Shown piece by piece: positions 1-64,000 of a stretch of DNA of 64,000 bases (positions are counted from its first letter, which is position 1; each line of letters begins with the position of its first letter). The DNA is from Candidatus Wallbacteria bacterium. GTDB lineage: Bacteria; Muiribacteriota; JAQTZZ01. The stretch lies in contig JAQTZZ010000018.1 of NCBI GenBank assembly GCA_028687545.1, forward strand, positions 1 to 64,000. The letters run 5' to 3'. Both the position numbers and the translations under genes were made by a program. The notes beneath the pieces were generated by a model. The model was given only the letters and a program-made list of their open reading frames with translations. It searched no databases and was not told the DNA's origin.

Positions 1-605
1 TTCAGAGCTATCCAGCCCGCGTAACGTCCCATGACTTCCACGACCATCACCCGCTGATGAGCTTCAGCAGTGGAATGAAGCCGGTCTATGCACTCTGTAG
101 CAAAAGAAACCGCAGAATCAAATCCAAAAGTAATCACGGTTTCGTCAAGGTCATTGTCAATGGTTTTGGGAACGCCGACGACCTTCAGACCCTTCTGGGC
201 AAACGAATTGGCAATAGTCAGCGAGCCGTCACCGCCGATTGCAACCAGAGCGTCGATTTTATTGGCGCGGAACGCATCCATGATTTCGCTGGTGCGGTCT
301 GTTTCCACAAGTTTGCCGTCCGGTCCAGGCATGGGAAATTTAAGAGGATTGCCCTTATTGGTGGTCCCCAGGATCGTGCCACCCAGGTGGGTGATTCCGC
401 GGACAGTTTTTTGAGTCAGATGGATCAGCCCGCCTTCCGGATATCTCTCAGGAAGAAACAGTCCGTTGTAACCGTCACGGATGCCTACACATTCCCACCC
501 AAGATTCAAGGCAGAGATGGTGGCAGCTCTGATCACAGCATTCAGGCCAGGGGCATCTCCACCTCCTGTATTGATGGCGATGCGCTTGATTTCATTTTTT
601 TTCAT
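1..605 (-). CDS. pfkA: 6-phosphofructokinase (partial, C-terminus beyond window)
   Basis: Glycolytic enzyme that phosphorylates fructose 6-phosphate in the cytoplasm. The reverse strand reads MKKNEIKRIAINTGGGDAPG and continues open to the window edge (201 codons seen). Visible family motifs are the NTGGGDAPG nucleotide loop (12-20), GGDGS (124-128), PKTIDND (146-152, with the catalytic Asp in TIDND) and MGRYAGW (192-198). The residue pair that discriminates phosphoryl donors is Gly in GGDG and Lys in PKTIDND. Gly at the first site points to ATP, while Lys at the second is shared with PPi enzymes and the long ATP clade, so donor use should be left open. The start at 605 is preceded by GGAG at a 6-base spacing. 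The family assignment is secure. Confidence 0.95.
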   Translation of the reverse strand, partial: MKKNEIKRIAINTGGGDAPGLNAVIRAATISALNLGWECVGIRDGYNGLFLPERYPEGGLIHLTQKTVRGITHLGGTILGTTNKGNPLKFPMPGPDGKLVETDRTSEIMDAFRANKIDALVAIGGDGSLTIANSFAQKGLKVVGVPKTIDNDLDETVITFGFDSAVSFATECIDRLHSTAEAHQRVMVVEVMGRYAGWIAL

Positions 606-708
606 GTGCCACTCCATTTTATTGTTGAAGAAAATTTTACCAGATTTTTTTAAAAGTGGCTAGAGCTGGTTTCTTGAATCAGGAATGAAATTCAGGTTAT
701 ATGTATGT

Positions 709-1335
709 ATGAACTGGAAATTCTGTCTTGCACTGATTTTAATTGCTGCCGGATCCTGTCTGGCTGGAAACCTGGACTACCTGGTCCGGATCAATCTGTT
801 GAATATCCAGTATTGGCAGGCATTGCCGAGCTTTGCTGAGACACCTTCGGCTGTGCTCGGGTTCAAGTGCTTCGTCCCTGTCGCAGGCAACCCGTCTGAT
901 GTTAATTACAACCAGTATCTGACTAAAACTTTCAATCTCATCAAATACAGTACAAACAGCGACGGTTTGTTCCAGGCATTCAAGACCGGGATCATGGATT
1001 ATTGCGGGAACTCTCTCTGGGGGAATATTTTCCAGAAAAGAGAAATTCTGGAAGATCTTAAACTAGCCACCAATCTGCTGATCTACTGCGACGTGCCTGT
1101 CACCAATCAGTTTGTGATCGTCTGCGCTATTGACAAGGTTTCACCCTGCGCAGTGACCAGATATTCATATGTAGCAGTCAGGCTTCTGATCCTGCCTGGG
1201 AAAAAAGCGTATTCTCTCAGAGATATTTTAATCAACTCCTCGGCTTCTTTCACCCAAGTCCTGGAAGGCAAATTTCAGTCAAAGCAGATCTCTTTCCTGA
1301 AAAGTGAAATCGCCAGGAAATATTACGTAAATTAG
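709..1335 (+). CDS. Hypothetical secreted protein
   Basis: Not recognised. The ATG at 709 gives MNWKFCLALILIAAGSCLAG, a typical signal peptide. An in-frame ATG at 685 adds eight residues (MKFRLYVC) but has AGGA directly abutting it, so 709 is preferred. The mature part is about 190 residues and mixed alpha/beta in appearance, with four or five cysteines (around the DYCGNS, IYCDV, IVCAI and SPCAV segments) that could form disulfides outside the cytoplasm. It sits alone between the divergent phosphofructokinase gene and the papain/caspase-like gene. No function can be given. Confidence 0.75.
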   Translation: MNWKFCLALILIAAGSCLAGNLDYLVRINLLNIQYWQALPSFAETPSAVLGFKCFVPVAGNPSDVNYNQYLTKTFNLIKYSTNSDGLFQAFKTGIMDYCGNSLWGNIFQKREILEDLKLATNLLIYCDVPVTNQFVIVCAIDKVSPCAVTRYSYVAVRLLILPGKKAYSLRDILINSSASFTQVLEGKFQSKQISFLKSEIARKYYVN

Positions 1336-1380
1336 GCAGGAGCATCCGCAGCATTTTGTAACTGGCATTTCGCATCATCC

Positions 1381-1408
1381 TTGAAAATAATATTGAAGTG
1401 GATATAAT
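1381..1408 (+). promoter_or_regulatory. Predicted sigma-70 promoter of the papain/caspase-like gene
   Basis: TTGAAA at 1381-1386, a 16-base spacer and a perfect TATAAT at 1403-1408, about 36 bases upstream of the start codon at 1445. The same TTGAAA-N16-gaTATAAT arrangement precedes the paralogous gene at 25809. Confidence 0.6.
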
Positions 1409-1444
1409 TAACTTATTGTATCTTCATTGCTGGGGGGGCATTTC

Positions 1445-4186
1445 ATGAAAAAATATTTCGGATTCCTTTTAACGGTTCTTTTTATATCCAGCCTGAGCGC
1501 TAAAATCAATACTTTCAGCCGTTTCACGAAGGATGTGGAATTCAAAGCAGCCCAGAGTCAATGTCTGAAAGAAGGTGCGAAGTATACTGTAAACCCTGAT
1601 ACGATCACAGGGGATATCCCTCTGGAAAAACTTTGCGGCTTAAAAATACCCAAAAACATCAATCAGGACCTCAAAGACAACAAACTGGTTCTTCCCAGAC
1701 TCAAAGCAGCGCTGCCTCAGAAATTCGACTGGCGGGAAAAAGGTGGTGTCACAGCCTGCAAACATCAGGGAGAATGCGGATCCTGCTGGGCTTTTGCCTC
1801 AATCGGGGTGCTGGAAGCTGCGATCAAGATTAAAGACAAGCAGGAAGTCGATCTCTCAGAACAGGACCTGCTCTGCTGCAACCCCTGGGGTGATGGCTGC
1901 GGCGGAGGCTGGATCTCAGCCGTGAAGTTTTTCAAGACCGAAGGCGCTGCCCTGGAACGTGACTATCCATATCTGGGTTATGATGCTGAATGCAAAAACA
2001 GTATAAAACGTCCCTTTCGGATCAAAAGCTGCGGTTATATAGGAAATTCGGTCAGCGAAATCAAGCAGGCAATTCAAGAATACGGGCCTGTCTGTTCGGT
2101 TGTTGCTGCGGACAGGGTTTTTAAGCAGTACTCAGGCGGAATTTTCAATCATGATTCAATGAATGGCATCAACCATGCCATCATGCTTGTAGGCTGGGAC
2201 GATACTCTGGGTGAAAATGGTTGCTGGATACTAAAAAACTCATGGGGTACCCGCTGGGGTGAAAATGGCTTCATGAATATCGAATATGGCCGCTGCCAGG
2301 TGGGAGCTTCCAATGTTGCTGTTGTTTACGAAGGGAATCCTCCAGTATCACCGGACCCGGCTCCGACCCCTTCACCTGATCCAGCACCCAATCCAGCACC
2401 TGATCCATCACCCAATCCAGCACCTGGTCCATCACCCAATCCAGCACCCAGTCCTTCTCCTAATCCCGCACCTGATCCTTCCCCAGATCCAGTACCTGCT
2501 AAAAACGGCAGTGCCCGGGTGATGGCGGATGACGGCGGAAATCTTTCCAACAACGATGCCGGTATCTTCCGGGACGGCCTGAAAAACATCGGCTGGAAGA
2601 TCGAAAGTTTCCTGGAAAATTCTCAGGTCGAAAAAAAGTGTTTTAACCCTGAAACCCCTATAGATCTGGTATATTTCACAGGTCACGGTGCTCCAGGTTA
2701 TATTCATTTTGAAAACGGTGGAATCAACAGGGAAGAAGTGAGCGGAAAAAATGTCAAATATTTAATCAGTGCTACCTGCCTGACTGTCGCAGAAAACATC
2801 TGGAAGCAGAATTTCGGACAGGGTCTGAAATCTGTAATGGGCTACTATCAGACATCCTATGACGGCCCGGATGACGATGTGGCGTCAATTTTCACAAAAG
2901 CCATCAATGGTCTCAGTCCGGATGCAGATGTTACCCGGTATGTTTCAGCCTGGAAGAAAGCTAATCTTGAATCCAATGGAGGCCTTGAAGACCGCTGGAG
3001 TGCCCAGACAGCTGATAAATATTACTATGGTGGAGGAGGTCCGGATCCTGGACCTGCACCTAACCCGGCTCCAGCACCTAACCCGGCTCCAGCACCCAAC
3101 CCGGCTCCAGCACCCAACCCGGCTCCAGCACCCAACCCGGCTCCAGCACCCAACCCGGCGCCAGCGCCCAATCCAGCGCCTGCGCCCAATCCAGCGCCAG
3201 CACCCAATCCAGCACCTGCGCCCAATCCAGCGCCTGCGCCAAACCCGGCTCCAGCACCCAATCCAGCACCTGCGCCCAATCCAGCGCCTGCGCCAAACCC
3301 GGCTCCAGCACCCAACCCGGCGCCAGCGCCTGATCCAGCTCCAGCACCTAATCCTACTCCTGCACCGAGTACCAATATCAATGACATTATCCAGCAGATC
3401 CAGAATCTGATCAACAATCTGATCAATTCCGCCCGTGACATTGACAACCGTTGCTGTGTTGGAACCAAAGGAATGAAAACAGTACGTCTCACCGATAAAC
3501 TGAGCTATTCCTTCAATCTCGCCAAATCACAACCTGGCGAACTCCCCAGTTTCAAAGCTTCAGTCGATGAACAGGAAATCAGGAGACTCAGCGCTCTGCC
3601 ACGTGCCAAGAGCGGCAACACCACTCTGAGCGACTCAGGCAGATACCTTGCAGATCTGCCGGATTGTTTTAAGGCTTACCCGGACAATCCATTCAAAGTT
3701 TATTCAGATGCTGTCACATACATAGAAAACAATGGCGGTTTCCCAACCGACGCAGTGCTGGATTCTTTCTGCCCTGTCTTTGAAATTGATAATTCAGGCA
3801 ACAAGTCCATCCTCAATTATTTTCTGTCATTCAAAAGAGTCAGGGAAGGTTACGAGATATCAGGGACCAGGGGCGACTGCATCAGTCTACTGCTTGGAAA
3901 AGACGGAGTAATTCTTTACCAGCGTATCTGGCGGAAACTGGAAGAATTGCCTCCTGCAAAAAGTTATCTGATCGGGCCTGTGGCAGCCCTGACCAAGTCA
4001 GCGCAGGCGATTTCTTCCATGATCAAGGGAGACTGCCAGGTCAGCCTGACCGAATATTCGCTTGGTTTTTACTCTCCGCCTGGTGAAAAAACCGAGTCAA
4101 TCATCTTGAAACCGTGCTATCATTTTGCGGCAGCTGACGGTTACAAATTTCATGTGGACGCAGAGACTGGTGAACTGTTAAAATAA
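1445..4186 (+). CDS. Secreted multidomain protein: papain-like (C1A) protease + caspase-like module + Pro/Ala/Asn linker + C-terminal domain
   Basis: The chosen ATG follows a run of G (GGGGGGG) and starts a signal peptide (MKKYFGFLLTVLFISSLSA); an upstream in-frame TTG at 1427 is less likely. Domain order: signal peptide; short prosegment with IPLEKLCGLK; C1A protease with Gln/Cys in QGECGSCWAF (Cys114), His244 in INHAIM and Asn265 in LKNSWG; a Pro-rich linker (about 300-355); a caspase-like module with His414 in YFTGHGAPGY and Cys445 in SATCLT; about 17 copies of PAPNPA; then a C-terminal domain ending YKFHVDAETGELLK. The caspase-like plus C-terminal part closely matches the protein at 25809, which lacks the papain domain. 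DUF6345-like is my best family guess for the second module. Two different cysteine-protease folds on one secreted chain is unusual. Protease activity of the first domain is well supported; that of the second is inferred from the His/Cys pair. Confidence 0.9.
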   Translation: MKKYFGFLLTVLFISSLSAKINTFSRFTKDVEFKAAQSQCLKEGAKYTVNPDTITGDIPLEKLCGLKIPKNINQDLKDNKLVLPRLKAALPQKFDWREKGGVTACKHQGECGSCWAFASIGVLEAAIKIKDKQEVDLSEQDLLCCNPWGDGCGGGWISAVKFFKTEGAALERDYPYLGYDAECKNSIKRPFRIKSCGYIGNSVSEIKQAIQEYGPVCSVVAADRVFKQYSGGIFNHDSMNGINHAIMLVGWDDTLGENGCWILKNSWGTRWGENGFMNIEYGRCQVGASNVAVVYEGNPPVSPDPAPTPSPDPAPNPAPDPSPNPAPGPSPNPAPSPSPNPAPDPSPDPVPAKNGSARVMADDGGNLSNNDAGIFRDGLKNIGWKIESFLENSQVEKKCFNPETPIDLVYFTGHGAPGYIHFENGGINREEVSGKNVKYLISATCLTVAENIWKQNFGQGLKSVMGYYQTSYDGPDDDVASIFTKAINGLSPDADVTRYVSAWKKANLESNGGLEDRWSAQTADKYYYGGGGPDPGPAPNPAPAPNPAPAPNPAPAPNPAPAPNPAPAPNPAPAPNPAPAPNPAPAPNPAPAPNPAPAPNPAPAPNPAPAPNPAPAPNPAPAPNPAPAPDPAPAPNPTPAPSTNINDIIQQIQNLINNLINSARDIDNRCCVGTKGMKTVRLTDKLSYSFNLAKSQPGELPSFKASVDEQEIRRLSALPRAKSGNTTLSDSGRYLADLPDCFKAYPDNPFKVYSDAVTYIENNGGFPTDAVLDSFCPVFEIDNSGNKSILNYFLSFKRVREGYEISGTRGDCISLLLGKDGVILYQRIWRKLEELPPAKSYLIGPVAALTKSAQAISSMIKGDCQVSLTEYSLGFYSPPGEKTESIILKPCYHFAAADGYKFHVDAETGELLK
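3054..3366 (+). repeat. 18-bp tandem repeat encoding PAPNPA
   Basis: In-frame tandem units reading cca-gca-cct/ccc-aay-ccg-gct with third-base variation, about 17 units, encoding a stiff Pro/Ala/Asn linker between the caspase-like module and the C-terminal domain. A second, less regular block (PSPDPAPNPAPDPSPN type) lies at about 2345-2500. Confidence 0.9.
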
Positions 4187-4205
4187 TCAGAAAAGCAGGA
4201 TCCAC

Positions 4206-5021
4206 ATGGATATCACAAAACGAAATATTTTCGGTTTCACAGTGGTGCTGAAACCGCCAGAGGAATATCTGGAAATGGCAGTCAGGGACGGCCTGGACCA
4301 GCTGGAAATTGATCTTCTCTATAAATACAATTGTGTGAACTCCTTTGACGATGAACGCATCCGAAAGCTGAACCTGTTCGCAGAGCAACACAATCTGCGT
4401 TACAGCCTGCACACTCCGTATTGCTTCAATCCGGCAGAAGCAGTCAGCGAAATCCGCCCTCATTGTGTGGAGTATTTAAAAAACTGCGTCAGGCTTGCCA
4501 AAAAACTGAATGCCACCCATCTCACGACTCATCTTGGATACTGTATCGGCATGCCAACCTGGGACTGGTTGCGCAAGGCCGGATTCGACCGTCTCTGCGA
4601 CACACTCAATCAGGTGGCTGCAGTCTGCGGCGAGCTGAAGCTTCCCCTGGCCCTGGAAAACGTCAATCCCATGCCAAAAGGCATGCAGTTCTTCTATCTG
4701 GGAGACAAAGTCTCTGACCTGGTGCATATATTCAATGAAGTGGATCACCCCTATGTACGATTCTGCCTTGATGTGGGTCATGCCAATACAGCTGAAGGTC
4801 CGCTGGAATATATCCGCAAATTCCCTGACAGGATCATCAATGTGCATTATCACGACAATCACGGCACCCAGGACGAACACCTGAATATCGGCGAAGGCAG
4901 CATGCCCTGGAAGGTAATTCTCTCAGAACTTTTCAAACTTGGTTTTCATGGCCCGTTTATCAGCGAATGCTTTAATGAAACCCAACTCCAGTCCAAAACC
5001 AAGCTCGAATCATATATTTAA
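4206..5021 (+). CDS. Sugar phosphate isomerase/epimerase-like TIM-barrel protein (AP endonuclease 2 family)
   Basis: Xylose-isomerase-like TIM barrel of 271 residues, the usual length. Metal-site strand motifs are visible: HTPYCF, HLTTHLGYC, LALENVNPM (Glu), FCLDVGHANTA (Asp, His), INVHYHDNHGTQDEHLNIGEG (His residues, Gly-Glu-Gly) and FISECFNE (Glu). No signal peptide, so cytoplasmic. It begins 19 bases after the secreted protease gene, with AGGA ahead of the start, and may be co-transcribed with it, although no functional link is evident. The substrate cannot be told; members include isomerases, epimerases and endonuclease IV. Confidence 0.85.
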   Translation: MDITKRNIFGFTVVLKPPEEYLEMAVRDGLDQLEIDLLYKYNCVNSFDDERIRKLNLFAEQHNLRYSLHTPYCFNPAEAVSEIRPHCVEYLKNCVRLAKKLNATHLTTHLGYCIGMPTWDWLRKAGFDRLCDTLNQVAAVCGELKLPLALENVNPMPKGMQFFYLGDKVSDLVHIFNEVDHPYVRFCLDVGHANTAEGPLEYIRKFPDRIINVHYHDNHGTQDEHLNIGEGSMPWKVILSELFKLGFHGPFISECFNETQLQSKTKLESYI

Positions 5022-5068
5022 ACTGCCTTAATCTTGATTAATATTCTGATTCTGCCGATGGCTATCTG

Positions 5069-6007
5069 ATGTTCAGACTAATTGTAACATTCATCAGATA
5101 CTTCTACTGCGCAGCTGTTGCTGTGACTTTGATTCTGCTGTCTTTTCCATCAACAGCCTGCTGCGATGTTTCACCTTATAAGTGGCTGCCTGAATATGTC
5201 CCTGAGAGCGCAATGATCCTGAAAATCCATACACCTCAGAACTACAGGCGGATCCGTTATCAGGATGATTCCTATGCTGAATGGCTGCGCCATCTGCCTC
5301 TGAAAAAAGAGGGCTCTAAAGTTTATCTGGGATATGCCATGAAAAACATTCAGCTGAATCATGTCGCAATCATCGACATAGACCAGGGAAAGCGCGAGCT
5401 GCAGAAGGGCATTGGATTTACATACCGCCTGCTTGCTGAGTACATGTATTCACTGGAAATGTATCAGGATCTGCGATATGAAACTGAGCAGGGTACTCAG
5501 ATTTCCTTTTTCTGGGATCTGTATGGCTATAAACCTACTGTAATTAAAAACGACTATCAGTGGAACTGGAAGCGGCAGTCGATCAAGGACTACGACAGAT
5601 TCCAGGAATTCATGTGGAAATATGTCAAGGCAGGCACATACGAAGGGACTTTCCAGAAGCTCGAACGGCTGAAAAATTTTAATGATCTGAGAATCGGTGA
5701 CTTGATCACCAGGAATGGATTCGATGGCTGCGCTCTGCTGGTGATTGATATGGCGGTTAATCCTCTTGATCAGACTAAAGTTTACCTGTTTGCTTTCAAT
5801 TCAGTTCCAAATCAGGATCTGCAGATAATGGCGAATCTAGGCGACCGGGAATTGTCTCCCTGGTATTCCTTCAAGAAATTCAACGTTAAAATCAGCACAA
5901 CTGAGTTCGTGTTTCAGCAATCCGACGCATTCAGGATCTGGAACAAAGAACCAAAAGCTGCTCCAGGGCTCAGCCCATATTATCTGGAAATGCCTGTAAA
6001 AGAGTAG
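5069..6007 (+). CDS. DUF4846 family secreted/membrane-anchored protein
   Basis: Begins with a hydrophobic segment (residues about 7-30, LIVTFIRYFYCAAVAVTLIL) and so is exported or anchored. Family features are SYAEWLRHLPLKK near the N-terminus, LAEYMYSLEMY, a central FQEFMWKYVKAGTYEG segment, RIGDLITRNGFDGCALLVIDMAVN and ELSPWYSF. These match DUF4846, whose function is unknown. A paralogue with better conserved motifs lies at 23620-24471. Here the usual second Gly/His of the GDxxIxGG-PGHA region reads RNGFDGC, so this copy is more diverged. The gap from the previous gene is 47 bases. Confidence 0.75.
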   Translation: MFRLIVTFIRYFYCAAVAVTLILLSFPSTACCDVSPYKWLPEYVPESAMILKIHTPQNYRRIRYQDDSYAEWLRHLPLKKEGSKVYLGYAMKNIQLNHVAIIDIDQGKRELQKGIGFTYRLLAEYMYSLEMYQDLRYETEQGTQISFFWDLYGYKPTVIKNDYQWNWKRQSIKDYDRFQEFMWKYVKAGTYEGTFQKLERLKNFNDLRIGDLITRNGFDGCALLVIDMAVNPLDQTKVYLFAFNSVPNQDLQIMANLGDRELSPWYSFKKFNVKISTTEFVFQQSDAFRIWNKEPKAAPGLSPYYLEMPVKE

Positions 6008-6063
6008 AGTCGGTTTCTGACTCATGGGACAGGTTCAGAGCTGTTTTTCTCAGAGTTTCCTGT

Positions 6064-6069
6064 TATAAT
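6064..6069 (+). promoter_or_regulatory. Extended -10 promoter element
   Basis: TGT-TATAAT (extended -10, TGn-TATAAT) at 6061-6069 with no good -35 box. It lies 34 bases upstream of the TTG start at 6103 and would drive the 6.1-9.9 kb gene run. Confidence 0.45.
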
Positions 6070-6102
6070 CAGTTAATAATTCCGTAGGAAGAGATTTTAA
6101 AT

Positions 6103-6678
6103 TTGCGGATTTCAGAAGACAGCAGCATAGAAGAGCTCTGCAACATCTCAGCGATGCTCATTGACAAGAGCATCCACGATTTGCTGCAGGTCAGCTCAGA
6201 CTCTTTGCCGAAAAGCGTGGCCATTTATCATTACACACGTGCCATCCGCTATCTGGACGAAATCACCCTGCTCTGCAGCAAGGGTTTCTGCAGGGAACCG
6301 GAAGATCTCCTGAATGCGCTTTTAAATCTATATGTAACTATCCGCTGGCTGCTTTTTTTTAATCCCAAGCAGAGGATTCGCGATTTTATGCAGAACGAAT
6401 CCGGAAAAGCCTCCTCTGAAAAATGGCCTCAAAAAGATGCCAAAACAATGGCTGCTGAAATCGGTTACAGCCAGGAATATGAGAATTTCATGCTCGGGAT
6501 CTTTCTCTATCCGGGCAATGGAAAACACGCAGCGATTTCGGGGCAGGATCATGAGCAGCTCAGAAAAATGCTCAGAGCAGGGATCGAACTTTTCCTGGAA
6601 ATCAAGAAATACATCATGAAAATCCTTGAAATAACATGGGATCAGGCTCAGGAAATGGAGACCTTGAAATGCCTGTGA
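6103..6678 (+). CDS. DUF5677-like helical protein
   Basis: About 191 residues, cytoplasmic and almost entirely helical. The pattern of paired helices with RAIRYLDEITLLCSKGFCREPEDLL and LLNLYVTIRWLLFFNP resembles DUF5677, a family of unknown function. The start is a TTG 11 bases after AGGAAG; the first in-frame ATG (about 6154) would remove 17 residues and lacks such a site. Its 3' end overlaps the start of the TolB/ankyrin lipoprotein gene by 10 bases, so the two are probably translationally coupled. Confidence 0.6.
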   Translation: MRISEDSSIEELCNISAMLIDKSIHDLLQVSSDSLPKSVAIYHYTRAIRYLDEITLLCSKGFCREPEDLLNALLNLYVTIRWLLFFNPKQRIRDFMQNESGKASSEKWPQKDAKTMAAEIGYSQEYENFMLGIFLYPGNGKHAAISGQDHEQLRKMLRAGIELFLEIKKYIMKILEITWDQAQEMETLKCL

Positions 6679-8171
6679 AAGAGAAAGTACAGAAGATTTT
6701 TTTTCTGATTGCCGCAGCTGCGGTTTTAATGATACCCACAGGATGCGGAAAGCCCGAGCCTGCAGGTCAAATCCTGCCGGGTACGCAACAATCGCAGACC
6801 AACTGCCTGCTTTTCCTTGTCAAAGAAGGCGGAAGCCAGATTCTTCAGAAATATGATACTGTCACCGGGAGCTTTGAAAAGATCAATCTCAGCGGAACAC
6901 TCGACATGACCTCTCATCCTTGTGTTTTCGGGAGCAGACTTGTCTATTCCGCAACTGTTTCGGGTAAAACCGCGATCTTCTTTTCCGGCACCAGTGGAGC
7001 AGATCAGAAAAATGCTGCTGAAATGCCTGGCAGGAACTTTTATCCGAGTTTTTCCCCTGACGGCAAAAAAATTCTGTTCACTTCAGACAGGGACGGGAAT
7101 GAGGAAATATATCTGATGAACAGTGACGGAAGCAATCAGAAAAACCTGACTGGAAATCCGGCGAAAGACAACCTGTCAGTGTTTGCACCTGATGGAACTA
7201 AGATCGCCTTTGTCTCAAACCGGGATAAAAATTCAGAGATTTACCTGATGGATATTGACGGCGGCAATCAGAAAAGAATCACGAAAAACGATTTTCCGGA
7301 CGCTTTTCCCGTGTTTTCCCCTGACTGCTTAAGGATCGCATTTTTGAGCAAACAAAGCGGCAATTTCGACATTTTTTCCATGGCTCTGGACGGCAGCTCT
7401 CCCAAGCGTCTGACAGAAAATACGGATTTAGACGGATACCCTTTTTACAGCCCTGACGGAGGGATATTTTATGTTTCGAAACAGGCAGGTGCCACAGACA
7501 TCTGGCGCATGAACCAGGATGGAACAGATCAGCGGAAAATTACAGGCACAAGCCAGGATAAAATTTTATGCTGGGTAGGAATGATGCTTTCAGGAGAAAT
7601 CAGAGATCCACAGCCGGAATCCCGGCCTGCCACCAAGGAAATCGAGAAAACTGTGAAGAAAACCGTCAAAAAGAGTGCAGCTCTCTCGGAAACCGACAAG
7701 CTGCTTTTCGCAGCAATCCGCGCCAACGATGCCGCCACAGTAGAGACCGCCCTTAATTCAAGTGCCAACCCCAATTCCAGCGATTCCGGCTCTTCTCCGC
7801 TGTTCGCAGCTCTTTCCATGCGCAACCTGGAAATCGCGGATGCACTTGTCAAGAAAGGTGCTGATGTCAACTGCCCGCTGCATTTCGGCAATACTCCGCT
7901 GCTGTTTGCGCTGAGCTGGAACAACCTGGAAATTGTCAAATTCCTGATCGAGCGCGGCGCTGACGTGAATCAGCCCAACGATAACGGCACTACTCCGCTG
8001 ATTACCGCAGTCCAGCTTCACAAGCAGGACCTGATAGAAATCCTGATCTCAAAGGGAGCTGATCTCAATAAACGGGACGGCAAAGGCAAATCAGCGCTTG
8101 ACTATGCCAGAGACGGAAGTGACGATGCAATCGCCGCAATTTTAATCAAAGCCGGAGCCAAAGGAAATTGA
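6669..8171 (+). CDS. Lipoprotein with TolB-like beta-propeller and C-terminal ankyrin repeats
   Basis: The ATG at 6669 has GGAG eight bases upstream and gives MPVKEKVQKIFFLIAAAAVLMIPTGC, a lipoprotein signal with Cys26 as lipidation site. Residues about 40-310 hold at least five PD40/WD40-like blades of the TolB type (SPDGKKILFTSDRDGN-EEIYLMNSDGS, repeated with variation at about 43-residue intervals). A basic stretch (VKKTVKKSAAL) links to four ankyrin repeats (about 330-500; GADVNCPLHFGNTPL, GADVNQPNDNGTTPL, GADLNKRDGKGKSAL). TolB propellers normally act in the periplasm in envelope integrity; the fusion to ankyrin repeats is uncommon and suggests a protein-binding scaffold. An alternative ATG at 6636 is deeper inside the upstream gene. 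Confidence 0.88.
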   Translation: MPVKEKVQKIFFLIAAAAVLMIPTGCGKPEPAGQILPGTQQSQTNCLLFLVKEGGSQILQKYDTVTGSFEKINLSGTLDMTSHPCVFGSRLVYSATVSGKTAIFFSGTSGADQKNAAEMPGRNFYPSFSPDGKKILFTSDRDGNEEIYLMNSDGSNQKNLTGNPAKDNLSVFAPDGTKIAFVSNRDKNSEIYLMDIDGGNQKRITKNDFPDAFPVFSPDCLRIAFLSKQSGNFDIFSMALDGSSPKRLTENTDLDGYPFYSPDGGIFYVSKQAGATDIWRMNQDGTDQRKITGTSQDKILCWVGMMLSGEIRDPQPESRPATKEIEKTVKKTVKKSAALSETDKLLFAAIRANDAATVETALNSSANPNSSDSGSSPLFAALSMRNLEIADALVKKGADVNCPLHFGNTPLLFALSWNNLEIVKFLIERGADVNQPNDNGTTPLITAVQLHKQDLIEILISKGADLNKRDGKGKSALDYARDGSDDAIAAILIKAGAKGN

Positions 8172-8185
8172 CGTAAGGAGATCCT

Positions 8186-8848
8186 TTGAAAAAAATAATG
8201 CTTGTTTGTATACTGTCCGCCTCGATCTGTGCTTTCTGCTGCCCTGCCTGCTCGCTGGGAAATTCATCGCTGGATCAGGTAAAACAAACGTTGAGCCCGA
8301 ACTATCAGAAGCTGATTTGCCTTGCCAACACCTTGGATTCAGATCTGAAATCTCCGGTCAAGCAGAAAAAAGACTGGGACGATCTATCCCAGTGTTACCT
8401 CGTGTTCGAAACAAGATTCGAGCAGTGGCTGAATTTTCTTCCGGATGCAGAGCGTCCTGTGGACATCAGGATTAACCTGGAATATTTCGCAAAGCTGCTC
8501 AATGGATTAAAAGCTTCGATCAGGTCGGGCGACACTGTAGGCTTGGAAAACAAGACTGTTGAATTCAAGGAAGAACTGATCTTGTTCTACCACAACAGTC
8601 CGCTGGACTGCGCACTGACTGCCATCAGGACCAATGATGCCGAGTATCTCGGCCGGGTTTATAACGGTTTGAGCGAGCTTTCAAACACGAATCCTGGAAT
8701 TGTGGAATACATCACATGGGTCTGGCGGGTCAGAGAGAATTTCAATGATCCGAAGCTCCGGGGAGAATTTGTAAATTGGCATCAACAGAACTTCCTGAGG
8801 CTTCGCAAGGCATTTTCCGACTATTTTGAAATTCACAGCTGGTATTAA
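8186..8848 (+). CDS. Hypothetical secreted helical protein
   Basis: Not recognised. The TTG start is 5 bases after AAGGAG and gives a Lys-Lys signal peptide (KKIMLVCILSASICAFCCPACSLG); an ATG four codons later is possible. The mature protein, about 195 residues, is predicted helical and rich in aromatic residues near the end (FVNWHQQNFLRL, FEIHSWY). The cysteines are concentrated in the signal region, so this could also be a lipoprotein (PACSLG or FCCPAC). It lies 14 bases after the TolB/ankyrin gene and 36 before DAHP synthase. Confidence 0.7.
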   Translation: MKKIMLVCILSASICAFCCPACSLGNSSLDQVKQTLSPNYQKLICLANTLDSDLKSPVKQKKDWDDLSQCYLVFETRFEQWLNFLPDAERPVDIRINLEYFAKLLNGLKASIRSGDTVGLENKTVEFKEELILFYHNSPLDCALTAIRTNDAEYLGRVYNGLSELSNTNPGIVEYITWVWRVRENFNDPKLRGEFVNWHQQNFLRLRKAFSDYFEIHSWY

Positions 8849-8884
8849 GACATACAGCAGGACGAAATGCAGAAAGGATAAGTC

Positions 8885-9925
8885 ATGATCATCAAATGCG
8901 ACATCAATATCAGTGAACAGCGCTATCAGCACATACTTTCCGAGATCAGGAGATTAGGAGTCACTCCGGACATACTCAGGGGACGCGACGGAGTTAACAC
9001 GCCTGTAATCGGATTGAAAGGCGACTGCATTCACCTGCTCCCGGGCGACTTCACCAAGCTGGAAGGCGTGGCTGACGTGCAGCGGATCACAGTGCCTTAC
9101 AAGCTCGCGAGCCGTAATTACAACCATCTGGATACAGTAATCGAAGTCGGGGCTGCGGCGATCGGGGGGGACAATCCGGTAGTCTTCATGGCCGGACCCT
9201 GCGCTGTTGAGAGCAGGGAACAGATTCTGAAAATCGCAGAGCAGGTGGCAGGGCAGGGTGCCCAGATCCTGCGGGGCGGTGCCTGGAAACCGAGAACCTT
9301 TGCCCGCACGTTTGAAGGCCTGAAAGAGGATGCGCTCAAATTCCTGCAGGAAGCGAGCCGGCTGACCGGACTTCCGGTTGTGACTGAAGTGATCAGCCCG
9401 AACCTGATTGACTTGTGCTACTGCTATACTGATATTTTCCAGGTCGGAGCCAGGAACATGCAGAATTTCGATCTGCTGGACAAACTTGGAATGCAGAACA
9501 AGCCAGTGCTTTTAAAGCGGGGAGTATCGGCCACTCTGGACGAGCTGCTGGGTGCTGCGGACCGCATCCTGGAAGGCGGCAACAAGAAAGTGATGCTCTG
9601 CCTGCGCGGAGTGCGCACTTTCGATTATTCGCAGCGCTATCCAGCAGACCTCTATGCAATTCCAGACCTTCTCAGAAAGACCCATCTGCCGATCATTTTC
9701 GACCCGAGCCATTCGGCAGGGACCCGCTCGCTGGTGCCTGAAATCGCCAGAATGGCGATCGCAGGCGGCGTGCACGGCCTGATCATTGAAGCGCATTACA
9801 ATCCGCCTGAAGCACTCTGCGACGGTTCGCAGATGATCACACCCGACGAACTGGGCCAGCTTGTGACTTACGCCCGCGAACTGCGCAAGCTGCACAAGGC
9901 TCTGGCCGGGAAACCTAACGGGTAA
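8885..9925 (+). CDS. aroF: 3-deoxy-7-phosphoheptulonate (DAHP) synthase, type I-beta with N-terminal ACT/ferredoxin-like domain
   Basis: Condenses phosphoenolpyruvate and erythrose 4-phosphate, the first step of the shikimate pathway. Residues 1-70 form a ferredoxin-like regulatory domain as in the Thermotoga-type enzyme, where it binds aromatic amino acids. The catalytic barrel shows MAGPCAVES (metal-ligand Cys106), GARNMQNFDLL, LLKRG, CLRGVRTF, IIFDPSHSAG (His) and GLIIEAHYNPPEALCDGSQ (Glu and Asp ligands). Length 346 is normal. AAGGA precedes the ATG. It is the last gene of the 6.1-9.9 kb run; the neighbours give no pathway context. Confidence 0.96.
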   Translation: MIIKCDINISEQRYQHILSEIRRLGVTPDILRGRDGVNTPVIGLKGDCIHLLPGDFTKLEGVADVQRITVPYKLASRNYNHLDTVIEVGAAAIGGDNPVVFMAGPCAVESREQILKIAEQVAGQGAQILRGGAWKPRTFARTFEGLKEDALKFLQEASRLTGLPVVTEVISPNLIDLCYCYTDIFQVGARNMQNFDLLDKLGMQNKPVLLKRGVSATLDELLGAADRILEGGNKKVMLCLRGVRTFDYSQRYPADLYAIPDLLRKTHLPIIFDPSHSAGTRSLVPEIARMAIAGGVHGLIIEAHYNPPEALCDGSQMITPDELGQLVTYARELRKLHKALAGKPNG

Positions 9926-9974
9926 AGTTTGACAGTTTAATATTCATCGAGCAGACGGAAACTCCTTTCCCGTC

Positions 9975-9994
9975 ATTCCAGCGCAAGCTGGAAT
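9975..9994. repeat. Perfect 8-bp hairpin, possibly an interspersed repeat copy or the aroF terminator
   Basis: ATTCCAGC-GCAA-GCTGGAAT with a GNRA-type loop, preceded by cgtc and followed by ccatcc. The motif cgtcattcc-N-ggaatcca resembles interspersed palindromes seen in many bacteria. A T-rich tract (ccttttctcttgattttt) follows about 6 bases later, so termination is also possible. The 235-base gap from 9926 to 10160 holds nothing else I can identify. Confidence 0.5.
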
Positions 9995-10160
9995 CCATCC
10001 TTTTCTCTTGATTTTTCAAGCAAAAAGCGATAACATAAAACTGGCATTCATTTTCTGAAAAAAGCGGCCGGGTCCGGGATAAGGTCGTGCCACATATACT
10101 GCCTCAACCATGACCTGACCCCGTCATCAAACAAAGCAGGTAGTATTTACGGAGTAAATT

Positions 10161-11681
10161 ATGCCTCTGCCAATTAATTTGAATGATCTGCTTCACTGTA
10201 AAACCGTGGAATCTGAACGCCTTGAATTCAAGGCAGGCTGGAATCCACTTGATACAATCCAGACAATCTGCGCTTTTGCCAATGATTTCCATAACCTGGG
10301 TGGCGGCTATATCGTTATTGGTGTTGAAGAAAAAAACGGACAGCCGAAACTGCCGCCTGTTGGTTTGAATACCGATCAGATTGGCACAATCCAGGAGGAA
10401 ATCCTGAATCTCGGGCACAGCGCGATCCAGCCCGCATATAATCCTGTGGTTGTGCACCATATTGTTGAAGAGAAATCCATTCTCGTGATCTGGGTTCCTG
10501 GTGGCCAGACCAGGCCTTATAAAGCCAAACTTGGTTTAGGGAAAAGCTGCAAGGAATATGGATACTTCATTCGTAAATGTTCCAGCACAGTGCGGGCTAA
10601 AGGGGCGGACGACACCGAGCTGCTCTCGCTGGCTGCTACTGTCCCGTCTGATGACCGCATAAACCAGCGCGCGAGGATGGAAGATTTGTCCCGCGACTTG
10701 ATCCTGGATTTTCTGAAAAAAATAGACAGTGAACTTGCTCCTCTGGCTGCAAAGCTGCCTCTTCACGAACTTGGTGCACAGATGAATATAATCGGCGGGC
10801 CTGTGGAAGCTCAGTTTCCGCTTAATGTTGGCTTGCTTTTTTTTAACCCGGAACCTCACCGGTTTTTTCCGGTCACACAGATAGATGTGGTCTGGTTTCC
10901 GGAAGAACCAGGCGGAGACCGTTTCACGGAAAAAATCTTCCGCGGACCTCTGCCGCAGATGATCCGCGAATCCTTGGACTTTATCCGGCGCAACTACCTT
11001 AACGAGATTGTCATCAAACACCATGATCGGGCCGAGGCCACGCGCGTTGCCAACTTTCCGTATGATGCCCTTGAAGAAGCCGTGGTCAACGCTGTCTATC
11101 ACCGCAGCTACGAAGAACGAGAGCCTATAGAAGTACGAATTACTCCGAACGAGATGACGATTCTCAGTTTCCCTGGCCCAGACCGTTCGATCAGACTTGA
11201 TCAGCTCCGCATCGGGAAGGCCGTTTCCCGCCGTTACCGCAACCGCCGCATCGGCGAATTTCTCAAAGAACTCGGTCTTACAGAAGGACGGGCAACCGGC
11301 ATACCCAAGATTCTGCAGGCAATGAGCAATAATGGCTCACCAGATCCTGATTTCGAAACAGACGATGATCGCCTGTCGTTTGTTGTCCGGCTGCCGGTTC
11401 ATCCTGAATTTACCATAGCAGCGCATAATAAAGACTTTCGGCCCGAGTCACGGCCTGAGTCGCGGCCCGAGTCACGGCCCGAGTCAATTCGCGAAAAAGT
11501 TCTGGCTGCACTTTTGGAATGTCCAAAATCAAAATCAGAAATAGCCAAAGCAATAGGGCATAGCAATATATCCGGGGAACTGAAAAAACAGATAAGCTTG
11601 CTCCTTGCTGAGAAGTTAATCGAATTCACTAATCCCGATAAGCCTAAAAGCCGTTTGCAAAAATACAGACTGATCCGATAA
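10161..11681 (+). CDS. AlbA_2 (Schlafen-like) / ATPase-type transcriptional regulator
   Basis: N-terminal AlbA_2 domain (about 10-140; ERLEFKAGW, GGGYIVIGVEEKNG), a middle domain with LNVGLLFF and the GHKL-type ATP-binding region annotated as RecG-like C-terminal/HATPase_c_4 (about 280-410; ALEEAVVNAVYHRSY, ILSFPGPD, RRIGEFLKELGLTEGRATGIPKIL), a repeated RPES linker (about 427-442) and a C-terminal winged helix (LLECPKSKSEIAKAIG). Members are usually called ATP-binding or RecG-like proteins, but no helicase motif is present; a DNA-binding regulator is likelier. It is preceded by the 9975 palindrome and followed by an operator-bearing gene. The family is often horizontally transferred. Confidence 0.85.
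   Translation: MPLPINLNDLLHCKTVESERLEFKAGWNPLDTIQTICAFANDFHNLGGGYIVIGVEEKNGQPKLPPVGLNTDQIGTIQEEILNLGHSAIQPAYNPVVVHHIVEEKSILVIWVPGGQTRPYKAKLGLGKSCKEYGYFIRKCSSTVRAKGADDTELLSLAATVPSDDRINQRARMEDLSRDLILDFLKKIDSELAPLAAKLPLHELGAQMNIIGGPVEAQFPLNVGLLFFNPEPHRFFPVTQIDVVWFPEEPGGDRFTEKIFRGPLPQMIRESLDFIRRNYLNEIVIKHHDRAEATRVANFPYDALEEAVVNAVYHRSYEEREPIEVRITPNEMTILSFPGPDRSIRLDQLRIGKAVSRRYRNRRIGEFLKELGLTEGRATGIPKILQAMSNNGSPDPDFETDDDRLSFVVRLPVHPEFTIAAHNKDFRPESRPESRPESRPESIREKVLAALLECPKSKSEIAKAIGHSNISGELKKQISLLLAEKLIEFTNPDKPKSRLQKYRLIR
11439..11486 (+). repeat. 12-bp tandem repeat (four units) encoding RPES
   Basis: Four in-frame units of cggcccgagtca (second unit cggcctgagtcg) in the linker before the winged helix. 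Such slippage-prone 12-mers would change linker length without a frameshift. Confidence 0.9.
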
Positions 11682-11782
11682 GGGAGGGAACAGTACCGGG
11701 ACTATACATTTGTCAAAGATAAAGCACACATTCTACAGCCCATGAAGATATGGATTTGAGTATGGAATAAATTAATTGCTTG

Positions 11783-11805
11783 ACTGTACGAAAATTTTGT
11801 ACAGT
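11783..11805. promoter_or_regulatory. Palindromic operator candidate
   Basis: ACTGTAC-N9-GTACAGT, with an A/T spacer that is itself nearly symmetric. It overlaps a TTGACT -35-like box (11780-11785) and lies 60-80 bases upstream of the start at 11866. The geometry suits a dimeric repressor; the spacing does not fit the E. coli LexA box (CTG-N10-CAG). Confidence 0.5.
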
Positions 11806-11865
11806 TGATTTAGTGGGATGTTTTCAGGAAAAAGCTACATATGTGCAGCCAACGGAGCTAATAAG

Positions 11866-12387
11866 ATGAGTCATTCGTTCCGGCAGCTTTTTGCAGAATC
11901 TGATGGCCGGGTCCTGATTTTAGATGCATGTTCAAAGGCTTATTTACTTATTTTTGCTTTTGCTGCATTACTGCTTTTGATGCCCCTGGCAGTAATTATT
12001 CACCGGGGCAGTGCAGATCCCGGAATCGTTAAAGTGACTGTTTCCATGGCAGCCATAGCCTGCTTCCTGATAATCGTGTTAAAGGCATTTAAGATTACAC
12101 TCACTGATGAAGAGATAATTTACAGATCGTTTTTCTTGGGCACGAGAAGCATCCGCCTCTGTGACATTAAAGAGTACACGATACTTGCTGGAGAATATTC
12201 GGTCTTGGACGGAACCTTGCCTTCTGCGCACTTGGGGATCATGCCGTTTTCCTCAGAAGTCAAACCCATCTGCATCAGTCTCAAAGTATTTGACGAAAAA
12301 GAGATGGCTAGAGTAATTGCTGTACTGGATGAACATATCGAAGAAAACAATAAAACGCAGCCGGACGAAGGAAAACATACACCTTGA
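11866..12387 (+). CDS. Two-TM membrane protein with PH-like domain
   Basis: Start taken at 11866, where GGAG lies 8 bases upstream; the longer ORF from 11818 has no comparable site. Two adjacent membrane helices (about residues 25-48, LLIFAFAALLLLMPLAVII, and 55-77, VTVSMAAIACFLIIVLKAF) form a hairpin. They are followed by a soluble beta-rich segment starting KITLTDEEIIYRSFFLGTRSIRL, typical of bacterial PH-like (bPH) domains, and ending in a helix. No function is known. Expression is probably controlled by the palindrome at 11783. Family call moderate. Confidence 0.65.
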   Translation: MSHSFRQLFAESDGRVLILDACSKAYLLIFAFAALLLLMPLAVIIHRGSADPGIVKVTVSMAAIACFLIIVLKAFKITLTDEEIIYRSFFLGTRSIRLCDIKEYTILAGEYSVLDGTLPSAHLGIMPFSSEVKPICISLKVFDEKEMARVIAVLDEHIEENNKTQPDEGKHTP

Positions 12388-12411
12388 TCTTCCCGGCGCA
12401 ATGTATATAAT
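12384..12411 (+). promoter_or_regulatory. Predicted sigma-70 promoter of the deiminase gene
   Basis: TTGATC (12384-12389), 16-base spacer, TATAAT (12406-12411), 51 bases upstream of the start at 12462. Confidence 0.5.
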
Positions 12412-12461
12412 TTATTGAAGAGTATTGAGAGAAAATAAGGATTGTTCCTGCGGAGGGGAGT

Positions 12462-13760
12462 ATGAAGTCTGCGCTGCTCTTTTTAGTGTTTTTCTTCTCC
12501 ATCAATATATTTTCCCAGGAATTAACACACTCCCAGTTCATCAAAACCTGCGGGATTCCCTGGCAGATCAGGACAGCGAAGGATGCAACACCTCCGCAGG
12601 GTAATTTCACAGTTCCTGCCGAATTCGATCCTGCAGAAGGCATCATCGTCTGCTGGGACTGGACTCACTCCAAACTTCAGAAGGAAATCATTAAATTCAT
12701 CGCTACGGACACTAAGGTTTTTGTCTGTGGATCAGTTGATGCAGTGAAAAAGGAACTCACTGATTTCGGCGTGAACATGGCTAATGTCAGGATCTTCAAT
12801 CTACAGCTCTCGATCTGGGTCCGCGATTTCGGACCCTGGTGGATCATCCCTGAAAACGGTGGGCGGGAGAAAGTGCTGCTTGAGGCTCAATACGGCCCTG
12901 TCCAGGAACTGGCTGACAAATTTCCGGGTAAGAATCATTTATCGGGATTTTACGATAACGGCGGGAATATGATGTTCGACGGCAGAGGCACTGCAGTCTG
13001 CTCTGCTTATTATGATAAACCCGAAAAACTGGAAGAAGTGCGCAGTGTATACAGGGATTATTTCGGCGCAGGCCAGCTGATTTTTCTGAAAAAACTGCTC
13101 AAGGAAAACACAGGACACGTGGACCTGTACTGCAAATTTCTCGGCCGCAACACAATCCTGCTCGGCGAGTACAGGAACGCTCAAGACGGAGTACCTGGCA
13201 ACAAGGAAATCCTGGATGAAGATTACCAGACCCTGACTGCAGCAAAAAACCTCTCAGGCGAACCGTATCGTGTGGAGCGGATCCCGATGCCTAAATATGG
13301 AAACAATAACGGTGATATCGTAAATTTCAGTTACCTCAATTCGCTGATCGTGAACAGGAAAGTGCTGGTGCCGATTTACAACATTGGAACAGACCAGGAA
13401 GCTCTGGAAATCTATCGCAGGCTGATGCCCGGTTATGAGGTGGCAGGCTTTAACTGCAGACAGATCATTGAGCTGGAAGGAGCGATCCACTGTATCACGA
13501 TCGGAGTTTACTCAGACCCGCTGAAAGTGATTCTGGAATTTGCAAAGATGGCCGGAGATCCGCTGAAGCTGCACGTCTACTCCTCATCTCCTCTGACACG
13601 CGCATTCGCTTGCTACCAGGTCTCCGGGTATTTTCATCAGACACCGCTGAGCCTGGATAACGGAAGCTATACATTCCCGCTGCCTCAGCATTGCGGCCTG
13701 AATCACTGCAATTTTGTTTTCCAGGATTCGGAGGGCCGGACCAGGATCATCACTCCCTGA
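12462..13760 (+). CDS. Secreted peptidylarginine/agmatine deiminase family protein (PAD_porph)
   Basis: Guanidino-group hydrolase of the pentein fold. A signal peptide (MKSALLFLVFFFSINIFSQE) marks it as exported, unlike typical cytoplasmic agmatine deiminases. The catalytic set is visible: Asp122 in WVRDFGPWW, His219 and Asp221 in TGHVDLYC and the nucleophile Cys344 in GAIHCIT, plus the YDNGGNMMFDG loop. Export and a position 2 kb from a gingipain-type protease recall the secreted Porphyromonas enzyme that citrullinates C-terminal arginines, but substrate preference cannot be read from the sequence. GGAGGGGAG lies ahead of the ATG. A C-terminal extension of about 75 residues (from about 358) is unassigned and may be a beta domain. 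Confidence 0.88.
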   Translation: MKSALLFLVFFFSINIFSQELTHSQFIKTCGIPWQIRTAKDATPPQGNFTVPAEFDPAEGIIVCWDWTHSKLQKEIIKFIATDTKVFVCGSVDAVKKELTDFGVNMANVRIFNLQLSIWVRDFGPWWIIPENGGREKVLLEAQYGPVQELADKFPGKNHLSGFYDNGGNMMFDGRGTAVCSAYYDKPEKLEEVRSVYRDYFGAGQLIFLKKLLKENTGHVDLYCKFLGRNTILLGEYRNAQDGVPGNKEILDEDYQTLTAAKNLSGEPYRVERIPMPKYGNNNGDIVNFSYLNSLIVNRKVLVPIYNIGTDQEALEIYRRLMPGYEVAGFNCRQIIELEGAIHCITIGVYSDPLKVILEFAKMAGDPLKLHVYSSSPLTRAFACYQVSGYFHQTPLSLDNGSYTFPLPQHCGLNHCNFVFQDSEGRTRIITP

Positions 13761-13766
13761 AACCTG

Positions 13767-13786
13767 CAGATTTCCATTGCAGACCT
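13767..13786 (+). promoter_or_regulatory. Conserved promoter-proximal element, copy 1
   Basis: CAGATTTCCATTGCAGACCT, containing TTGCAG as a possible -35 box; 18 of 20 bases match 15692-15711 in front of the gingipain gene. The -10 region here is poor (tggata/gatacg). Confidence 0.45.
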
Positions 13787-13878
13787 ACATACTGTAAATG
13801 GATACGATTCCATCTGCGCAGACCTGACACCCAAACTCGATTCTGTCATGAAGCAGGATGCAGGAGTATAATCCACAC

Positions 13879-15663
13879 ATGTTCGGAATCCTGAAAAAAA
13901 TATTTACCACTCTGGGAAAGCTCTATCTTCCGATCTATCTGCTGTTTTTTATCTCATTTCTGGCATTAACATGGCTCAACAGCATTTTACAGATAATTAC
14001 CTTCCAGGATTTCAGCAAATTGCGCGGCAATGTCCAGATGCTTTTGAGCGACACAAGGGAAATCCAGCTGTCACAAAAAGATACCTTGGAATTTCTGACT
14101 GATTACCTTTCGCACCTCACTGACATTCTTCATGGTTCAGACATCAGGCGGATGTTTGACGCCAAGTCCGGGATTACTGAAAAGATTCCTCTCATTGGTG
14201 ATAAAACCGGTCCGAACCATTTGAAGGTCAGCCGGATCAGCAAAACCGGAGGAGACTATTTCCAGCCGACAAACCTTCTGATTCTGCTGATCATAGTCTG
14301 GCTCTGGCCGATCTACCGCTATAATCTGTTCGGCTTAAAAGACCGGCCCAGTCTGGTGGAAAAGCGCATCCTGAATCTGCCTTTCTTCCTTTTCATCCTG
14401 CTCTGGTTCAAAGCCCTGATCGACATGTTAAACACCTATATTTTCTGTGAGGGATTCATGGGGATTATCCCTCTCAGCGTTTTGCTGACAGCTTTTATCT
14501 TTTTCCTGTTCAGCGGTTCATTTATGAGTTTTTTCCTGCTTGAACTGATTCCCCTGTATGTAAAAAAAAGGATTGCAGAACCTTTCTTTGCCGAGCAGGG
14601 TCTTTACAGGATTAAAAAGGGTCTCACGATCGGGCTGGGCCTGCGGAATTTTTTCATGGTTTTTTCCCTGGCCTTCATCCCGTTGCTGCTCTGCCTGTTT
14701 GTGCTGTTTTACCTTAATTTTTCCTTCTTTTTCGGGATGACTGCGGAAGAATTTCAGCCGATCTATTTCTGGCTGCTGCCTACGGCATGCGCAGCCATTG
14801 GGCTTTTATTCCTGACCGCAGGATTTTATCTGCTTCAGTTTCTGGCCATCTATCTCAACCGCCGTTCCCTGCTCAAACCTCTCAACATCCTGATCGGGAG
14901 GATGAAGAGAGTGGCTTCAGGAGATTTCAGCTGCAAGACTTCAGTCCTTTATTCTGACGAGATCGGCCAGCTCAAGGGGCATTTCAACCTGATGCTGGAC
15001 GGCCTGCAGGAACGCGAAAAAATCAAGGACACCTTTGGAAAGTATGTTTCAATGGAAATAGCCCAGCAGATCATGAAATCAGGCAAGGTCAATCTGGCCG
15101 GTGAACTGATCCAGGCCACAATCCTGTTTTCAGACATCAGGGATTTCACGCCTCTTGCCGAAAAGCTCGGACCGCAGGAACTGATCACCTTCCTGAACGA
15201 TTATTTTTCATATGTGCTGGACCCGATCATCAAGAATCACGGAGTTGTGAACAAATTCATCGGCGATGCAGTGATGGCTATTTACAGCCCTGTCTTCGGC
15301 CTTGAAGATCACGCTTCCCTGGCCCTGAAAAGCGCGCTTGAAATGGGGGAGGCACTGAAGCGATTCAACAGCCTCGGAAAATATCCTGAGATCAGATTCG
15401 GGATCGGCCTGCACACCGGGATACTGGTGGCAGGCAGCGTTGGAGTGAAGGACCGCATGGAATACACAGTGATCGGCGATACAGTCAACATCGCCTCCAG
15501 AATCCAGACACAGACCAAGGAAGCCCAGTCCCAGGTCCTGATCAGCAGCGACTTATACAAAATGATCAACCCCGAAGCCTTTCCTGGAGTCGCGTTCACA
15601 GCCTGCGATCCTGTGCTGCTGAAGGGAAAATCCCAGCCCATGGTCCTGTACAAGGTTAACTGA
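13879..15663 (+). CDS. Membrane adenylate/guanylate cyclase with HAMP domain
   Basis: Class III cyclase making a cyclic nucleotide at the inner membrane. Start taken at 13879 (AGGAG 12 bases upstream); the in-frame ATG at 13858 is an alternative. The N-terminus has an uncleaved helix (LYLPIYLLFFISFLALTWL), an extracytoplasmic stretch to about 125, then several membrane helices (about 130-340). A HAMP linker follows (LKPLNILIGRMKRVASGDF), then the cyclase domain (about 410-590) with metal Asp419 in LFSDIRDFTPL and Asp463 in KFIGDAVMAIY, plus a glycine-rich GIGLHTGILVAGSVG segment and the ATP-proximal GDTVNIASRIQ. Catalytic residues look intact. It shares an upstream element with the next gene. 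Confidence 0.92.
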   Translation: MFGILKKIFTTLGKLYLPIYLLFFISFLALTWLNSILQIITFQDFSKLRGNVQMLLSDTREIQLSQKDTLEFLTDYLSHLTDILHGSDIRRMFDAKSGITEKIPLIGDKTGPNHLKVSRISKTGGDYFQPTNLLILLIIVWLWPIYRYNLFGLKDRPSLVEKRILNLPFFLFILLWFKALIDMLNTYIFCEGFMGIIPLSVLLTAFIFFLFSGSFMSFFLLELIPLYVKKRIAEPFFAEQGLYRIKKGLTIGLGLRNFFMVFSLAFIPLLLCLFVLFYLNFSFFFGMTAEEFQPIYFWLLPTACAAIGLLFLTAGFYLLQFLAIYLNRRSLLKPLNILIGRMKRVASGDFSCKTSVLYSDEIGQLKGHFNLMLDGLQEREKIKDTFGKYVSMEIAQQIMKSGKVNLAGELIQATILFSDIRDFTPLAEKLGPQELITFLNDYFSYVLDPIIKNHGVVNKFIGDAVMAIYSPVFGLEDHASLALKSALEMGEALKRFNSLGKYPEIRFGIGLHTGILVAGSVGVKDRMEYTVIGDTVNIASRIQTQTKEAQSQVLISSDLYKMINPEAFPGVAFTACDPVLLKGKSQPMVLYKVN

Positions 15664-15691
15664 TACCTGGCCCCTGATTCGCTGACAACTT

Positions 15692-15729
15692 CAGATTCCC
15701 ATTGCAGATCTCTTTAGTGTGAATATAAT
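15692..15729 (+). promoter_or_regulatory. Promoter of the gingipain-type gene with conserved element, copy 2
   Basis: CAGATTCCCATTGCAGATCT at 15692-15711 embeds TTGCAG (15702-15707); TATAAT follows at 15724-15729 after 16 bases. The start codon at 15791 is about 60 bases downstream. Confidence 0.6.
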
Positions 15730-15790
15730 AATAATGAGTCAGGATAAATCCGGATGGAAATTTTTAATCAATAGATTTTCTGGAGGTAAC

Positions 15791-17746
15791 ATGAAAGTTT
15801 TCGCTCTCAACCTGCTCCTGGTCTTTTCCTTATCCGCAGCCCATGCCGACTGGATCGGCCTGACAAAGTCCCCTGATTATTCGGCATCCAAGCAGATCAC
15901 CAAGAACTTCGGCTCTGAAATCCAGCTGGATGTAAATGTGCCGGGAGTTTTTATCAATCAAGTCAAGCAAAACGGTAAAACCTATTCCAAATTAGAGCTT
16001 CCTGAATCATCTCTGACCCTATTAAAGGGCTTCCCGGAATTGCCCAAGATCACTTCCTTTATCGCCCTGCCTGGAACTTCGGGAGTCAATGCTTCCATAG
16101 TCAACAGCGACTCAGTGATCAGGGAGATCGACCCTCTGGTCCCTTCCAAAGGCAATCTGATGAGAGACATTAATCCGGACCGCGTGGAATATGAATTCAG
16201 TGACATTTACCAGACAGACGGCTGGTATCCGAAAACCGAGGAGATGGTCAGCGTGTCTGCACCATTCAAGTTCAGGGATATCTGGGGCGTGCAGCTGACG
16301 GTGATCCCTTTCCAGTTCAATCCCAAGGAAAACAAGCTGCGGATTTATACAAAACTGACTGTTTCAGTCAACGCAGGAAGTGACTTCAAAGGCGTATCAA
16401 GGATCAGGCCTGATTCAGCTGATTTCGAGAATCTTTATTCCGATGTTTTCATTAATTACGAATCCCAGAGTGCTAAGGGGTGTTCAGACCCAAAAGAAAA
16501 CAAGAACCTGCTGATCATTGCCCACGATTCCTTCCTTGATTCGCTCAAACCGCTCAAGGAATGGAAAGAGAAGCTGGGCTGGAAAGTGGATCTGTTGCCT
16601 GTCTCTCAGGCGGGTGGTTCAGCGGATGGAATCAAATCATTCCTGCAGAAGCGTTATGACGAAGGCAATCTCTGCTTTGTGCTGCTGGTGGGAGATGCGG
16701 AACAGGTTCCGACCTTGAAAGGCAAGATGGAAGGTGCTGACTCCGACGCCTGCTATGTCAAGCTCGCAGGCAATGATAATGTACCTGACGCTTTTATTTC
16801 CAGGATTTCAGCAGAAACCCCGGATCAGGTCGCTTACATAGCTGCCAAGTCCATCAATTACGAACAGAATCCTGCCACAGGCGACGCTGCCGCCTGGTAC
16901 AAGCAGGCATTAGCCATTGCTTCAGACCAGGGTAATCCCAAGGATTACGAGCGGGCCAGTGAACTCAACGCGAGCCTCAAAAGTTCGGGTTTTGAAAAGA
17001 TTACTGAATGCTATGATAAAAACGGCGCTGAAGCGGACAAGAACACCATCTTCAATGCAGTCAGCGAAGGCTGCAGCATCATTAATTATATCGGCCACGG
17101 AACTCCTACCCAGTGGGTCACCAGCGGCTTTAATGTCAGCGACTGCCAGAGCCTAAGCAACGGCGGCAAACTGCCTGTGATCTGGTCTGTAGCCTGCCTC
17201 AACGGAGCTTTTGTGGATACCACCTGCTTTGCCGAAGCCTGGCTGAGAACAGGCAGCAAAGGCAGCCCGGCAGGTTGCATCGGCATGGCAGCTTCCACCA
17301 CAAACATGGCCTGGGTGCCGCCCTGCACCTGGCAGAAGCACGTGATCACTGTCGAGACCTGCCAGCAAAAGCATGCCACCGCATCAGTGCGCAATCTTTA
17401 CGGAGTGCTGAAATGCATGGAACAATACGGCGCAGGTGATAAGAGCGAAGGAAACCAGCTTAATGAGCAGCTGATCTATTTTGGCGACGGAACTGTCACC
17501 CTGCGTAACGGCTCTTCACGCAATGTCTCCTTCGACAAAACAGTCAAGGCTGCCGGTTTTGATCTTGGCTTCAGGGGTACTGATTTCAGCGGAATCACGG
17601 TCACTGTCTATGGTGACAGTCTGGAGAAGCTGAAAATCCTGCATCCGGACGAGAATGGCATGGTTTCCCTGGCCCTGGAAGGACAGAAATATTTCACGGT
17701 CTCAGGTCCTGACATCATCCCGCAGGTAGACCAGCCTATCAATTGA
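15791..17746 (+). CDS. Secreted gingipain-type cysteine peptidase (family C25)
   Basis: The ATG at 15791, after GGAGG, starts a signal peptide (MKVFALNLLLVFSLSAAHA); a longer ORF from 15719 is unlikely. The N-terminal prodomain (about 20-235) carries the C25 propeptide-like pattern (FPELPKITSFIALPG, DIWGVQLTVIPFQFNP). The catalytic domain starts near NLLIIAHDSFLDSLKPLKEW and contains His436 in INYIGHGTPTQW and Cys469 in WSVACLNGAF, the clan CD dyad. A C-terminal beta domain (about 590-650) follows. Gingipains cleave after Arg or Lys; specificity here is unknown. No sorting domain of the type IX secretion kind is obvious at the C-terminus, so it may act in the periplasm or leave by another route. 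Confidence 0.92.
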   Translation: MKVFALNLLLVFSLSAAHADWIGLTKSPDYSASKQITKNFGSEIQLDVNVPGVFINQVKQNGKTYSKLELPESSLTLLKGFPELPKITSFIALPGTSGVNASIVNSDSVIREIDPLVPSKGNLMRDINPDRVEYEFSDIYQTDGWYPKTEEMVSVSAPFKFRDIWGVQLTVIPFQFNPKENKLRIYTKLTVSVNAGSDFKGVSRIRPDSADFENLYSDVFINYESQSAKGCSDPKENKNLLIIAHDSFLDSLKPLKEWKEKLGWKVDLLPVSQAGGSADGIKSFLQKRYDEGNLCFVLLVGDAEQVPTLKGKMEGADSDACYVKLAGNDNVPDAFISRISAETPDQVAYIAAKSINYEQNPATGDAAAWYKQALAIASDQGNPKDYERASELNASLKSSGFEKITECYDKNGAEADKNTIFNAVSEGCSIINYIGHGTPTQWVTSGFNVSDCQSLSNGGKLPVIWSVACLNGAFVDTTCFAEAWLRTGSKGSPAGCIGMAASTTNMAWVPPCTWQKHVITVETCQQKHATASVRNLYGVLKCMEQYGAGDKSEGNQLNEQLIYFGDGTVTLRNGSSRNVSFDKTVKAAGFDLGFRGTDFSGITVTVYGDSLEKLKILHPDENGMVSLALEGQKYFTVSGPDIIPQVDQPIN

Positions 17747-17780
17747 ACTTTTAAACGTTCTCTTGTGCCGATAGGTAGTG

Positions 17781-18344
17781 ATGCGCTTGCTAACAGTCAG
17801 CCTGTTGATTTTATTGGCCTTTTTTTACATGGGTGCCACTGCGGATTTTTACCAGTGGCATGACATCTGGAAAATCGATCCTGCCGATTCTCCCTGCAGC
17901 GGTGAAATCCGCCTGATGGTCAAAGACTTTCCAGACAGCAGGGGAATGGTGTACATTTCATTGTTTTCAAGCAGGGATGCGATTGCAGGACTCTTTTCAC
18001 CATTCAATCAATATCCCACAGTTTTTTCGGAAAAACCCGGATTCAATGAAGTCATTGACTGCGCCAGAGTCGTTCTGCAGAGACAGATCGAAGAGCAGCC
18101 TATGATTATCGTGCTGCCGAACATTCCATATGGAGACTATGCGATCAGCGTCTTTCAGGACGTAAACCGCAATCAGCAGCTGGATCTGGACGATACCGGC
18201 ATCCCGTATGAACCATGGGGTCTGACGAACAACCCGCCCAGGAAATATCGTCCTCCAAATTTCACTCAAGCCCGCTTCAGACTTGAATCCAAGGTTCTGT
18301 ACCAGGTGATCGAAATGCAGAGCCCGAGACCAGGCTGGCATTGA
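17781..18344 (+). CDS. DUF2141 family secreted protein
   Basis: Signal peptide from the ATG at 17781 (MRLLTVSLLILLAFFYMGATA); GTG at 17778 is one codon earlier. The body shows the DUF2141 pattern: a GMVYISLFSSRD strand, then LPNIPYGDYAISVFQDVNRNQQLDLDDTGIP with a calcium-loop-like Asp/Asn stretch, then YEPWGLTNNP and a final PPNFTQARFRL strand. The family is a small beta-sandwich of unknown function outside the cytoplasm. It begins 34 bases after the C25 protease gene and is likely co-transcribed. Confidence 0.82.
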   Translation: MRLLTVSLLILLAFFYMGATADFYQWHDIWKIDPADSPCSGEIRLMVKDFPDSRGMVYISLFSSRDAIAGLFSPFNQYPTVFSEKPGFNEVIDCARVVLQRQIEEQPMIIVLPNIPYGDYAISVFQDVNRNQQLDLDDTGIPYEPWGLTNNPPRKYRPPNFTQARFRLESKVLYQVIEMQSPRPGWH

Positions 18345-18464
18345 TGTAAACCGGAAATTTCTTGATGTTTTGCCCTTCATTCTCCCCGGATCCTCCCGAT
18401 AATATTGATAGCTAGAACTTGAGGTTAAGACTGTAGTATCAAGTAGGGGAAAGGGGAGGACGTC

Positions 18465-18650
18465 ATGCATACCTGCAGGTTTCAAAAGAAGGAATCGTAT
18501 TCCAGGAACTGTAATCAATCCAAAGACCAGAATTACTGCGCGCTTTTCTTTGAAATGGTGGATGTTTCCACCTGTGACCAGTGTCTTGAATTCAAGCCTC
18601 TGTATACGGTAAATCTGCGGACTCATCAGGAACAGCCGGTACTGCGCTGA
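18465..18650 (+). CDS. Small cysteine-containing protein
   Basis: 61-residue ORF with a strong GGGGAGG site 6 bases before the ATG, which argues that it is real. It has five cysteines, including STCDQC near residue 36-40 and NCNQ at 16, a possible metal-binding or disulfide pattern. There is no signal peptide or membrane segment. It is not recognised. The upstream region contains AT-rich promoter-like sequence (gataatattgata) but no clear pair of boxes. Confidence 0.6.
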   Translation: MHTCRFQKKESYSRNCNQSKDQNYCALFFEMVDVSTCDQCLEFKPLYTVNLRTHQEQPVLR

Positions 18651-18676
18651 ATTTTCCTCTATCCTGAAATAACCGC

Positions 18677-18705
18677 TTGGTCCGCATCAATTCTCCGGGT
18701 ATAAT
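18677..18705 (+). promoter_or_regulatory. Predicted sigma-70 promoter
   Basis: TTGGTC (18677-18682), 17-base spacer, perfect TATAAT (18700-18705), 19 bases before the start codon at 18724. Confidence 0.45.
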
Positions 18706-18723
18706 TGAATCAGAGAGGATTGA

Positions 18724-19458
18724 ATGCGGAGCTGTTTAGCAATATTTTTATTATTTTATTGTTGCGCTTTGCAAGCCGGTGATCTGGTTGAGTCGTCTGA
18801 CCTTACAGCAGATCGGCAGCTGGGCACCAGCGAAGTAAAGCGGGGAAATCTGGATTTTTATATCATTTATTACCGGATCGGCCCTGTCAAAAATGGCAAT
18901 AACCCGCTCTCCGACCAGAGACGGCTCTACTTCGAAATCGACAAGGCTCATATCAATTTCACTGCTACCGCCACCAGTGATTACACAGGACACACTTACT
19001 CCGCCATACCAGACGGAGTGGTCTTCCATTTTAAAAATCTCCCGGTCGGTTCATACGCATTGAGCATTATCCCGGATTATTCCAGTGATCAGCGCACTTT
19101 CAGCGCCAGAGTGGTTGAAAGTCAGACTACTTCCTGCGCTCAGGAAGAGGAACTCGCACAGCAGTATGAGGGCCGTCTGCGTGTCAGCATAGCAGCTGGA
19201 GCCAACCTCAGATGCCATGTGGTGCTTTCCTATTCTAATAAAGACTACACGATCCAGGATGACAGGATCGCTGTCGACACAATGGCTGGAGAGCAATCCT
19301 ATGAAGGAGTCGTTGAATATTACCCGATTCCCTGGGGTTCCTATGCCGGCAGAACAGTCCTCACCGGCGCAGGCGAAACCAATGACATGGGCAACATAGA
19401 AATTACAGTCAATAATTCCCATGCTGATGCCTGGCTGGTGATCAAACAATCCAAATGA
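18724..19458 (+). CDS. Hypothetical secreted beta-rich protein
   Basis: Signal peptide MRSCLAIFLLFYCCALQAG, GAGAGG before the ATG. The mature part, about 225 residues, is beta-rich, with a segment VVFHFKNLPVGSYALSIIPDY similar in style to the VLPNIPYGDYAISVF part of the DUF2141 neighbour and to carboxypeptidase-regulatory/SpaA-type folds. A second half (RLRVSIAAGANLRCHVVLSY to the end) may be another beta domain. No enzyme motif is visible. It ends at a strong bidirectional terminator. Confidence 0.7.
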   Translation: MRSCLAIFLLFYCCALQAGDLVESSDLTADRQLGTSEVKRGNLDFYIIYYRIGPVKNGNNPLSDQRRLYFEIDKAHINFTATATSDYTGHTYSAIPDGVVFHFKNLPVGSYALSIIPDYSSDQRTFSARVVESQTTSCAQEEELAQQYEGRLRVSIAAGANLRCHVVLSYSNKDYTIQDDRIAVDTMAGEQSYEGVVEYYPIPWGSYAGRTVLTGAGETNDMGNIEITVNNSHADAWLVIKQSK

Positions 19459-19468
19459 TTTCAAAAAA

Positions 19469-19495
19469 AAAGCCCGGATTTCCGGGCTTTTTTTT
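19469..19495. terminator. Bidirectional intrinsic terminator
   Basis: AGCCCGGA-tt-TCCGGGCT hairpin flanked by A9 on the left and T8 on the right, between convergent genes ending at 19458 (+) and 19518 (-). Confidence 0.9.
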
Positions 19496-19517
19496 GGCAG
19501 GTATCTGTATTTATTAT

Positions 19518-20369
19518 CTATTGAAGCACTTCGTCTGTCGGTACGAGCTTCTGAGAGGCTGAATAGCTCGGTGAGAAATACAGACCTGACGGAGCACCAG
19601 CTGCTATCGTATGGCTGATCGCGACAGCACTGTAGTTGCTTCCTGCCCAGGTGGCGTCCCTTTCGGTGTAGAAACGCTTGGCCACTCTGAATGTGCGCTT
19701 GAAAGCCAGTCCCGAATGCACTACATGACCATGTCCGTCTGTGTGGGTGTGATAGGCATTCACTGTGATGTAGAGGAAATATCCGATCCTGGCTGAGTAT
19801 TCAACTCTGTAGGTCAAATCTTCATCCTTGGCCTGGGGCCAGGAGCTGTGCAGATCACTGCCAGCCGCTTTGACGGCTGAGTCTGTATACTGCTTCACAT
19901 CCTCGACCGCATCCAGAGGATCTTTGTAATCGAGCTTAGGCGTGTATTTTTCAGCTTTGGTGTCGAAATTCATGCCAGGTGCATCCGGCCTGTGCCAGAG
20001 ATAAATCACATGCACTGCGCCATAGAATTCATCCACACCGTTCGGGTCAGGCAGGATTTTGGGAATCGCAGTTGTTTCGACTACCCAGGTGATTTTGTCG
20101 TCTGTTGCTGACGGATAAAGCACCTTGGCTCTGGCAACAGCAGTTTTCACAATCCTGTCGGACATTTCGAGCGCTCCGTTCTTCGCAGCTTCTTCGCTGA
20201 CGTAATCGCCTTGCTGGGTGTACTCACTGTAATCTGACTTGAAGTCCAGTCCAGGGGGCGTGCCCAGCTTGCAGGTTACGATTACCTTGATCATTCCGGT
20301 GTAAGTGGTCTGGCCGGCATAAACGGCCACCATCAATCCGAGCAGCAGCAGTACTAAAATCTTTTTCAC
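19518..20369 (-). CDS. Hypothetical secreted protein with a threefold internal repeat
   Basis: Signal peptide MKKILVLLLLGLMVAVYAGQ; GAGGAGG lies upstream of the ATG. It is not recognised. Three imperfect copies of a motif are visible: TPPGLDFKSDYSEY near 37, DAPGMNFDTKAEKY near 127 and APSGLYFSPSYSAS near 260, each a Pro-Gly-hydrophobic-x-Phe turn followed by tyrosines and acidic residues about 10 residues later. A histidine-rich stretch (YHTHTDGHGHVVH, about 205-217) could bind metal. The upstream region contains a TTGTAAC half-site on this strand near 20471-20465. Confidence 0.75.
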   Translation of the reverse strand: MKKILVLLLLGLMVAVYAGQTTYTGMIKVIVTCKLGTPPGLDFKSDYSEYTQQGDYVSEEAAKNGALEMSDRIVKTAVARAKVLYPSATDDKITWVVETTAIPKILPDPNGVDEFYGAVHVIYLWHRPDAPGMNFDTKAEKYTPKLDYKDPLDAVEDVKQYTDSAVKAAGSDLHSSWPQAKDEDLTYRVEYSARIGYFLYITVNAYHTHTDGHGHVVHSGLAFKRTFRVAKRFYTERDATWAGSNYSAVAISHTIAAGAPSGLYFSPSYSASQKLVPTDEVLQ

Positions 20370-20498
20370 TCTTCCTCCTCTTGTGAAACTTTTCGGACCA
20401 GCTGTAGTCTTTTTTCAGCCATCCGTATTGAAGTGATTATTTACCTGACCATAAATATTATCCAGTTACAAAAAGCTGCATAGAATCAAAACCTGAAT

Positions 20499-20527
20499 TT
20501 GACTTTTTCCTGGAAGGGGGGTAAAAA
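20499..20527 (+). promoter_or_regulatory. Predicted promoter of the four-gene operon
   Basis: TTGACT (20499-20504), 17-base spacer, TAAAAA (20522-20527), about 25 bases before the start at 20553. The -10 box is weak. Confidence 0.35.
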
Positions 20528-20552
20528 GTAGGCCTGATCAACTGGGGGCAGC

Positions 20553-20972
20553 TTGGAATTAGAAGTCAGAATCATCAGAGAGGCCAGCAGAGAAGAGATT
20601 TTTCAGCTCTACGTAGAAGAGAACTGGTGGAAACCGGAAGAGCGGATTCAGATGCATCTGATCGATGATGTGATAAAAAAATCATTCTGCTTTGCGGGGG
20701 CTTTCTGTGACGGAAAAATGATCGGCATGGGCCGGGCGATTTCTGACGGGATATCAGACGCCTATATCCAGGATGTGATGGTGACAAAGAGTTTTAGAGG
20801 GCGTGGACTAGGCATGATGATCATGGAATGCATTATCAGCCACCTCAAATCTCATGGTGTATCCTGGATCGGGCTGATCGCCAATCCAGGGACCAGTAAT
20901 TTTTATAAAGGCCTTGGGTTCAAAGTGATGGAAAAATTTACTCCCATGCTGCTGGAATCACCTGATGAATGA
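20553..20972 (+). CDS. GNAT-family N-acetyltransferase
   Basis: Small GNAT enzyme, 139 residues. The acetyl-CoA loop is clear: AYIQDVMVTKSFRGRGLGMMIME (core RGRGLG), followed by the ANPGTSNFYKGLGFK segment typical of the fold. The start is a TTG four bases after GGGGG; no in-frame ATG upstream of residue 30 exists. The substrate is unknown. It overlaps the DUF2156 gene by 8 bases and heads a tightly overlapping operon. Confidence 0.9.
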   Translation: MELEVRIIREASREEIFQLYVEENWWKPEERIQMHLIDDVIKKSFCFAGAFCDGKMIGMGRAISDGISDAYIQDVMVTKSFRGRGLGMMIMECIISHLKSHGVSWIGLIANPGTSNFYKGLGFKVMEKFTPMLLESPDE

Positions 20973-21867
20973 TCTGCAGATAGATTGCTTTCATGAATTC
21001 AGTCTGAAGGACCGGCATACCATTGAACCTTTACTGGTAGCTTCCAATCCCCAGCTCTGCGATTATAATTTCGCCAATTTATACTGCTGGGGTGAAATTT
21101 ACAGTATCAAATGGAATCTGTACAAAAACCGCCTGCTGATCTATGACGGCCACGACGATTATTTAACGATGCCGGTTGGGGAACCCTTCGCTTTAGAGGA
21201 ATTTGTTGAAATGTCCGATGCCCTGCAAAAACAGGGGAAATCAGGCAATTATTTTCTGGTGGCTCTGGATGTGATCGAGCGCAATCGAGCTGATTTTGAG
21301 CATTTTTTTGATCTGAAAATCGACGAGAACCTGGGTGATTATATCTATAATCTGAAAAAGCTTTATGAACTTAAAGGCTCTAAACTTCAGAAGAAAAAAA
21401 ACCTGGTGTCCCAGTTCAGGCGGAACAATCCGGATTACAGGGTGGAGAGACTGGAACGAAAATTTTTCGATGAATGCCTCAGACTGGCCGAAATCTGGTG
21501 CAGATTTTCAGAAAACTGCAACGATCCTGGTGTCTTGGAAGAAAATCGAGCTTTGCGCCGGGCACTGCAATCTTATGAAGATCTCGGCCTGGATGGATTG
21601 ACTATGTTTGCAGGGGATAAAATCGTTGCTTTCTCAATTTTTGACCGTTTAAATGTCAATACCGCAGATATTCATTTTGAAAAGACTGATATGGAAATCA
21701 AAGGCTGTTCTCAGGCCATCAACTGGAAAACAGCGGAATATCTGCTCAATAACTACGAATTCATCAACAGGGAGCAGGACATGGGAGTCGAAGGCCTGCG
21801 TCAGGCCAAGCGTTCCTACTGCCCGGAATTTCTTGCCACTTCCTATTCCCTGATCAGGAAGAAATGA
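20965..21867 (+). CDS. DUF2156 (phosphatidylglycerol lysyltransferase C-terminal-like) protein
   Basis: 300-residue cytoplasmic protein matching the LPG synthase C-terminal/DUF2156 family, itself a double-GNAT fold: SNPQLCDYNFANLYCW near the N-terminus, YDGHDDYLTMPVG, QKKKNLVSQFRRN, GDKIVAFSIFDRLNVNTADIHFEK and INREQDMGVEGLRQAKRSYCPEFL. Relatives transfer aminoacyl groups or are uncharacterised; the flippase half of MprF is absent. It overlaps the GNAT gene by 8 bases and the hydrolase gene by 4 (ATGA). Confidence 0.88.
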   Translation: MNDLQIDCFHEFSLKDRHTIEPLLVASNPQLCDYNFANLYCWGEIYSIKWNLYKNRLLIYDGHDDYLTMPVGEPFALEEFVEMSDALQKQGKSGNYFLVALDVIERNRADFEHFFDLKIDENLGDYIYNLKKLYELKGSKLQKKKNLVSQFRRNNPDYRVERLERKFFDECLRLAEIWCRFSENCNDPGVLEENRALRRALQSYEDLGLDGLTMFAGDKIVAFSIFDRLNVNTADIHFEKTDMEIKGCSQAINWKTAEYLLNNYEFINREQDMGVEGLRQAKRSYCPEFLATSYSLIRKK

Positions 21868-22715
21868 TGCCGAACTGGGCCATGTTTTTCTGGACTCTAT
21901 TAAAAATCCTGATCATCTCCTATTTTCTGCTCTGCATTTTCATATATTCTTACCAGGAACGATTGATTTATTTTCCCAACCGCTCCAAAGGTGACGATCC
22001 ATCTTCACTGGGCTTAAAATTCGAGCAGATATTCTTAAAAACCAGCGATGGGGTCAGGATTTCCGCCTGGCTTGTGCCATGCGACCAGCCCAGGGCTGCT
22101 CTGATATTCTGCCATGGAAATGCAGCGAATCTCCACTCCTGCCTCCCAAACATCAGTCTCTTTCACAAACTGGGTCTGACTGTGCTGGCTTTTGACTATC
22201 GTGGTTACGGTCTGAGTGAAGGCTCGATTTCCGAAAGCGGAACTGGTTTCGACGCTGAGGCTGCCTGGGACTTTCTCGGGTCCGAGCGAGGATTCAAACC
22301 TGATCAGATCATCATAGCCGGGCAGTCGCTCGGGGGGGCAGTGGCAGCGAGACTTGCAGCGCTGCGGAATCCTGGAATGCTGATCCTGGAATCAACTTTT
22401 ACTTCCATTCAGGAAATGGCAAGGCAGCAATACCCGTTTCTGCCGGTCAAGATGCTCTGCAGGGTAAGTTACAACACTATTGAATCCCTGGAAAAAATCC
22501 ATTGCCCGGTCCTGATCATCCACAGTCCGATGGACGAAATGATACCGTTCACGATGGGCCAGGCTCTTTTTGCCAAAGCATCAGGACCCAAGGCTTTTCT
22601 TCCGATCTCCGGCGACCACAACTCAGGCTTCCAGATATCAGGTGACATCTACACTCAAGGTCTCTCCAATTTCATGGATAAATTTCTGAACGGTGCCTGC
22701 AGTGAATCTCGCTAA
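21864..22715 (+). CDS. Membrane-anchored alpha/beta hydrolase (serine aminopeptidase/ABHD type)
   Basis: N-terminal membrane helix (about 5-28), then YQERLIYFPNRSKG typical of the family. Hydrolase motifs: oxyanion FCHGNAANLH, FDYRGYGLSEG, nucleophile Ser in GQSLGGAVAARLA, Asp in HSPMDEMIPF and His in SGDHNSGF. The family includes YfhR and ABHD17-like thioesterases or peptidases; the substrate is unknown. The start overlaps the stop of the DUF2156 gene (ATGATG), giving two adjacent start choices. Confidence 0.9.
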   Translation: MMPNWAMFFWTLLKILIISYFLLCIFIYSYQERLIYFPNRSKGDDPSSLGLKFEQIFLKTSDGVRISAWLVPCDQPRAALIFCHGNAANLHSCLPNISLFHKLGLTVLAFDYRGYGLSEGSISESGTGFDAEAAWDFLGSERGFKPDQIIIAGQSLGGAVAARLAALRNPGMLILESTFTSIQEMARQQYPFLPVKMLCRVSYNTIESLEKIHCPVLIIHSPMDEMIPFTMGQALFAKASGPKAFLPISGDHNSGFQISGDIYTQGLSNFMDKFLNGACSESR

Positions 22716-23580
22716 AACCGTGCTGATTCTTCTGACCGGAATCATCGCGGTGTCGCTCGCTTCCATCTTTACTAAATACTGCGACGATGTGCCGGCTGTG
22801 GTGATCGCGGCATACAGGGTAGGCACTGCCTCCTGCATCCTGATCCTGATCGCAGCCATTAGAGGAGTCGGGCTGCAAAAGATTTCCAGAACCGACTTAA
22901 AACTGGCGGTGCTCGGCGGCTTTTTTCTTTCGCTGCATTTTCTGACCTGGTTCACCTCCCTCAAATACACAACAGTCACTACCAGCGTCGTTCTGGTGAC
23001 CACAAACCCGATTTTCGTGAGCCTGTTTTCCTTTCTGCTGTTCAGGGAGAAGCTTGTCACCGAAGTTCTGCTGGGAATTATCATGACATTTGCGGGCAGC
23101 GTGATTCTCGCTTTGACAGGCGGGCAGCTGGCGTTTGCAGGCGGCCATGTATTTTTAGGCAACATTCTCGCATTGTGCGGGGCTGTAATGGCTTCCTGTT
23201 ATCTTATGGTAGGCAGCAATCTGCGCGAGCGGATGGATATCCTCGCCTACACCACCATTGTCTATTCCAGCACAGCTGTATTTCTGCTTTTCTATTGCCT
23301 GATCAGCGGAGCAGGCTTCACAGGCTACAGACCTTCTTCATATGTTTTCATGCTGCTGATGGCGTTGATACCTCAATTACTCGGTCACTCTGCCTTCAAC
23401 TGGGCCCTGCGGCATTTAAAGGCCAGCATGGTTGCCCTGACTATCCTGGGAGAACCTGTGCTGGCATCTATTTTCGCCCATTTTCTGTTCAGGGATCAGA
23501 TTAATTCCATCCAGATGACCGGAATCATTCTGATTTTTGCCGGGATCATCATCGCTGCCCGGAAAGGTGCAAAAAAGTAA
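22693..23580 (+). CDS. EamA/DMT-family transporter
   Basis: Ten predicted membrane helices in two EamA repeats, 295 residues as usual. Motifs include ASIFTKY, VVIAAYRVGTAS, FLTWFTSLKYTTVTTSVVLVTTNPIFV and HSAFNWALRHLKASMVALTILGEPVLASI. It moves small metabolites across the inner membrane; the substrate is unknown. The start is GTG inside the last codons of the hydrolase gene (23-base overlap; another GTG at 22702), so expression is probably coupled. Confidence 0.92.
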   Translation: MPAVNLAKTVLILLTGIIAVSLASIFTKYCDDVPAVVIAAYRVGTASCILILIAAIRGVGLQKISRTDLKLAVLGGFFLSLHFLTWFTSLKYTTVTTSVVLVTTNPIFVSLFSFLLFREKLVTEVLLGIIMTFAGSVILALTGGQLAFAGGHVFLGNILALCGAVMASCYLMVGSNLRERMDILAYTTIVYSSTAVFLLFYCLISGAGFTGYRPSSYVFMLLMALIPQLLGHSAFNWALRHLKASMVALTILGEPVLASIFAHFLFRDQINSIQMTGIILIFAGIIIAARKGAKK

Positions 23581-23619
23581 GTTTTTTGATAGATTCAGGA
23601 AGGCAGGTTCGATTTTAAA

Positions 23620-24471
23620 ATGAGATATTTTTACTTAATTCCACTGTTTTTTTACCTGACCAGTTCCTGGTCTGCCGAAAGACAGAAACCGGTTTACTTC
23701 TGGAATTCCAATTACGATTCTCAGGAATCAATTGCGATTCGGATCCTGCCTCCTGAAGAATTCGAAAGAGTGCAGGTAAAAGCCGGTTCATTTGAAGAAT
23801 GGCTGCGCTGGCTTCCGTTGAAAAAGGGATTTCCTCCAGTCAAGAGATTTGATGGAAAGCTGAATCGGTATAAATTCATTCACTTCGCTGTGCTCGACCT
23901 TGATTTCGGTGACCGCAGATCACACGGGGCTGCCCAATCTCTGGAGTACCTCTATGCTGAATATCTTTTCTCTCAAGAATATTTCTGGGCTGTTCATTTC
24001 AAACTGAATACAGGCAAGAGAGTGGACCTGCGTCAATGGCAGGAAGGTGAGAGACCTTTTTTCTTCCTCAAAAAGCTTAACTGGGAGCCAAAAGCCCCTG
24101 AATCCAGAACTTACGAAAATTTCAGAGATTTCATGGAATTTGTCTTCTCCAATACCAATGCAGATTCTCTTGTTCAGGAATTGATTCCAGTTACCCCAAA
24201 AACAGATCTGGAGATCGGTGACATCTTCATCATTGCCGGAACAGGAGGGCAGGCAGTGATAGTGCTGGACAAAGCAGTAAATAAAAAAACAGGACAACAG
24301 GTATTTTTACTCGGACAGGGGTCTGAACCGGCGCAGGAGTTCCACCTGCTGCAAAACACCACCGACTCTTACCTCAATCCCTGGTATCATGCCGATTTCG
24401 GCGACCACCTGATCACTCCGAAATGTGTTTTTATGCCTGAAGACAGGAAGAGATTTTTGAAGGAGTATTGA
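23620..24471 (+). CDS. DUF4846 family secreted protein
   Basis: Signal peptide MRYFYLIPLFFYLTSSWSA. It carries the complete DUF4846 pattern: SFEEWLRWLPLKK, KFIHFAVLDLDFGDR, SLEYLYAEYLFSQ, YENFRDFMEFVFSNTNADSL, LEIGDIFIIAGTGGQAVIVLDKAVN, VFLLGQGSEPAQEFHLL and LNPWYHADFG. Paralogue of 5069-6007, with the same overall length after the signal. Function unknown; the family is extracytoplasmic. Confidence 0.85.
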   Translation: MRYFYLIPLFFYLTSSWSAERQKPVYFWNSNYDSQESIAIRILPPEEFERVQVKAGSFEEWLRWLPLKKGFPPVKRFDGKLNRYKFIHFAVLDLDFGDRRSHGAAQSLEYLYAEYLFSQEYFWAVHFKLNTGKRVDLRQWQEGERPFFFLKKLNWEPKAPESRTYENFRDFMEFVFSNTNADSLVQELIPVTPKTDLEIGDIFIIAGTGGQAVIVLDKAVNKKTGQQVFLLGQGSEPAQEFHLLQNTTDSYLNPWYHADFGDHLITPKCVFMPEDRKRFLKEY

Positions 24472-24495
24472 CAGTTAATTACCCTGTAGTATAAT
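24468..24495 (+). promoter_or_regulatory. Consensus sigma-70 promoter of the thioredoxin-TPR gene
   Basis: Perfect TTGACA (24468-24473), 16 bases, perfect TATAAT (24490-24495). The -35 overlaps the stop codon of the previous gene. The transcript would start about 20 bases before the ATG. Confidence 0.75.
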
Positions 24496-24523
24496 TCACA
24501 CAAATCTATCAAAAGGAGCAACT

Positions 24524-25597
24524 ATGAGATCGATCGTTTGTTTAGTACTTGCCGCTTTCATTCTGTCGGCAATCCCGGCGTTCTGCGCTGACAACATCAA
24601 GGAAATCGGATTTGGTAACAAGGTCAATTTCAAGGAATTCGTGGTCAAAGGTCAACTGAATGTGATCGATTTTTACAGCCCTTTCTGCCCGCCCTGCATG
24701 GCACTGAAGCCGCTGCTGGAAAAAATCGCTGAAACAAACCCGGACCTCAATATCATTGAAGTAAATATTAACCGCCCGGAAACCAAGGGAATCGACTGGA
24801 CATCCCCGGTTGCCAAGCAGTATAAGCTCAAATCAGTCCCGCAATTCAAAGTAGTGAACGAGAAAGGCAAACTGATCGAGGGTGAAGCTGCCAGGAAAAT
24901 CGTGGACAAATTGACCAAACCGCTGGAGCTGGAAAGCATCAATCAGGCTCTGAACCAGAATCCAAAGGATGTTTCTGCCCTTTATAAGAGATCACTTTAC
25001 TTCCTTGATCTGAACGAATACCAGGCAGCAGCTGCTGATCTCGAACTGATCGCCAAACTCGCACCGGTAGAACATGATGCCGCTTATTATAATCTGGCCT
25101 GCTGCTATGTGCAGCTTGGTGAAAAGGAAAAAGCGCTTTATAATCTTGACCTCGGCCTCAAGATCGCCAATGTGAAAAAGAATGTGCAGCTGCTCAACTG
25201 GTTCCTGGAAGACCCGGATCTCAAAGCTCTGCACAATGACACGCAGTTCAAGGAACTGGCTAAAAAATACGAACCTTTCCTGGAAAAGAAAGCACCGGTT
25301 AAAGCTAAGAAAGCCGTGAAAAAAGCAGTAAAAAAACCAGCAAAAAAAGTTGAACCTGCTGCTGTTAAGATTGAAACCCCGGCAGTTCCGGCAGCTAATA
25401 CTCCCGCTGCAGAACCCAAAATCGAAACTCCTGCAACTCCGGCTGCACCGGCTGCTCCTGAAACCCCTGCAGCACCGGCAACTCCAACCACTCCGGCTGC
25501 TCCTGAAGCACCGGCAACTCCAACCACTCCGGCTGCTCCTGAAACACCGGCAACTCCGGCTGTACCTGCCGCAACAGGCGAAGCTTCCGGACACTGA
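24524..25597 (+). CDS. Secreted thioredoxin-like protein with TPR and Ala/Pro-rich tail
   Basis: Signal peptide (MRSIVCLVLAAFILSAIPAFCA), then a thioredoxin fold with active site CPPC (Cys55, Cys58) in FYSPFCPPCMALKPL and the cis-Pro in KSVPQFKVV. Next come TPR-like helices (about 125-235; DVSALYKRSLYFLDL, AAYYNLACCYVQLGEKEKALYNLDLGLK), a Lys/Ala-rich stretch (KKAVKKAVKKPAKK), and a low-complexity tail of PAAPETPATP repeats to the end. Probably a periplasmic dithiol oxidoreductase tethered by, or binding through, its tail. The TPR segment and Ala/Pro regions resemble the paired proteins at 57.8 and 58.8 kb. AAAAGGAG before the ATG. Confidence 0.88.
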   Translation: MRSIVCLVLAAFILSAIPAFCADNIKEIGFGNKVNFKEFVVKGQLNVIDFYSPFCPPCMALKPLLEKIAETNPDLNIIEVNINRPETKGIDWTSPVAKQYKLKSVPQFKVVNEKGKLIEGEAARKIVDKLTKPLELESINQALNQNPKDVSALYKRSLYFLDLNEYQAAAADLELIAKLAPVEHDAAYYNLACCYVQLGEKEKALYNLDLGLKIANVKKNVQLLNWFLEDPDLKALHNDTQFKELAKKYEPFLEKKAPVKAKKAVKKAVKKPAKKVEPAAVKIETPAVPAANTPAAEPKIETPATPAAPAAPETPAAPATPTTPAAPEAPATPTTPAAPETPATPAVPAATGEASGH

Positions 25598-25616
25598 TCG
25601 AGCCTGATATCAATTA

Positions 25617-25651
25617 CAAAAAGGGCTGTCAGCAAAGGCAGCCCTTTTTTG
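25617..25651 (+). terminator. Intrinsic terminator
   Basis: AAAAAGGGCTG, an 10-base loop, then CAGCCCTTTTTT; 20 bases after the thioredoxin-TPR stop codon. Confidence 0.85.
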
Positions 25652-25702
25652 TATGTCAGAAAAAGATTTCAAGGTAAACCTTTTTTTGTTGATAAATATT
25701 CA

Positions 25703-25730
25703 TTGAAACTTTTGCTCTCCCGGATATAAT
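25703..25730 (+). promoter_or_regulatory. Predicted sigma-70 promoter of the second caspase-like gene
   Basis: TTGAAA (25703-25708), 16 bases, TATAAT (25725-25730) in the same gaTATAAT context as the promoter at 1381. Confidence 0.65.
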
Positions 25731-25745
25731 TTATCTATAGGACAA

Positions 25746-25789
25746 AGTGACAGTAAATTTCTCGCTGCGCTCGAAATATAACTGTCACT
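25746..25789. promoter_or_regulatory. 44-base inverted repeat in the 5' leader
   Basis: AGTGACAGT and ACTGTCACT are exact 9-bp inverted repeats enclosing 26 bases that contain a nested imperfect hairpin (ATTTC...GAAAT around ctcgctgcgctcg). It starts about 10 bases after the predicted transcription start and ends 19 bases before the ATG, so it would form a large 5' hairpin near the ribosome site, or mark a small mobile palindrome. Confidence 0.6.
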
Positions 25790-25808
25790 AAGAGTATAAG
25801 GGGGAAGT

Positions 25809-27446
25809 ATGAGAGTTGTTCTCATACTGCTGGCATTTTTTTTGGCCGGCAGTGTTCTGCATGCATCCGATTCAAACGTAATCATTATCAAAGATCAGTC
25901 CGCCAAAGTTGTGAGAAAGGGTATTGCCAGAATCATGGCAGATGACGGAGGCAATCTCTCCAATCAGGACGCCTATATCTTGCGCGACAGCCTGAAAAAT
26001 TACGGTTATGAGATAGAAAGTTTCCTGGAAAATTCCCAGGTGGAGAAAAAGAGCTTCAATCCTGACTCTCCTGTAGACATCGTCTATTTTACCGGGCATG
26101 GAGCTCCCGGCTACATTCACTTTGGAAACGGTGGAATCAACAGGGAAGAGGTGAACGGACAGAATGTCAAACATCTGATCAGCGCCACCTGCCTGACAGT
26201 TGCTAAAGATATCTGGAAGGCGAACTTTGGCCAGGGACTGAAAACTGTGATGGGCTATTACATGACATCCTACGACGGCCCTGACGATGATGTGGCAAAA
26301 ATATTTGCGCAGTCCATCAGCGGCCTGACTCCGGATTCAAACCCTGATCAGTTTGTCTCTGCCTGGAAAAAAGCCAACCTGGAATGCAACGGTGGCCTTG
26401 AGGATCGCTGGAGTGCCCAGACCGCAGATAAATTTTATTACGGAGGCAACGGCCCTGATCCAGGTCCTGCTCCAGATCCTGCGCCCAATCCTGCGCCCAA
26501 TCCGGCACCCAATCCTGCGCCCAATCCTGCGCCCAATCCGGCACCCAATCCTGCGCCCAATCCGGCACCCAATCCTGCGCCCAATCCAGCACCTAATCCA
26601 GCACCTAATCCAGCACCCAATCCGCCACCAAATCCTGTGCCTGCTCCTGCCAATACTCAAGAAATTGTCGACATCATTGACGACATAATCAATCATCTGA
26701 TCAATGACGTGAAAGCGCTGACCAGAAGTACTGCAAAAGGAAACGCTGAGGTATTTGTTTCCGAAAAACTGAGCTACTCCTTCGAATCTGCTAAATCACT
26801 TCTAGCTGTTCCGGAACTGTCAGCAAGCCCTGATCACGATTCCGGCCGCAGTCTTGGTGCCAAAGGAAACTGCATTGCTCAGATTGCCGAGTCAGGTCGC
26901 CTGATTTTGGAAGGAACAGACAGCTTCCAGCCCTGGTTCGCAGATCCCAGAGAAGTTCTGGCTGCTGCAGAGGAATATGTGGAAGAAAACGGTGGTCTGC
27001 CGCCAGATGCCGAAATCAGCTCCGTTGTTCCGGTTTACGCTTGCGATAATGATGGAACGAGAACAGTGATCAATTACTGCATCTCCTGGAAACGGATCAT
27101 AGACGGCCTGGAAATTTCCGGAACAGATGGAGATGGAATTGGTCTGCTGGTCGGCTCAGATGGAGTGATCGTCTACCGCAGGCTCTGGCGTGAACTGCAC
27201 CAGACGAGCGCCAAAGGCTGCACTGAACTCGCCGATCCTGTAACCATGCTGCAGAAAGCAGGGTCAGCAATCTGCGCTTCAGTCAAGGATGGTACAAGCG
27301 TGCGGATCGTTGACTATGCCCCAGGGTATTATTCGCCTGATTCAGGGACTGGCGGCCTGGTCAATCTGCGGCCGTGCTATCATTACCGCACTGCCGATGG
27401 ATTTACCTTTCACGTCGATGCAGTTTCCGGTGAACTCCTGAAGTAA
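25809..27446 (+). CDS. Secreted caspase-like protein with Pro/Ala/Asn linker and PepSY-like C-terminal domain
   Basis: Signal peptide MRVVLILLAFFLAGSVLHA. The caspase-like module (about 38-215) has His in YFTGHGAPGYIHF and Cys in LISATCLTVAKD, nearly the same as the protein at 1445. Next is a linker of about 12 PNPAPNPA units (about 217-275), then a C-terminal domain with VSEKLSYSFESAK, YVEENGGLPPDAEISSVVPVY, GLEISGTDGDGIGLL and the final YRTADGFTFHVDAVSGELLK. The tail resembles PepSY/propeptide-type domains that often restrain proteases, which is inference. It lacks the papain domain of its paralogue. Promoter and 5' hairpin are described separately. Confidence 0.85.
   Translation: MRVVLILLAFFLAGSVLHASDSNVIIIKDQSAKVVRKGIARIMADDGGNLSNQDAYILRDSLKNYGYEIESFLENSQVEKKSFNPDSPVDIVYFTGHGAPGYIHFGNGGINREEVNGQNVKHLISATCLTVAKDIWKANFGQGLKTVMGYYMTSYDGPDDDVAKIFAQSISGLTPDSNPDQFVSAWKKANLECNGGLEDRWSAQTADKFYYGGNGPDPGPAPDPAPNPAPNPAPNPAPNPAPNPAPNPAPNPAPNPAPNPAPNPAPNPAPNPPPNPVPAPANTQEIVDIIDDIINHLINDVKALTRSTAKGNAEVFVSEKLSYSFESAKSLLAVPELSASPDHDSGRSLGAKGNCIAQIAESGRLILEGTDSFQPWFADPREVLAAAEEYVEENGGLPPDAEISSVVPVYACDNDGTRTVINYCISWKRIIDGLEISGTDGDGIGLLVGSDGVIVYRRLWRELHQTSAKGCTELADPVTMLQKAGSAICASVKDGTSVRIVDYAPGYYSPDSGTGGLVNLRPCYHYRTADGFTFHVDAVSGELLK
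26455..26645 (+). repeat. Tandem repeat encoding PNPA units
   Basis: 12-bp units (cccaatcctgcg / cccaatccggca and variants) in frame, encoding the Pro/Asn/Ala linker. The period is 12 bp here against 18 bp in the paralogue at 3054. Confidence 0.85.
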
Positions 27447-27541
27447 TCCGGTACTTTGCCGGATTTGCAATTTCAGGAAAAAGAATCTATATATAAGGAT
27501 CAGGTAGAGAAAGGTGAGTATAAGTGAACCAGGGGTGATTT

Positions 27542-27709
27542 ATGAGCAAGCTCAAAATTTTTGAACTGCACAAAAATCATGTGTCTGAAATCAATGTCAA
27601 AAACTGCGAGCTCTCCACCTTCCCGGGAACATATGGACCGGGCAAGCTTTTTCCATTGATCTATGTGGAGTGCAATGAGGCCGTGATCCCAGCGGAAAAA
27701 GAAGAATAA
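27542..27709 (+). CDS. Small hypothetical protein (55 residues)
   Basis: Begins MSKLKIFELHKNHVSEINV and ends PAEKEE. AGGGG lies about 6 bases before the ATG, and the AT-rich upstream stretch (ctatatataagga) could hold a promoter. It is cytoplasmic, with two cysteines (NCELST and VECNEA). Not recognised; real by ribosome site and codon use. Confidence 0.5.
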   Translation: MSKLKIFELHKNHVSEINVKNCELSTFPGTYGPGKLFPLIYVECNEAVIPAEKEE

Positions 27710-27732
27710 GGCTGAACAGCAAAATATTTTTC

Positions 27733-27761
27733 TTGCATTCTTCCTTTTTAGCTTGTACTAT
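27733..27761 (+). promoter_or_regulatory. Predicted promoter of the carboxypeptidase gene
   Basis: TTGCAT (27733-27738), 17 bases, TACTAT (27756-27761), 39 bases before the ATG at 27800. Confidence 0.45.
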
Positions 27762-27799
27762 TGGTCTGTAGGTATTCAGATAAGAGTGCAGGAGGAAGT

Positions 27800-29116
27800 A
27801 TGCTCCGCTTTTTCGTGTTTATTTGTTTTTTCAGTCTTTTTTCAACGATCATCTCAGCTAAACCAGTAATCTTTATTCCTAATGACCAGACCAACGCTTT
27901 TTTTGCGCTTCCTCAGGATGAATTCGATGTTGCAGGCGCAAATTCCGAGGGCCTGACAGCGATCGTTACAGAAAACGGCATCAGGCAGTTGAAGCGCAAT
28001 GGAATCTATTTCAATACACTCAAGCAGGACATCGAGGAAATTTATACCCCGCTCAGGAACAGGGTCAACCGCGGAACGAGTTCCTATCATAAATATGATG
28101 CACTTGTAGCTGAACTGAAAAGCATTGCAGCGCAGCATTCAGAGATTGCCTCGCTTGAATCCATCGGCAAGTCCTGCCAGAATCGCGATATATATGCAAT
28201 CAAGATCACCGGCTCTTCCACTGCTGCAAGCAAACCGGCCATGCTGGTCTGCGGGCTTACCCATGCCAGAGAGTGGATTTCCATGGAAGTCCCGCTTGCG
28301 CTGATCAACAAACTTGTCAATAGTTACGGCAGCGACCAGGAGCTGACCAAGCTAGTCAATGAACGGACGGTCTGGGTTGTTCCGGTGATAAACCCGGATG
28401 GCCTGGTTTATACTCAGACAACTGGAGACTGGCGCAAGAATCGACGCGACAACAAGGACGGCACATTCGGAGTGGACCTGAACCGCAATGCTGACGCCAA
28501 ATGGGGAACTGCCGGAGACTCAGGCTCCACCTACAGCGACACCTATCGAGGGAAATCAGCTTTCTCGGAACCGGAACTGACGGCTTTGCGTGATCTTGCC
28601 AGACGCGAAAAAATGCAGTCCATGATTTCTTTCCACAGTTACGGCGAACTGGTTCTGTATCCCTGGGGTTACACCTCCAGCATCCATACCGCAGATGACG
28701 CAAAACTTTCCAAAATATCCAAGGACATGGCCAAGGAAAACAGCTATACACCTGAACAATCGGCAGATCTCTACCCGGCTTCTGGAGATTTCTGCGACTG
28801 GGCTTACATGGAGAATAAATGCTTTGCTTACACCATTGAGCTGGGCCAGGATTTCGTCCCGACCGATTCCGAAGTCCCTTCAATCTGCGACCAGAACGTG
28901 AAAACGTCGCTGGTACTGCTCAAAGCTACCGGCCAGACATCGCTTAACACGGAATCCAGCATTTCAGGGAATGACTGTGGGTATGAAACCGAACTCAACC
29001 AGACTCTGAAAAACCTTTTCCCTGACCAGGATCTGCAGGCACTTTCGAAAATAAATCCTGAACCTGCTGAGAATTTCGAAAAGATCAGCAAAATGACTGA
29101 TACAAGCGGATATTGA
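27800..29116 (+). CDS. Secreted M14 zinc carboxypeptidase
   Basis: The ATG at 27800, after GGAGG, gives signal peptide MLRFFVFICFFSLFSTIISA; 27761 is a spurious upstream extension. Catalytic features of the carboxypeptidase A family are intact: zinc ligands His155 and Glu158 in THAREWIS and His279 in MISFHSYGEL, substrate arginine in FGVDLNRNAD, the VINPDGLVY strand and the general base Glu347 in AYTIELGQ. A short propeptide-like region (20-100) precedes it. It probably trims C-terminal residues from peptides made by the neighbouring endoproteases; specificity is unknown. The tail after 370 is unassigned. Confidence 0.95.
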   Translation: MLRFFVFICFFSLFSTIISAKPVIFIPNDQTNAFFALPQDEFDVAGANSEGLTAIVTENGIRQLKRNGIYFNTLKQDIEEIYTPLRNRVNRGTSSYHKYDALVAELKSIAAQHSEIASLESIGKSCQNRDIYAIKITGSSTAASKPAMLVCGLTHAREWISMEVPLALINKLVNSYGSDQELTKLVNERTVWVVPVINPDGLVYTQTTGDWRKNRRDNKDGTFGVDLNRNADAKWGTAGDSGSTYSDTYRGKSAFSEPELTALRDLARREKMQSMISFHSYGELVLYPWGYTSSIHTADDAKLSKISKDMAKENSYTPEQSADLYPASGDFCDWAYMENKCFAYTIELGQDFVPTDSEVPSICDQNVKTSLVLLKATGQTSLNTESSISGNDCGYETELNQTLKNLFPDQDLQALSKINPEPAENFEKISKMTDTSGY

Positions 29117-29141
29117 TCCGTTAAATTCCGATTGACTGAGA

Positions 29142-29888
29142 TCAGATGGAACAGCGGGTGCAGAATTCTCTGCCATAATCCGTCAGTTTGATTTTCTTTT
29201 CCACCACCCTGGTCGGAGCGTCAGGATCGATTTTGGCTTCTTTCTGCAGAAAGCGGGGAACAGCAGCATTTTCATTCTCGCTGGATTCAAGCCGGATCAG
29301 GCCGATCCGCTCCAGATTGTCGAGGAAAAAAGCTCCAACTTCCGGATTGCAGGAAATTTCCGAAAAACAGGGCGAGATATTGCGGGTCACGAGCCTGAAC
29401 ACTCCGCCTTCCATGGATTCGACATCATAGGCCATGTAATCTTCCTTCATGCGGAAAAACTTCAGAAGACGCAGTTCCTCTTCCGAAAGCTGTGCAAGAG
29501 TCTGCAGAAAAGATGGGCTGATCCGGGATGAAGTCTGGGGATCGAGCAATGCTGCCAGCAGGTTGTAAATGCATTCTTTAACAATCGGTTCAGTGAAGCT
29601 TACTTTAAGCTGTTCCAGAATCGGTACTAATACCCTGGCTCTGGGCTGAACTATTTTTTCAACTCCAAGTTCGATCAGTTTTTCCGGCAGGGTGGCGAGG
29701 AGATTATCCCAGATCAGTTCCAGCCTGCTTACATAAATTCCAGTCGGCTTTAACAGAAATTCTGTTAGTTGAATTATTAAAATTTCCCTGCTGTCTTCGC
29801 AGGCAGAAACTTCCGGAATTTTACTGTCTGTCAGATTATCTGACAGTTTTTCCATTGATTCTTTAAGGCCATGTTCATTTTCTTCCAA
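29142..29888 (-). CDS. Abi-alpha (DUF4393)-like protein
   Basis: Cytoplasmic, 248 residues, starting at a TTG 6 bases after GGAGG. The order of features matches DUF4393/Abi-alpha: LVPILEQLKVSFTEPIVKECIYNLLAALLDPQTSS, then ISPSFLQTLAQLSEEELRLLKFF, then LDNLERIGLIRL and a terminal KLTDYGREFC. The family name comes from a proposed link to abortive infection; many members have no demonstrated role. It stands downstream of the CreD-like and DJ-1-like genes on the same strand (16-base gap), so co-transcription is likely. No other defence gene is adjacent. Confidence 0.7.
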   Translation of the reverse strand: MEENEHGLKESMEKLSDNLTDSKIPEVSACEDSREILIIQLTEFLLKPTGIYVSRLELIWDNLLATLPEKLIELGVEKIVQPRARVLVPILEQLKVSFTEPIVKECIYNLLAALLDPQTSSRISPSFLQTLAQLSEEELRLLKFFRMKEDYMAYDVESMEGGVFRLVTRNISPCFSEISCNPEVGAFFLDNLERIGLIRLESSENENAAVPRFLQKEAKIDPDAPTRVVEKKIKLTDYGREFCTRCSI

Positions 29889-29903
29889 AATAACCTCCGG
29901 AAA

Positions 29904-31139
29904 TCATCGTTTATCATACATCGAAAGTTGTTTTTCCCAATCCACCCTGCCGGTGATCTGCATGATCACGAATAATGTGATTATGCTGCAGACAGTGATC
30001 ATCAGGCCTGTATACCCTTCAAAGAAAAAGGCGCTGGAAAAAAGCACCAGGTACACGAACTGTGACATGCCGGCTTCCAGGAAAGCAAACCTGTTGCCTG
30101 CTACCAGGCGCATGTAAGACACAACCAGGAAAATCGAAACCAGGGAGCAGACTGTGAAGGCAGGTCCAATCTCAAGATGATCAACAAGATACGACATCAG
30201 CAGATGAAAACTGAAGAAAGCCGCAGAAAGGAAAAAGTAATTCATCGGATGCAGGTTGATCCGCTTCAGTGTCGTGATCACAAACATCAGGAAGAAAAAG
30301 AAGAACAGGGATACAGGTGCGAAAAAACTGATTCTGCTGGCGAAAGGGCCGGGATTCATTTTCTGCGGCAGCTGGACTCCAATCTGGATCCCGGAGATGA
30401 GATTTTTATATTTCCAGGTCAGGTTCGCTCCGCCCTGATTGAGCTCTTTCGCTGTAGGAGATATGCAGTTCTCAGGGAAATCGTAGTCTGTAAAATTCGT
30501 TTTAAGCACTAAGGAAAAATCACTGATCTGGGAAACATCGCTGCCGAACCTGTACCACCACTGGTCAAGCCCTCTGGATTCGTAGGAAATTTCAATTGTC
30601 TTTCCCTCCCCGGGGTTGAGAAAGAAATCCTTGACTATCCTGCCGGCTGACGGGCGGAGATTTTTTTCAGCGCTGCCGTTGACATTAAAGAGAAAATTGT
30701 CGTAGATTCCGCTGGAAGTCGGAAAGGCATAGTCGAAAGTAATCAAGCGCGCCTGAGCGGTGGAATTCGAGATTTTATAGCTGGCGTCAAACTTGACTGT
30801 ATACGTAGAGTACCACAGCAGTCCCTTTTTACGATATTCCAGGCCCAGCCACACCCTGGCATCAGTGCCGTCCAGATTCAAGGGATGGTTTTCGACCACC
30901 TCCTCTGTCAGGAGTTTGGTGGTGGATCCCTGAAAGTTTTCTACTTTCCGCTCAGATCTTGTAAGATAATAAATATCCGGAGCCTGCTGTGCCTGAACAG
31001 TACCCCAGAGCTGTCCCACTTCACCCCGCAGCTTTGTATCCTGATTGTAAGTTCTGTTGTACGTCACACCACCCAGTATCACCCAGGCCACACAGGTGCA
31101 GGAATAAATAAAAATCAGGGCGAGAATTCTTCTGATCAT
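29904..31139 (-). CDS. CreD-like inner membrane protein
   Basis: The ATG at 31139 overlaps the stop of the upstream DJ-1-like gene (ATGA) and has GGAG upstream; the longer ORF to 31265 is unlikely. It has an N-terminal helix (ILALIFIYSCTCVAWVILGG), a large extracytoplasmic beta-rich part (about 30-285), then about five C-terminal membrane helices with the CreD-type signature LHPMNYFFLSAAFFSFHLLMSYLVDHLEIGPAF and RFAFLEAGMSQFVYLVLFSSAFFFEGYTGL. CreD is linked in enterobacteria to envelope and beta-lactam stress; the role here is unknown. Confidence 0.8.
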   Translation of the reverse strand: MIRRILALIFIYSCTCVAWVILGGVTYNRTYNQDTKLRGEVGQLWGTVQAQQAPDIYYLTRSERKVENFQGSTTKLLTEEVVENHPLNLDGTDARVWLGLEYRKKGLLWYSTYTVKFDASYKISNSTAQARLITFDYAFPTSSGIYDNFLFNVNGSAEKNLRPSAGRIVKDFFLNPGEGKTIEISYESRGLDQWWYRFGSDVSQISDFSLVLKTNFTDYDFPENCISPTAKELNQGGANLTWKYKNLISGIQIGVQLPQKMNPGPFASRISFFAPVSLFFFFFLMFVITTLKRINLHPMNYFFLSAAFFSFHLLMSYLVDHLEIGPAFTVCSLVSIFLVVSYMRLVAGNRFAFLEAGMSQFVYLVLFSSAFFFEGYTGLMITVCSIITLFVIMQITGRVDWEKQLSMYDKR

Positions 31140-32026
31140 TTTACACTTTCTCCTTTTTTCAGCGCTTGGCAGGCCTGCCGAGCCGTATCCTGGGTAGAGC
31201 CGGGATTCTGTCCGGTGATCAAGTTGCGGTCTGTAATCACAAAATTCTCCCAGGGCTGTCCGCATTCATACTTGGCACCGGCTTTCCGCAAGGCTTGTTC
31301 CAAAGAAAACGGATAGGCTTTGAGGATCTGGATTAATTCGGCTTCCTTGTCTGAAAAGCCTGTCACCCGATATCCTCTGATCAGGCTTTTACCGTTTTTA
31401 TCCTTCAGTCCGGCCAGGAACACGCTGCCCTGAGCCACAGCCGCGACTACTTTCTTTTTTTCAAAAAACCGGGTGGCGATTTTCTGCAGAGCTTCGTTTG
31501 TAGCCAGGTCGAACATTACCGAATGGCCGCCTGAAACGAAAAGCAGGTCGTAATCGTCCGGATTCAGCTCAGAAAGGGCAAGGGTCTTATCCATCATCTC
31601 CTTATGCGCCAGCAGGAATTCATTTGCTGTTTTCGCGGAATCAGAGGAAACAATCTTTGGATCCAAACTGAGTTTGTCGAAGATGAAACTCCCACCTGTG
31701 GGAGAAGCAATGTCTATTTTCAGACTGCAGAACTTGAAGACCAGAAAAGGGATCATGAATTCTTCAGCCCAGATTCCGACTTCCACAGTTGGAATCGGCA
31801 TCACTCTGACGTTCGATACTACCATCAACACCCTACCCCTTGGGACTTCAGCACTTTTCTTGAGCACTTCACCTGAGTCATTCGAAATTACAGTTCCGGT
31901 AGAAATTTCGCCGGAAGAAGTTGTTTCACTGGAAATTGAAGAGAGTTCGGTTGTGAGCTCTGCGGCATCAACCTGAAGCAAAGAAATCAGAATCAAGAAG
32001 AGTAGAGGGAAAATTATTTTCTGCAT
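31136..32026 (-). CDS. Secreted DJ-1/PfpI-like protein without catalytic Cys
   Basis: Signal peptide MQKIIFPLLFLILISLLQVDA, then a Ser/Thr-rich linker (to about 60) and a DJ-1/PfpI fold: VLMVVSNVRV, GIWAEEFMIPF (Glu of the elbow partner), DYDLLFVSGGHSV, VVAAVAQGSVFLAGL and RGYRVTGFSDKEAE. At the nucleophile elbow the usual Cys-His is Ala198-Gln199, so glyoxalase, deglycase or peptidase chemistry through that Cys is lost. It is probably a binding or structural paralogue. AGGA precedes the ATG. First gene of a three-gene minus-strand operon. Confidence 0.82.
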   Translation of the reverse strand: MQKIIFPLLFLILISLLQVDAAELTTELSSISSETTSSGEISTGTVISNDSGEVLKKSAEVPRGRVLMVVSNVRVMPIPTVEVGIWAEEFMIPFLVFKFCSLKIDIASPTGGSFIFDKLSLDPKIVSSDSAKTANEFLLAHKEMMDKTLALSELNPDDYDLLFVSGGHSVMFDLATNEALQKIATRFFEKKKVVAAVAQGSVFLAGLKDKNGKSLIRGYRVTGFSDKEAELIQILKAYPFSLEQALRKAGAKYECGQPWENFVITDRNLITGQNPGSTQDTARQACQALKKGESVK

Positions 32027-32064
32027 CCGGTATCCTTTGAAGTTTTATAGTAATTTAACGGGAA

Positions 32065-32262
32065 ATGACATTTTCGTCAATGGAGACACCTGCAAAACTC
32101 TCTTTTTTGCATAAAATGGACTTTTGCGATCAGCTCAATCTCATTTCAAACCCATCAAGCTTGACAATTCTGAACCGGCAGGAAATAATCAAGGATTACG
32201 GCCAGGCCGTTCGAATCTCGGAACTGATCGCCGGAATTTATGAAATAACGGAGGACTCATGA
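32065..32262 (+). CDS. Small hypothetical protein upstream of the flavoprotein
   Basis: 65 residues, not recognised; later ATGs at 32080 or 32116 are possible starts. Its stop overlaps the next start (ATGA), which suggests translational coupling. The region also overlaps a possible minus-strand promoter (TTGACG at 32080-32075) for the DJ-1-like gene. No motif is visible apart from one Cys; it may be a fragment. Confidence 0.4.
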   Translation: MTFSSMETPAKLSFLHKMDFCDQLNLISNPSSLTILNRQEIIKDYGQAVRISELIAGIYEITEDS

Positions 32263-32810
32263 GAATACTTGCCTTAAACGGCAGCCCCCGCAAGAGCGGG
32301 AACTGCTCGAAAATCATTGATAAAATCTGCAGAACCGCTGAAAAGAAAGGCCATCAGTTCACGGTTTATCCCTTGTATGATCTCGTTTTCGGAGGGTGCC
32401 TGGCTTGTGAAACCTGCAAAAGCGAGACTGGAAAGTGCCCGCTGAAAGACGATTTCACAAGGATCAAGGATGAGATCATCCAGGCCGGGTGCCTGATCAT
32501 AGCTTCTCCTGTCTACATGGGGCAGATCACAGGCCCCCTGAAAACATTCCTGGACAGATTCTACATCTTTGTCACAGCTGATTTCCAGATCCGCGATCTG
32601 AAAGGAAAAAAATTCGCCACTGTAATCACCTGCGGAGCGCCTGCGGATCAGTTCCGCTATGTCGGCGACTATCTGCAGCACTGGTTCAAGGATTTTTTCC
32701 ACCTGGAATCGCTGGGTGGCATTGTGGCCGGCAATCTGGGAGGCCCTGGGATCGTGTCCAACAAGCCGGATGTAATGAAGGAAGCGCAGAGGATCGGGGG
32801 AGCGATATAA
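32259..32810 (+). CDS. NADPH-dependent FMN reductase-like / iron-sulfur flavoprotein-like protein
   Basis: Flavodoxin-fold protein: FMN loop LNGSPRKSGNCSKI, a four-cysteine motif CLACETCKSETGKC (C-x2-C-x2-C-x6-C) as in Isf-type flavoproteins, then IIASPVYMGQITGPLKTFLDR. GGAGG lies 6 bases ahead of the ATG. The C-terminus ends soon after GGPGIVSNKPDVMKEAQRIGG, shorter than many relatives (which often run to 200-250). The last 83 bases of its conserved end are repeated exactly at 37694-37776. Probably cytoplasmic electron transfer; the partner is unknown. Confidence 0.85.
   Translation: MRILALNGSPRKSGNCSKIIDKICRTAEKKGHQFTVYPLYDLVFGGCLACETCKSETGKCPLKDDFTRIKDEIIQAGCLIIASPVYMGQITGPLKTFLDRFYIFVTADFQIRDLKGKKFATVITCGAPADQFRYVGDYLQHWFKDFFHLESLGGIVAGNLGGPGIVSNKPDVMKEAQRIGGAI
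32719..32801 (+). repeat. 83-bp direct repeat, left copy
   Basis: Identical by eye to 37694-37776. It lies in the 3' end of the flavoprotein gene and, with the right copy, brackets the 1456-residue and pilin-like genes. Confidence 0.9.
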
Positions 32811-32823
32811 AGATCCTGTAAAT

Positions 32824-32839
32824 GTTACAAGATTGTAAC
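32824..32839. promoter_or_regulatory. Palindromic operator GTTACAA-GA-TTGTAAC
   Basis: Perfect 7-bp inverted repeat immediately upstream of a TTGAAT -35 box (32840-32845), with TAAAAT 16 bases on (32862-32867). The TTGTAAC half-site recurs in front of two papain-type protease genes. Confidence 0.55.
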
Positions 32840-32867
32840 TTGAATTAATCCCGGATTCAGATAAAAT
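32840..32867 (+). promoter_or_regulatory. Predicted promoter of the TPR/caspase-like gene
   Basis: TTGAAT, 16-base spacer, TAAAAT; the start codon at 32899 is about 31 bases downstream. Confidence 0.5.
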
Positions 32868-32898
32868 TTGACTAGAGCATAGAAAAAGGTGGGCATTG

Positions 32899-35800
32899 AT
32901 GAAATCAGTTTTTGTTTTAGTTTTAATAGTCTTGTTTGAGGGCAGCGTATTCTCCGCAGATATTGACAAGTTATTTAATGGCCCCCCCCAACATAATATG
33001 GCCGATCAGTTTCAATCAGGGATTTCTGATGTCCGTGTTTCGCCTGCACCTTTTCATCCTAACCCGGGATCTGTTATTCCATCTCCTTTTTCTTCAGAAC
33101 AAGCCTCATGTTTGGCCAAACTCAAATCTCTTAACAGCCTGATCGATACTTCCCTCTGGACTCTTTATCTCTCCAAACATATCACAGACCAAGCACTGTC
33201 GGGGTCTTGCCGTTCCAGCAAAGCCAGCCCAAAACCCGACCTAACCCCATCTCTAAGTGAATCCATCGAACAAATCTATGCCTCCTCTATCGATGAAATC
33301 GACCACGAATCAACCTCTATTGGCGGGAAAATAGCCGACACCTTGAAAACTGGTGACGATCATCTTTTCCATGAATTCACGAACTTTTTCCATAGATCAA
33401 CAGAAAATCAGAAAAGTGGCCTTTCCACCCTGGCGATGAAAATCGAGGAATGTTTAAATCAGGGTCAGTGTCGTGCTCAATCCCCTGACCCTAACCACGA
33501 CCTGTCCCCGTATCTCGCAGAACTGAAAAAAATTATCTCTGAAGCCAATTCCATTCAAGTCAGCTTTGATCAGTACCAGACTGGAATCCCGGAGATGATA
33601 GGCAAATATGGCGTTCTGGCTGCGGCGTATTACAGCGACGCCCTGCACGAATTGATCGAAACCGGGAAAAAGGATGAATTCAAGGAGAAAAGCAAGTTTG
33701 CCGGTAAAGCTCTAGATCTTTATTCCAGGCTGAATCAGGAATATTGTTTCCCTAAGCCCATTAGAGCGAACGTAACTGCAGTTTACAGCAAAGCTGAAGA
33801 TGCCAGAAACAATGGAAAATACAGCGAAGCTATTGGTTTGTATCAGCAGGTCATTTCCATGGATTCAACCTATGCCTCTCAGAATGGCTGCTACAACCAC
33901 ATCGGAGATTGTTACCGGGCATTGAAGCAATATTCTGACGCTATCAGTAATTATAAGCAAAGCATTGCTATAGATGCCACGGATCCATACAAAAGGAATT
34001 CTTACACTTCCGGATTGGCGATATATACATATGATTTACCTGCAATCGAAGATAATTACCTCAAAGCTATCGCCTTTCAAGATGATGTGAGGAAACTGAC
34101 TAATGATCAAGTAATATTGCAGAACATAGGAAAGGACAGAGCCGGGATTTACGAAAAACTGGGTTCTATGGAAAGCCTTGACCACGAAAAGCGGATAGGT
34201 TATTACAAACAATCCGGTGAAGAATGGGTAAAATACACCGACCAGTTCCCTACAGCAGTTGATGCATCTGACGCGCTCTGGAACGGAGGGCAGTGCTTCA
34301 CATATTCCACAGGTTCTCCTCAATTGCAGTCTCTGCTTGCAGATCAGAAGGAAGAGCGGGAAAAATGTTATCTGCGGGGAATCGAGATCTATAGACGACT
34401 GAGAAGTGACTATCCAGCCTATTATCGCAATAATGAGGCCTTATTTGAAATCGGGCAAAGTTACGGATACATCGGATTCATGGATTATCTGACAGGCAAA
34501 CCTTATTATATTGTTCTGCAGAAAAAAGCGGAATACTGCCTTAAAGCAGTCGATGCTTTCAGGCAGTTTGTAACCGAATACCCCAACGATGGATCTTACA
34601 TAATGGGAGCAAGAGCGGGCATAGCCACCAACTTCGCCCACGCAGCCAGTTACTACGAAGACCAGCTGAATCTCCAGGAGATAGAGCATTATTATCAGGA
34701 AAGCAACTCCGCCTGGCAGGACATGATCAATCATACCCAGGTGGATTATTACAATGCCTATGGGAACCAGCGCATCGGTGACAACTGTAAAATTCTGGCC
34801 CGGGATTTTCGTGGGATCAATGGGAACCTGGAAAAACAGAAAGAATACGCTGACAAGGCGATCTCTGCATATGGCGTCGTATCCGGGAATGAGGCAAACG
34901 ACACTATTGATAGAGGGCTTTCCATGCTCTATTGTGGCGATGTCTGCATGGATCTGAAAGACTTTGACAAGGCTATCGGCTGGTATGATCAGGTGATCGA
35001 TAAATTCGCAGCAGGCAGCTATGGTTTGTATCTCGCGGGATATGGTTACATCTTCAAAGGCGATTGCCTGTATGAGAAAGGGCGATCTGCGGAAGGCAAA
35101 GCCGCCTGCCAGAAATTTTACGATTTTGGAGCAGCACCCGGTGATCTTCCCAGTTATTACATACGGGCTGATCTTGTGATGGGCAAATGCGAGTATGGCC
35201 TGCAGGATTATACTGGTGCAATCGCCAGCCTGGATAAAGTTCAGAGCTATTCCCTTAATCCTTCTGAAGATATTATGTGTGCGGCTGCTTATCTGTTTCA
35301 CGGTAAATGCAAAGCTGGGCAGGGTAATTATTCGGCTGCCCACCAGGATCTGGCCAAAGTGGTTAGCATCTATTCTAAGCAGATTTCATACAATCAGGAT
35401 CATTGGTGGTTCGATGACACGGTGATCAGTGCAAAGGATGAGATTTCCAAAGTAGTGAAAGTCAAAATCGACCCGATGGTTGAAACAATTTCACAAGGTG
35501 AAAGCAAGACCTTCACAGCTACATTAGTTTACACAGATGACACTCCAGCCTTGTTGCCGTCAGGCTCGATCAAGGAATGGAAATGGGAAGAGAGCGGCAA
35601 TGAGGGTGATGGCCATGTTATTAATTTTACAGGTAACACCGCGACTTACAAAGGCGGCTCAGGTGATTTCCAGGATACTATCCTCACAGCCAAGGCTTTA
35701 ATCAACGGTGGTAGCTATGGCACCCGTGCAGTTCCGTCCGATGTTTGGGTTGAAGGGGACAACCAACTTCCGGTGTGTTTGGTGAATGAGAATGGTGTAA

Positions 35801-37269
35801 GAATAATATCTCCACCGATTTTCATTCCAGACGATGGAGTTGATAAAGGACTTCCCCCAAATTCAAATGATCCATTAGACATCACTGTCTTTTTCCATTC
35901 TCAATATACCACTATACAACAAGATGAATTGACGGTTTCATTCTTGAGTCCGGACACGTTGGGAGAAATGAATGTTTCTCTCATGGAAACAGGACCTGAC
36001 ACTCATGTTTTTCAATCAGCAAATGGGAGTTATGAAATCACTATCTATAACCCGCTGCCTGCACCACCGGTAACCTCAAAAGCTACGAAGAAAAAAACAG
36101 GAACTGAAAAAATGAATCTCGATTTCAAAGTTCCCGATAAAGTCCTGCATTTTGAATTACCAATCTGGCTAGGACCAGGTATCAGTAAACCCGGAGCAAA
36201 TAATTTGAAAGAAAATTATTTTTATATGGCTTCAAATAGAGTTTTCTTTCGTGGAAGTTGCGCAAAAATCGATCAAACCGAATATGTCCCATTGAACTCC
36301 AAGGTCTATGTGGAAGTAATTGATGATTCTGCCCAAGGAGATTTCGTGAATGCATCGCTGACCAGTAATAATGGCAAGCAAAAAGATTTGCAATGCAAAA
36401 AAATAAAACCAAAGCATTACAGGTCAGAACCGTTTTTTATCATTCCGCAAGATTTTTCACCGGATGAAATATATTATAGGGGAAAGAATTATCCTGTGAT
36501 CAAGGTCGATTTAGCTAATTCTCAAAAAGAAGGGGGTTTAGGACCTTTTTTCCATACAAAATATCATGATTTTGACAAAATCGCATATGTGAAAAAAGCA
36601 GCCTATGCAGTTTTTGCAAAAAGAGACACTAATTCCTATCCATTCAGCAAATGGAATTTCAATTCAATCTGTGACAGCCTGGATAAGCTTGGATATCAGG
36701 TACTCAGGGATTACAGCCCGACACGTGAAGAGATAAACCAAGCATTAAAATACTCAGCTATCATTTTTATTTTTTCTCATGGGCGCGGGAACCTTGAGAC
36801 TATACCACAAATACCAACGTCCATTGCTGTCTATGAGACGAATGACAGCCATGTCCTTGGAACCAGCGATCAAAATTATTATAAGCCAGAAGATGTCCCT
36901 GATTTACAAACCAACTTAGACCTTGTTTGTTTTTCCTTCTGTTGGTCAGGAATTGGAGGAACTCTTAAAAATTGGAACGACAAATTGAAATCAAAATGCA
37001 TTATGGGATGGGACTATAATAATACGGGCTGGTTTAGCGATGGCATATATGGAGTGAATAAAGGAGAAGTATTAGGACAAATTTCATTATCATTTTATGC
37101 AAGTTTCTTTTCAAAGTTTTTAGCAGGTGATCGTAAGCTTTTGATTAAAAAGGCTGCCGAAGACGCACTCTTCAATTCCACTTTAGGGAGATGGAAAATC
37201 AATGAACCACTGCTCATCCTTCCTCTTGATACAGATATTATTATCAACAATATTCGGAGCATCAGATGA
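32899..37269 (+). CDS. Large secreted TPR protein with C-terminal caspase-like module
   Basis: The ATG at 32899 follows AGGTGGG and gives signal peptide MKSVFVLVLIVLFEGSVFSA; 1456 residues. Residues about 290-850 hold TPR-type helix pairs (KYSEAIGLYQQVISMD, QYSDAISNYKQSIAID, DFDKAIGWYDQVIDKF). Next comes a beta region with Ig-like character (about 855-1220). The final 240 residues have a caspase-like layout: His1294 in IFIFSHGRGN and Cys1348 in VCFSFCWSG (Cys1344 is an alternative), followed by MGWDYNN. This resembles TPR-linked CHAT or C14-like peptidases, but secreted. The gene is visibly more AT-rich from about 35.8 kb onward than in its TPR half, so the protein may be a chimera. Peptidase activity is an inference from fold motifs. 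Confidence 0.82.
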   Translation: MKSVFVLVLIVLFEGSVFSADIDKLFNGPPQHNMADQFQSGISDVRVSPAPFHPNPGSVIPSPFSSEQASCLAKLKSLNSLIDTSLWTLYLSKHITDQALSGSCRSSKASPKPDLTPSLSESIEQIYASSIDEIDHESTSIGGKIADTLKTGDDHLFHEFTNFFHRSTENQKSGLSTLAMKIEECLNQGQCRAQSPDPNHDLSPYLAELKKIISEANSIQVSFDQYQTGIPEMIGKYGVLAAAYYSDALHELIETGKKDEFKEKSKFAGKALDLYSRLNQEYCFPKPIRANVTAVYSKAEDARNNGKYSEAIGLYQQVISMDSTYASQNGCYNHIGDCYRALKQYSDAISNYKQSIAIDATDPYKRNSYTSGLAIYTYDLPAIEDNYLKAIAFQDDVRKLTNDQVILQNIGKDRAGIYEKLGSMESLDHEKRIGYYKQSGEEWVKYTDQFPTAVDASDALWNGGQCFTYSTGSPQLQSLLADQKEEREKCYLRGIEIYRRLRSDYPAYYRNNEALFEIGQSYGYIGFMDYLTGKPYYIVLQKKAEYCLKAVDAFRQFVTEYPNDGSYIMGARAGIATNFAHAASYYEDQLNLQEIEHYYQESNSAWQDMINHTQVDYYNAYGNQRIGDNCKILARDFRGINGNLEKQKEYADKAISAYGVVSGNEANDTIDRGLSMLYCGDVCMDLKDFDKAIGWYDQVIDKFAAGSYGLYLAGYGYIFKGDCLYEKGRSAEGKAACQKFYDFGAAPGDLPSYYIRADLVMGKCEYGLQDYTGAIASLDKVQSYSLNPSEDIMCAAAYLFHGKCKAGQGNYSAAHQDLAKVVSIYSKQISYNQDHWWFDDTVISAKDEISKVVKVKIDPMVETISQGESKTFTATLVYTDDTPALLPSGSIKEWKWEESGNEGDGHVINFTGNTATYKGGSGDFQDTILTAKALINGGSYGTRAVPSDVWVEGDNQLPVCLVNENGVRIISPPIFIPDDGVDKGLPPNSNDPLDITVFFHSQYTTIQQDELTVSFLSPDTLGEMNVSLMETGPDTHVFQSANGSYEITIYNPLPAPPVTSKATKKKTGTEKMNLDFKVPDKVLHFELPIWLGPGISKPGANNLKENYFYMASNRVFFRGSCAKIDQTEYVPLNSKVYVEVIDDSAQGDFVNASLTSNNGKQKDLQCKKIKPKHYRSEPFFIIPQDFSPDEIYYRGKNYPVIKVDLANSQKEGGLGPFFHTKYHDFDKIAYVKKAAYAVFAKRDTNSYPFSKWNFNSICDSLDKLGYQVLRDYSPTREEINQALKYSAIIFIFSHGRGNLETIPQIPTSIAVYETNDSHVLGTSDQNYYKPEDVPDLQTNLDLVCFSFCWSGIGGTLKNWNDKLKSKCIMGWDYNNTGWFSDGIYGVNKGEVLGQISLSFYASFFSKFLAGDRKLLIKKAAEDALFNSTLGRWKINEPLLILPLDTDIIINNIRSIR

Positions 37270-37610
37270 CAAAAAAAAGGAGTTTTATCATTTTTTTATG
37301 CGCTGTACCTGTTTTGATAATTCTAATCAGCATACCTCGTTATAATAAGGCACGATTTTATAATGATGAAAAAGCATGCGAAAGTTTTCTTAACAGCTAT
37401 CCCTATGCTGCTAAGCAATATCTCATCGACAATCCCGGTAAAACAACTGAAATTATCGAAAATCTCAATGTTTTAAGTAAATTCATACGTGATCCAGGTG
37501 CGATTAAATGTCCTGCTAGCGGCAGGTATTACTCGGTCCTTATAAGCGATGAAATATATTTTCGCTGCACATATCATAAGGAACTGGATAATTTCTTTGT
37601 CGTAAAATGA
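37266..37610 (+). CDS. Pseudopilin-like small membrane protein
   Basis: Starts at the ATGA overlap with the preceding gene. It has a short basic N-terminus, one hydrophobic helix (FIIFLCAVPVLIILISI), then a soluble part ending in IKCPASGRYYSVLISDEIYFRCTYHKEL. The C-x-A-S-G-x-Y ... C-x-x-H ending is common in type II pseudopilins and pilin-like proteins, where the two cysteines bond. The prepilin cleavage motif (G-F-x-x-x-E) is missing, so export by the pilin route is uncertain. AT-rich like the end of the upstream gene. Confidence 0.6.
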   Translation: MTKKRSFIIFLCAVPVLIILISIPRYNKARFYNDEKACESFLNSYPYAAKQYLIDNPGKTTEIIENLNVLSKFIRDPGAIKCPASGRYYSVLISDEIYFRCTYHKELDNFFVVK

Positions 37611-37616
37611 TAATTC

Positions 37617-37785
37617 GGCAGAGCACTACCTCTATATCTGCGACTATCTCCAGCACTAGCTGAAAGACTTTTTTCACATGGAAGCATTGGGCAGCATTGT
37701 GGCCGGCAATCTGGGAGGCCCTGGGATCGTGTCCAACAAGCCGGATGTAATGAAGGAAGCGCAGAGGATCGGGGGAATGATTTGA
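37617..37785 (+). pseudogene. Truncated, stop-containing copy of the flavoprotein 3' end
   Basis: Translates as a partner of the last 55 or so residues of the flavoprotein at 32259 (YLYICDYLQH-stop-LKDFFHMEALG, then the same ending), with an in-frame TAG and no start. The first 75 bases are clearly diverged whereas 37694-37776 is identical to 32719-32801. It probably arose from duplication followed by decay, with the identical tail kept by recent conversion or a second event. Confidence 0.85.
37694..37776 (+). repeat. 83-bp direct repeat, right copy
   Basis: Exact partner of 32719-32801; see the pseudogene entry. Confidence 0.9.
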
Positions 37786-37804
37786 AATTATGCTGAAAAA
37801 CCGC

Positions 37805-37833
37805 TTGCTTTTTAATTTTCCGGCCGATATAAT
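37805..37833 (+). promoter_or_regulatory. Predicted promoter before the micro-ORF and RIO kinase
   Basis: TTGCTT (37805-37810), 17 bases, TATAAT (37828-37833). Confidence 0.45.
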
Positions 37834-37866
37834 ATTTATAGTATTAATTCAAAGGAGGGAACAGTC

Positions 37867-37929
37867 ATGATGAAATTTGAGAAAACCACATTCGGCGTTC
37901 GCACGTCCCTCCAAGGTGCCACTGGTTAA
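37867..37929 (+). CDS. Possible 20-residue leader peptide
   Basis: ORF reading MMKFEKTTFGVRTSLQGATG after a strong AAAGGAGGG site, between a predicted promoter and the terminator at 37955. Either a leader peptide of an attenuator or a genuine micro-protein. No homologue is known to me. Confidence 0.4.
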   Translation: MMKFEKTTFGVRTSLQGATG

Positions 37930-37954
37930 TTTCCTGATCTGAGAACGAAATTCC

Positions 37955-37983
37955 AAAAGCCACCCGAAAGGGTGGCTTTTTTG
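37955..37983 (+). terminator. Intrinsic terminator or attenuator
   Basis: AAAAGCCACCC-GAAA-GGGTGGCTTTTTTG, a stem with GNRA loop and T tract. It falls between the 20-residue ORF and the RIO kinase, so readthrough could control the kinase. Confidence 0.85.
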
Positions 37984-38019
37984 TTTTATACATAAAAATT
38001 TTCCAAGGAGGATCACGAT

Positions 38020-38130
38020 GTTTGTACAGACCAGAAGAGTTTCCATTAAAAAAATCCGGAGGAACGCATCATGTCAGATTATTATGAAGATTCCAGCGTG
38101 CTGGAACAGCTCTATGCTGAAGGGCTGATC
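38020..38130 (+). other. Possible micro-ORF overlapping the RIO kinase start
   Basis: AGGAGG, then ATG at 38020, encoding MFVQTRRVSIKKIRR and continuing into the RIO kinase region in another frame (36 codons). The strong ribosome site is real; whether the peptide is made, or the ORF couples translation to the kinase start at 38071, is unknown. Confidence 0.3.
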
Positions 38131-38808
38131 GAAAATGTATGTTACAGGATAAAAAGCGGAAAAGAAGCCACAGTTTACTGCTGCCAGGCGGCACCGCTGT
38201 ACGGGGACGGACTGGTGAGCGCCAAGGTCTACAAGCCGGTACGCGACAGAGGCTTTAAAAGGGCTAATGTCTATCTGAAAGGACGGGTGACACTGGACAA
38301 GCGGGAAGGCAGAGCCATTAAAAACAAGTCGGAGTTCGGCCGCGAGGCCCAGCTTGCGACCTGGGTCGGCCAGGAATACGAGACCATGCAGGGCCTCTAC
38401 GAAGCAGGGGCGGACATTCCCAGGCCGGTCAGATGCACAGGCAGAGCATTGCTGATGGAACACATCGGCTGCGCTGATTCGGCCGCTCCTCAGCTCAAGG
38501 ATGTGGCGCTGGAGAGGGAAGAGGCGGAACGCCTTTACTGGCGGCTGATGGACAATATAGAGCTGATGCTGTCTCAGAACTGCATCCACGCCGATCTCTC
38601 TGCCTACAATGTCCTGTACTGGGAAGGCAACATCAAACTGATCGACTTTCCGCAGGCCATAGATCCCCGCTTCAACCGCGAGGCTGAGACGATACTGCTC
38701 CGTGACATGGGGAATCTGCAGCATCATTTCTTGCGTTACGGCATCGATGACGATGTGGAAACCCGTGGACGCAGGCTCTGGCGGCAGTTCGTGAGCGGAA
38801 GGCTTTAG
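38071..38808 (+). CDS. RIO-family serine/threonine kinase
   Basis: 245 residues. Kinase motifs: an N-terminal RIO segment with IKSGKEATVYCC (nucleotide loop), VSAKVYKP (Lys), catalytic loop CIHADLSAYNVLYW and metal-binding IDFPQAIDPRFN. RIO1-type proteins are common in archaea and eukaryotes, where they act in small-subunit ribosome maturation, and sporadic in bacteria, where roles are unclear. CGGAGG lies 8-9 bases ahead of the ATG. Preceded by a terminator and two micro-ORFs, followed by a long hairpin. Confidence 0.92.
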   Translation: MSDYYEDSSVLEQLYAEGLIENVCYRIKSGKEATVYCCQAAPLYGDGLVSAKVYKPVRDRGFKRANVYLKGRVTLDKREGRAIKNKSEFGREAQLATWVGQEYETMQGLYEAGADIPRPVRCTGRALLMEHIGCADSAAPQLKDVALEREEAERLYWRLMDNIELMLSQNCIHADLSAYNVLYWEGNIKLIDFPQAIDPRFNREAETILLRDMGNLQHHFLRYGIDDDVETRGRRLWRQFVSGRL

Positions 38809-38816
38809 TCCACTTG

Positions 38817-38877
38817 TAAGGGTCGGGCAGTGCAAGGGTCGATTTGAAACCGGCCCTTGCGGCCGACCCTTATTTTT
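38817..38877 (+). terminator. Long-stem intrinsic terminator
   Basis: TAAGGGTCGGGC pairs with GGCCGACCCTTA, and inside it GCAAGGG pairs with CCCTTGC; TATTTTT follows. Confidence 0.8.
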
Positions 38878-38966
38878 CAAGCTGTATCAGATACGATTTG
38901 CAAAACCAATTTAAATACTATACCATCCCTTTTATCTCAAATTCATACTTGCACAAGGAGTCCAAA

Positions 38967-39509
38967 ATGAAAGTTCTGCTGGTACTTATCGCTCTCATGT
39001 TCTCGATTACCGCTTTTTCCGCTCCAGCCGCAGCACCTGCTCCATTTGCGATAGCCTATGTCGATTTCCAGAAGATTGTGCAGTCCTATTATAAAACCGA
39101 AGAGCTCTCTCAGGCACTCCAGGGAAAGGCTCAGGAGAGACAGAAGAAATTCGAAGCGAGTAAGAAAGCTCTGGATGACATGGAAAAAGAATACAAGGCC
39201 AAAGAGAGCACTCTCACCACAGAGCAGAAGCAGTCCCAGGAAGTCAGCCTAAACAACAAGATGATGGAACTTCAGGAAATGGGAAAGAAATATGACGAGG
39301 AAATGCAGAATCTGCAGAGCGACGAATTCAACAAACTCAAGGCTGAAATCCAAACTGTCATGAAAACCGTGGCAGACAAGGAAGGATTCAGCGTAATCGT
39401 CGAGAAGAACGTGATCTACATCGGCGGCACTGATCTGACAGACAAAGTGATCGAAACACTCAATGTCGGACATAAAGCACCTGAGAAAAAACCTGTCAAC
39501 GGGAAATAA
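38967..39509 (+). CDS. Skp/OmpH-family periplasmic chaperone
   Basis: The ATG at 38967 has AAGGAG 9 bases upstream and gives signal peptide MKVLLVLIALMFSITAFSA; the ORF extension to 38844 is spurious. Mature part: FAIAYVDFQKIVQSYYKTEE, then a long charged coiled coil (about 60-140), then DKEGFSVIVEKNVIYIGGTDLTDKVIETLN, the Skp body strand pattern. Skp holds unfolded outer-membrane proteins in the periplasm, so this gene supports a diderm envelope. The usual neighbours (BamA, LpxD) are not here. Confidence 0.9.
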   Translation: MKVLLVLIALMFSITAFSAPAAAPAPFAIAYVDFQKIVQSYYKTEELSQALQGKAQERQKKFEASKKALDDMEKEYKAKESTLTTEQKQSQEVSLNNKMMELQEMGKKYDEEMQNLQSDEFNKLKAEIQTVMKTVADKEGFSVIVEKNVIYIGGTDLTDKVIETLNVGHKAPEKKPVNGK

Positions 39510-39515
39510 TCTGAT

Positions 39516-39543
39516 ACAATTTGTAACAAATTGTAACTTTACA
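39516..39543. promoter_or_regulatory. Operator/promoter element, copy 1 (ACAATTTGT palindrome + TTTACA)
   Basis: ACAATTTGT-A-ACAAATTGT is a perfect 9-bp inverted repeat (39516-39534), followed by aacTTTACA, whose TTTACA (39538-39543) fits a -35 box with TAGTAT 17 bases on (39561-39566). The last 13 bases are identical to 40598-40610. Confidence 0.55.
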
Positions 39544-39612
39544 TGCTGTGGTGAGTGGGGTAGTATCTAGGTAGTACAAGTATACAAGTATTCAAGGAAA
39601 GGAGCATCGAGA

Positions 39613-40479
39613 ATGAAAGTCTGTATCCTTCTCTCTGTGATTCTGTTTTCACTGTTTTTGAACGTACCTACCGCTTCAGCCGAGGATCTGGTCGGCCTGC
39701 TGCAGAATTTGGCTATTACTGCCCAGCAGGAAGGTTCCCTGTACCAGGTTTCAACGAATGCGGCACCCAACGGCATTCCGCTGGATAAACTCTGCGGTTT
39801 GAAAAGACCCGACTATTGGGATGCAGTTGTGCATATGAGAAAAGCGCCTGTCGGGAAAGCGACTCTTCCAGCCCAATATGACTGGAGAGCGCAGAACGGC
39901 TGCACTCCTATCAAAAATCAAGGTTCCTGCGGCAGTTGCTGGTCATTCGCCTCTGTCGGAATCTTTGAATCTGCGATCCTGATCAAAGATTCTGATGTGG
40001 TCGACCTGGCTGAACAGGACTTGCTGGACTGCAACAGTTACGGTTACAGCTGCAACGGCGGATGGCTTGATGCCGTAGGTTACTTCAAGGACAAAGGTTG
40101 CTCCTTGGAGAAACTCGTGCCTTACCAGGCTGCAGACGGCACCTGCAAGAATGTTTCCCGCACATACAAGATCAAGGACTGGGCGACTGTCGATGCCACG
40201 ACTGACGCCATCAAGCAGGCAATCTACAAATACGGCCCGGTTTCCTCGGTCGTAGCCGCTGATTCCAGCTTCCAGTATTATACCAGCGGTGTATACAATC
40301 ACAGCTATTCCAGTGTCAATCACGCCATCATCCTGGTAGGCTGGGATGACAGTATGGGTAAGAAAGGCTGCTGGATCCTGAGAAACTCATGGGGTACAAG
40401 CTGGGGCGAAAAGGGCTATATGTACATCGAATACGGCTGCTCCAAAGTCGGATCAGATAATGTCTGCGTGACATATTGA
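39613..40479 (+). CDS. Secreted papain-like cysteine protease (C1A), tandem copy 1
   Basis: Signal peptide MKVCILLSVILFSLFLNVPTASA. A short prosegment with QQEGSLYQVSTNAAPNGIPLDKLCGLKRPDY replaces the usual ERFNIN-type propeptide. The protease is complete: Gln103 and Cys109 in NQGSCGSCWSFAS, His237 in VNHAIILVGW and Asn258 in RNSWGTSWGEKGY; the DLAEQDLLDCN and GYSCNGGW segments carry the disulfide cysteines. 288 residues, with little after the catalytic domain. GGAG precedes the ATG. Very similar to the next two genes, so a tandem duplication. Likely acts outside the inner membrane. Confidence 0.95.
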   Translation: MKVCILLSVILFSLFLNVPTASAEDLVGLLQNLAITAQQEGSLYQVSTNAAPNGIPLDKLCGLKRPDYWDAVVHMRKAPVGKATLPAQYDWRAQNGCTPIKNQGSCGSCWSFASVGIFESAILIKDSDVVDLAEQDLLDCNSYGYSCNGGWLDAVGYFKDKGCSLEKLVPYQAADGTCKNVSRTYKIKDWATVDATTDAIKQAIYKYGPVSSVVAADSSFQYYTSGVYNHSYSSVNHAIILVGWDDSMGKKGCWILRNSWGTSWGEKGYMYIEYGCSKVGSDNVCVTY

Positions 40480-40504
40480 TTCTGATGCTTTGAACTGAAA
40501 CTAT

Positions 40505-40528
40505 AGGAGGCCGACAGGCCTCCTTTTT
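40505..40528 (+). terminator. Intrinsic terminator
   Basis: AGGAGGCC-GACA-GGCCTCCT followed by TTTT, 25 bases after the first tandem protease gene. Confidence 0.85.
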
Positions 40529-40581
40529 CATATCCATTTATTAATCATAGCTTGAATTGTGTGATGGGAATCTGGTGCAAA

Positions 40582-40610
40582 ACAATTTGTTGCACAATTG
40601 TAACTTTACA
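40582..40610. promoter_or_regulatory. Operator/promoter element, copy 2
   Basis: ACAATTTGT (40582-40590), tgc, ACAATTGT (40594-40601), then the TTGTAACTTTACA block shared with copy 1; a GATAAT -10 follows at 40626-40631 (15-base spacing, short). Confidence 0.5.
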
Positions 40611-40664
40611 GGAACAGTTTTATGAGATAATGTGGATACAGAAAAATGAAAAGGAGAATTGTGC

Positions 40665-41528
40665 ATGAAAGTTTTTAGCTTGCTTCTCATCTTTCTTTTT
40701 ACTCTGCTTCAAAACACCCCGGCTGCAGCTGATGACCTGGTCAACCTTTTGCAGGATCTGGCTTTGGTGGCCGAGCAGGAAGGTTCCATGTACAAAGTTT
40801 CTGCAGATGCAGCTCCCAAAGGGATTCCTCTGGAAACTCTGTGCGGATTACAGAGGCCTGATTACGCTGATGCCATTGAACATATGAGAAAACTGACCCT
40901 CGAAAAAGAAGCGCTTCCCGATAAATTTGACTGGAGAACCCAGAATGCCTGCACCCCGATCAAGAATCAGGGATCGTGCGGCAGCTGCTGGGCCTTTTCC
41001 TCTGTAGGAATTTTTGAGTCAGGGATAGCGATCAAGGATGCTGTGGTCGTGGACCTCTCAGAGCAGGATCTGCTTGATTGCAACGGCATGGGATATAGCT
41101 GCAAGGGCGGCTGGCTGGATGCTCTGAAGTATTTCAAAGATAAAGGTTGCGCAGACGAGAAAACCGTGCCTTATCAGGCAGCAGTCGGCAAATGTAAAAA
41201 TGTGGAACGCTCATATAAAATCAAGGACTGGGCGACTGTAAATCCTACAACTGATGAGATCAAGCTGGCCATCTTCAAATACGGTCCTGTCTCATCGGAT
41301 GTAGCGGCTGACTCCAGCTTTCAGTATTACTCCAGCGGAGTTTATAACCACAATTACACCAAAATCAACCATGCAATTATTCTGGTGGGATGGGACGATA
41401 CGATGGGCAAGAAAGGCTGCTGGATCTTGAGGAACTCGTGGGGTTCGAGCTGGGGTGACAAAGGCTATATGTATATCGAATATGGTTGTTCCAAAGTCGG
41501 CAATGACGTTGTCTGCCTGACATACTAG
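40665..41528 (+). CDS. Secreted papain-like cysteine protease (C1A), tandem copy 2
   Basis: The ATG at 40665 lies 8 bases after AAGGAG (the ORF extends to a TTG at 40659). Signal peptide MKVFSLLLIFLFTLLQNTPAAA; prosegment with GIPLETLCGLQRPDY; catalytic Cys108 in NQGSCGSCWAFSS, His236 in INHAIILVGW, Asn257 in RNSWGSSWGDKGY. The mature domain is close to copy 1 along its whole length. It has its own promoter and terminator pair, so copies are transcribed separately. Confidence 0.95.
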   Translation: MKVFSLLLIFLFTLLQNTPAAADDLVNLLQDLALVAEQEGSMYKVSADAAPKGIPLETLCGLQRPDYADAIEHMRKLTLEKEALPDKFDWRTQNACTPIKNQGSCGSCWAFSSVGIFESGIAIKDAVVVDLSEQDLLDCNGMGYSCKGGWLDALKYFKDKGCADEKTVPYQAAVGKCKNVERSYKIKDWATVNPTTDEIKLAIFKYGPVSSDVAADSSFQYYSSGVYNHNYTKINHAIILVGWDDTMGKKGCWILRNSWGSSWGDKGYMYIEYGCSKVGNDVVCLTY

Positions 41529-41819
41529 TACATTGTAAACTATGTTTCATGTGACGGCAGGTTCTATGCAAGAAGTTGGTAAGTTAGTAGGTTTGTAAGT
41601 TTGTATGTTGGAAAACATTGATTACGGTCTACTAGCGGACCGTAATCGAAGATCCTCTGCACTGCGAAGCGGGACTGTGTATAAAAGCAAAAGGAGACCT
41701 CTGGTCTCCTTTTTTGAGTTATCCACGGTTGATGCATTTTGATGTTTTTTGATGCTTTACATGATCATCAACCCGGAGTAATATTATAAAGTAAGTATAT
41801 AAGGAAAGGAGCATTGAGA
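41529..41819. other. Intergenic region with a second hairpin and low-complexity stretch
   Basis: About 290 bases with no gene. It contains a G/T-rich run (ttggtaagttagtaggtttgtaagtttgtatg, near 41573-41610), a perfect 10-bp hairpin (GATTACGGTC...GACCGTAATC, 41621-41648, 8-base loop, no T tail), the terminator at 41689 and promoter-like TTTACA (41756-41761) with an A/T-rich region downstream. Confidence 0.6.
41689..41715 (+). terminator. Intrinsic terminator
   Basis: AAAAGGAGACC-TCT-GGTCTCCTTTTTT, a strong stem with T tract, 160 bases after tandem copy 2. Confidence 0.85.
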
Positions 41820-42692
41820 ATGAAAGTCTGTATCTTACTCTCTGTATTTCTGTTCTCTCTTTTTCTGAGCATCCAGCCTGCTGCAGCTGATGACCTGGTA
41901 GGTCTCGTGCAAAACCTGGCGATACTAGCCGAGCAGGAAGGTTCCTTGTACACTGTTTCGATGGATGCTGCACCCAAGGGAATACCTCTGGCAACTCTCT
42001 GCGGCTTCAAACGGCCAGACTATGCAGATGGTCTCATGCACATGAGAAAACTGACGGTTAAAAACGACCTGAAACTTCCCGCCACTTTCGACTGGAGAGC
42101 CCAGAACGGCACCACGCCGGTCAAAAATCAAGGATCCTGCGGAAGCTGCTGGGCATTCGGCTGCGTCGGTATATTCGAGTCAGCGATTGCCATCAAGGAC
42201 AGTGCGATCATCGATCTTTCAGAGCAGGACCTGCTGGACTGCAATACGCAGGGCTATTCCTGCGACGGCGGTTACATTGATGCACTCCAGTACTTCAAGG
42301 AAAAAGGCTGCGCAGACGAAAAGACAATCCCTTATCAGCAGGCTCAGAAACAGTGCCGCGATGTGGCACGAACTTATAAAATCAAAGATTGGTCCGCGGT
42401 TGACAGCAATGAGGCTGCGGTCAAGCAGGCTATTTATACCTATGGCCCGATCGTAACCGGCGTGACTGCGGATTTCAGCTTCCAGTTTTACTCCGGCGGT
42501 GTTTACAACCACAACAACACCGGTGAAATGAATCATGCAGTGATCCTTGTGGGATGGGATGATACTAAGGGCAAGAAAGGCTGCTGGATCATGAAGAATT
42601 CATGGGGCGCGAGCTGGGGCGATAAAGGTTACATGTACATTGAATACGGCTGCTCCCATATCGGGACAGAAAGCACTTGCGTTAATTACTGA
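41820..42692 (+). CDS. Secreted papain-like cysteine protease (C1A), tandem copy 3
   Basis: The ATG at 41820 follows AAGGAG. Signal peptide MKVCILLSVFLFSLFLSIQPAAA, nearly that of copy 1. Prosegment with GIPLATLCGFKRPDY; catalytic NQGSCGSCWAFGC (an extra Cys replaces Ser after the helix start), MNHAVILVGW and MKNSWGASWGDKGY. Slightly longer than copy 2 (KNDLKLPATF; GEMNHAV insert). Its upstream region lacks the palindromic operator of copies 1 and 2. Confidence 0.95.
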   Translation: MKVCILLSVFLFSLFLSIQPAAADDLVGLVQNLAILAEQEGSLYTVSMDAAPKGIPLATLCGFKRPDYADGLMHMRKLTVKNDLKLPATFDWRAQNGTTPVKNQGSCGSCWAFGCVGIFESAIAIKDSAIIDLSEQDLLDCNTQGYSCDGGYIDALQYFKEKGCADEKTIPYQQAQKQCRDVARTYKIKDWSAVDSNEAAVKQAIYTYGPIVTGVTADFSFQFYSGGVYNHNNTGEMNHAVILVGWDDTKGKKGCWIMKNSWGASWGDKGYMYIEYGCSHIGTESTCVNY

Positions 42693-42712
42693 TATCCAGC
42701 TGTTTGAAAACC

Positions 42713-42748
42713 AAATCCGGGGAACTTGACTGTTCCCCGGATTTTTTT
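42713..42748 (+). terminator. Intrinsic terminator
   Basis: Perfect 13-bp stem AAATCCGGGGAAC / GTTCCCCGGATTT with a 6-base loop and T7, after tandem protease copy 3. Confidence 0.9.
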
Positions 42749-42773
42749 ATAAATGCAAAATCACAGAATATTC

Positions 42774-42782
42774 TGATATAAT
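42774..42782 (+). promoter_or_regulatory. Extended -10 promoter of the 42.9-49.8 kb operon
   Basis: TGA-TATAAT (TGn extended -10) at 42774-42782; the -35 is poor. The start codon at 42873 is about 90 bases downstream. Confidence 0.45.
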
Positions 42783-42872
42783 TTATAAAGAAGCGTGAGC
42801 TTCAAATCAAGGCGTCCCATTCTGGGGGGATTTTGTGATTCCTGTAATGCGGAACGCCGGCAGGGGATGAAT

Positions 42873-45800
42873 ATGAAAAAGTGCTCGGTCTGTGAAACCG
42901 AAAATAAAAAGAATCTACAGTTCTGTTCTGGATGTGGGTACAGTCTGATCCTGGATAAAAAACACATCTCAGAACAGCTGGATGATCTGTCTCTGTTGTT
43001 CGCCTGCCTGGAATGCCCCAGTAAACCTGAAGTCCTCGAACGCCATGCCGACTCCATTCTGGAGAAGCTTACCACCATCATCAAAGGTGACCAGGGTGAT
43101 ATCCTGATCTTTGACGGCAAACTGGTTTTTGCCGTTTTCGGGCGTGACAAGCAGCTGGATTTTGACCCCATCTTTGCCTGTTATTCAGCCATGAAGATTC
43201 AGGATTCAGTGAATGATTACAACCGCCACGATTCAGACTTCAAATCTCACCGTCTCTCCTGCCGAATCATTGTTTCCACCGGCCTTGATCTCAAGACGCT
43301 CACTCCAGACATCTCTGAGATCATCCGTCATAAACAGCGCGTTCTACAGCTGATAGAGAGCTGCTCGATCCCTGGAGAAATTCTCACTTCAAATGGCCTG
43401 GTGTCATCCCTGAAAGGTAGATTCGTGCTGGAAATGATGGAACCCCTCACAGTCAGAAATTCCTCGGTGGACATGTTCATGCTCAAGGGCAAAGCTGCTC
43501 TCAACGAACCCAGGAAAATCTGCCCTTATTGCGGATCTGAAAACCCGGATGTCTATTTTTGTCCCAGTTGCGGCCAGAAAATCGCTCCAGTGCAGTCCGA
43601 ACTCTTTGAAGAGCTCAAACAGCTGACAGTCCTGTACGCTGAAATAAATGATTCCTCTGCCCAGCCGGAAGATGCAACTAAATACAAATCCCTGGGTAAG
43701 ATTTTCCAGGCTTTGCGTAAAATCATTGAGGACGAAGAGGGTACTGTAATCCGATTCGAGCGGAATTCCCTGAGAGCCGCTTTTGGCCTGGAAAAAAGCA
43801 CGGATATGGATCCTCAGCATGCCAGTTATGCCGCACTGAAAATGCACGAGATGATCATTGAAATCAAGGAAAAACTGCGCTCCCTGATCAGCCCGGGCCT
43901 GTCGCTCTCTGTCGGCATCCATTCCGGCAAAGTCGGAAAAGGATTCATCGGAAATACGTTCGACATCATCGGTCTCGCAAAGGAAATTGCAGTGAGGTTC
44001 GGGCAGAATGCCGGTCCGGGTAAAACCCTGATCAGCCTCGAACTAGGGCGTCAGCTCAAGGGCAGATTCATACTGAAACCTTACAATCAGATCACAGTCA
44101 GCGAAAATCTGAAAATGCCTTCCTTTCACTTGATCGGCAAGGAGAAAGTCAGGATGCGGAGAGTGCTGGGAAATTATCCGGACTTTGTAGGCAGGCGTAA
44201 AGAACTGGAATACTGCATCAAGAAATTTCATGAGACAGTCGACAGCGGTAACCCTCATCTGACGATCATCAGCGGCACTGCAGGTATCGGAAAGAGCAGA
44301 TTACTGCTTGAATTTGAGCAGTATTGTCACAAATCAGAGCTGACAATCTTTGTTTCCAGATGTTTTCTGAATCCGACAGTCGCCAATAACTATCATGTCT
44401 TTAAAGTCTATCTCCTTTCACGGGTTAAAAAGAAGAATGAAGCAGATCTCCTGAATTACCTGCAGAAAATCATGCCTGACTTTGAACAGGAAAAACTGGC
44501 GGAATATGCCAAAGTATTTTCCTGCCTGCTCGGATTCGAATACCAGGAAACAGATGCCATCAAATTGCTGAGAGAAAATCCGGAATTCTTAGCAAGAATG
44601 GCTTTTAAGGGCTTTGAGGATCTTTTCACTACGATCAGCTCTAAAAACCCGATCCTCTTTTTGGTGGAAGACTTTCATTTTGTAGATGAGGGTTCCCTGA
44701 ATCTGATCAGCCATCTGCTGAAATGGGTACATGGTAAATTGTTCTTCCTCTGCAATGCGCGCCCCGAATGGCATGACAGGAAACAGGAACTGCCTGAAGA
44801 ACGATTCTCTGAACGGGCTCTGCATGAACTGGAAAAACCCCTGATCCGCAGGATGGTGGAAAACATCCTCAGCAAAGCCGATTCAATTCCAGAACGGATT
44901 TTCCAGGTGATTGAGGAAATTTCGCTGGGAAATCCATTTTACATCGAGGAATTGATCATTTCCCTCAATGAAAAAGGCATTATCCGTGAAGTGGGAAACA
45001 AGCTCTTAATAAATGCTGATGAGATTGATACCCTGGAAATTCCTGCTTCACTGGAAATGCTGATCCAGGCAAGGCTCGAACATCTTGGCAAAGATGTGAT
45101 CAGATTTCTTAAAAAGGCTTCAGTTTTCGGGAGACGATTCTCGCTGGAAGGAATCGCCAGTCTGGAAAAAACACTTCATGTGAAAGACCTTCTGAATCTC
45201 TGCGTGGATAAAAGCATCATCATGCAGGATCAGGCCACCAAATTTGATCAGCAGAATCAATATAAATTCACTCACGAAATCATTCACGATGTCATCTACA
45301 ATAAACTGACAGGCATCCAGAAGATCGAACTGCATGGGAAAGCCGCCTCCTGGCTGGAACTCCAGCTGGATCCAGGTGAAACCGAAACCCTGCGTCACGC
45401 TGAGCTTTATCAGCAACTTTATTATCATTATGATAAAGCCCAGAATTCCGGGAAGATTACACTTTATGCCGCTCTTTCCGGGAGAATGGCATACAGCCAT
45501 TATCAGAACGGGGAAGCTCTCAAGTATTTTAGAATTGTGGAGTCCTGCCTGAAAAAAACACCCGGCCTGCTTCCAGAAGACCAGCTGATAAAATTTCTGG
45601 AGACATATGCTGAAGCCATGGACATTGCCGGTGAAAACGCCGAAATGGTTGAAATCATCAATTATTTTCTAAGTAAATTCAACTTTGACGCTGAGAATTA
45701 CAGCAGACTGATTCTGAAAAAACTTAATGCCTGCCACTTGCTGTCGGATGTGGAAACCTGGTCGACTCTCCTCGATTCTCTGGAGGAATTCTCTCTGAAA

Positions 45801-46595
45801 AAGCTTAGCGATCTTAAAAGCTACGGCTGGTTCAAAGCCAGGATCCTCGAAAACCGGGGTGGACTCTGCTGGCAGAAAGGACTGTATGACGAAGCCATGA
45901 AATTCAACTGCCAGGCACTTGAAATCAACCAGGAAATAGGAGACCGCAAGGGCGAAGCCAAATGCCTTCACAACATCGGACTCTGTTATCACAACCGCTG
46001 CGATTATGACAAGGCTCTTGATTACTATCTGCAGGCCCTGCGCGTCAATGAGGAAACAGGAGACATAATCGGTCTGGCCAAGTCACTCAACAATCTGGGA
46101 TTGATCCAATCAGAGCGCAGCGACTATCAGAAAGCCCGGGAATATTACCTCAAATCGCTGGACCTGCATGAAAAGATCGGAAATCGGATCGGCATCGCCA
46201 ACGCATACAACAACATGGGAATGAACTGCATCAATACAGGCAAATACGACGAAGCACTGCCTTATCTTGAACACGCAAGTGAAATCTACAACGAGATCGG
46301 GGACGAGCTTTCAGTGGCATATGTCCTGAACAACATTGGTGAAGTCTTCCATTTCAAGGGAGACCCGGACCGGGCCCTGGAATGTTACCGTGAATCTTTG
46401 AATATCAAAGAAGAACTGGGCGACATCTGGGCGGCAGCTTATACTCTGTATTACATGGGACTGGCTTACAAAGCAAAGAACGACCCCGACTCAGCGCTCA
46501 CCCACTTTCAGCGCTCACTCCGGATCAGAAAAGAAATCGGCGATAAGAGGGGCATTGAGCTGACCGAGAAAGCGATTTCGGAATTTAAAAATTGA
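42873..46595 (+). CDS. Zinc ribbon / two degenerate cyclase domains / AAA ATPase / TPR regulator
   Basis: Start at 42873 (GGGG 6 bases upstream; ATG 42867 is two codons earlier). Order: zinc ribbon CSVCETENKKNLQFCSGCG (residues 4-22); first class III cyclase-like domain (about 38-200); second ribbon CPYCGSENPDVYFCPSCG (about 215-232); second cyclase-like domain (about 245-420); AAA/STAND-type ATPase with Walker A GTAGIGKSR (468-476) and Walker B ILFLVEDFH; winged-helix-like and helical linker; TPR repeats (about 1000-1235; CLHNIGLCYHNRCDYDKALDYY and relatives). The metal-binding aspartates expected at the strand-1 site are not seen (LLFACLE, VLYAEIN), so both cyclase domains probably bind but do not convert nucleotides. 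Likely a cytoplasmic signalling hub. Its stop overlaps the next ORF. Confidence 0.9.
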   Translation: MKKCSVCETENKKNLQFCSGCGYSLILDKKHISEQLDDLSLLFACLECPSKPEVLERHADSILEKLTTIIKGDQGDILIFDGKLVFAVFGRDKQLDFDPIFACYSAMKIQDSVNDYNRHDSDFKSHRLSCRIIVSTGLDLKTLTPDISEIIRHKQRVLQLIESCSIPGEILTSNGLVSSLKGRFVLEMMEPLTVRNSSVDMFMLKGKAALNEPRKICPYCGSENPDVYFCPSCGQKIAPVQSELFEELKQLTVLYAEINDSSAQPEDATKYKSLGKIFQALRKIIEDEEGTVIRFERNSLRAAFGLEKSTDMDPQHASYAALKMHEMIIEIKEKLRSLISPGLSLSVGIHSGKVGKGFIGNTFDIIGLAKEIAVRFGQNAGPGKTLISLELGRQLKGRFILKPYNQITVSENLKMPSFHLIGKEKVRMRRVLGNYPDFVGRRKELEYCIKKFHETVDSGNPHLTIISGTAGIGKSRLLLEFEQYCHKSELTIFVSRCFLNPTVANNYHVFKVYLLSRVKKKNEADLLNYLQKIMPDFEQEKLAEYAKVFSCLLGFEYQETDAIKLLRENPEFLARMAFKGFEDLFTTISSKNPILFLVEDFHFVDEGSLNLISHLLKWVHGKLFFLCNARPEWHDRKQELPEERFSERALHELEKPLIRRMVENILSKADSIPERIFQVIEEISLGNPFYIEELIISLNEKGIIREVGNKLLINADEIDTLEIPASLEMLIQARLEHLGKDVIRFLKKASVFGRRFSLEGIASLEKTLHVKDLLNLCVDKSIIMQDQATKFDQQNQYKFTHEIIHDVIYNKLTGIQKIELHGKAASWLELQLDPGETETLRHAELYQQLYYHYDKAQNSGKITLYAALSGRMAYSHYQNGEALKYFRIVESCLKKTPGLLPEDQLIKFLETYAEAMDIAGENAEMVEIINYFLSKFNFDAENYSRLILKKLNACHLLSDVETWSTLLDSLEEFSLKKLSDLKSYGWFKARILENRGGLCWQKGLYDEAMKFNCQALEINQEIGDRKGEAKCLHNIGLCYHNRCDYDKALDYYLQALRVNEETGDIIGLAKSLNNLGLIQSERSDYQKAREYYLKSLDLHEKIGNRIGIANAYNNMGMNCINTGKYDEALPYLEHASEIYNEIGDELSVAYVLNNIGEVFHFKGDPDRALECYRESLNIKEELGDIWAAAYTLYYMGLAYKAKNDPDSALTHFQRSLRIRKEIGDKRGIELTEKAISEFKN

Positions 46596-48619
46596 GAACA
46601 GACATGCCCAATCCCGGAGCGGAAAGCGAAAACACATTCGGATCGGATAATCTGCGCCGTTTTGTGGCTGACACTAAGATATCCGACGAGCAGAAATTCG
46701 AGAAATTGAAGTCTGTAGTCCTCAACGACTCTGATCCTTATGTCAGGGCAATGGCCCGCAAATATCTGGAGCTGCTCAGCCGTCACATGGAGAAAAAAGC
46801 TCCGCCTCAGACCACAGTTCAACCTGATTCACCTAAAACCGATATCGCAAAAACACTCAGATCCGGCAATCCCCAGGAGAAAATCTCCTTCCTCAAAGAA
46901 GTGCTGGCGAATCAGGTGGAACTGCCACGCTATCTGCTTTTTGAAACAATCGGAAAAGAACGGGACCCGTTTGTGCTCGCTACACTGATCAGCTGCGTAG
47001 GACGCTTTGGAACAGCCGACGATGGCGATCAACTCAGCCCTTTTTTCAATCACAAGGACCCTAGAGTCAAGGCAAATACAATTGAAGCCGCCCGGCAGCT
47101 CAAATCTGAAAAAATCTACAAACTGATCGTCCCGCTTCTTCAGGATGCTGATCCTCGTGTCAAGGCAAATGCAGCAGGTTTTTTTTCAAAATCCGGACTG
47201 AACCTTACTCTGCATATCATGGAAGAGATGGTGCTGTCAGGCGACAGGCCCCAGCTTGAATCGGCAATTTTCGCGCTTTCCCACATACCGGACGGGAAGT
47301 CAAAAGACCTCCTCAATCAAGCCCGGAAAATATTATCATCGCTCGATAAACCGGGCGCTCAGCCGGACGGGGGTGCATCAGAAGCAGTGTTTGATGACGG
47401 TTTCTCTCCTGCCGCTCTTGAGTTGCCAGCTGAGCCGCCTGTTCAAATTGCGGCTCCGCGACCCGCAGTTAATCAATCTAACCGCATGATTTACGCGATT
47501 ATTGGCTGCGTGGTAATTCTGATCTGTGCCTGCTACGCTTTATTCAACACGGAATCTCCACCAGAACCTACGGTGATTCTGCCGGTCAAACCGGAAAAAC
47601 CCCAGCCAGTTCAGCCTGATGCTGCTGCCACGCGCCCAGCCCTGACAATCGAAAACACGGTTGAACCCAAAGCAGCAGCGCTGAAAAATGCGAATCTGGA
47701 AGCGGCACCTGATTATTACCTGAAAGGTAAAGATGCTCTGCTGCAGGGAAACAACGATCTGGGGTTGTCTTACTTTTCAAAGGCTCTGGCTGAAATCCGC
47801 ACTTCAAAGGCCTATCTGCTCCGCGGTCTGATACTGCAGCGTACCGGGAAATACAGGAACGCGAGATCCGATTTTTCTGGTGCTTTTGAGCTCAGCCCAG
47901 CCTTGAGAGATTCGCTGTTCTCAACACACCTGGATACTCCGGAAATCATCGTCAAACCATCTACTGTGGAAATTCTGACAGCCTGTCTCAGTTCAGGAGT
48001 GGCTTTTTTTCTTGATAACTATGAATCCAGCGCATACAGGACCGGAAAATACGCTTTGGACACTGCCATTACCGCCGAAAATGCCATTGAATTCCATGAA
48101 CGGGGGCTTGAATTTCTTAGAAAAGGTAAATTCCGCGAAGCCCTGCGTGATTTCAGCCGTGCCATTGAAATTTACCCCATGTTCTCCCAGGGTTATGCGT
48201 CAAGGGGATTGACCTGCCTGAAACTCAATGATTCCACCCAGGCTCTGACTGATCTCAATAAAGCTATTGAATTCAACCCCAAGCTTGCAGAGTCGTATTA
48301 TGCAAGAAGCCGCTATTATGCCAGCTTCGGCAATCTGGATTCAGGAATTTCGGACTGCACTTCTGCTTTATCGCTGCGTCCTGGCGCAACAGGAGAAGTA
48401 CTCTGCCATTATCTAAGGGGAGAATTGTTTCTGCGCAAGGGAAAATTCAAAGAAGCGCTCAAGGATCTCAACTGCGCCATCGGCATGGATCCGGACTTCG
48501 GACCTGCCTATGTGCTGCGCAGCAGGGTGGATTCCTTGCAGGGAGATTCCGGCAAAGCCAAACAGGATCTGAGGTTTTCAGCAGACCTTCTGTACCCGGT
48601 AAAAAAAGAAAATGAGTAA
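46592..48619 (+). CDS. HEAT-repeat / transmembrane / TPR protein
   Basis: Either the TTG at 46592 (overlapping the preceding stop) or the ATG at 46604 is the start; neither site is strong. Cytoplasmic N-terminus with HEAT repeats (about 60-240; DPRVKANTIEAARQLKSEKIYKLI and DPRVKANAAGFF), one membrane helix (about 295-314; MIYAIIGCVVILICACYALF), a Pro-rich stretch, then extracytoplasmic TPRs (about 370-660; EFHERGLEFLRKGKFREALRDFSRAIEIYP). It connects the cytoplasmic regulator upstream to the secreted peptidase downstream in the same operon. Confidence 0.88.
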   Translation: MRTDMPNPGAESENTFGSDNLRRFVADTKISDEQKFEKLKSVVLNDSDPYVRAMARKYLELLSRHMEKKAPPQTTVQPDSPKTDIAKTLRSGNPQEKISFLKEVLANQVELPRYLLFETIGKERDPFVLATLISCVGRFGTADDGDQLSPFFNHKDPRVKANTIEAARQLKSEKIYKLIVPLLQDADPRVKANAAGFFSKSGLNLTLHIMEEMVLSGDRPQLESAIFALSHIPDGKSKDLLNQARKILSSLDKPGAQPDGGASEAVFDDGFSPAALELPAEPPVQIAAPRPAVNQSNRMIYAIIGCVVILICACYALFNTESPPEPTVILPVKPEKPQPVQPDAAATRPALTIENTVEPKAAALKNANLEAAPDYYLKGKDALLQGNNDLGLSYFSKALAEIRTSKAYLLRGLILQRTGKYRNARSDFSGAFELSPALRDSLFSTHLDTPEIIVKPSTVEILTACLSSGVAFFLDNYESSAYRTGKYALDTAITAENAIEFHERGLEFLRKGKFREALRDFSRAIEIYPMFSQGYASRGLTCLKLNDSTQALTDLNKAIEFNPKLAESYYARSRYYASFGNLDSGISDCTSALSLRPGATGEVLCHYLRGELFLRKGKFKEALKDLNCAIGMDPDFGPAYVLRSRVDSLQGDSGKAKQDLRFSADLLYPVKKENE

Positions 48620-49766
48620 CCTGCGCTTCTGTAAGTTTTGTTGTTTTTTTCTGCTGGCGATTTTACAATGCTCCAGCCTGTGGGCCGAATCTCCTGAATG
48701 CTTCATCTGCGGGACTGTCATCCAAGGGGAGTATTACACTTTTGAGAAAGACGGGGATAGGGAAAACCTGAAAGTCTGCCAGAACTGTTATCAGAATTGC
48801 CTGCGTTGCGAACTGTGCAAAATCCCGCTCAAAAAAGCTGTCGGCTTCGACGGTCACAACTATTGCGATTCATGCTATCAGAAACTGCAGGAGCGGCCAT
48901 CCTGTACTCTCTGTGGAGCTCTGCTGCCTGGTCAATATATGGATTTCACGGATCCGGCAACAGAAAAGCATTCTTATTACTGTCCGGAATGCGTGAAAAA
49001 CTTTAAAAAATGCCAGGCCTGCGGCCGGCCTTCCCGAAATCTCAGCCAGACCGGGCTCTATCTTTTATGTGACAGGTGTCTGGAAACGGTAAAATATTGT
49101 CACAGCTGCGGACTTCCACTGATCAAGGAATCATATAAATACGAGATCTTCGATTATTCCTACTGCCGGGAATGCGAACAAAGCTCACGCTGCAGTGTCT
49201 GCGGACTCCCTGCAGGAAAATCCGGGACTTTACTTTCAGATGGAAGAGCCATCTGTCCGGACTGCTCCAAAACCCAAGTAACCGACATTCAGGAAGTCAG
49301 GCGAGTTTACGCCCTGGTGTCAGGATTCTTATCCAAAACCTATTCCATGAATATCGCTGAGCTCAACAGGCTTGAATTTGCAAGCCTTTCAGACCTGAAA
49401 ACAATGGCCTCAGTGCTCAATTACATTAAGAAGGACGCAGTTCCGTTAGGCATCTTTTCCGAAGCAGGCGGCAAAACCGACATTTTCGTCCAGTCCAGCC
49501 TGCCGAGAAAACTGCTCGCTGGAGTGCTGGCCCATGAATACACCCACGATTTTATCCATACTGTCAATCCTGGGTTTTCAGATATCGAGATCGAGGAAGG
49601 GATCTGTGAATGGGTGCGCTGGCAGGTGCTCCGCCAGATCGGCGACGAAAAGGGCTGTATTCTCATGGAGCATCAGGAAGGTGTTTACAGCAGCGGATTC
49701 AGTAAAGTCAGGGCAGCGGCTGAAAAAGGCGGATATTCTTCTGTCTTTGATTTGTTCAGGAAGTAA
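48612..49766 (+). CDS. Secreted LIM-like zinc-finger / DA1-type metallopeptidase
   Basis: Overlaps the upstream gene by 8 bases. Signal peptide MSNLRFCKFCCFFLLAILQCSSLWA. Residues about 28-215 carry five or six CxxC-type zinc ribbons in LIM-like spacing (CFICG..CQNCYQNCLRCELCK..CDSCYQ..CTLCG..CPECVKNFKKCQACG, then more). The C-terminal domain has HEYTH (308-312) and EEGICEW from 328, the DA1-like zinc-peptidase signature. In plants DA1 pairs LIM and peptidase domains; bacterial relatives are mostly uncharacterised. The predicted export is unusual for a zinc-ribbon protein. Ends before the ComM gene. Confidence 0.9.
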   Translation: MSNLRFCKFCCFFLLAILQCSSLWAESPECFICGTVIQGEYYTFEKDGDRENLKVCQNCYQNCLRCELCKIPLKKAVGFDGHNYCDSCYQKLQERPSCTLCGALLPGQYMDFTDPATEKHSYYCPECVKNFKKCQACGRPSRNLSQTGLYLLCDRCLETVKYCHSCGLPLIKESYKYEIFDYSYCRECEQSSRCSVCGLPAGKSGTLLSDGRAICPDCSKTQVTDIQEVRRVYALVSGFLSKTYSMNIAELNRLEFASLSDLKTMASVLNYIKKDAVPLGIFSEAGGKTDIFVQSSLPRKLLAGVLAHEYTHDFIHTVNPGFSDIEIEEGICEWVRWQVLRQIGDEKGCILMEHQEGVYSSGFSKVRAAAEKGGYSSVFDLFRK

Positions 49767-49922
49767 TGAATCCGGTTCTCATTTTCTCTCAAATTGATAC
49801 CCCACAGTCTCAAAAAGATACTTGATTCTACTCTTGAAACCTTAAAGGACCTTTGAATACTGTGCTTTTCGCAGATGGCATTCCCCATGCTTTAGATTCG
49901 AATATTAAAAGCAGAGGGGAAA

Positions 49923-51455
49923 ATGTACATCAAACTTTGTTCGGCAGTACTGGATGGATTGAACATTCACCATATTGAAGTGGAAGTGGACATCCAGAAC
50001 GGTCTGCCTAATTTCGTGATTGTGGGTCTGCCGGACATGATGGTCAGGGAAGCCCGCGACCGGGTGATGGCAGCAGTGAAAAATTCGGACTTTGCATTCC
50101 CGGTGAAAAAGATCACAATCAATCTGGCCCCTGCCTTTATCCGCAAAGACGGCAGCGGCATTGATTTGCCCATGGCGCTTGGCATTCTGGCTTCAACTGC
50201 CCAGGTCCAGTCAGAGGAAATCCGGTCCTACTTCTTCTTCGGGGAACTTTCTCTCAATGGTGAAGTCAGGCCTGTCCGCGGACTGCTTCCGATGCTGATC
50301 CAGCTGCTGAAAAACAATGTCACCAGGGTAGTCGTGCCGTATGCTAACCGTTATGAAGCCTGCCTGATCAAAGGCTTGCTCGTCTATCCGGTAAAAAATC
50401 TAAAACAACTAGTGGCATTTTTAAACGGTGAAGAAAAACTCCTGCCGTTTGAAAACGACATTGCCATACTGCCACAAAAGGAAACTTTCGGAGAAACGGA
50501 TTTTTCCGATGTCAAGGGCCAGGAAACTGCCAAAAGAGCCATGGAAATTTCAGCAGCCGGATATCACAATATAATACTGGTCGGTTCTCCCGGATCCGGC
50601 AAGACCATGCTTGCCAAGAGGCTCCCTACAATCATGCCTGAGATGAATTTCGATGAAGTGCTTGAGACCACACAGCTGTATTCAGTCTGCGGACTGCTGT
50701 CTGAAAATAAATACCTGATCTCTGAGCGCGTTTTCCGTTCTCCTCATTCCAGTATCTCAGACGCGGGTCTGATCGGCGGCAGCTCCAACCCAAAGCCTGG
50801 CGAAGTCAGCCTGGCACATAACGGCATCCTGTTTCTGGACGAACTGCCGGAATTCAAACGCTCCACACTTGAACTACTGCGACAGCCGCTCGGCGAACGC
50901 GAAGTCACGATCTCCAGGGCAGCCTGCAGCGCTACTTATCCGGCCAATTTTCTGCTTGTCGCAGCCTGCAATCCATGTCCCTGCGGTTATTATTTCGACT
51001 CATTCAGGCACTGCAGTTGCAGCCCATTGCAGATCAAGCATTACATGGGCAAACTCTCAGGCCCGCTCCTGGACCGGATCGACCTGCAACTGGAGGTCAA
51101 CCGCCTATCTCCGGAAGAACTGGTCAGTGCACCCCAGGGTGACTCATCGATTCAGATCAAGGAAAAAGTCTGGAGAGCATGGGGCATTCAGCGTTCCCGT
51201 TTTCAGGGCCGGAAAATCAGATACAACTCCGGCATGCAGCGCCGTGAGATCGAAAAATACTGCCGCATTGATGCCGAATCCGGAAAGCTCCTGTCAAGCT
51301 GCGTGGAAACCATGGGGCTGTCTGCCAGAGCCTATGACAAAATTCTGAAGATCAGCCGCACCATTGCCGATCTGGCTGATTCCGACCGGATACAGCTCGA
51401 ACATGTCGCTGAAGCAGTGCAATACCGGATCTTCGACCGCAAGGTCTGGTTTTGA
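49923..51455 (+). CDS. comM: ComM/YifB-family Mg-chelatase-like AAA+ ATPase
   Basis: Family-typical length (510). N-terminal domain with HIEVEVDIQNGLPNFVIVGLPDMMVREARDRV and the Lon-like SGIDLPMALGIL; AAA+ core with Walker A GSPGSGKTML, Walker B ILFLDELPEF and the SRAACSATYPANFLLVAACNPCPCGYY segment. C-terminal RYNSGMQRREIEKYC and ARAYDKILKISRTIADL. ComM promotes branch migration during natural transformation in proteobacteria. AGGGG lies before the ATG. Followed at 23 bases by a small secreted-type gene. Confidence 0.95.
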   Translation: MYIKLCSAVLDGLNIHHIEVEVDIQNGLPNFVIVGLPDMMVREARDRVMAAVKNSDFAFPVKKITINLAPAFIRKDGSGIDLPMALGILASTAQVQSEEIRSYFFFGELSLNGEVRPVRGLLPMLIQLLKNNVTRVVVPYANRYEACLIKGLLVYPVKNLKQLVAFLNGEEKLLPFENDIAILPQKETFGETDFSDVKGQETAKRAMEISAAGYHNIILVGSPGSGKTMLAKRLPTIMPEMNFDEVLETTQLYSVCGLLSENKYLISERVFRSPHSSISDAGLIGGSSNPKPGEVSLAHNGILFLDELPEFKRSTLELLRQPLGEREVTISRAACSATYPANFLLVAACNPCPCGYYFDSFRHCSCSPLQIKHYMGKLSGPLLDRIDLQLEVNRLSPEELVSAPQGDSSIQIKEKVWRAWGIQRSRFQGRKIRYNSGMQRREIEKYCRIDAESGKLLSSCVETMGLSARAYDKILKISRTIADLADSDRIQLEHVAEAVQYRIFDRKVWF

Positions 51456-51477
51456 ATTAAATTACGGAGGTTTTCAG

Positions 51478-51819
51478 ATGTTGCCAGCCTGGGTATTTCT
51501 GATCCCGATCTATGTCGCGGCTTTTCCGGATCTGATCTCGCAAGCAGAAGACCGCGAACGTTTTGCAATCGAAATGATCCTGAACGATGAAGGCTTCTTT
51601 GAGGAAGACACAATTCTGGATCTCACCACTGAATCTGTGCAGCGTATCTACAAGTTCGCCTATCTCGGTGCCAAAGTCGCTGCCTGGCAATCGATCTTCT
51701 CCCAGTGCAGCGACTGGCAGGCCTATCTGATGGACGAACTATACAAACCAGGCGGAATCTGCGACAGCACCAATGAATATGCCGGGAAAAGCATACCTTT
51801 GCGAATGGCAGGGAGGTAG
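51478..51819 (+). CDS. Small hypothetical protein with N-terminal hydrophobic segment
   Basis: The ATG at 51478 has ACGGAGG 6 bases upstream; the track start at 51364 lies in ComM. 113 residues: hydrophobic N-terminus (MLPAWVFLIPIYVAAFP), then a mostly helical acidic segment and YKPGGICDSTNEYAGK. Not recognised. Its stop is followed after a single base by the ATG at 51821, so the pair is coupled. Confidence 0.65.
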   Translation: MLPAWVFLIPIYVAAFPDLISQAEDRERFAIEMILNDEGFFEEDTILDLTTESVQRIYKFAYLGAKVAAWQSIFSQCSDWQAYLMDELYKPGGICDSTNEYAGKSIPLRMAGR

Positions 51820-51820
51820 G

Positions 51821-52462
51821 ATGGGAGGATTGTTTTTAATTCTCTGGATTCTTTCGTTTTATCAGAATGCCGCTCAACATCTGGCGCAACTCAATTTTTA
51901 TTCGCCGTTCAAATCCTACTGTTTCGAACTGGACCAGTCGAAAAAAGTGAAGAATGTTGAAGTCATCTGGCAGGCAGTCACCAGAAATGCCTGCGCTGAG
52001 CTGATGGTGGATGATGAATCATGCGGAACTAAGCTTGTGCAGTCCGCCACAGACAGCTGGAAAGTTGAGCGGCAGGGAAGGAGCGGAAAGATTAATTTCA
52101 TGGGCCTGGTGCTGATCCTGAATTTCAAGGTGAGCTATTACAAAACTGAAAGCGTTCCAATACCCCTGACAGCAAAAAGTCTGACCTTAAAGAACTGGTA
52201 TTATCCGGGAGCAAGGCTCGCTGTGGCTGTCCAGCCTGGAAGAAAAGTGTCAGTGATCAAGGTGGACTGGCATGATGCAGGCGGAGATGCGGCTGGCATT
52301 TTATACGTGAACGGCAAGCCATTTCAGCGAAAGGAAGCAGACAGTGGCAAAGCAGTCTGGATTCTTAATCGTTCAATTGAGTCAGCCTGGATTGAAGTCA
52401 GGGAAGATGTGATTCAGATTAGCGGTATCACAATCGATTATGAAAGCGAGGTGAAGCATTGA
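51821..52462 (+). CDS. Secreted protein with two copies of a beta domain (new family)
   Basis: GGGAGG four bases ahead of the ATG. Signal-like start (MGGLFLILWILSFYQNAAQ). Two tandem copies of the same beta-rich domain: first from FELDQSKKVKNVEVIWQA to VLILNFKVSYYK, second from VAVQPGRKVSVIKVDWHDAGG to IQISGITIDYES. The second copy closely resembles the C-terminal domain of the protein at 62403 (ELEPGRKLRFLQIEWNDAGG) and more weakly that at 61730. Function unknown; the shape suggests a small jelly-roll or carbohydrate-binding fold. Confidence 0.75.
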   Translation: MGGLFLILWILSFYQNAAQHLAQLNFYSPFKSYCFELDQSKKVKNVEVIWQAVTRNACAELMVDDESCGTKLVQSATDSWKVERQGRSGKINFMGLVLILNFKVSYYKTESVPIPLTAKSLTLKNWYYPGARLAVAVQPGRKVSVIKVDWHDAGGDAAGILYVNGKPFQRKEADSGKAVWILNRSIESAWIEVREDVIQISGITIDYESEVKH

Positions 52463-52523
52463 CTCCAGACGCAGGGAGGTGAACTGGATCGGGAAATGTT
52501 TCGCGAACAACAAAGGAGGGAAC

Positions 52524-52775
52524 ATGGGAAACAAGCCGATGGCAAGCTACAAAGACGGTCTGATGGACATTTCAATCTGGAAAAAAACGAACAACGACAA
52601 AGACAGTTTCAGCCTGAAACTGCGCAAAAGCTACAAAGACAAAAACGAACAATGGGCAGAACAGAATCTGAACATCTTTGAGAGAGACATAGCCAAGTGC
52701 ATTTGTCTGCTCGGGGAGAGCTACAGATTCATTATGAGCCAGAAAATCCAAGGAACTTCACCACAGGAGTTGTAA
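52524..52775 (+). CDS. Small conserved protein (KSYKD/PC4-like)
   Basis: 83 residues from the ATG at 52524 after AAGGAGG. It contains MDISIWKKTNNDKDSFSLKLRKSYKDKNEQWAEQ, a pattern shared by small bacterial single-strand nucleic-acid-binding-like proteins (xxIWKN...L.RSYKD..G.W). The usual continuation is helical. No exported signal. Function not established. Confidence 0.65.
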   Translation: MGNKPMASYKDGLMDISIWKKTNNDKDSFSLKLRKSYKDKNEQWAEQNLNIFERDIAKCICLLGESYRFIMSQKIQGTSPQEL

Positions 52776-52785
52776 ATTATGCCTA

Positions 52786-52815
52786 GGAAGGCGGAGTAGG
52801 AAGACTCCGCCTTCC
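52786..52815 (+). terminator. Perfect 12-bp hairpin, probable terminator
   Basis: GGAAGGCGGAGT-AGGAAG-ACTCCGCCTTCC, 10 bases after the previous stop. No T tract follows, so termination could need a factor. Confidence 0.6.
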
Positions 52816-52862
52816 ATCATGGAAAATGTTCGGGTTTTATGATAGTGTTTTCAAGAGATACT

Positions 52863-54020
52863 ATGATTAAAATTTTACTGATAGACGATGACCAGGACAT
52901 GCTGATGCTGCTCAAGCAAGGGCTCAGCAATCTGGGTTTTCCGATTATCACCGCTGCCAGCGCAGAGGAAGGCCAGCGGCTTTTCCTGACAGAGGATTTT
53001 TCGATCCTGATCACTGACTGGATGATGCCGGAAACCAATGGAATAGATTTCATCCGCTGGGTCAGGCAGCAGAAGCGGGACTCATACACATACATCATCC
53101 TGCTTACAGCCAAAACCGACAAGGAAGCTCTTGTGGAAGGCCTTGATGCCGGAGCAAATGAATTCGTCAGCAAGCCGGTGCTGAATTTTTCGGAACTGCG
53201 GCTCAGGGTAAGCAACGGTGCCCGGATTATCAACCTGGAACAATCCCTGCTGTCCAGAAATAACGAGCTCAACTCCCTTTATAAGCAGATCAAGAATGAT
53301 GTAGTGGCAGCCGCCAGAGTGCAAAAATCTCTGCTGCCGAACCCGGAGTTAAGGATTCCAGGCATCAGTTTTTCTCAGTACTTCCGTCCTTCAGAGGATC
53401 TGGCAGGCGACATCTTCAACATTTTTCCGATCTCAGATCATGAAATAGCTTTCTATCTGGCAGATGTCAGCGGCCATGGAGTCGCTGCGTCGCTTCTGTC
53501 GGTCATGATCAGCAATGTACTCACACCAGGACGTGCTGACATAGACCTTAAAAATCCCGGCTCTGTAGCTGAAGCGCTGAACAAACGTTTCCAGCTCAAT
53601 ATGGAAACGCAGCAGTATTTCACGCTCAGTTATGGTGTGCTCAACTTGCCGGATCGCAGTTTTCAATACGTTTCAGCCGGGCATTCAGGCATCCTGAAAA
53701 TATCAGGCGAAAGCGTCAACCTGCTCCAGGCAACCGGCACTGCGATCGGTCTTTTCCCGGATACCAGCTACATTAACGAATCAATGACTCTTCTGCCTGG
53801 TGACAGGCTGCTTTTTTTCTCGGACGGTCTTACAGACGTCAAAAACTCTCAAAATGCCTATCTCAACTCTGACAAACTGATCTCAGAGCTTTCAAACTGC
53901 ACCGGCAGTACCGATAGGCAGATCAGCTGTTTGATCGATCTCGCTTTAATGTGGGGTGGAAATGTCGCTGAAGACGACATCAGCATTCTGGCTGTGGAAA
54001 TTCCCGGCCTGGTAATCTGA
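52863..54020 (+). CDS. Response regulator with PP2C (RsbU/SpoIIE-type) phosphatase domain
   Basis: The ATG at 52863 gives [12 protein letters not shown]; the ORF extends to 52839. Receiver with acidic Asp triad, phosphoacceptor Asp52 in [16 protein letters not shown] and SKPVLN. After a linker (about 125-160) comes the PP2C domain with [28 protein letters not shown] and [13 protein letters not shown]. It would dephosphorylate an anti-sigma antagonist or similar. It overlaps by one base (TGATG) the hybrid kinase gene and is its probable partner. Confidence 0.93.
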
Positions 54021-57000
54021 TGGCAAAACAACGGTATCTTCTTTTTTTCCTGCTCCTGACCCTCGGATTAGCCGGGACTTTTTTCAATCTCCAGCTTTTC
54101 ATGGGTGTCAATTTCTTCTTTGGAAGCATCGCCTCGCTTCTGATAGTTTTTATTTTCGGTATCCTGCCCGGAATTTTCAGCGGGTTTCTAATCAATCTAT
54201 ATACCATACCTCTCCTGGGACATCCCTTTGCACTTATCATTTTCATGGGAGAACTGGCCTTTATCTGCTTTCTGAAAGCCTATTCCTGCAAATTAATCAG
54301 ATTTTTCAATCAGATTTTTTGCTCTTCTTTTTTTGATGGTGAAGAAAACACGTTCCACTCCCCAAACCTGCTGCTGATGGACTTGACTTTCTGGATCGTG
54401 CTCGGGTGGCCCAGTGCGGTCTATTTCTACCATTTCATACTTGGCATGGGCAGCCATGTCACAACCATCATTTTGCTGAAAATGATGATCAACGGACTGC
54501 TTAATTCACTTGTCGCCAGTTTGGGTCTTACTTTTTACAATTATTTCAGTGTAATATCCAGAAAGGAAAAAAGAACCATTCATCTCCATGACGCTTTATT
54601 CGACCTGTTGATAGCCCTGACTGTGATCCCGGCGTTTGTAATGATGGTGGCATACAGTCGGCAGAAACTGATCGAAACCGAAGAGGCAATGAATATCTAT
54701 CTCGAAGACAACTTCATTGAATATTCTGATTCCATCAACTTCTGGATCAGGAACCATTTTAAGATCATCGAATCGATCAGCAGCCATACTCTTGATTCCT
54801 GTTCATGTTGCGGCAGTTCGGAAATCTGCAATAACCTCAGCCTGATTGACGAATTGGCTGAGGGGATCGATTTCGTCGCCATTAGAAAACCGCCCTCAGA
54901 CCTGCAGGATTTTTTCTCCAGTGTTCAGGAATCAGAAAAAATCTTAATCCGCAGGCTTATCTTGGATTCGGAACTGTTCCGCAGTTCATCCTCCACTGGA
55001 ATTTGCGAAATTTATCCAAAGCTGGACGCAAAGCTGGAACCGTTTCTTGTTTTCAAACTCCCGATCACATTGAGTAACGGCGAGAGTTTGGAAGTAGTAA
55101 GCACTGTAAAAGCGCAGCATCTCAGCCACCTCATCAATCAGATACATTTTGAATGGCCTTTGAAAGCCACGGTTACGGATCGTTCCGGACTCGTCATAAT
55201 CAGCAGCCGGAAAGACGTTCAGCCGGGTGCTCGCTTCAATCTGCAGGAAAGCGGCGAGATTCACGGATCACTGTATAAAGTAAAGCACTGGCTTCCTTTC
55301 GAGGCTTCACCGATACAGCTCATGCGCTGGGAAAAATCCATGTATTATCTCGAACGGGAAATCGACCCGGCCACAGGCTGGAAGCTTTCAGTGGAAATGC
55401 CGATCACACCTTTCATCAACTTCTTTTACACTACTTACCTGACCAATTTGTTTTTCATGACAGTACTGATTTTTATCTCGTTTATCTTTTCGAGTACACT
55501 GGGCAGGGCTATCTCTGCACCACTCGCCAAACTTGGAAAATTCACCCATAATCTTCCTGACCGGATTTTCAGGAGTGACTCGTTGGAATGGCCGGAATCC
55601 AGGACACTGGAGCTGGCAAGCCTGATCCGGAATTTCAGGATAATGGCAGGAGAGCTGCAGCAGAAATTCACTGAACTGGAAGACATCAGGAACAATCTTG
55701 AAAAAAGTGTGGCCGAACGAACAGAAGAACTGATTAAAGCTAAGGAAAAAGCTGAAACAGCTGCCATTGTCAAAAGTCAATTCCTGGCTACGATGAGCCA
55801 TGAAATTCGCACTCCCATGAACTCTCTGCTCGGAATGACAGATCTCCTCGTCAAAACTGATCTGACCCGTGAACAGATGGAATACCTTTCCATCCTGAAA
55901 AGATCAGGGGAAGCCATGCTGAATCTGATCAATGATATACTTGATCTGACCCGCCTGGAATCCGGAAATGTGCAGCTCGAAAAAGCCAATTTCAATCTGG
56001 AAGAACTGATCGACCGTACTGTAGAAATAATTGCCTTCCAGGCTCATAAGAAAGGACTGGAGATCAGCTATTTCATCCATGAAGATGTTCCGGTCTCCCT
56101 GATCGGAGATCCTGCAAGGCTTCAGCAGATATTGATCAACCTTTTCGGGAATGCGGTAAAATTCACTGCAGTCGGTGGCATTGTTTTGGAAGTCATCCGC
56201 GAGAAAGACACTGAGAAAAAAGTGAGGATAAATTTTTCCATCAGAGATACAGGGATCGGAATTCCTGAGGACAAGAAAGAAAGCATCTTCGAAAGGTTCG
56301 GGCAGGCCGACTCATCAGTCACACGGATTTTCGGTGGAACAGGCCTCGGACTTTCTATTACCAGAAACCTGGTCCAGAAAATGAACGGGAAAGTCTGGGT
56401 TGTAAGCGAGATCGGTAAAGGCAGCACTTTCTATTTCACGATTGAACTGGAAAAAAGTCCGAGCGGTTTGTTAAGCCCCAACATACTGGAAGAATTTTCT
56501 GAAAAGCTTAAAGTTCTGCTCGTGGAAAAGGATCAGAACAGCCGTAAATTTTTAAAAGAGCATCTGGAAAAAATCCAATTTCTTGTGTATGAATCCAATT
56601 CCATCTTTGCTGGAATCGATTTTCTGGTGTCAGAAAAAGCTAAAGGGAATGCTATTGACATAGTTTTTGTTTCACAACCACCGTCTGAACATGAATGCCG
56701 TCAGTTTGTGATAAATTTCCGCGAAACACTCAAACTTTCCGGCACTCTGATCATGATGAATTCAAGCGGTAATTATTTCCGCTGTTCTGAATGCTCGCTG
56801 AAATCGGACTGCATCAATGTGATCAAACCGGTTTCCAGAAAGAAACTGTACATGCTCCTCAAAGAATATTTTACCGGCAGCAAACCTGAGCCAGTTCACA
56901 GCTTCCCGCAGGATGACCTTCAGTTACATGCAAGAGGTAAGATACTGCTGGCTGAAGATTCGGCAGACAATCAGCTTCTGATCAGGGTCTATTTCAAAGG

Positions 57001-57622
57001 TTTTCCGATTGAGCTGGAAATTACAGAAAATGGACAGCAAGCGCTGGAAAAACTGAAAATCTGGAAATTCGATCTGGTGATCATGGACATCCAGATGCCG
57101 GTCATGGACGGTTATACTGCAATTCATGCATTTAGAGATTGGGAACATCTGATTGGAGCCTCTAAAACTCCAGTAATCGCTCTCACCGCAGACGCATTTA
57201 ATAATTCTCAGGAAAGCATCAAATCTCATGGATTCGACGATTTTCTTTTGAAACCGATAAAAATGGAACCGTTTTTGAAATGCATCTCCAAATACCTTTC
57301 CCATTCTGAACCGGAAGGAAGTAATCTTATCCGGATCGACCAGTCTCTGCGCGAACTTATCCCGGATTTTCTCAAGCGCAAAATCGAACTGATCCCCAAA
57401 CTCAAGGCAGCTGTTAAAACAGGTGATTTAGCTTTCATCAGAACGTCCGGACATAACCTGAAGGGATCTGGAAGCGGTTATGGCTTCTATTTTATTACAG
57501 AGATCGGACAGCTTCTGGAAGAATCTGCAGTCAAGGGCGATCTGGAAAAAATCAAGCAATGCCTGTCGGAATTTGAAATTTACCTCTCAGGACTCAAGAT
57601 CGAGTATGTTCAGAAAAAATAA
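54020..57622 (+). CDS. Hybrid sensor histidine kinase with extracytoplasmic Cys-rich sensor
   Basis: 1200 residues. Five or so N-terminal helices (to about 170), another at about 194-214, an extracytoplasmic sensor (about 215-470) with clustered cysteines Cys261, Cys263, Cys264 and Cys270 (CSCC-x5-C), a membrane helix (about 470-496), HAMP-like and coiled-coil linker, HisKA (His594 in MSHEIRTP), HATPase ([24 protein letters not shown]), a pseudo-receiver (about 835-950, acceptor Asp replaced in FVSQPP), a true receiver (Asp1023 in IMDIQMP) and an HPt domain (His1145 in SGHNLKGSG). It likely feeds the PP2C regulator whose stop it overlaps by one base. Confidence 0.92.
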
Positions 57623-57805
57623 TGCAATCCCGAATTGCCAGGTATCAGTTTCCTGTTCACTGCGGTTACCGGTATATTTTTCTTAATGACCCTTAACCAT
57701 GCTGTTTCACCAGCATAAATCTTTTGGGTTTGCATTTTATAGCCTGAGTTGTAATATAACCCAGTGTCTGGCCACTAGTTAAAACTTTCATTAGGAGGCA
57801 TGTAA

Positions 57806-58723
57806 ATGAAACAGATCGCACTGCTATTGATGTTGACCATGCTGGTTTGCGTTGCAATGGCCGATGACGCACCCGCTCCGGCAACGCCCGCTGCAACCCC
57901 CGAAACTTCTGCAGTCGCCGCACCTGCAGTCACAGCCCCAGCTGCGACCTCTCCTGCTGCAGCTCTAATCGATGAAGCCAACAAGCTGATGGACCAGTCC
58001 AGCTATGAAGTAGCCCTGGCCAAACTTGCTGAAGCCGAAAAGCTCGACCCCAAAAATTCAGACATTTTCCGCTATCAGGGCTATTGCTATGTAAATCTCA
58101 AGAAATACGAAGATTCCATTAAAGCTTACGATAAATGCCTGGAATTGAAACCTGCTCCGGACGTTGAGGTTAAGGCTTACCTTAACAAAGGTGAATGCTA
58201 TCTCAGCCTCCAGAAGCCGGAAGATGCCATGAAAATGTTCGATAAAGTGATCATTGACATGAAAGTTCAGGATCCGAATATTCTGGCAGGCGCAAACATC
58301 GGTAAAATTGGAGCACTGGAAGCCCTGGGAAAAACCAGCGAAGTCCTCGCAGCACTCCCTGATCTGATCAAATTGAATCCTCAGGTAGGAAACAATGCTG
58401 CCGGTAAATTCTACTATGACCAGAAAGATTATCAGAAAGCTGCAGATGCCTATTCCCTGTCAATCGCGATAGACTCCAAGAATCCACAGGTGCTTTACAA
58501 CTGTGCCTGCTGCTATGCCCTGATCAAGGATGCTGCCAAAGCCATCGACTGCCTGACAAAAGGTCTGGCCGCTGATGCAGAACTGCTTAAAGAAAAGGGA
58601 CGAAACTTCAATCTGCTTGGACTCATCGCCGCTGATCCGGATTTTACAAATATCAAGGATGATCCGGCTTTCAAGAAACTCTGCCCTGCACCCGCAGGAA
58701 CCGGCGAAGTGAAAGGAAACTGA
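57806..58723 (+). CDS. Secreted TPR protein with Ala/Pro-rich N-terminal stretch, copy 1
   Basis: GGAGG before the ATG. Signal peptide MKQIALLLMLTMLVCVAMA, then an Ala/Pro/Thr-rich stretch (about 22-54) and TPR helix pairs (EVALAKLAEAEKLDP, YEDSIKAYDKCLELKP, YQKAADAYSLSIAID). Ends FKKLCPAPAGTGEVKGN, as in copy 2. Paralogue of 58784-59617, same organisation. Probably a periplasmic scaffold. A tail-like C-terminus with GTGEVKGN is shared by both and may be a tag. Confidence 0.85.
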   Translation: MKQIALLLMLTMLVCVAMADDAPAPATPAATPETSAVAAPAVTAPAATSPAAALIDEANKLMDQSSYEVALAKLAEAEKLDPKNSDIFRYQGYCYVNLKKYEDSIKAYDKCLELKPAPDVEVKAYLNKGECYLSLQKPEDAMKMFDKVIIDMKVQDPNILAGANIGKIGALEALGKTSEVLAALPDLIKLNPQVGNNAAGKFYYDQKDYQKAADAYSLSIAIDSKNPQVLYNCACCYALIKDAAKAIDCLTKGLAADAELLKEKGRNFNLLGLIAADPDFTNIKDDPAFKKLCPAPAGTGEVKGN

Positions 58724-58783
58724 TCTTAGCTCAAAAAACGGCTGTAAAGTTTTTTCTTTCGAATAAAAAAATGGAGGTACCGA

Positions 58784-59617
58784 ATGAAACAGATCGCTCT
58801 CATGCTGATGCTTGCTTTGATTACCGCTGCCGCCTTTGCAGACGGCACCACTTCCACTCCTGAAGCTGCGGTTCCCGCCGCTGCAACTACTCCTGCAGTT
58901 ACTGCTCCGGCTGCTGCACCTGCCGCCCCTGCCACTTCTCTGATGGATGAAGCCAACCAGTTGATGGACGCAGCAAAATACGATGAAGCCCTTGCCAAAC
59001 TAGCTGAAATCGAGAAAGCCGACCCGACTAACCCGGATGTATTCCGCTATCAGGGTTTCTGCTACAAGAGCGAGAAAAAATTTGACGAAGCCATCAAAGC
59101 TTATGACAAGTGTCTGGAACTGAAGCCGACTCTTGAAGTCGAAGCCAAGGCTTATTTCAACAAAGGCGACATCTATCTGCAGCAGAAAAAATACGAAGAT
59201 GCGATCAAAATGTTTGACAAGATCATTGAAATAAAAGCTGAGAAACAGTTGCCGGATGCTCATAGAGGCAGAGCCCAGGTACTGCTCGCCCAGGGGAAAA
59301 CTCCGGAAGGCAACGAAGAATATCTGAAGGCTATCGACTGCTATAAAAAAGGCATGGAAACAAGCCCAGCCGACGAGAACATCACCTACAACTGCGCCTG
59401 CTGCTATTCCATCATGGGAGACAAAACCAATGCCCTCTCATTCCTGGAAAAGGCGATCAAGCTGAACGACGAAGCCATCAAAGCCAAGACCTCCAGCTCC
59501 AGCCTCAAAGTCTTTGCTCCGACTGATCCTGATTTCGAAAAGCTCTGGAAAGATCCCGATTTTCTGAAGCTCTGCACTCCGCCTGCAGCTGGTACAGGGG
59601 AAGTCAAAGGAAATTAA
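58784..59617 (+). CDS. Secreted TPR protein with Ala/Pro-rich N-terminal stretch, copy 2
   Basis: Signal peptide MKQIALMLMLALITAAAFA; Ala/Pro linker (about 20-50); TPR pairs (EALAKLAEIEKADP, KFDEAIKAYDKCLELKP, KYEDAIKMFDKIIE). Ends LCTPPAAGTGEVKGN. Direct tandem duplicate of the preceding gene, 60 bases apart; each has its own GGAGG ribosome site. Terminator follows at 59663. Confidence 0.85.
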   Translation: MKQIALMLMLALITAAAFADGTTSTPEAAVPAAATTPAVTAPAAAPAAPATSLMDEANQLMDAAKYDEALAKLAEIEKADPTNPDVFRYQGFCYKSEKKFDEAIKAYDKCLELKPTLEVEAKAYFNKGDIYLQQKKYEDAIKMFDKIIEIKAEKQLPDAHRGRAQVLLAQGKTPEGNEEYLKAIDCYKKGMETSPADENITYNCACCYSIMGDKTNALSFLEKAIKLNDEAIKAKTSSSSLKVFAPTDPDFEKLWKDPDFLKLCTPPAAGTGEVKGN

Positions 59618-59662
59618 GAAGCTCATCAAAGCGAGCGGGATTAAAAACTCTTAAAGATCTAT

Positions 59663-59693
59663 AAAGGCGGCTATCCTGGCCGCCTTTATTTTC
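59663..59693 (+). terminator. Intrinsic terminator
   Basis: AAAGGCGGC-TATCCTG-GCCGCCTTT followed by ATTTT, after the TPR pair. Confidence 0.85.
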
Positions 59694-59710
59694 ACTGAAA
59701 AATAACCATT

Positions 59711-60319
59711 TCAGGCGGATTCCAGATGGGGCTGCAGGTTGAAACCCAGCAGGGAATATGAGGAATCGAATTCCACCACTGAAAAAGCAGAGTTCTGATG
59801 GCCGAATTTCCAGGTCAGGTCCAGGTGGCTCCCTGTGATTCCGGCAAGGAACAGGCAGATCACCCCGCCGTGAGTGAAAAATGCTGCACGTGTGAAAGAT
59901 CTGTTCCTGCAGATCCCATCGATGAAGCTGAAAACGCGCTGTTGAGCGCATTCCATGTTCTCGGATCCCTCGATTTCGATCTGGGTGGGCCGGTTCAGCC
60001 ACCTTTCCCATTGTTCACTGTCGGCATTGACCTCGCTGATTTTCCTGCCTTCCCAGACACCAAGCCCCATTTCACGCAGTTCGCTGCAGCAGCATATGTC
60101 CAGACCAGCGAGAGCGATAGAGGCGGTTTCAGACGCCCGTTTCAGGTCTGAAGCGAAGGCAAGGTCAAAACGGATTCCTTCACGGATGAAATACTGCTGT
60201 AGAAGCCGGGATTGCCTGATGCCTTCTCCAGCAAGAGGAAAATCATCGTGACCCTGGATAATGCCCAGTTGGTTGGCAGTGGACATTCCATGCCTGATCA
60301 GGTAAAGCTCTTTTTTCAT
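59711..60319 (-). CDS. Histidine phosphatase (phosphoglycerate mutase-like)
   Basis: 202 residues with the family motifs: catalytic LIRHGMSTAN (His near 10), FASDLKRASETA, ELREMGLGVWEG (Glu) and the second His in FFTHGGVICLF. Related enzymes include phosphoserine phosphatase, alpha-ribazole phosphatase and cofactor-dependent mutases; the substrate is unknown. It starts 16 bases after the HEAT-repeat gene on the same strand and is probably co-transcribed with it. Confidence 0.92.
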   Translation of the reverse strand: MKKELYLIRHGMSTANQLGIIQGHDDFPLAGEGIRQSRLLQQYFIREGIRFDLAFASDLKRASETASIALAGLDICCCSELREMGLGVWEGRKISEVNADSEQWERWLNRPTQIEIEGSENMECAQQRVFSFIDGICRNRSFTRAAFFTHGGVICLFLAGITGSHLDLTWKFGHQNSAFSVVEFDSSYSLLGFNLQPHLESA

Positions 60320-60335
60320 CAGGGTATCTTCAAAT

Positions 60336-61595
60336 TCAACTTTGACTCTTGTTCTTCTTTTCGGATTTACGTTTTTTCATGGCACCCAGCAGCATGAATT
60401 TCGCCTCCGGGGTGTCCATGCGGGAGAGAAGGAAAGTGGAGGCTATGATGTTGAACTTCCGGCTTGAGGAAAGCATTTTACCGAGAATCTCCATCAGGTT
60501 TTTACGGCCCAGGGACAGCAGAAATGCTTCAGCTCTAGCTTTGACCCCCCGGTCTTCGTCCATGTATCTGATCACAATGTAGTTGTAGGACTTTTCGTTC
60601 TTCAATTTCCCGAGCGTTTCGATGGCCTTTGCCCTGATGCGGGGATCATTGTGGGAGAGAAAGCTGAGTATTTTCTCGGCGTCTTCGGTTCGCCCGTTTC
60701 TGCCGATGCATGAAAGGAGCTGCTCCAGCACGGAAATGTCCTCTTCCAGACTGAGAAGACCGGAAAGCCAGCCCGGCTCAACAGTGATCTTGCCGTCTTC
60801 AATGGCCCTGAGCATGTCGGTTTTTTCCAGCACTGAACCGGATTTGAAAATCTCGGTCTGCCGCTCCTCTGAAAATTCTCCGATCCTGGCTGTATCCTGA
60901 TCGATTTTTCCGAATTCAACCGGCTGCACATTCATCGCTTCAATCAGTGCCTCAGACTGCTGATCCACGGTTTCAATGATCTCGGCAGCCTGTTCCGAAC
61001 CCGGCGATTCAATAATTTCAGTTTCCGGATCATCGCTATGTCTTATTTCGGCGGTTGCACCAGTCATTTCATCAACAACCTGTTCCACACTATCTCCCTC
61101 GATTGCTTCGCAGGAATGTTCTACATTGGAAACATCTTCATCAAGGTTGAGAGTTCCAGGCTTGATTTCCTCATCAATTTCTTCTACCTCAGTCAGTCCC
61201 CCGTCATCTTCAAGATCGCTCTGGTCCAGGATATCCTGAGAATCAGGAGATTCAATCAATTCCCATTCCTCTTCGGATTCTTTTCCGGCAATTTCAGTAT
61301 GTTCTGGAGGCGGGACTTGTGCTTCGTCCAAAGCCGGCAGGGAAGGGGTTTCGCTCGCCATTTCATCAGGATCTAAAACAATAATCTCTGCTTTTCCATC
61401 ATGTCCGAACATCATGTTGTAAAACTTGGCGGCTTCTTCTCTGATCACCGGATCCTGGTCGGATTTCATCAATTCCATCAGCTTCAGACGTTTGATGTTT
61501 TCCTTGATGTCATGGGCTTTTACCAGCTTGACCAGTGCCTCTTTCCTGCACAAGGGATCAGTGCTTTCCAGATCCTGCTTGATTTCTTTGAGCAT
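60336..61595 (-). CDS. HEAT-repeat protein with acidic middle region
   Basis: The ATG at 61595 has AAGGAG 7 bases upstream and begins MLKEIKQDLESTDPLCRKEALVKL; a longer ORF to 61634 is less likely. HEAT repeats lie at both ends (about 10-60, and about 290-410, DPRIRAKAIETLGKLKNEKSY, DRGVKARAEAFLLSLG). In between is an acidic, low-complexity region (about 70-250). Paralogous to the N-terminal HEAT part of 46592-48619 but cytoplasmic, with no membrane helix. Confidence 0.85.
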   Translation of the reverse strand: MLKEIKQDLESTDPLCRKEALVKLVKAHDIKENIKRLKLMELMKSDQDPVIREEAAKFYNMMFGHDGKAEIIVLDPDEMASETPSLPALDEAQVPPPEHTEIAGKESEEEWELIESPDSQDILDQSDLEDDGGLTEVEEIDEEIKPGTLNLDEDVSNVEHSCEAIEGDSVEQVVDEMTGATAEIRHSDDPETEIIESPGSEQAAEIIETVDQQSEALIEAMNVQPVEFGKIDQDTARIGEFSEERQTEIFKSGSVLEKTDMLRAIEDGKITVEPGWLSGLLSLEEDISVLEQLLSCIGRNGRTEDAEKILSFLSHNDPRIRAKAIETLGKLKNEKSYNYIVIRYMDEDRGVKARAEAFLLSLGRKNLMEILGKMLSSSRKFNIIASTFLLSRMDTPEAKFMLLGAMKKRKSEKKNKSQS

Positions 61596-61646
61596 GGCCT
61601 GCTCCTTTCTTAATTCTATTAACTTATATAACATAATTTATTTTTT

Positions 61647-61674
61647 TTGACAAAAGGTCTTTTTGGAATAAAAT
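61647..61674 (+). promoter_or_regulatory. Predicted promoter of the Gln/Asn-rich genes
   Basis: Perfect TTGACA (61647-61652), 16-base spacer, TAAAAT (61669-61674); a second TATAAT at 61678-61683 is too far for the same -35. The ATG at 61730 follows. Confidence 0.55.
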
Positions 61675-61729
61675 TAATATAATGCAATAATTAAATAAGC
61701 AACCGATAAAGATCCGCCTAGGAGGAGTC

Positions 61730-62392
61730 ATGAAATTTTTTATTTTTTGGGCAGTCCTGCTGATAACTGCTGCTGTTTTTGCTGTTCAGACAGCAAACTC
61801 CAATCAGACCAGCAAGCCCAGCCAGAACGCGGGCGAAAATCAGACACAGCAGAACAATCAGACTCAAAATCAGGGGCAGACCGGGATCACCAACCAAAAT
61901 GGGAATGAATCTCAGCAGGGTCCCTATAGCCAGGGAGGACTGGAAAGCCAGAAGCAGCTGGAAGGTCAGAAAGCCAAGGACGGCCAAAACGGCAGCAGCA
62001 ACCAGACCCAGAAACCTTCGCAGACTGGACAGTCCGATTCCGGCGGAGCTCTGCAGTCTGGAAGCAGAGCTCAGAGTTCCGGGTCGCTTTCTGCCCCACA
62101 AGGCAGTTCCAGGCTGATTTCACCAGGAGAATCGTTAACTCTTTCTGCGGATCAAAGCCGAATTCTCAGACTGCTTTCCGTGGACTGCAATGCAGACGAG
62201 AAAACTATGGCAGAGATTTATATAGATGATGAACTTTTCTGCACTAAGGAAGTATCTGTTAAATCCACTCTTGTTTTTGAAATAGAAAGATCTGTGTCAG
62301 AAGTCAGAATTGTAGTTGGCGATAATCCGGTTCTGATCACAAATGTGAGCACGATATACGGCGACAAAATTAAAAATGCTGAGCCGGAATAA
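61730..62392 (+). CDS. Secreted Gln/Asn/Ser/Gly-rich protein with C-terminal beta domain
   Basis: TAGGAGG before the ATG; signal peptide MKFFIFWAVLLITAAVFA. Residues about 20-125 are low complexity, dominated by Gln, Asn, Ser and Gly (NQTSKPSQN, NQTQNQGQTG). The C-terminal 90 residues form a beta-rich domain (SLTLSADQSRILRLLSVDCNADEKTMAEIYIDDELFCTKEV) related to the domain in 62403 and 51821 by pattern rather than identity. Paired with the following gene, 10 bases apart, on one transcript. Confidence 0.8.
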   Translation: MKFFIFWAVLLITAAVFAVQTANSNQTSKPSQNAGENQTQQNNQTQNQGQTGITNQNGNESQQGPYSQGGLESQKQLEGQKAKDGQNGSSNQTQKPSQTGQSDSGGALQSGSRAQSSGSLSAPQGSSRLISPGESLTLSADQSRILRLLSVDCNADEKTMAEIYIDDELFCTKEVSVKSTLVFEIERSVSEVRIVVGDNPVLITNVSTIYGDKIKNAEPE

Positions 62393-62402
62393 CGGAGGCC
62401 TT

Positions 62403-63074
62403 TTGAATAAAATTGCAGCTGCCTTGATTTTTCTGAGCTTTATCTTTTCTGAATCTTCGATTGTGCTTGGTTCGGACAACGAAAAGCCAAACCCGTCCCA
62501 ATCAGGTAAATGGAATCAGACAGGCAGCTGGAATCAAAATCAGAATCCTGCACAGACCGGGACCTGGAATCAAAATCAGAATCCTGGCCAAACCGGTAAA
62601 TGGAATCAAAATCAGAGTCCTGCCCAGACAGGCAAATGGAATCAAACAGGCAGCTGGAACCAGAATCAGAATCCTGCACAGACCGGGATCTGGAATCAGA
62701 CACAGGCTCAAAGCCAGATTGGCAGCCTGCCTCCGGATTCAGTTGGACTTTTTCAGAGTGCCCAGCAACCATATATTTATCAGAGGAAAGCACCTGGCAG
62801 AGTTGAAGACGGCAAATGGCTGCTGCCAGGACAGTCCCTCAGCCTTGAGCTTGAGCCTGGCCGCAAGCTCCGGTTCCTGCAGATTGAATGGAATGATGCA
62901 GGAGGTTCAGCTTGTGCTGGAATTTACGGGGACAATACCCTGCTCTGCACAATGGAAGTGGGAGACAATTCCGGATTCATCTGGAATCTTGAGATACCGG
63001 CAGATTTCATCAGGGTCAGCATCAAAAATGACGCAGCCCAGTTGACTAAATTCAAAGTTATTTATCAAGACTGA
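62403..63074 (+). CDS. Secreted WNQ-repeat protein with C-terminal beta domain
   Basis: The TTG start at 62403 follows CGGAGG and gives signal-like MNKIAAALIFLSFIFSESS; the ATG at 62376 lies inside the previous gene. A repeat region (about 35-105) has units KWNQTG and WNQNQNPAQTG in a 6/12-residue pattern. The C-terminal domain (about 140-223) reads LSLELEPGRKLRFLQIEWNDAGGSACAGIYGDN and closely matches the second copy in 51821. Extracellular adhesive or amyloid-like behaviour is possible given the Gln/Asn/Trp repeats, but unproven. Confidence 0.8.
   Translation: MNKIAAALIFLSFIFSESSIVLGSDNEKPNPSQSGKWNQTGSWNQNQNPAQTGTWNQNQNPGQTGKWNQNQSPAQTGKWNQTGSWNQNQNPAQTGIWNQTQAQSQIGSLPPDSVGLFQSAQQPYIYQRKAPGRVEDGKWLLPGQSLSLELEPGRKLRFLQIEWNDAGGSACAGIYGDNTLLCTMEVGDNSGFIWNLEIPADFIRVSIKNDAAQLTKFKVIYQD
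62505..62700 (+). repeat. 18/36-bp tandem repeat encoding WNQ units
   Basis: In-frame units built on aaa-tgg-aat-caa-aat-cag-aat-cct-gcc-cag-aca-ggc and a shorter aaatggaatcagacaggc, alternating 12- and 6-residue units. Confidence 0.8.
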
Positions 63075-63082
63075 CGGACAAT

Positions 63083-63664
63083 CTATTTCTTTTCGTGGTC
63101 CCCGGCATTCCCGCCCTCCCGGTCCTTCCGGTAAAACGGGAAACTGTCAACAGACGATTTCTGCAAGGCAAAGATCTGAACATCATCGAGCATTTTAAAG
63201 TGTTCGTCAACTGGAACGTTGATTACGATGTTTCCAGGTTCGTATCTCATCTGTACTGCCTGGCATTCGGTCAGCCCGTGACGGTCCCCAGTGACAAGCG
63301 CCATGCCGATCCGCGATTTTTCCGCATACAATGGTACAATCTTTCCGTTGTGGATGCCGTATTTATGCATGACATCGTTCAGGTCATAATCAGAGTGATT
63401 GCTGGGGTGCGGCCAGGGAGATGGATTATGTGAATCGCTGTCAAAGGAGAAAATCCAGTGGGATGCCCCGCTGTCGTCTATGTAAATGCCGAATCCGCGA
63501 TCATCACTTTTTTTCCCGGAGAATGGAGCCTGGCTTTTCCCGTCAGATGCTACTTCAGGAGTGTTCTTTTTATGATTGTACTGGTTGATCATGTCTTCAA
63601 ATTCGTCGGCTGAGAGCGGCAGATTCAGCAGTAAGACGAGGGTAAACAGAAGCAGCATTTTCAT
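63083..63664 (-). CDS. Hypothetical secreted protein
   Basis: The ATG at 63664 follows GGAGG (6-base spacing) and begins MKMLLLFTLVLLLNLPLSADEFEDM, a clear signal peptide; the ORF extension to 63694 is spurious. The mature part starts with a charged helix and contains SHNPSPWPHPSNHSDYDLNDVMHKY, a His/Asp/Ser-rich loop, then a beta segment (KIVPLYAEKSRIGMALVTGDRHG). It ends in a Lys/Asp-rich tail (KDREGGNAGDHEKK). Not recognised. The tail overlaps no other gene. Confidence 0.7.
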   Translation of the reverse strand: MKMLLLFTLVLLLNLPLSADEFEDMINQYNHKKNTPEVASDGKSQAPFSGKKSDDRGFGIYIDDSGASHWIFSFDSDSHNPSPWPHPSNHSDYDLNDVMHKYGIHNGKIVPLYAEKSRIGMALVTGDRHGLTECQAVQMRYEPGNIVINVPVDEHFKMLDDVQIFALQKSSVDSFPFYRKDREGGNAGDHEKK

Positions 63665-63720
63665 TTCATTCCTCCATAGAGACTCTGTTGTCATAAGTAT
63701 ATCATAAACATTGGCGGCAC

Positions 63721-63749
63721 TTGCAATTAATCCGCCGGCGAATTAGTAT
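63721..63749 (+). promoter_or_regulatory. Predicted divergent promoter region
   Basis: TTGCAA (63721-63726, palindromic, so usable on both strands), 17 bases, TAGTAT (63744-63749) for the protease gene at 63775. On the minus strand the same TTGCAA sits 17 bases before GATATA, for the gene starting at 63664. Confidence 0.4.
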
Positions 63750-63774
63750 TTAACAAATTAAATCCTGGAGCAGC

Positions 63775-64000
63775 ATGAAGCAGATTCTACTCGTAATTTT
63801 GATTTTTGCAGTCCAGCTTGCTTCTGAAGAGCAGTCCGCTTACAACGCAGTGATAAAGGTTTTCGCCAAGAGGCTCAACCTGAGCTGCTATCAGCCCTGG
63901 TCCACAGGCTCGGTCTCAGGTGCTTCAGGTACCGGTTTCGTGCTGTCAGACGGCAGCATCGTGACCAACGCGCACATGGCGAAAAACAATACTACCCTCT
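63775..64000 (+). CDS. Trypsin-like/Deg-family serine protease (partial)
   Basis: Runs off the window; 75 codons seen. Signal peptide MKQILLVILIFAVQLAS, then VIKVFAKRLNLSCYQPWS and GASGTGFVLSDGSIVTNAHMAKNN, where His67 (TNAHM) is the catalytic His in the usual GSGTGFV-x-TNAHV context of S1C proteases. GGAG lies before the ATG. The Asp and Ser regions lie beyond the window. Periplasmic or secreted. Confidence 0.85.
   Translation, partial: MKQILLVILIFAVQLASEEQSAYNAVIKVFAKRLNLSCYQPWSTGSVSGASGTGFVLSDGSIVTNAHMAKNNTTL

Follow-up and report, generated by a model that had tools for sequence, protein, structure and literature searches.

Do three adjacent genes of Candidatus Wallbacteria form a path by which a signal leaves the cytoplasm and reaches the cell surface, or are they known kinds of protein that lie side by side? 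The question arises in a 64-kb window of contig JAQTZZ010000018.1 (the window being the whole stretch of DNA that was analysed), where an earlier note had proposed such a path from three successive products. These are a protein with two zinc ribbon/pseudo-cyclase units, an AAA_16/STAND ATPase and TPRs, here called the hub, a scaffold with HEAT repeats and TPRs separated by a transmembrane segment (TM), and a peptidase combining a LIM-like array with a DA1-type active site (Table 1). The domain set described in that note agrees with our Pfam, alignment and motif results.

Table 1. Positions of the genes, domains and signals discussed, numbered along the window
Feature	Position	Strand	Basis or remarks
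Intrinsic-terminator-like hairpin	42713..42744	+	13-pair stem, T tail; between upstream papain-type protease gene and hub
Hub, 1240 aa: zinc ribbon - pseudo-cyclase 1 - zinc ribbon - pseudo-cyclase 2 - AAA_16/STAND ATPase - TPR	42873..46595	+	ORF list; Pfam, catalytic-position alignment, domain 1 homology, TOMM_kin_cyc below cut-off
Pseudo-cyclase 1	42957..43520	+	Metal Asp positions are Cys and Lys; Asn-Arg pair lost
Pseudo-cyclase 2	43593..44150	+	First metal Asp replaced by Glu, second by Asn; transition-state Asn lost, Arg kept
Walker A GTAGIGKS of hub AAA_16, intact	44274..44297	+	Sequence
Scaffold: HEAT (predicted cytoplasmic) - TM - TPR (predicted extracytoplasmic)	46604..48619	+	ORF list; Pfam HEAT_2 and TPR, TM prediction
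LIM-like array plus DA1-type metallopeptidase, predicted exported, 384 aa	48612..49766	+	ORF list; signal peptide; PF12315; LIM-array and weak M61-peptidase fold matches
HEYTH-X15-EE zinc-peptidase active site, residues 308-329	49533..49598	+	Sequence; motif as in plant DA1

Gene order, transcript and surroundings

The three genes had been described as overlapping, and their reading frames, order, shared strand and near-overlaps are as claimed; a hub/scaffold overlap (4 nt) exists only if the scaffold starts at TTG 46592, and the better in-frame start, ATG 46604, lies 8 nt past the hub stop. Scaffold and peptidase genes share 8 nt (ATGAGTAA). For the hub we take ATG 42873, which has AGGGG just 5′ of it, the mechanical ORF opening at GTG 42795. 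Close spacing together with the terminator-like hairpin just upstream makes a single transcript for the trio plausible. Short gaps are common here, 16 of the 39 same-strand neighbor pairs in the window being separated by 20 nt or less, so the spacing says little about functional linkage. The next gene downstream is yifB-like (TIGR00368) and starts about 157 nt past the peptidase gene. A promoter scan returned 19 sites against 14 expected, and no promoter is therefore claimed; searches of the 64-kb window for RNA families and tRNAs found none.

Peptidase genes are numerous around the trio, with four of the C1 (papain) type, one of the gingipain type (C25) and one M14 in the 64 kb, so an exported peptidase at this locus is unremarkable. 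Three of the papain-type cysteine protease genes stand in tandem at 39613-42692, are mutually similar and carry N-terminal signals; the first and the third are each followed by a terminator-like hairpin. These three genes were considered as members of the trio's transcription unit and rejected, because the hairpin at 42713-42744 intervenes. The others are a C1 gene with DUF6345 (1427-4186), the C25 gene (15719-17746) and the M14 carboxypeptidase gene (27761-29116). Positions 6636-8171 encode a protein with a PD40 beta-propeller, ankyrin repeats and a hydrophobic segment at its N-terminus.

The scaffold and the exported peptidase

In the scaffold, HEAT_2 and TPR profiles fall on either side of a single hydrophobic segment at residues 300-318 (counted from TTG 46592), and the protein has no signal peptide. 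Arg before this segment and acidic residues after it suggest an N-in/C-out topology, and with the N-terminal signal of the peptidase the inside-to-outside layout put forward earlier stands as a prediction. The HEAT part has matches in every one of the 40 genomes compared across the phylum and in 31 places of its own genome; for the TM-TPR half, no full-length relative was found in the six genomes searched. The closest HEAT-TM protein of the one same-family genome in the comparison (G002) is a HEAT-zinc ribbon-TM-ankyrin protein (L041:1-1959) that ends in ankyrin repeats rather than TPRs, so the HEAT-TM-repeat layout recurs with a different outside part.

The third gene carries an N-terminal hydrophobic signal peptide, followed by about a dozen CxxC/H motifs that precede an intact HExxH-X15-EE site; the plant DA1 motif is HEMMH-X15-EE, and bacterial relatives are known in Roseiflexus (PMC5322733). 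The DA1-like profile PF12315 recognizes it marginally, at 27.4 bits for a cut-off of 25. All five aligned relatives match the same model; a relative scoring 22.7 lies below the cut-off. Its LIM score in Pfam is 14.8 bits against a cut-off of 22.9, a PDB sequence search gave weak LIM-like matches only, and Pfam reported no ubiquitin-interacting motif. The predicted model (mean pLDDT 76) has PINCH1 LIM4-5 as its best fold match (E 1.4e-4, low TM-score) and, weakly, an M61 aminopeptidase as a second (E 0.04), a pattern that fits a LIM array joined to a gluzincin.

Six of the 40 genomes, the trio's own included, hold DA1 relatives, and these fall in two families. A single-sequence scan of genome contigs gave no match, an alignment-based scan recovered the four relatives of family f8 only, and none was found in plasmids. 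Those four (L047-L050, from Candidatus Wallbacteria GWC2_49_35, ADurb.Bin243, UBA6123 and JPNA_metabat.86) have N-terminal hydrophobic signals, a longer array and an active site of the form HExxH-X15-DE.

Linkage in related genomes

If the trio were a conserved system, its genes should travel together. The comparison set of 40 genomes contains one of the same family, G002, and none of the same genus. In G002, whose assembly is fragmented (510 contigs), the trio is dispersed over three contexts. The hub orthologue (L012; 45% over 763 aa, its N-terminus cut off by a contig end) has a PEGA protein gene directly after it, and the DA1 gene (L031) sits between RlmL-type methyltransferase and kinase-WD40 genes. 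In this DA1 relative (L031:1767-2900) an in-frame stop interrupts the active site and the second zinc-site His is altered, through either decay or an assembly error. In the four f8 genomes (L032-L035) the neighborhood is different again, the DA1 gene lying between genes for a TPR membrane protein and a thiamine pyrophosphokinase on one side and a DUF4350 gene on the other. Long, strong hub matches occur in G037, where genes for VIT-VWA and TPR proteins come after the hub relative, and none of comparable length and strength is found in G036, G038 or G039, so that three of the four f8 genomes have DA1 without a close hub. Among the 40 genomes searched, no other genome that holds a part of the trio has the three-gene order.

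The earlier note had itself named loss of co-conservation as what would undo its proposal, and since the genes are not co-conserved, the claim of a system, and with it that of a linked signalling path to the cell surface, fails on its own terms. With relatives keeping the trio apart, the locus appears to be a local grouping of already known kinds of protein and not a new signalling pathway. We put at about 70% the probability that these are three functionally independent kinds of protein that are adjacent and probably co-transcribed, each expanded or conserved separately in the lineage. The 8-nt spacing, the 8-nt overlap and the terminator just upstream count against this reading, since they would fit a real operon, and the inside-membrane-outside gene set is suggestive in the same direction.

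The peptidase-rich surroundings could be taken to mean that the region is centred on proteolysis, with the DA1 protein joining the nearby papain-type, C25 and M14 enzymes and with the hub and scaffold regulating or supporting protein export or degradation in general. We consider this unlikely, because the trio is set off from the last papain gene by a terminator and the DA1 genes of relatives do not lie beside such peptidase genes.

Since the comparison set has no genome of the same genus, a young signalling operon peculiar to this lineage retains some small probability. Under this scenario the pseudo-cyclase STAND protein would switch when its ligand binds and dock on the cytoplasmic HEAT half of the scaffold, whose outer TPRs would recruit or activate a latent exported DA1 peptidase. 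Gene spacing, the upstream terminator and the predicted topology would all suit such an operon, as would the behavior of the plant DA1 peptidase, a latent enzyme that partners activate (PMC5322733). We nevertheless think it quite unlikely, given that the order occurs in no other genome of the phylum holding a part, that three DA1-bearing genomes have no close hub and that no full-length relative of the scaffold's TM-TPR half turned up in the six genomes searched. Its more specific form is very unlikely: a trans-envelope switch confined to this lineage, where a STAND protein bearing twin pseudo-cyclase sensors acts through the HEAT-TM-TPR linker to control a latent exported LIM-DA1 peptidase. 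Were the pathway real, it would represent inside-out peptidase control of a new type.

A tandem pseudo-cyclase in the hub

Pfam matches the hub to Guanylate_cyc, AAA_16 (45.2 bits against a cut-off of 32.6), zinc ribbons and TPRs, PF00211 recognizing cyclase domain 2 and Pfam missing domain 1. The first 216 residues are homologous to residues 217-426 (27%, E 3e-22) and also to a site-intact zinc ribbon-cyclase paralogue from the same genome (27%, E 2e-27), from which we conclude that a single zinc ribbon/cyclase unit has been copied in tandem at the N-terminus. By sequence homology both cyclase domains are class III cyclase-like; the predicted model of pseudo-cyclase 1 (mean pLDDT 45) is too poor for use. 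Catalytic positions were read from an alignment with the solved adenylate cyclase 4p2m and paralogues. This alignment bears out the observation that both domains lack the catalytic aspartates: both metal-binding Asp are lost in each, as is the transition-state Asn, with the Arg remaining in domain 2 only. Both Asp and the Asn-Arg pair are kept in L039 (same genome), L042 and L043 (G002) and L044 (G037), and the simplest reading is that the degeneration in the hub is derived. The paralogue at L039:157-3738 is a zinc ribbon-cyclase-AAA-TPR protein with an intact catalytic site. Another protein of the same genome (L040:7501-12039) is a Ser/Thr kinase-cyclase-AAA-TPR protein that resembles TOMM kinase/cyclase fusions, and its cyclase is degenerate.

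Continued synthesis of a cyclic nucleotide by the hub is very unlikely. It could arise in a heterodimer formed with one of the intact paralogues of the genome, such as L039, or through domain 2, where Glu replaces the first metal Asp and the transition-state Arg is kept, but domain 2 lacks the second metal Asp and the Asn and domain 1 lacks both Asp.

The ATPase motifs are intact (Walker A, and Walker B as LFLVED), and with the AAA_16 profile and C-terminal TPRs they place the hub among STAND/AAA_16 NTPases with TPRs. If the three proteins are independent, as we prefer, the hub would be a cytoplasmic STAND-type switch whose TPRs sense a partner or ligand and whose AAA_16 NTPase toggles the switch, and the duplicated zinc ribbon/cyclase unit, having lost catalysis, may serve as a platform for nucleotide binding or for protein docking and dimerisation, with no cAMP production. 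The scaffold would be one among many HEAT-repeat adaptors of this genome. The third protein would be an exported zinc peptidase, kept latent or targeted by its LIM-like array and acting on proteins of the envelope or outside. Should nothing beyond the parts hold up, the locus is still a clear example of catalysis lost in a tandem cyclase-STAND protein and retained by paralogues, and it adds an exported branch, in the Ca. Wallbacteria group, of LIM-DA1 peptidases, a kind studied mainly in plants.

Comparison with known systems

The earlier note could match the locus to no described system; this does not extend to its parts, because both tandem cyclase-AAA proteins and LIM-DA1 peptidases have been described before. 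In the full-length soluble adenylyl cyclase of mammals (sAC, ADCY10), a predicted STAND/P-loop region comes after two N-terminal cyclase domains (PMC12802110), and the hub likewise has two cyclase domains and then a STAND-type P-loop, a likeness at the level of shared domain families and architecture. The hub differs in having a zinc ribbon before each cyclase unit, clear C-terminal TPRs and degeneration of both cyclase domains. A protein of Rhizobium sp. CB3171 (WP_283054448.1) also combines two cyclase domains with AAA_16 and aligns over hub residues 74-856 at 24%, but its cyclase motifs look intact in both domains, and no zinc ribbon or TPR profile was found in it. The hub shares its cyclase-AAA core with the TOMM kinase/cyclase fusions of TIGR03903 (E 2.3e-49), although it scores 168 bits against a cut-off of 706 and lacks the kinase domain that its paralogue L040 has. 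The third gene resembles the DA1 family (PF12315; plant DA1 and the Roseiflexus relatives) in its LIM-like zinc motifs followed by HExxH-X15-EE and departs from it in its marginal profile score, predicted export and longer zinc-finger array. The tandem cyclase-STAND architecture is thus already known, and the double catalytic loss, as read from the alignment, is the variant.
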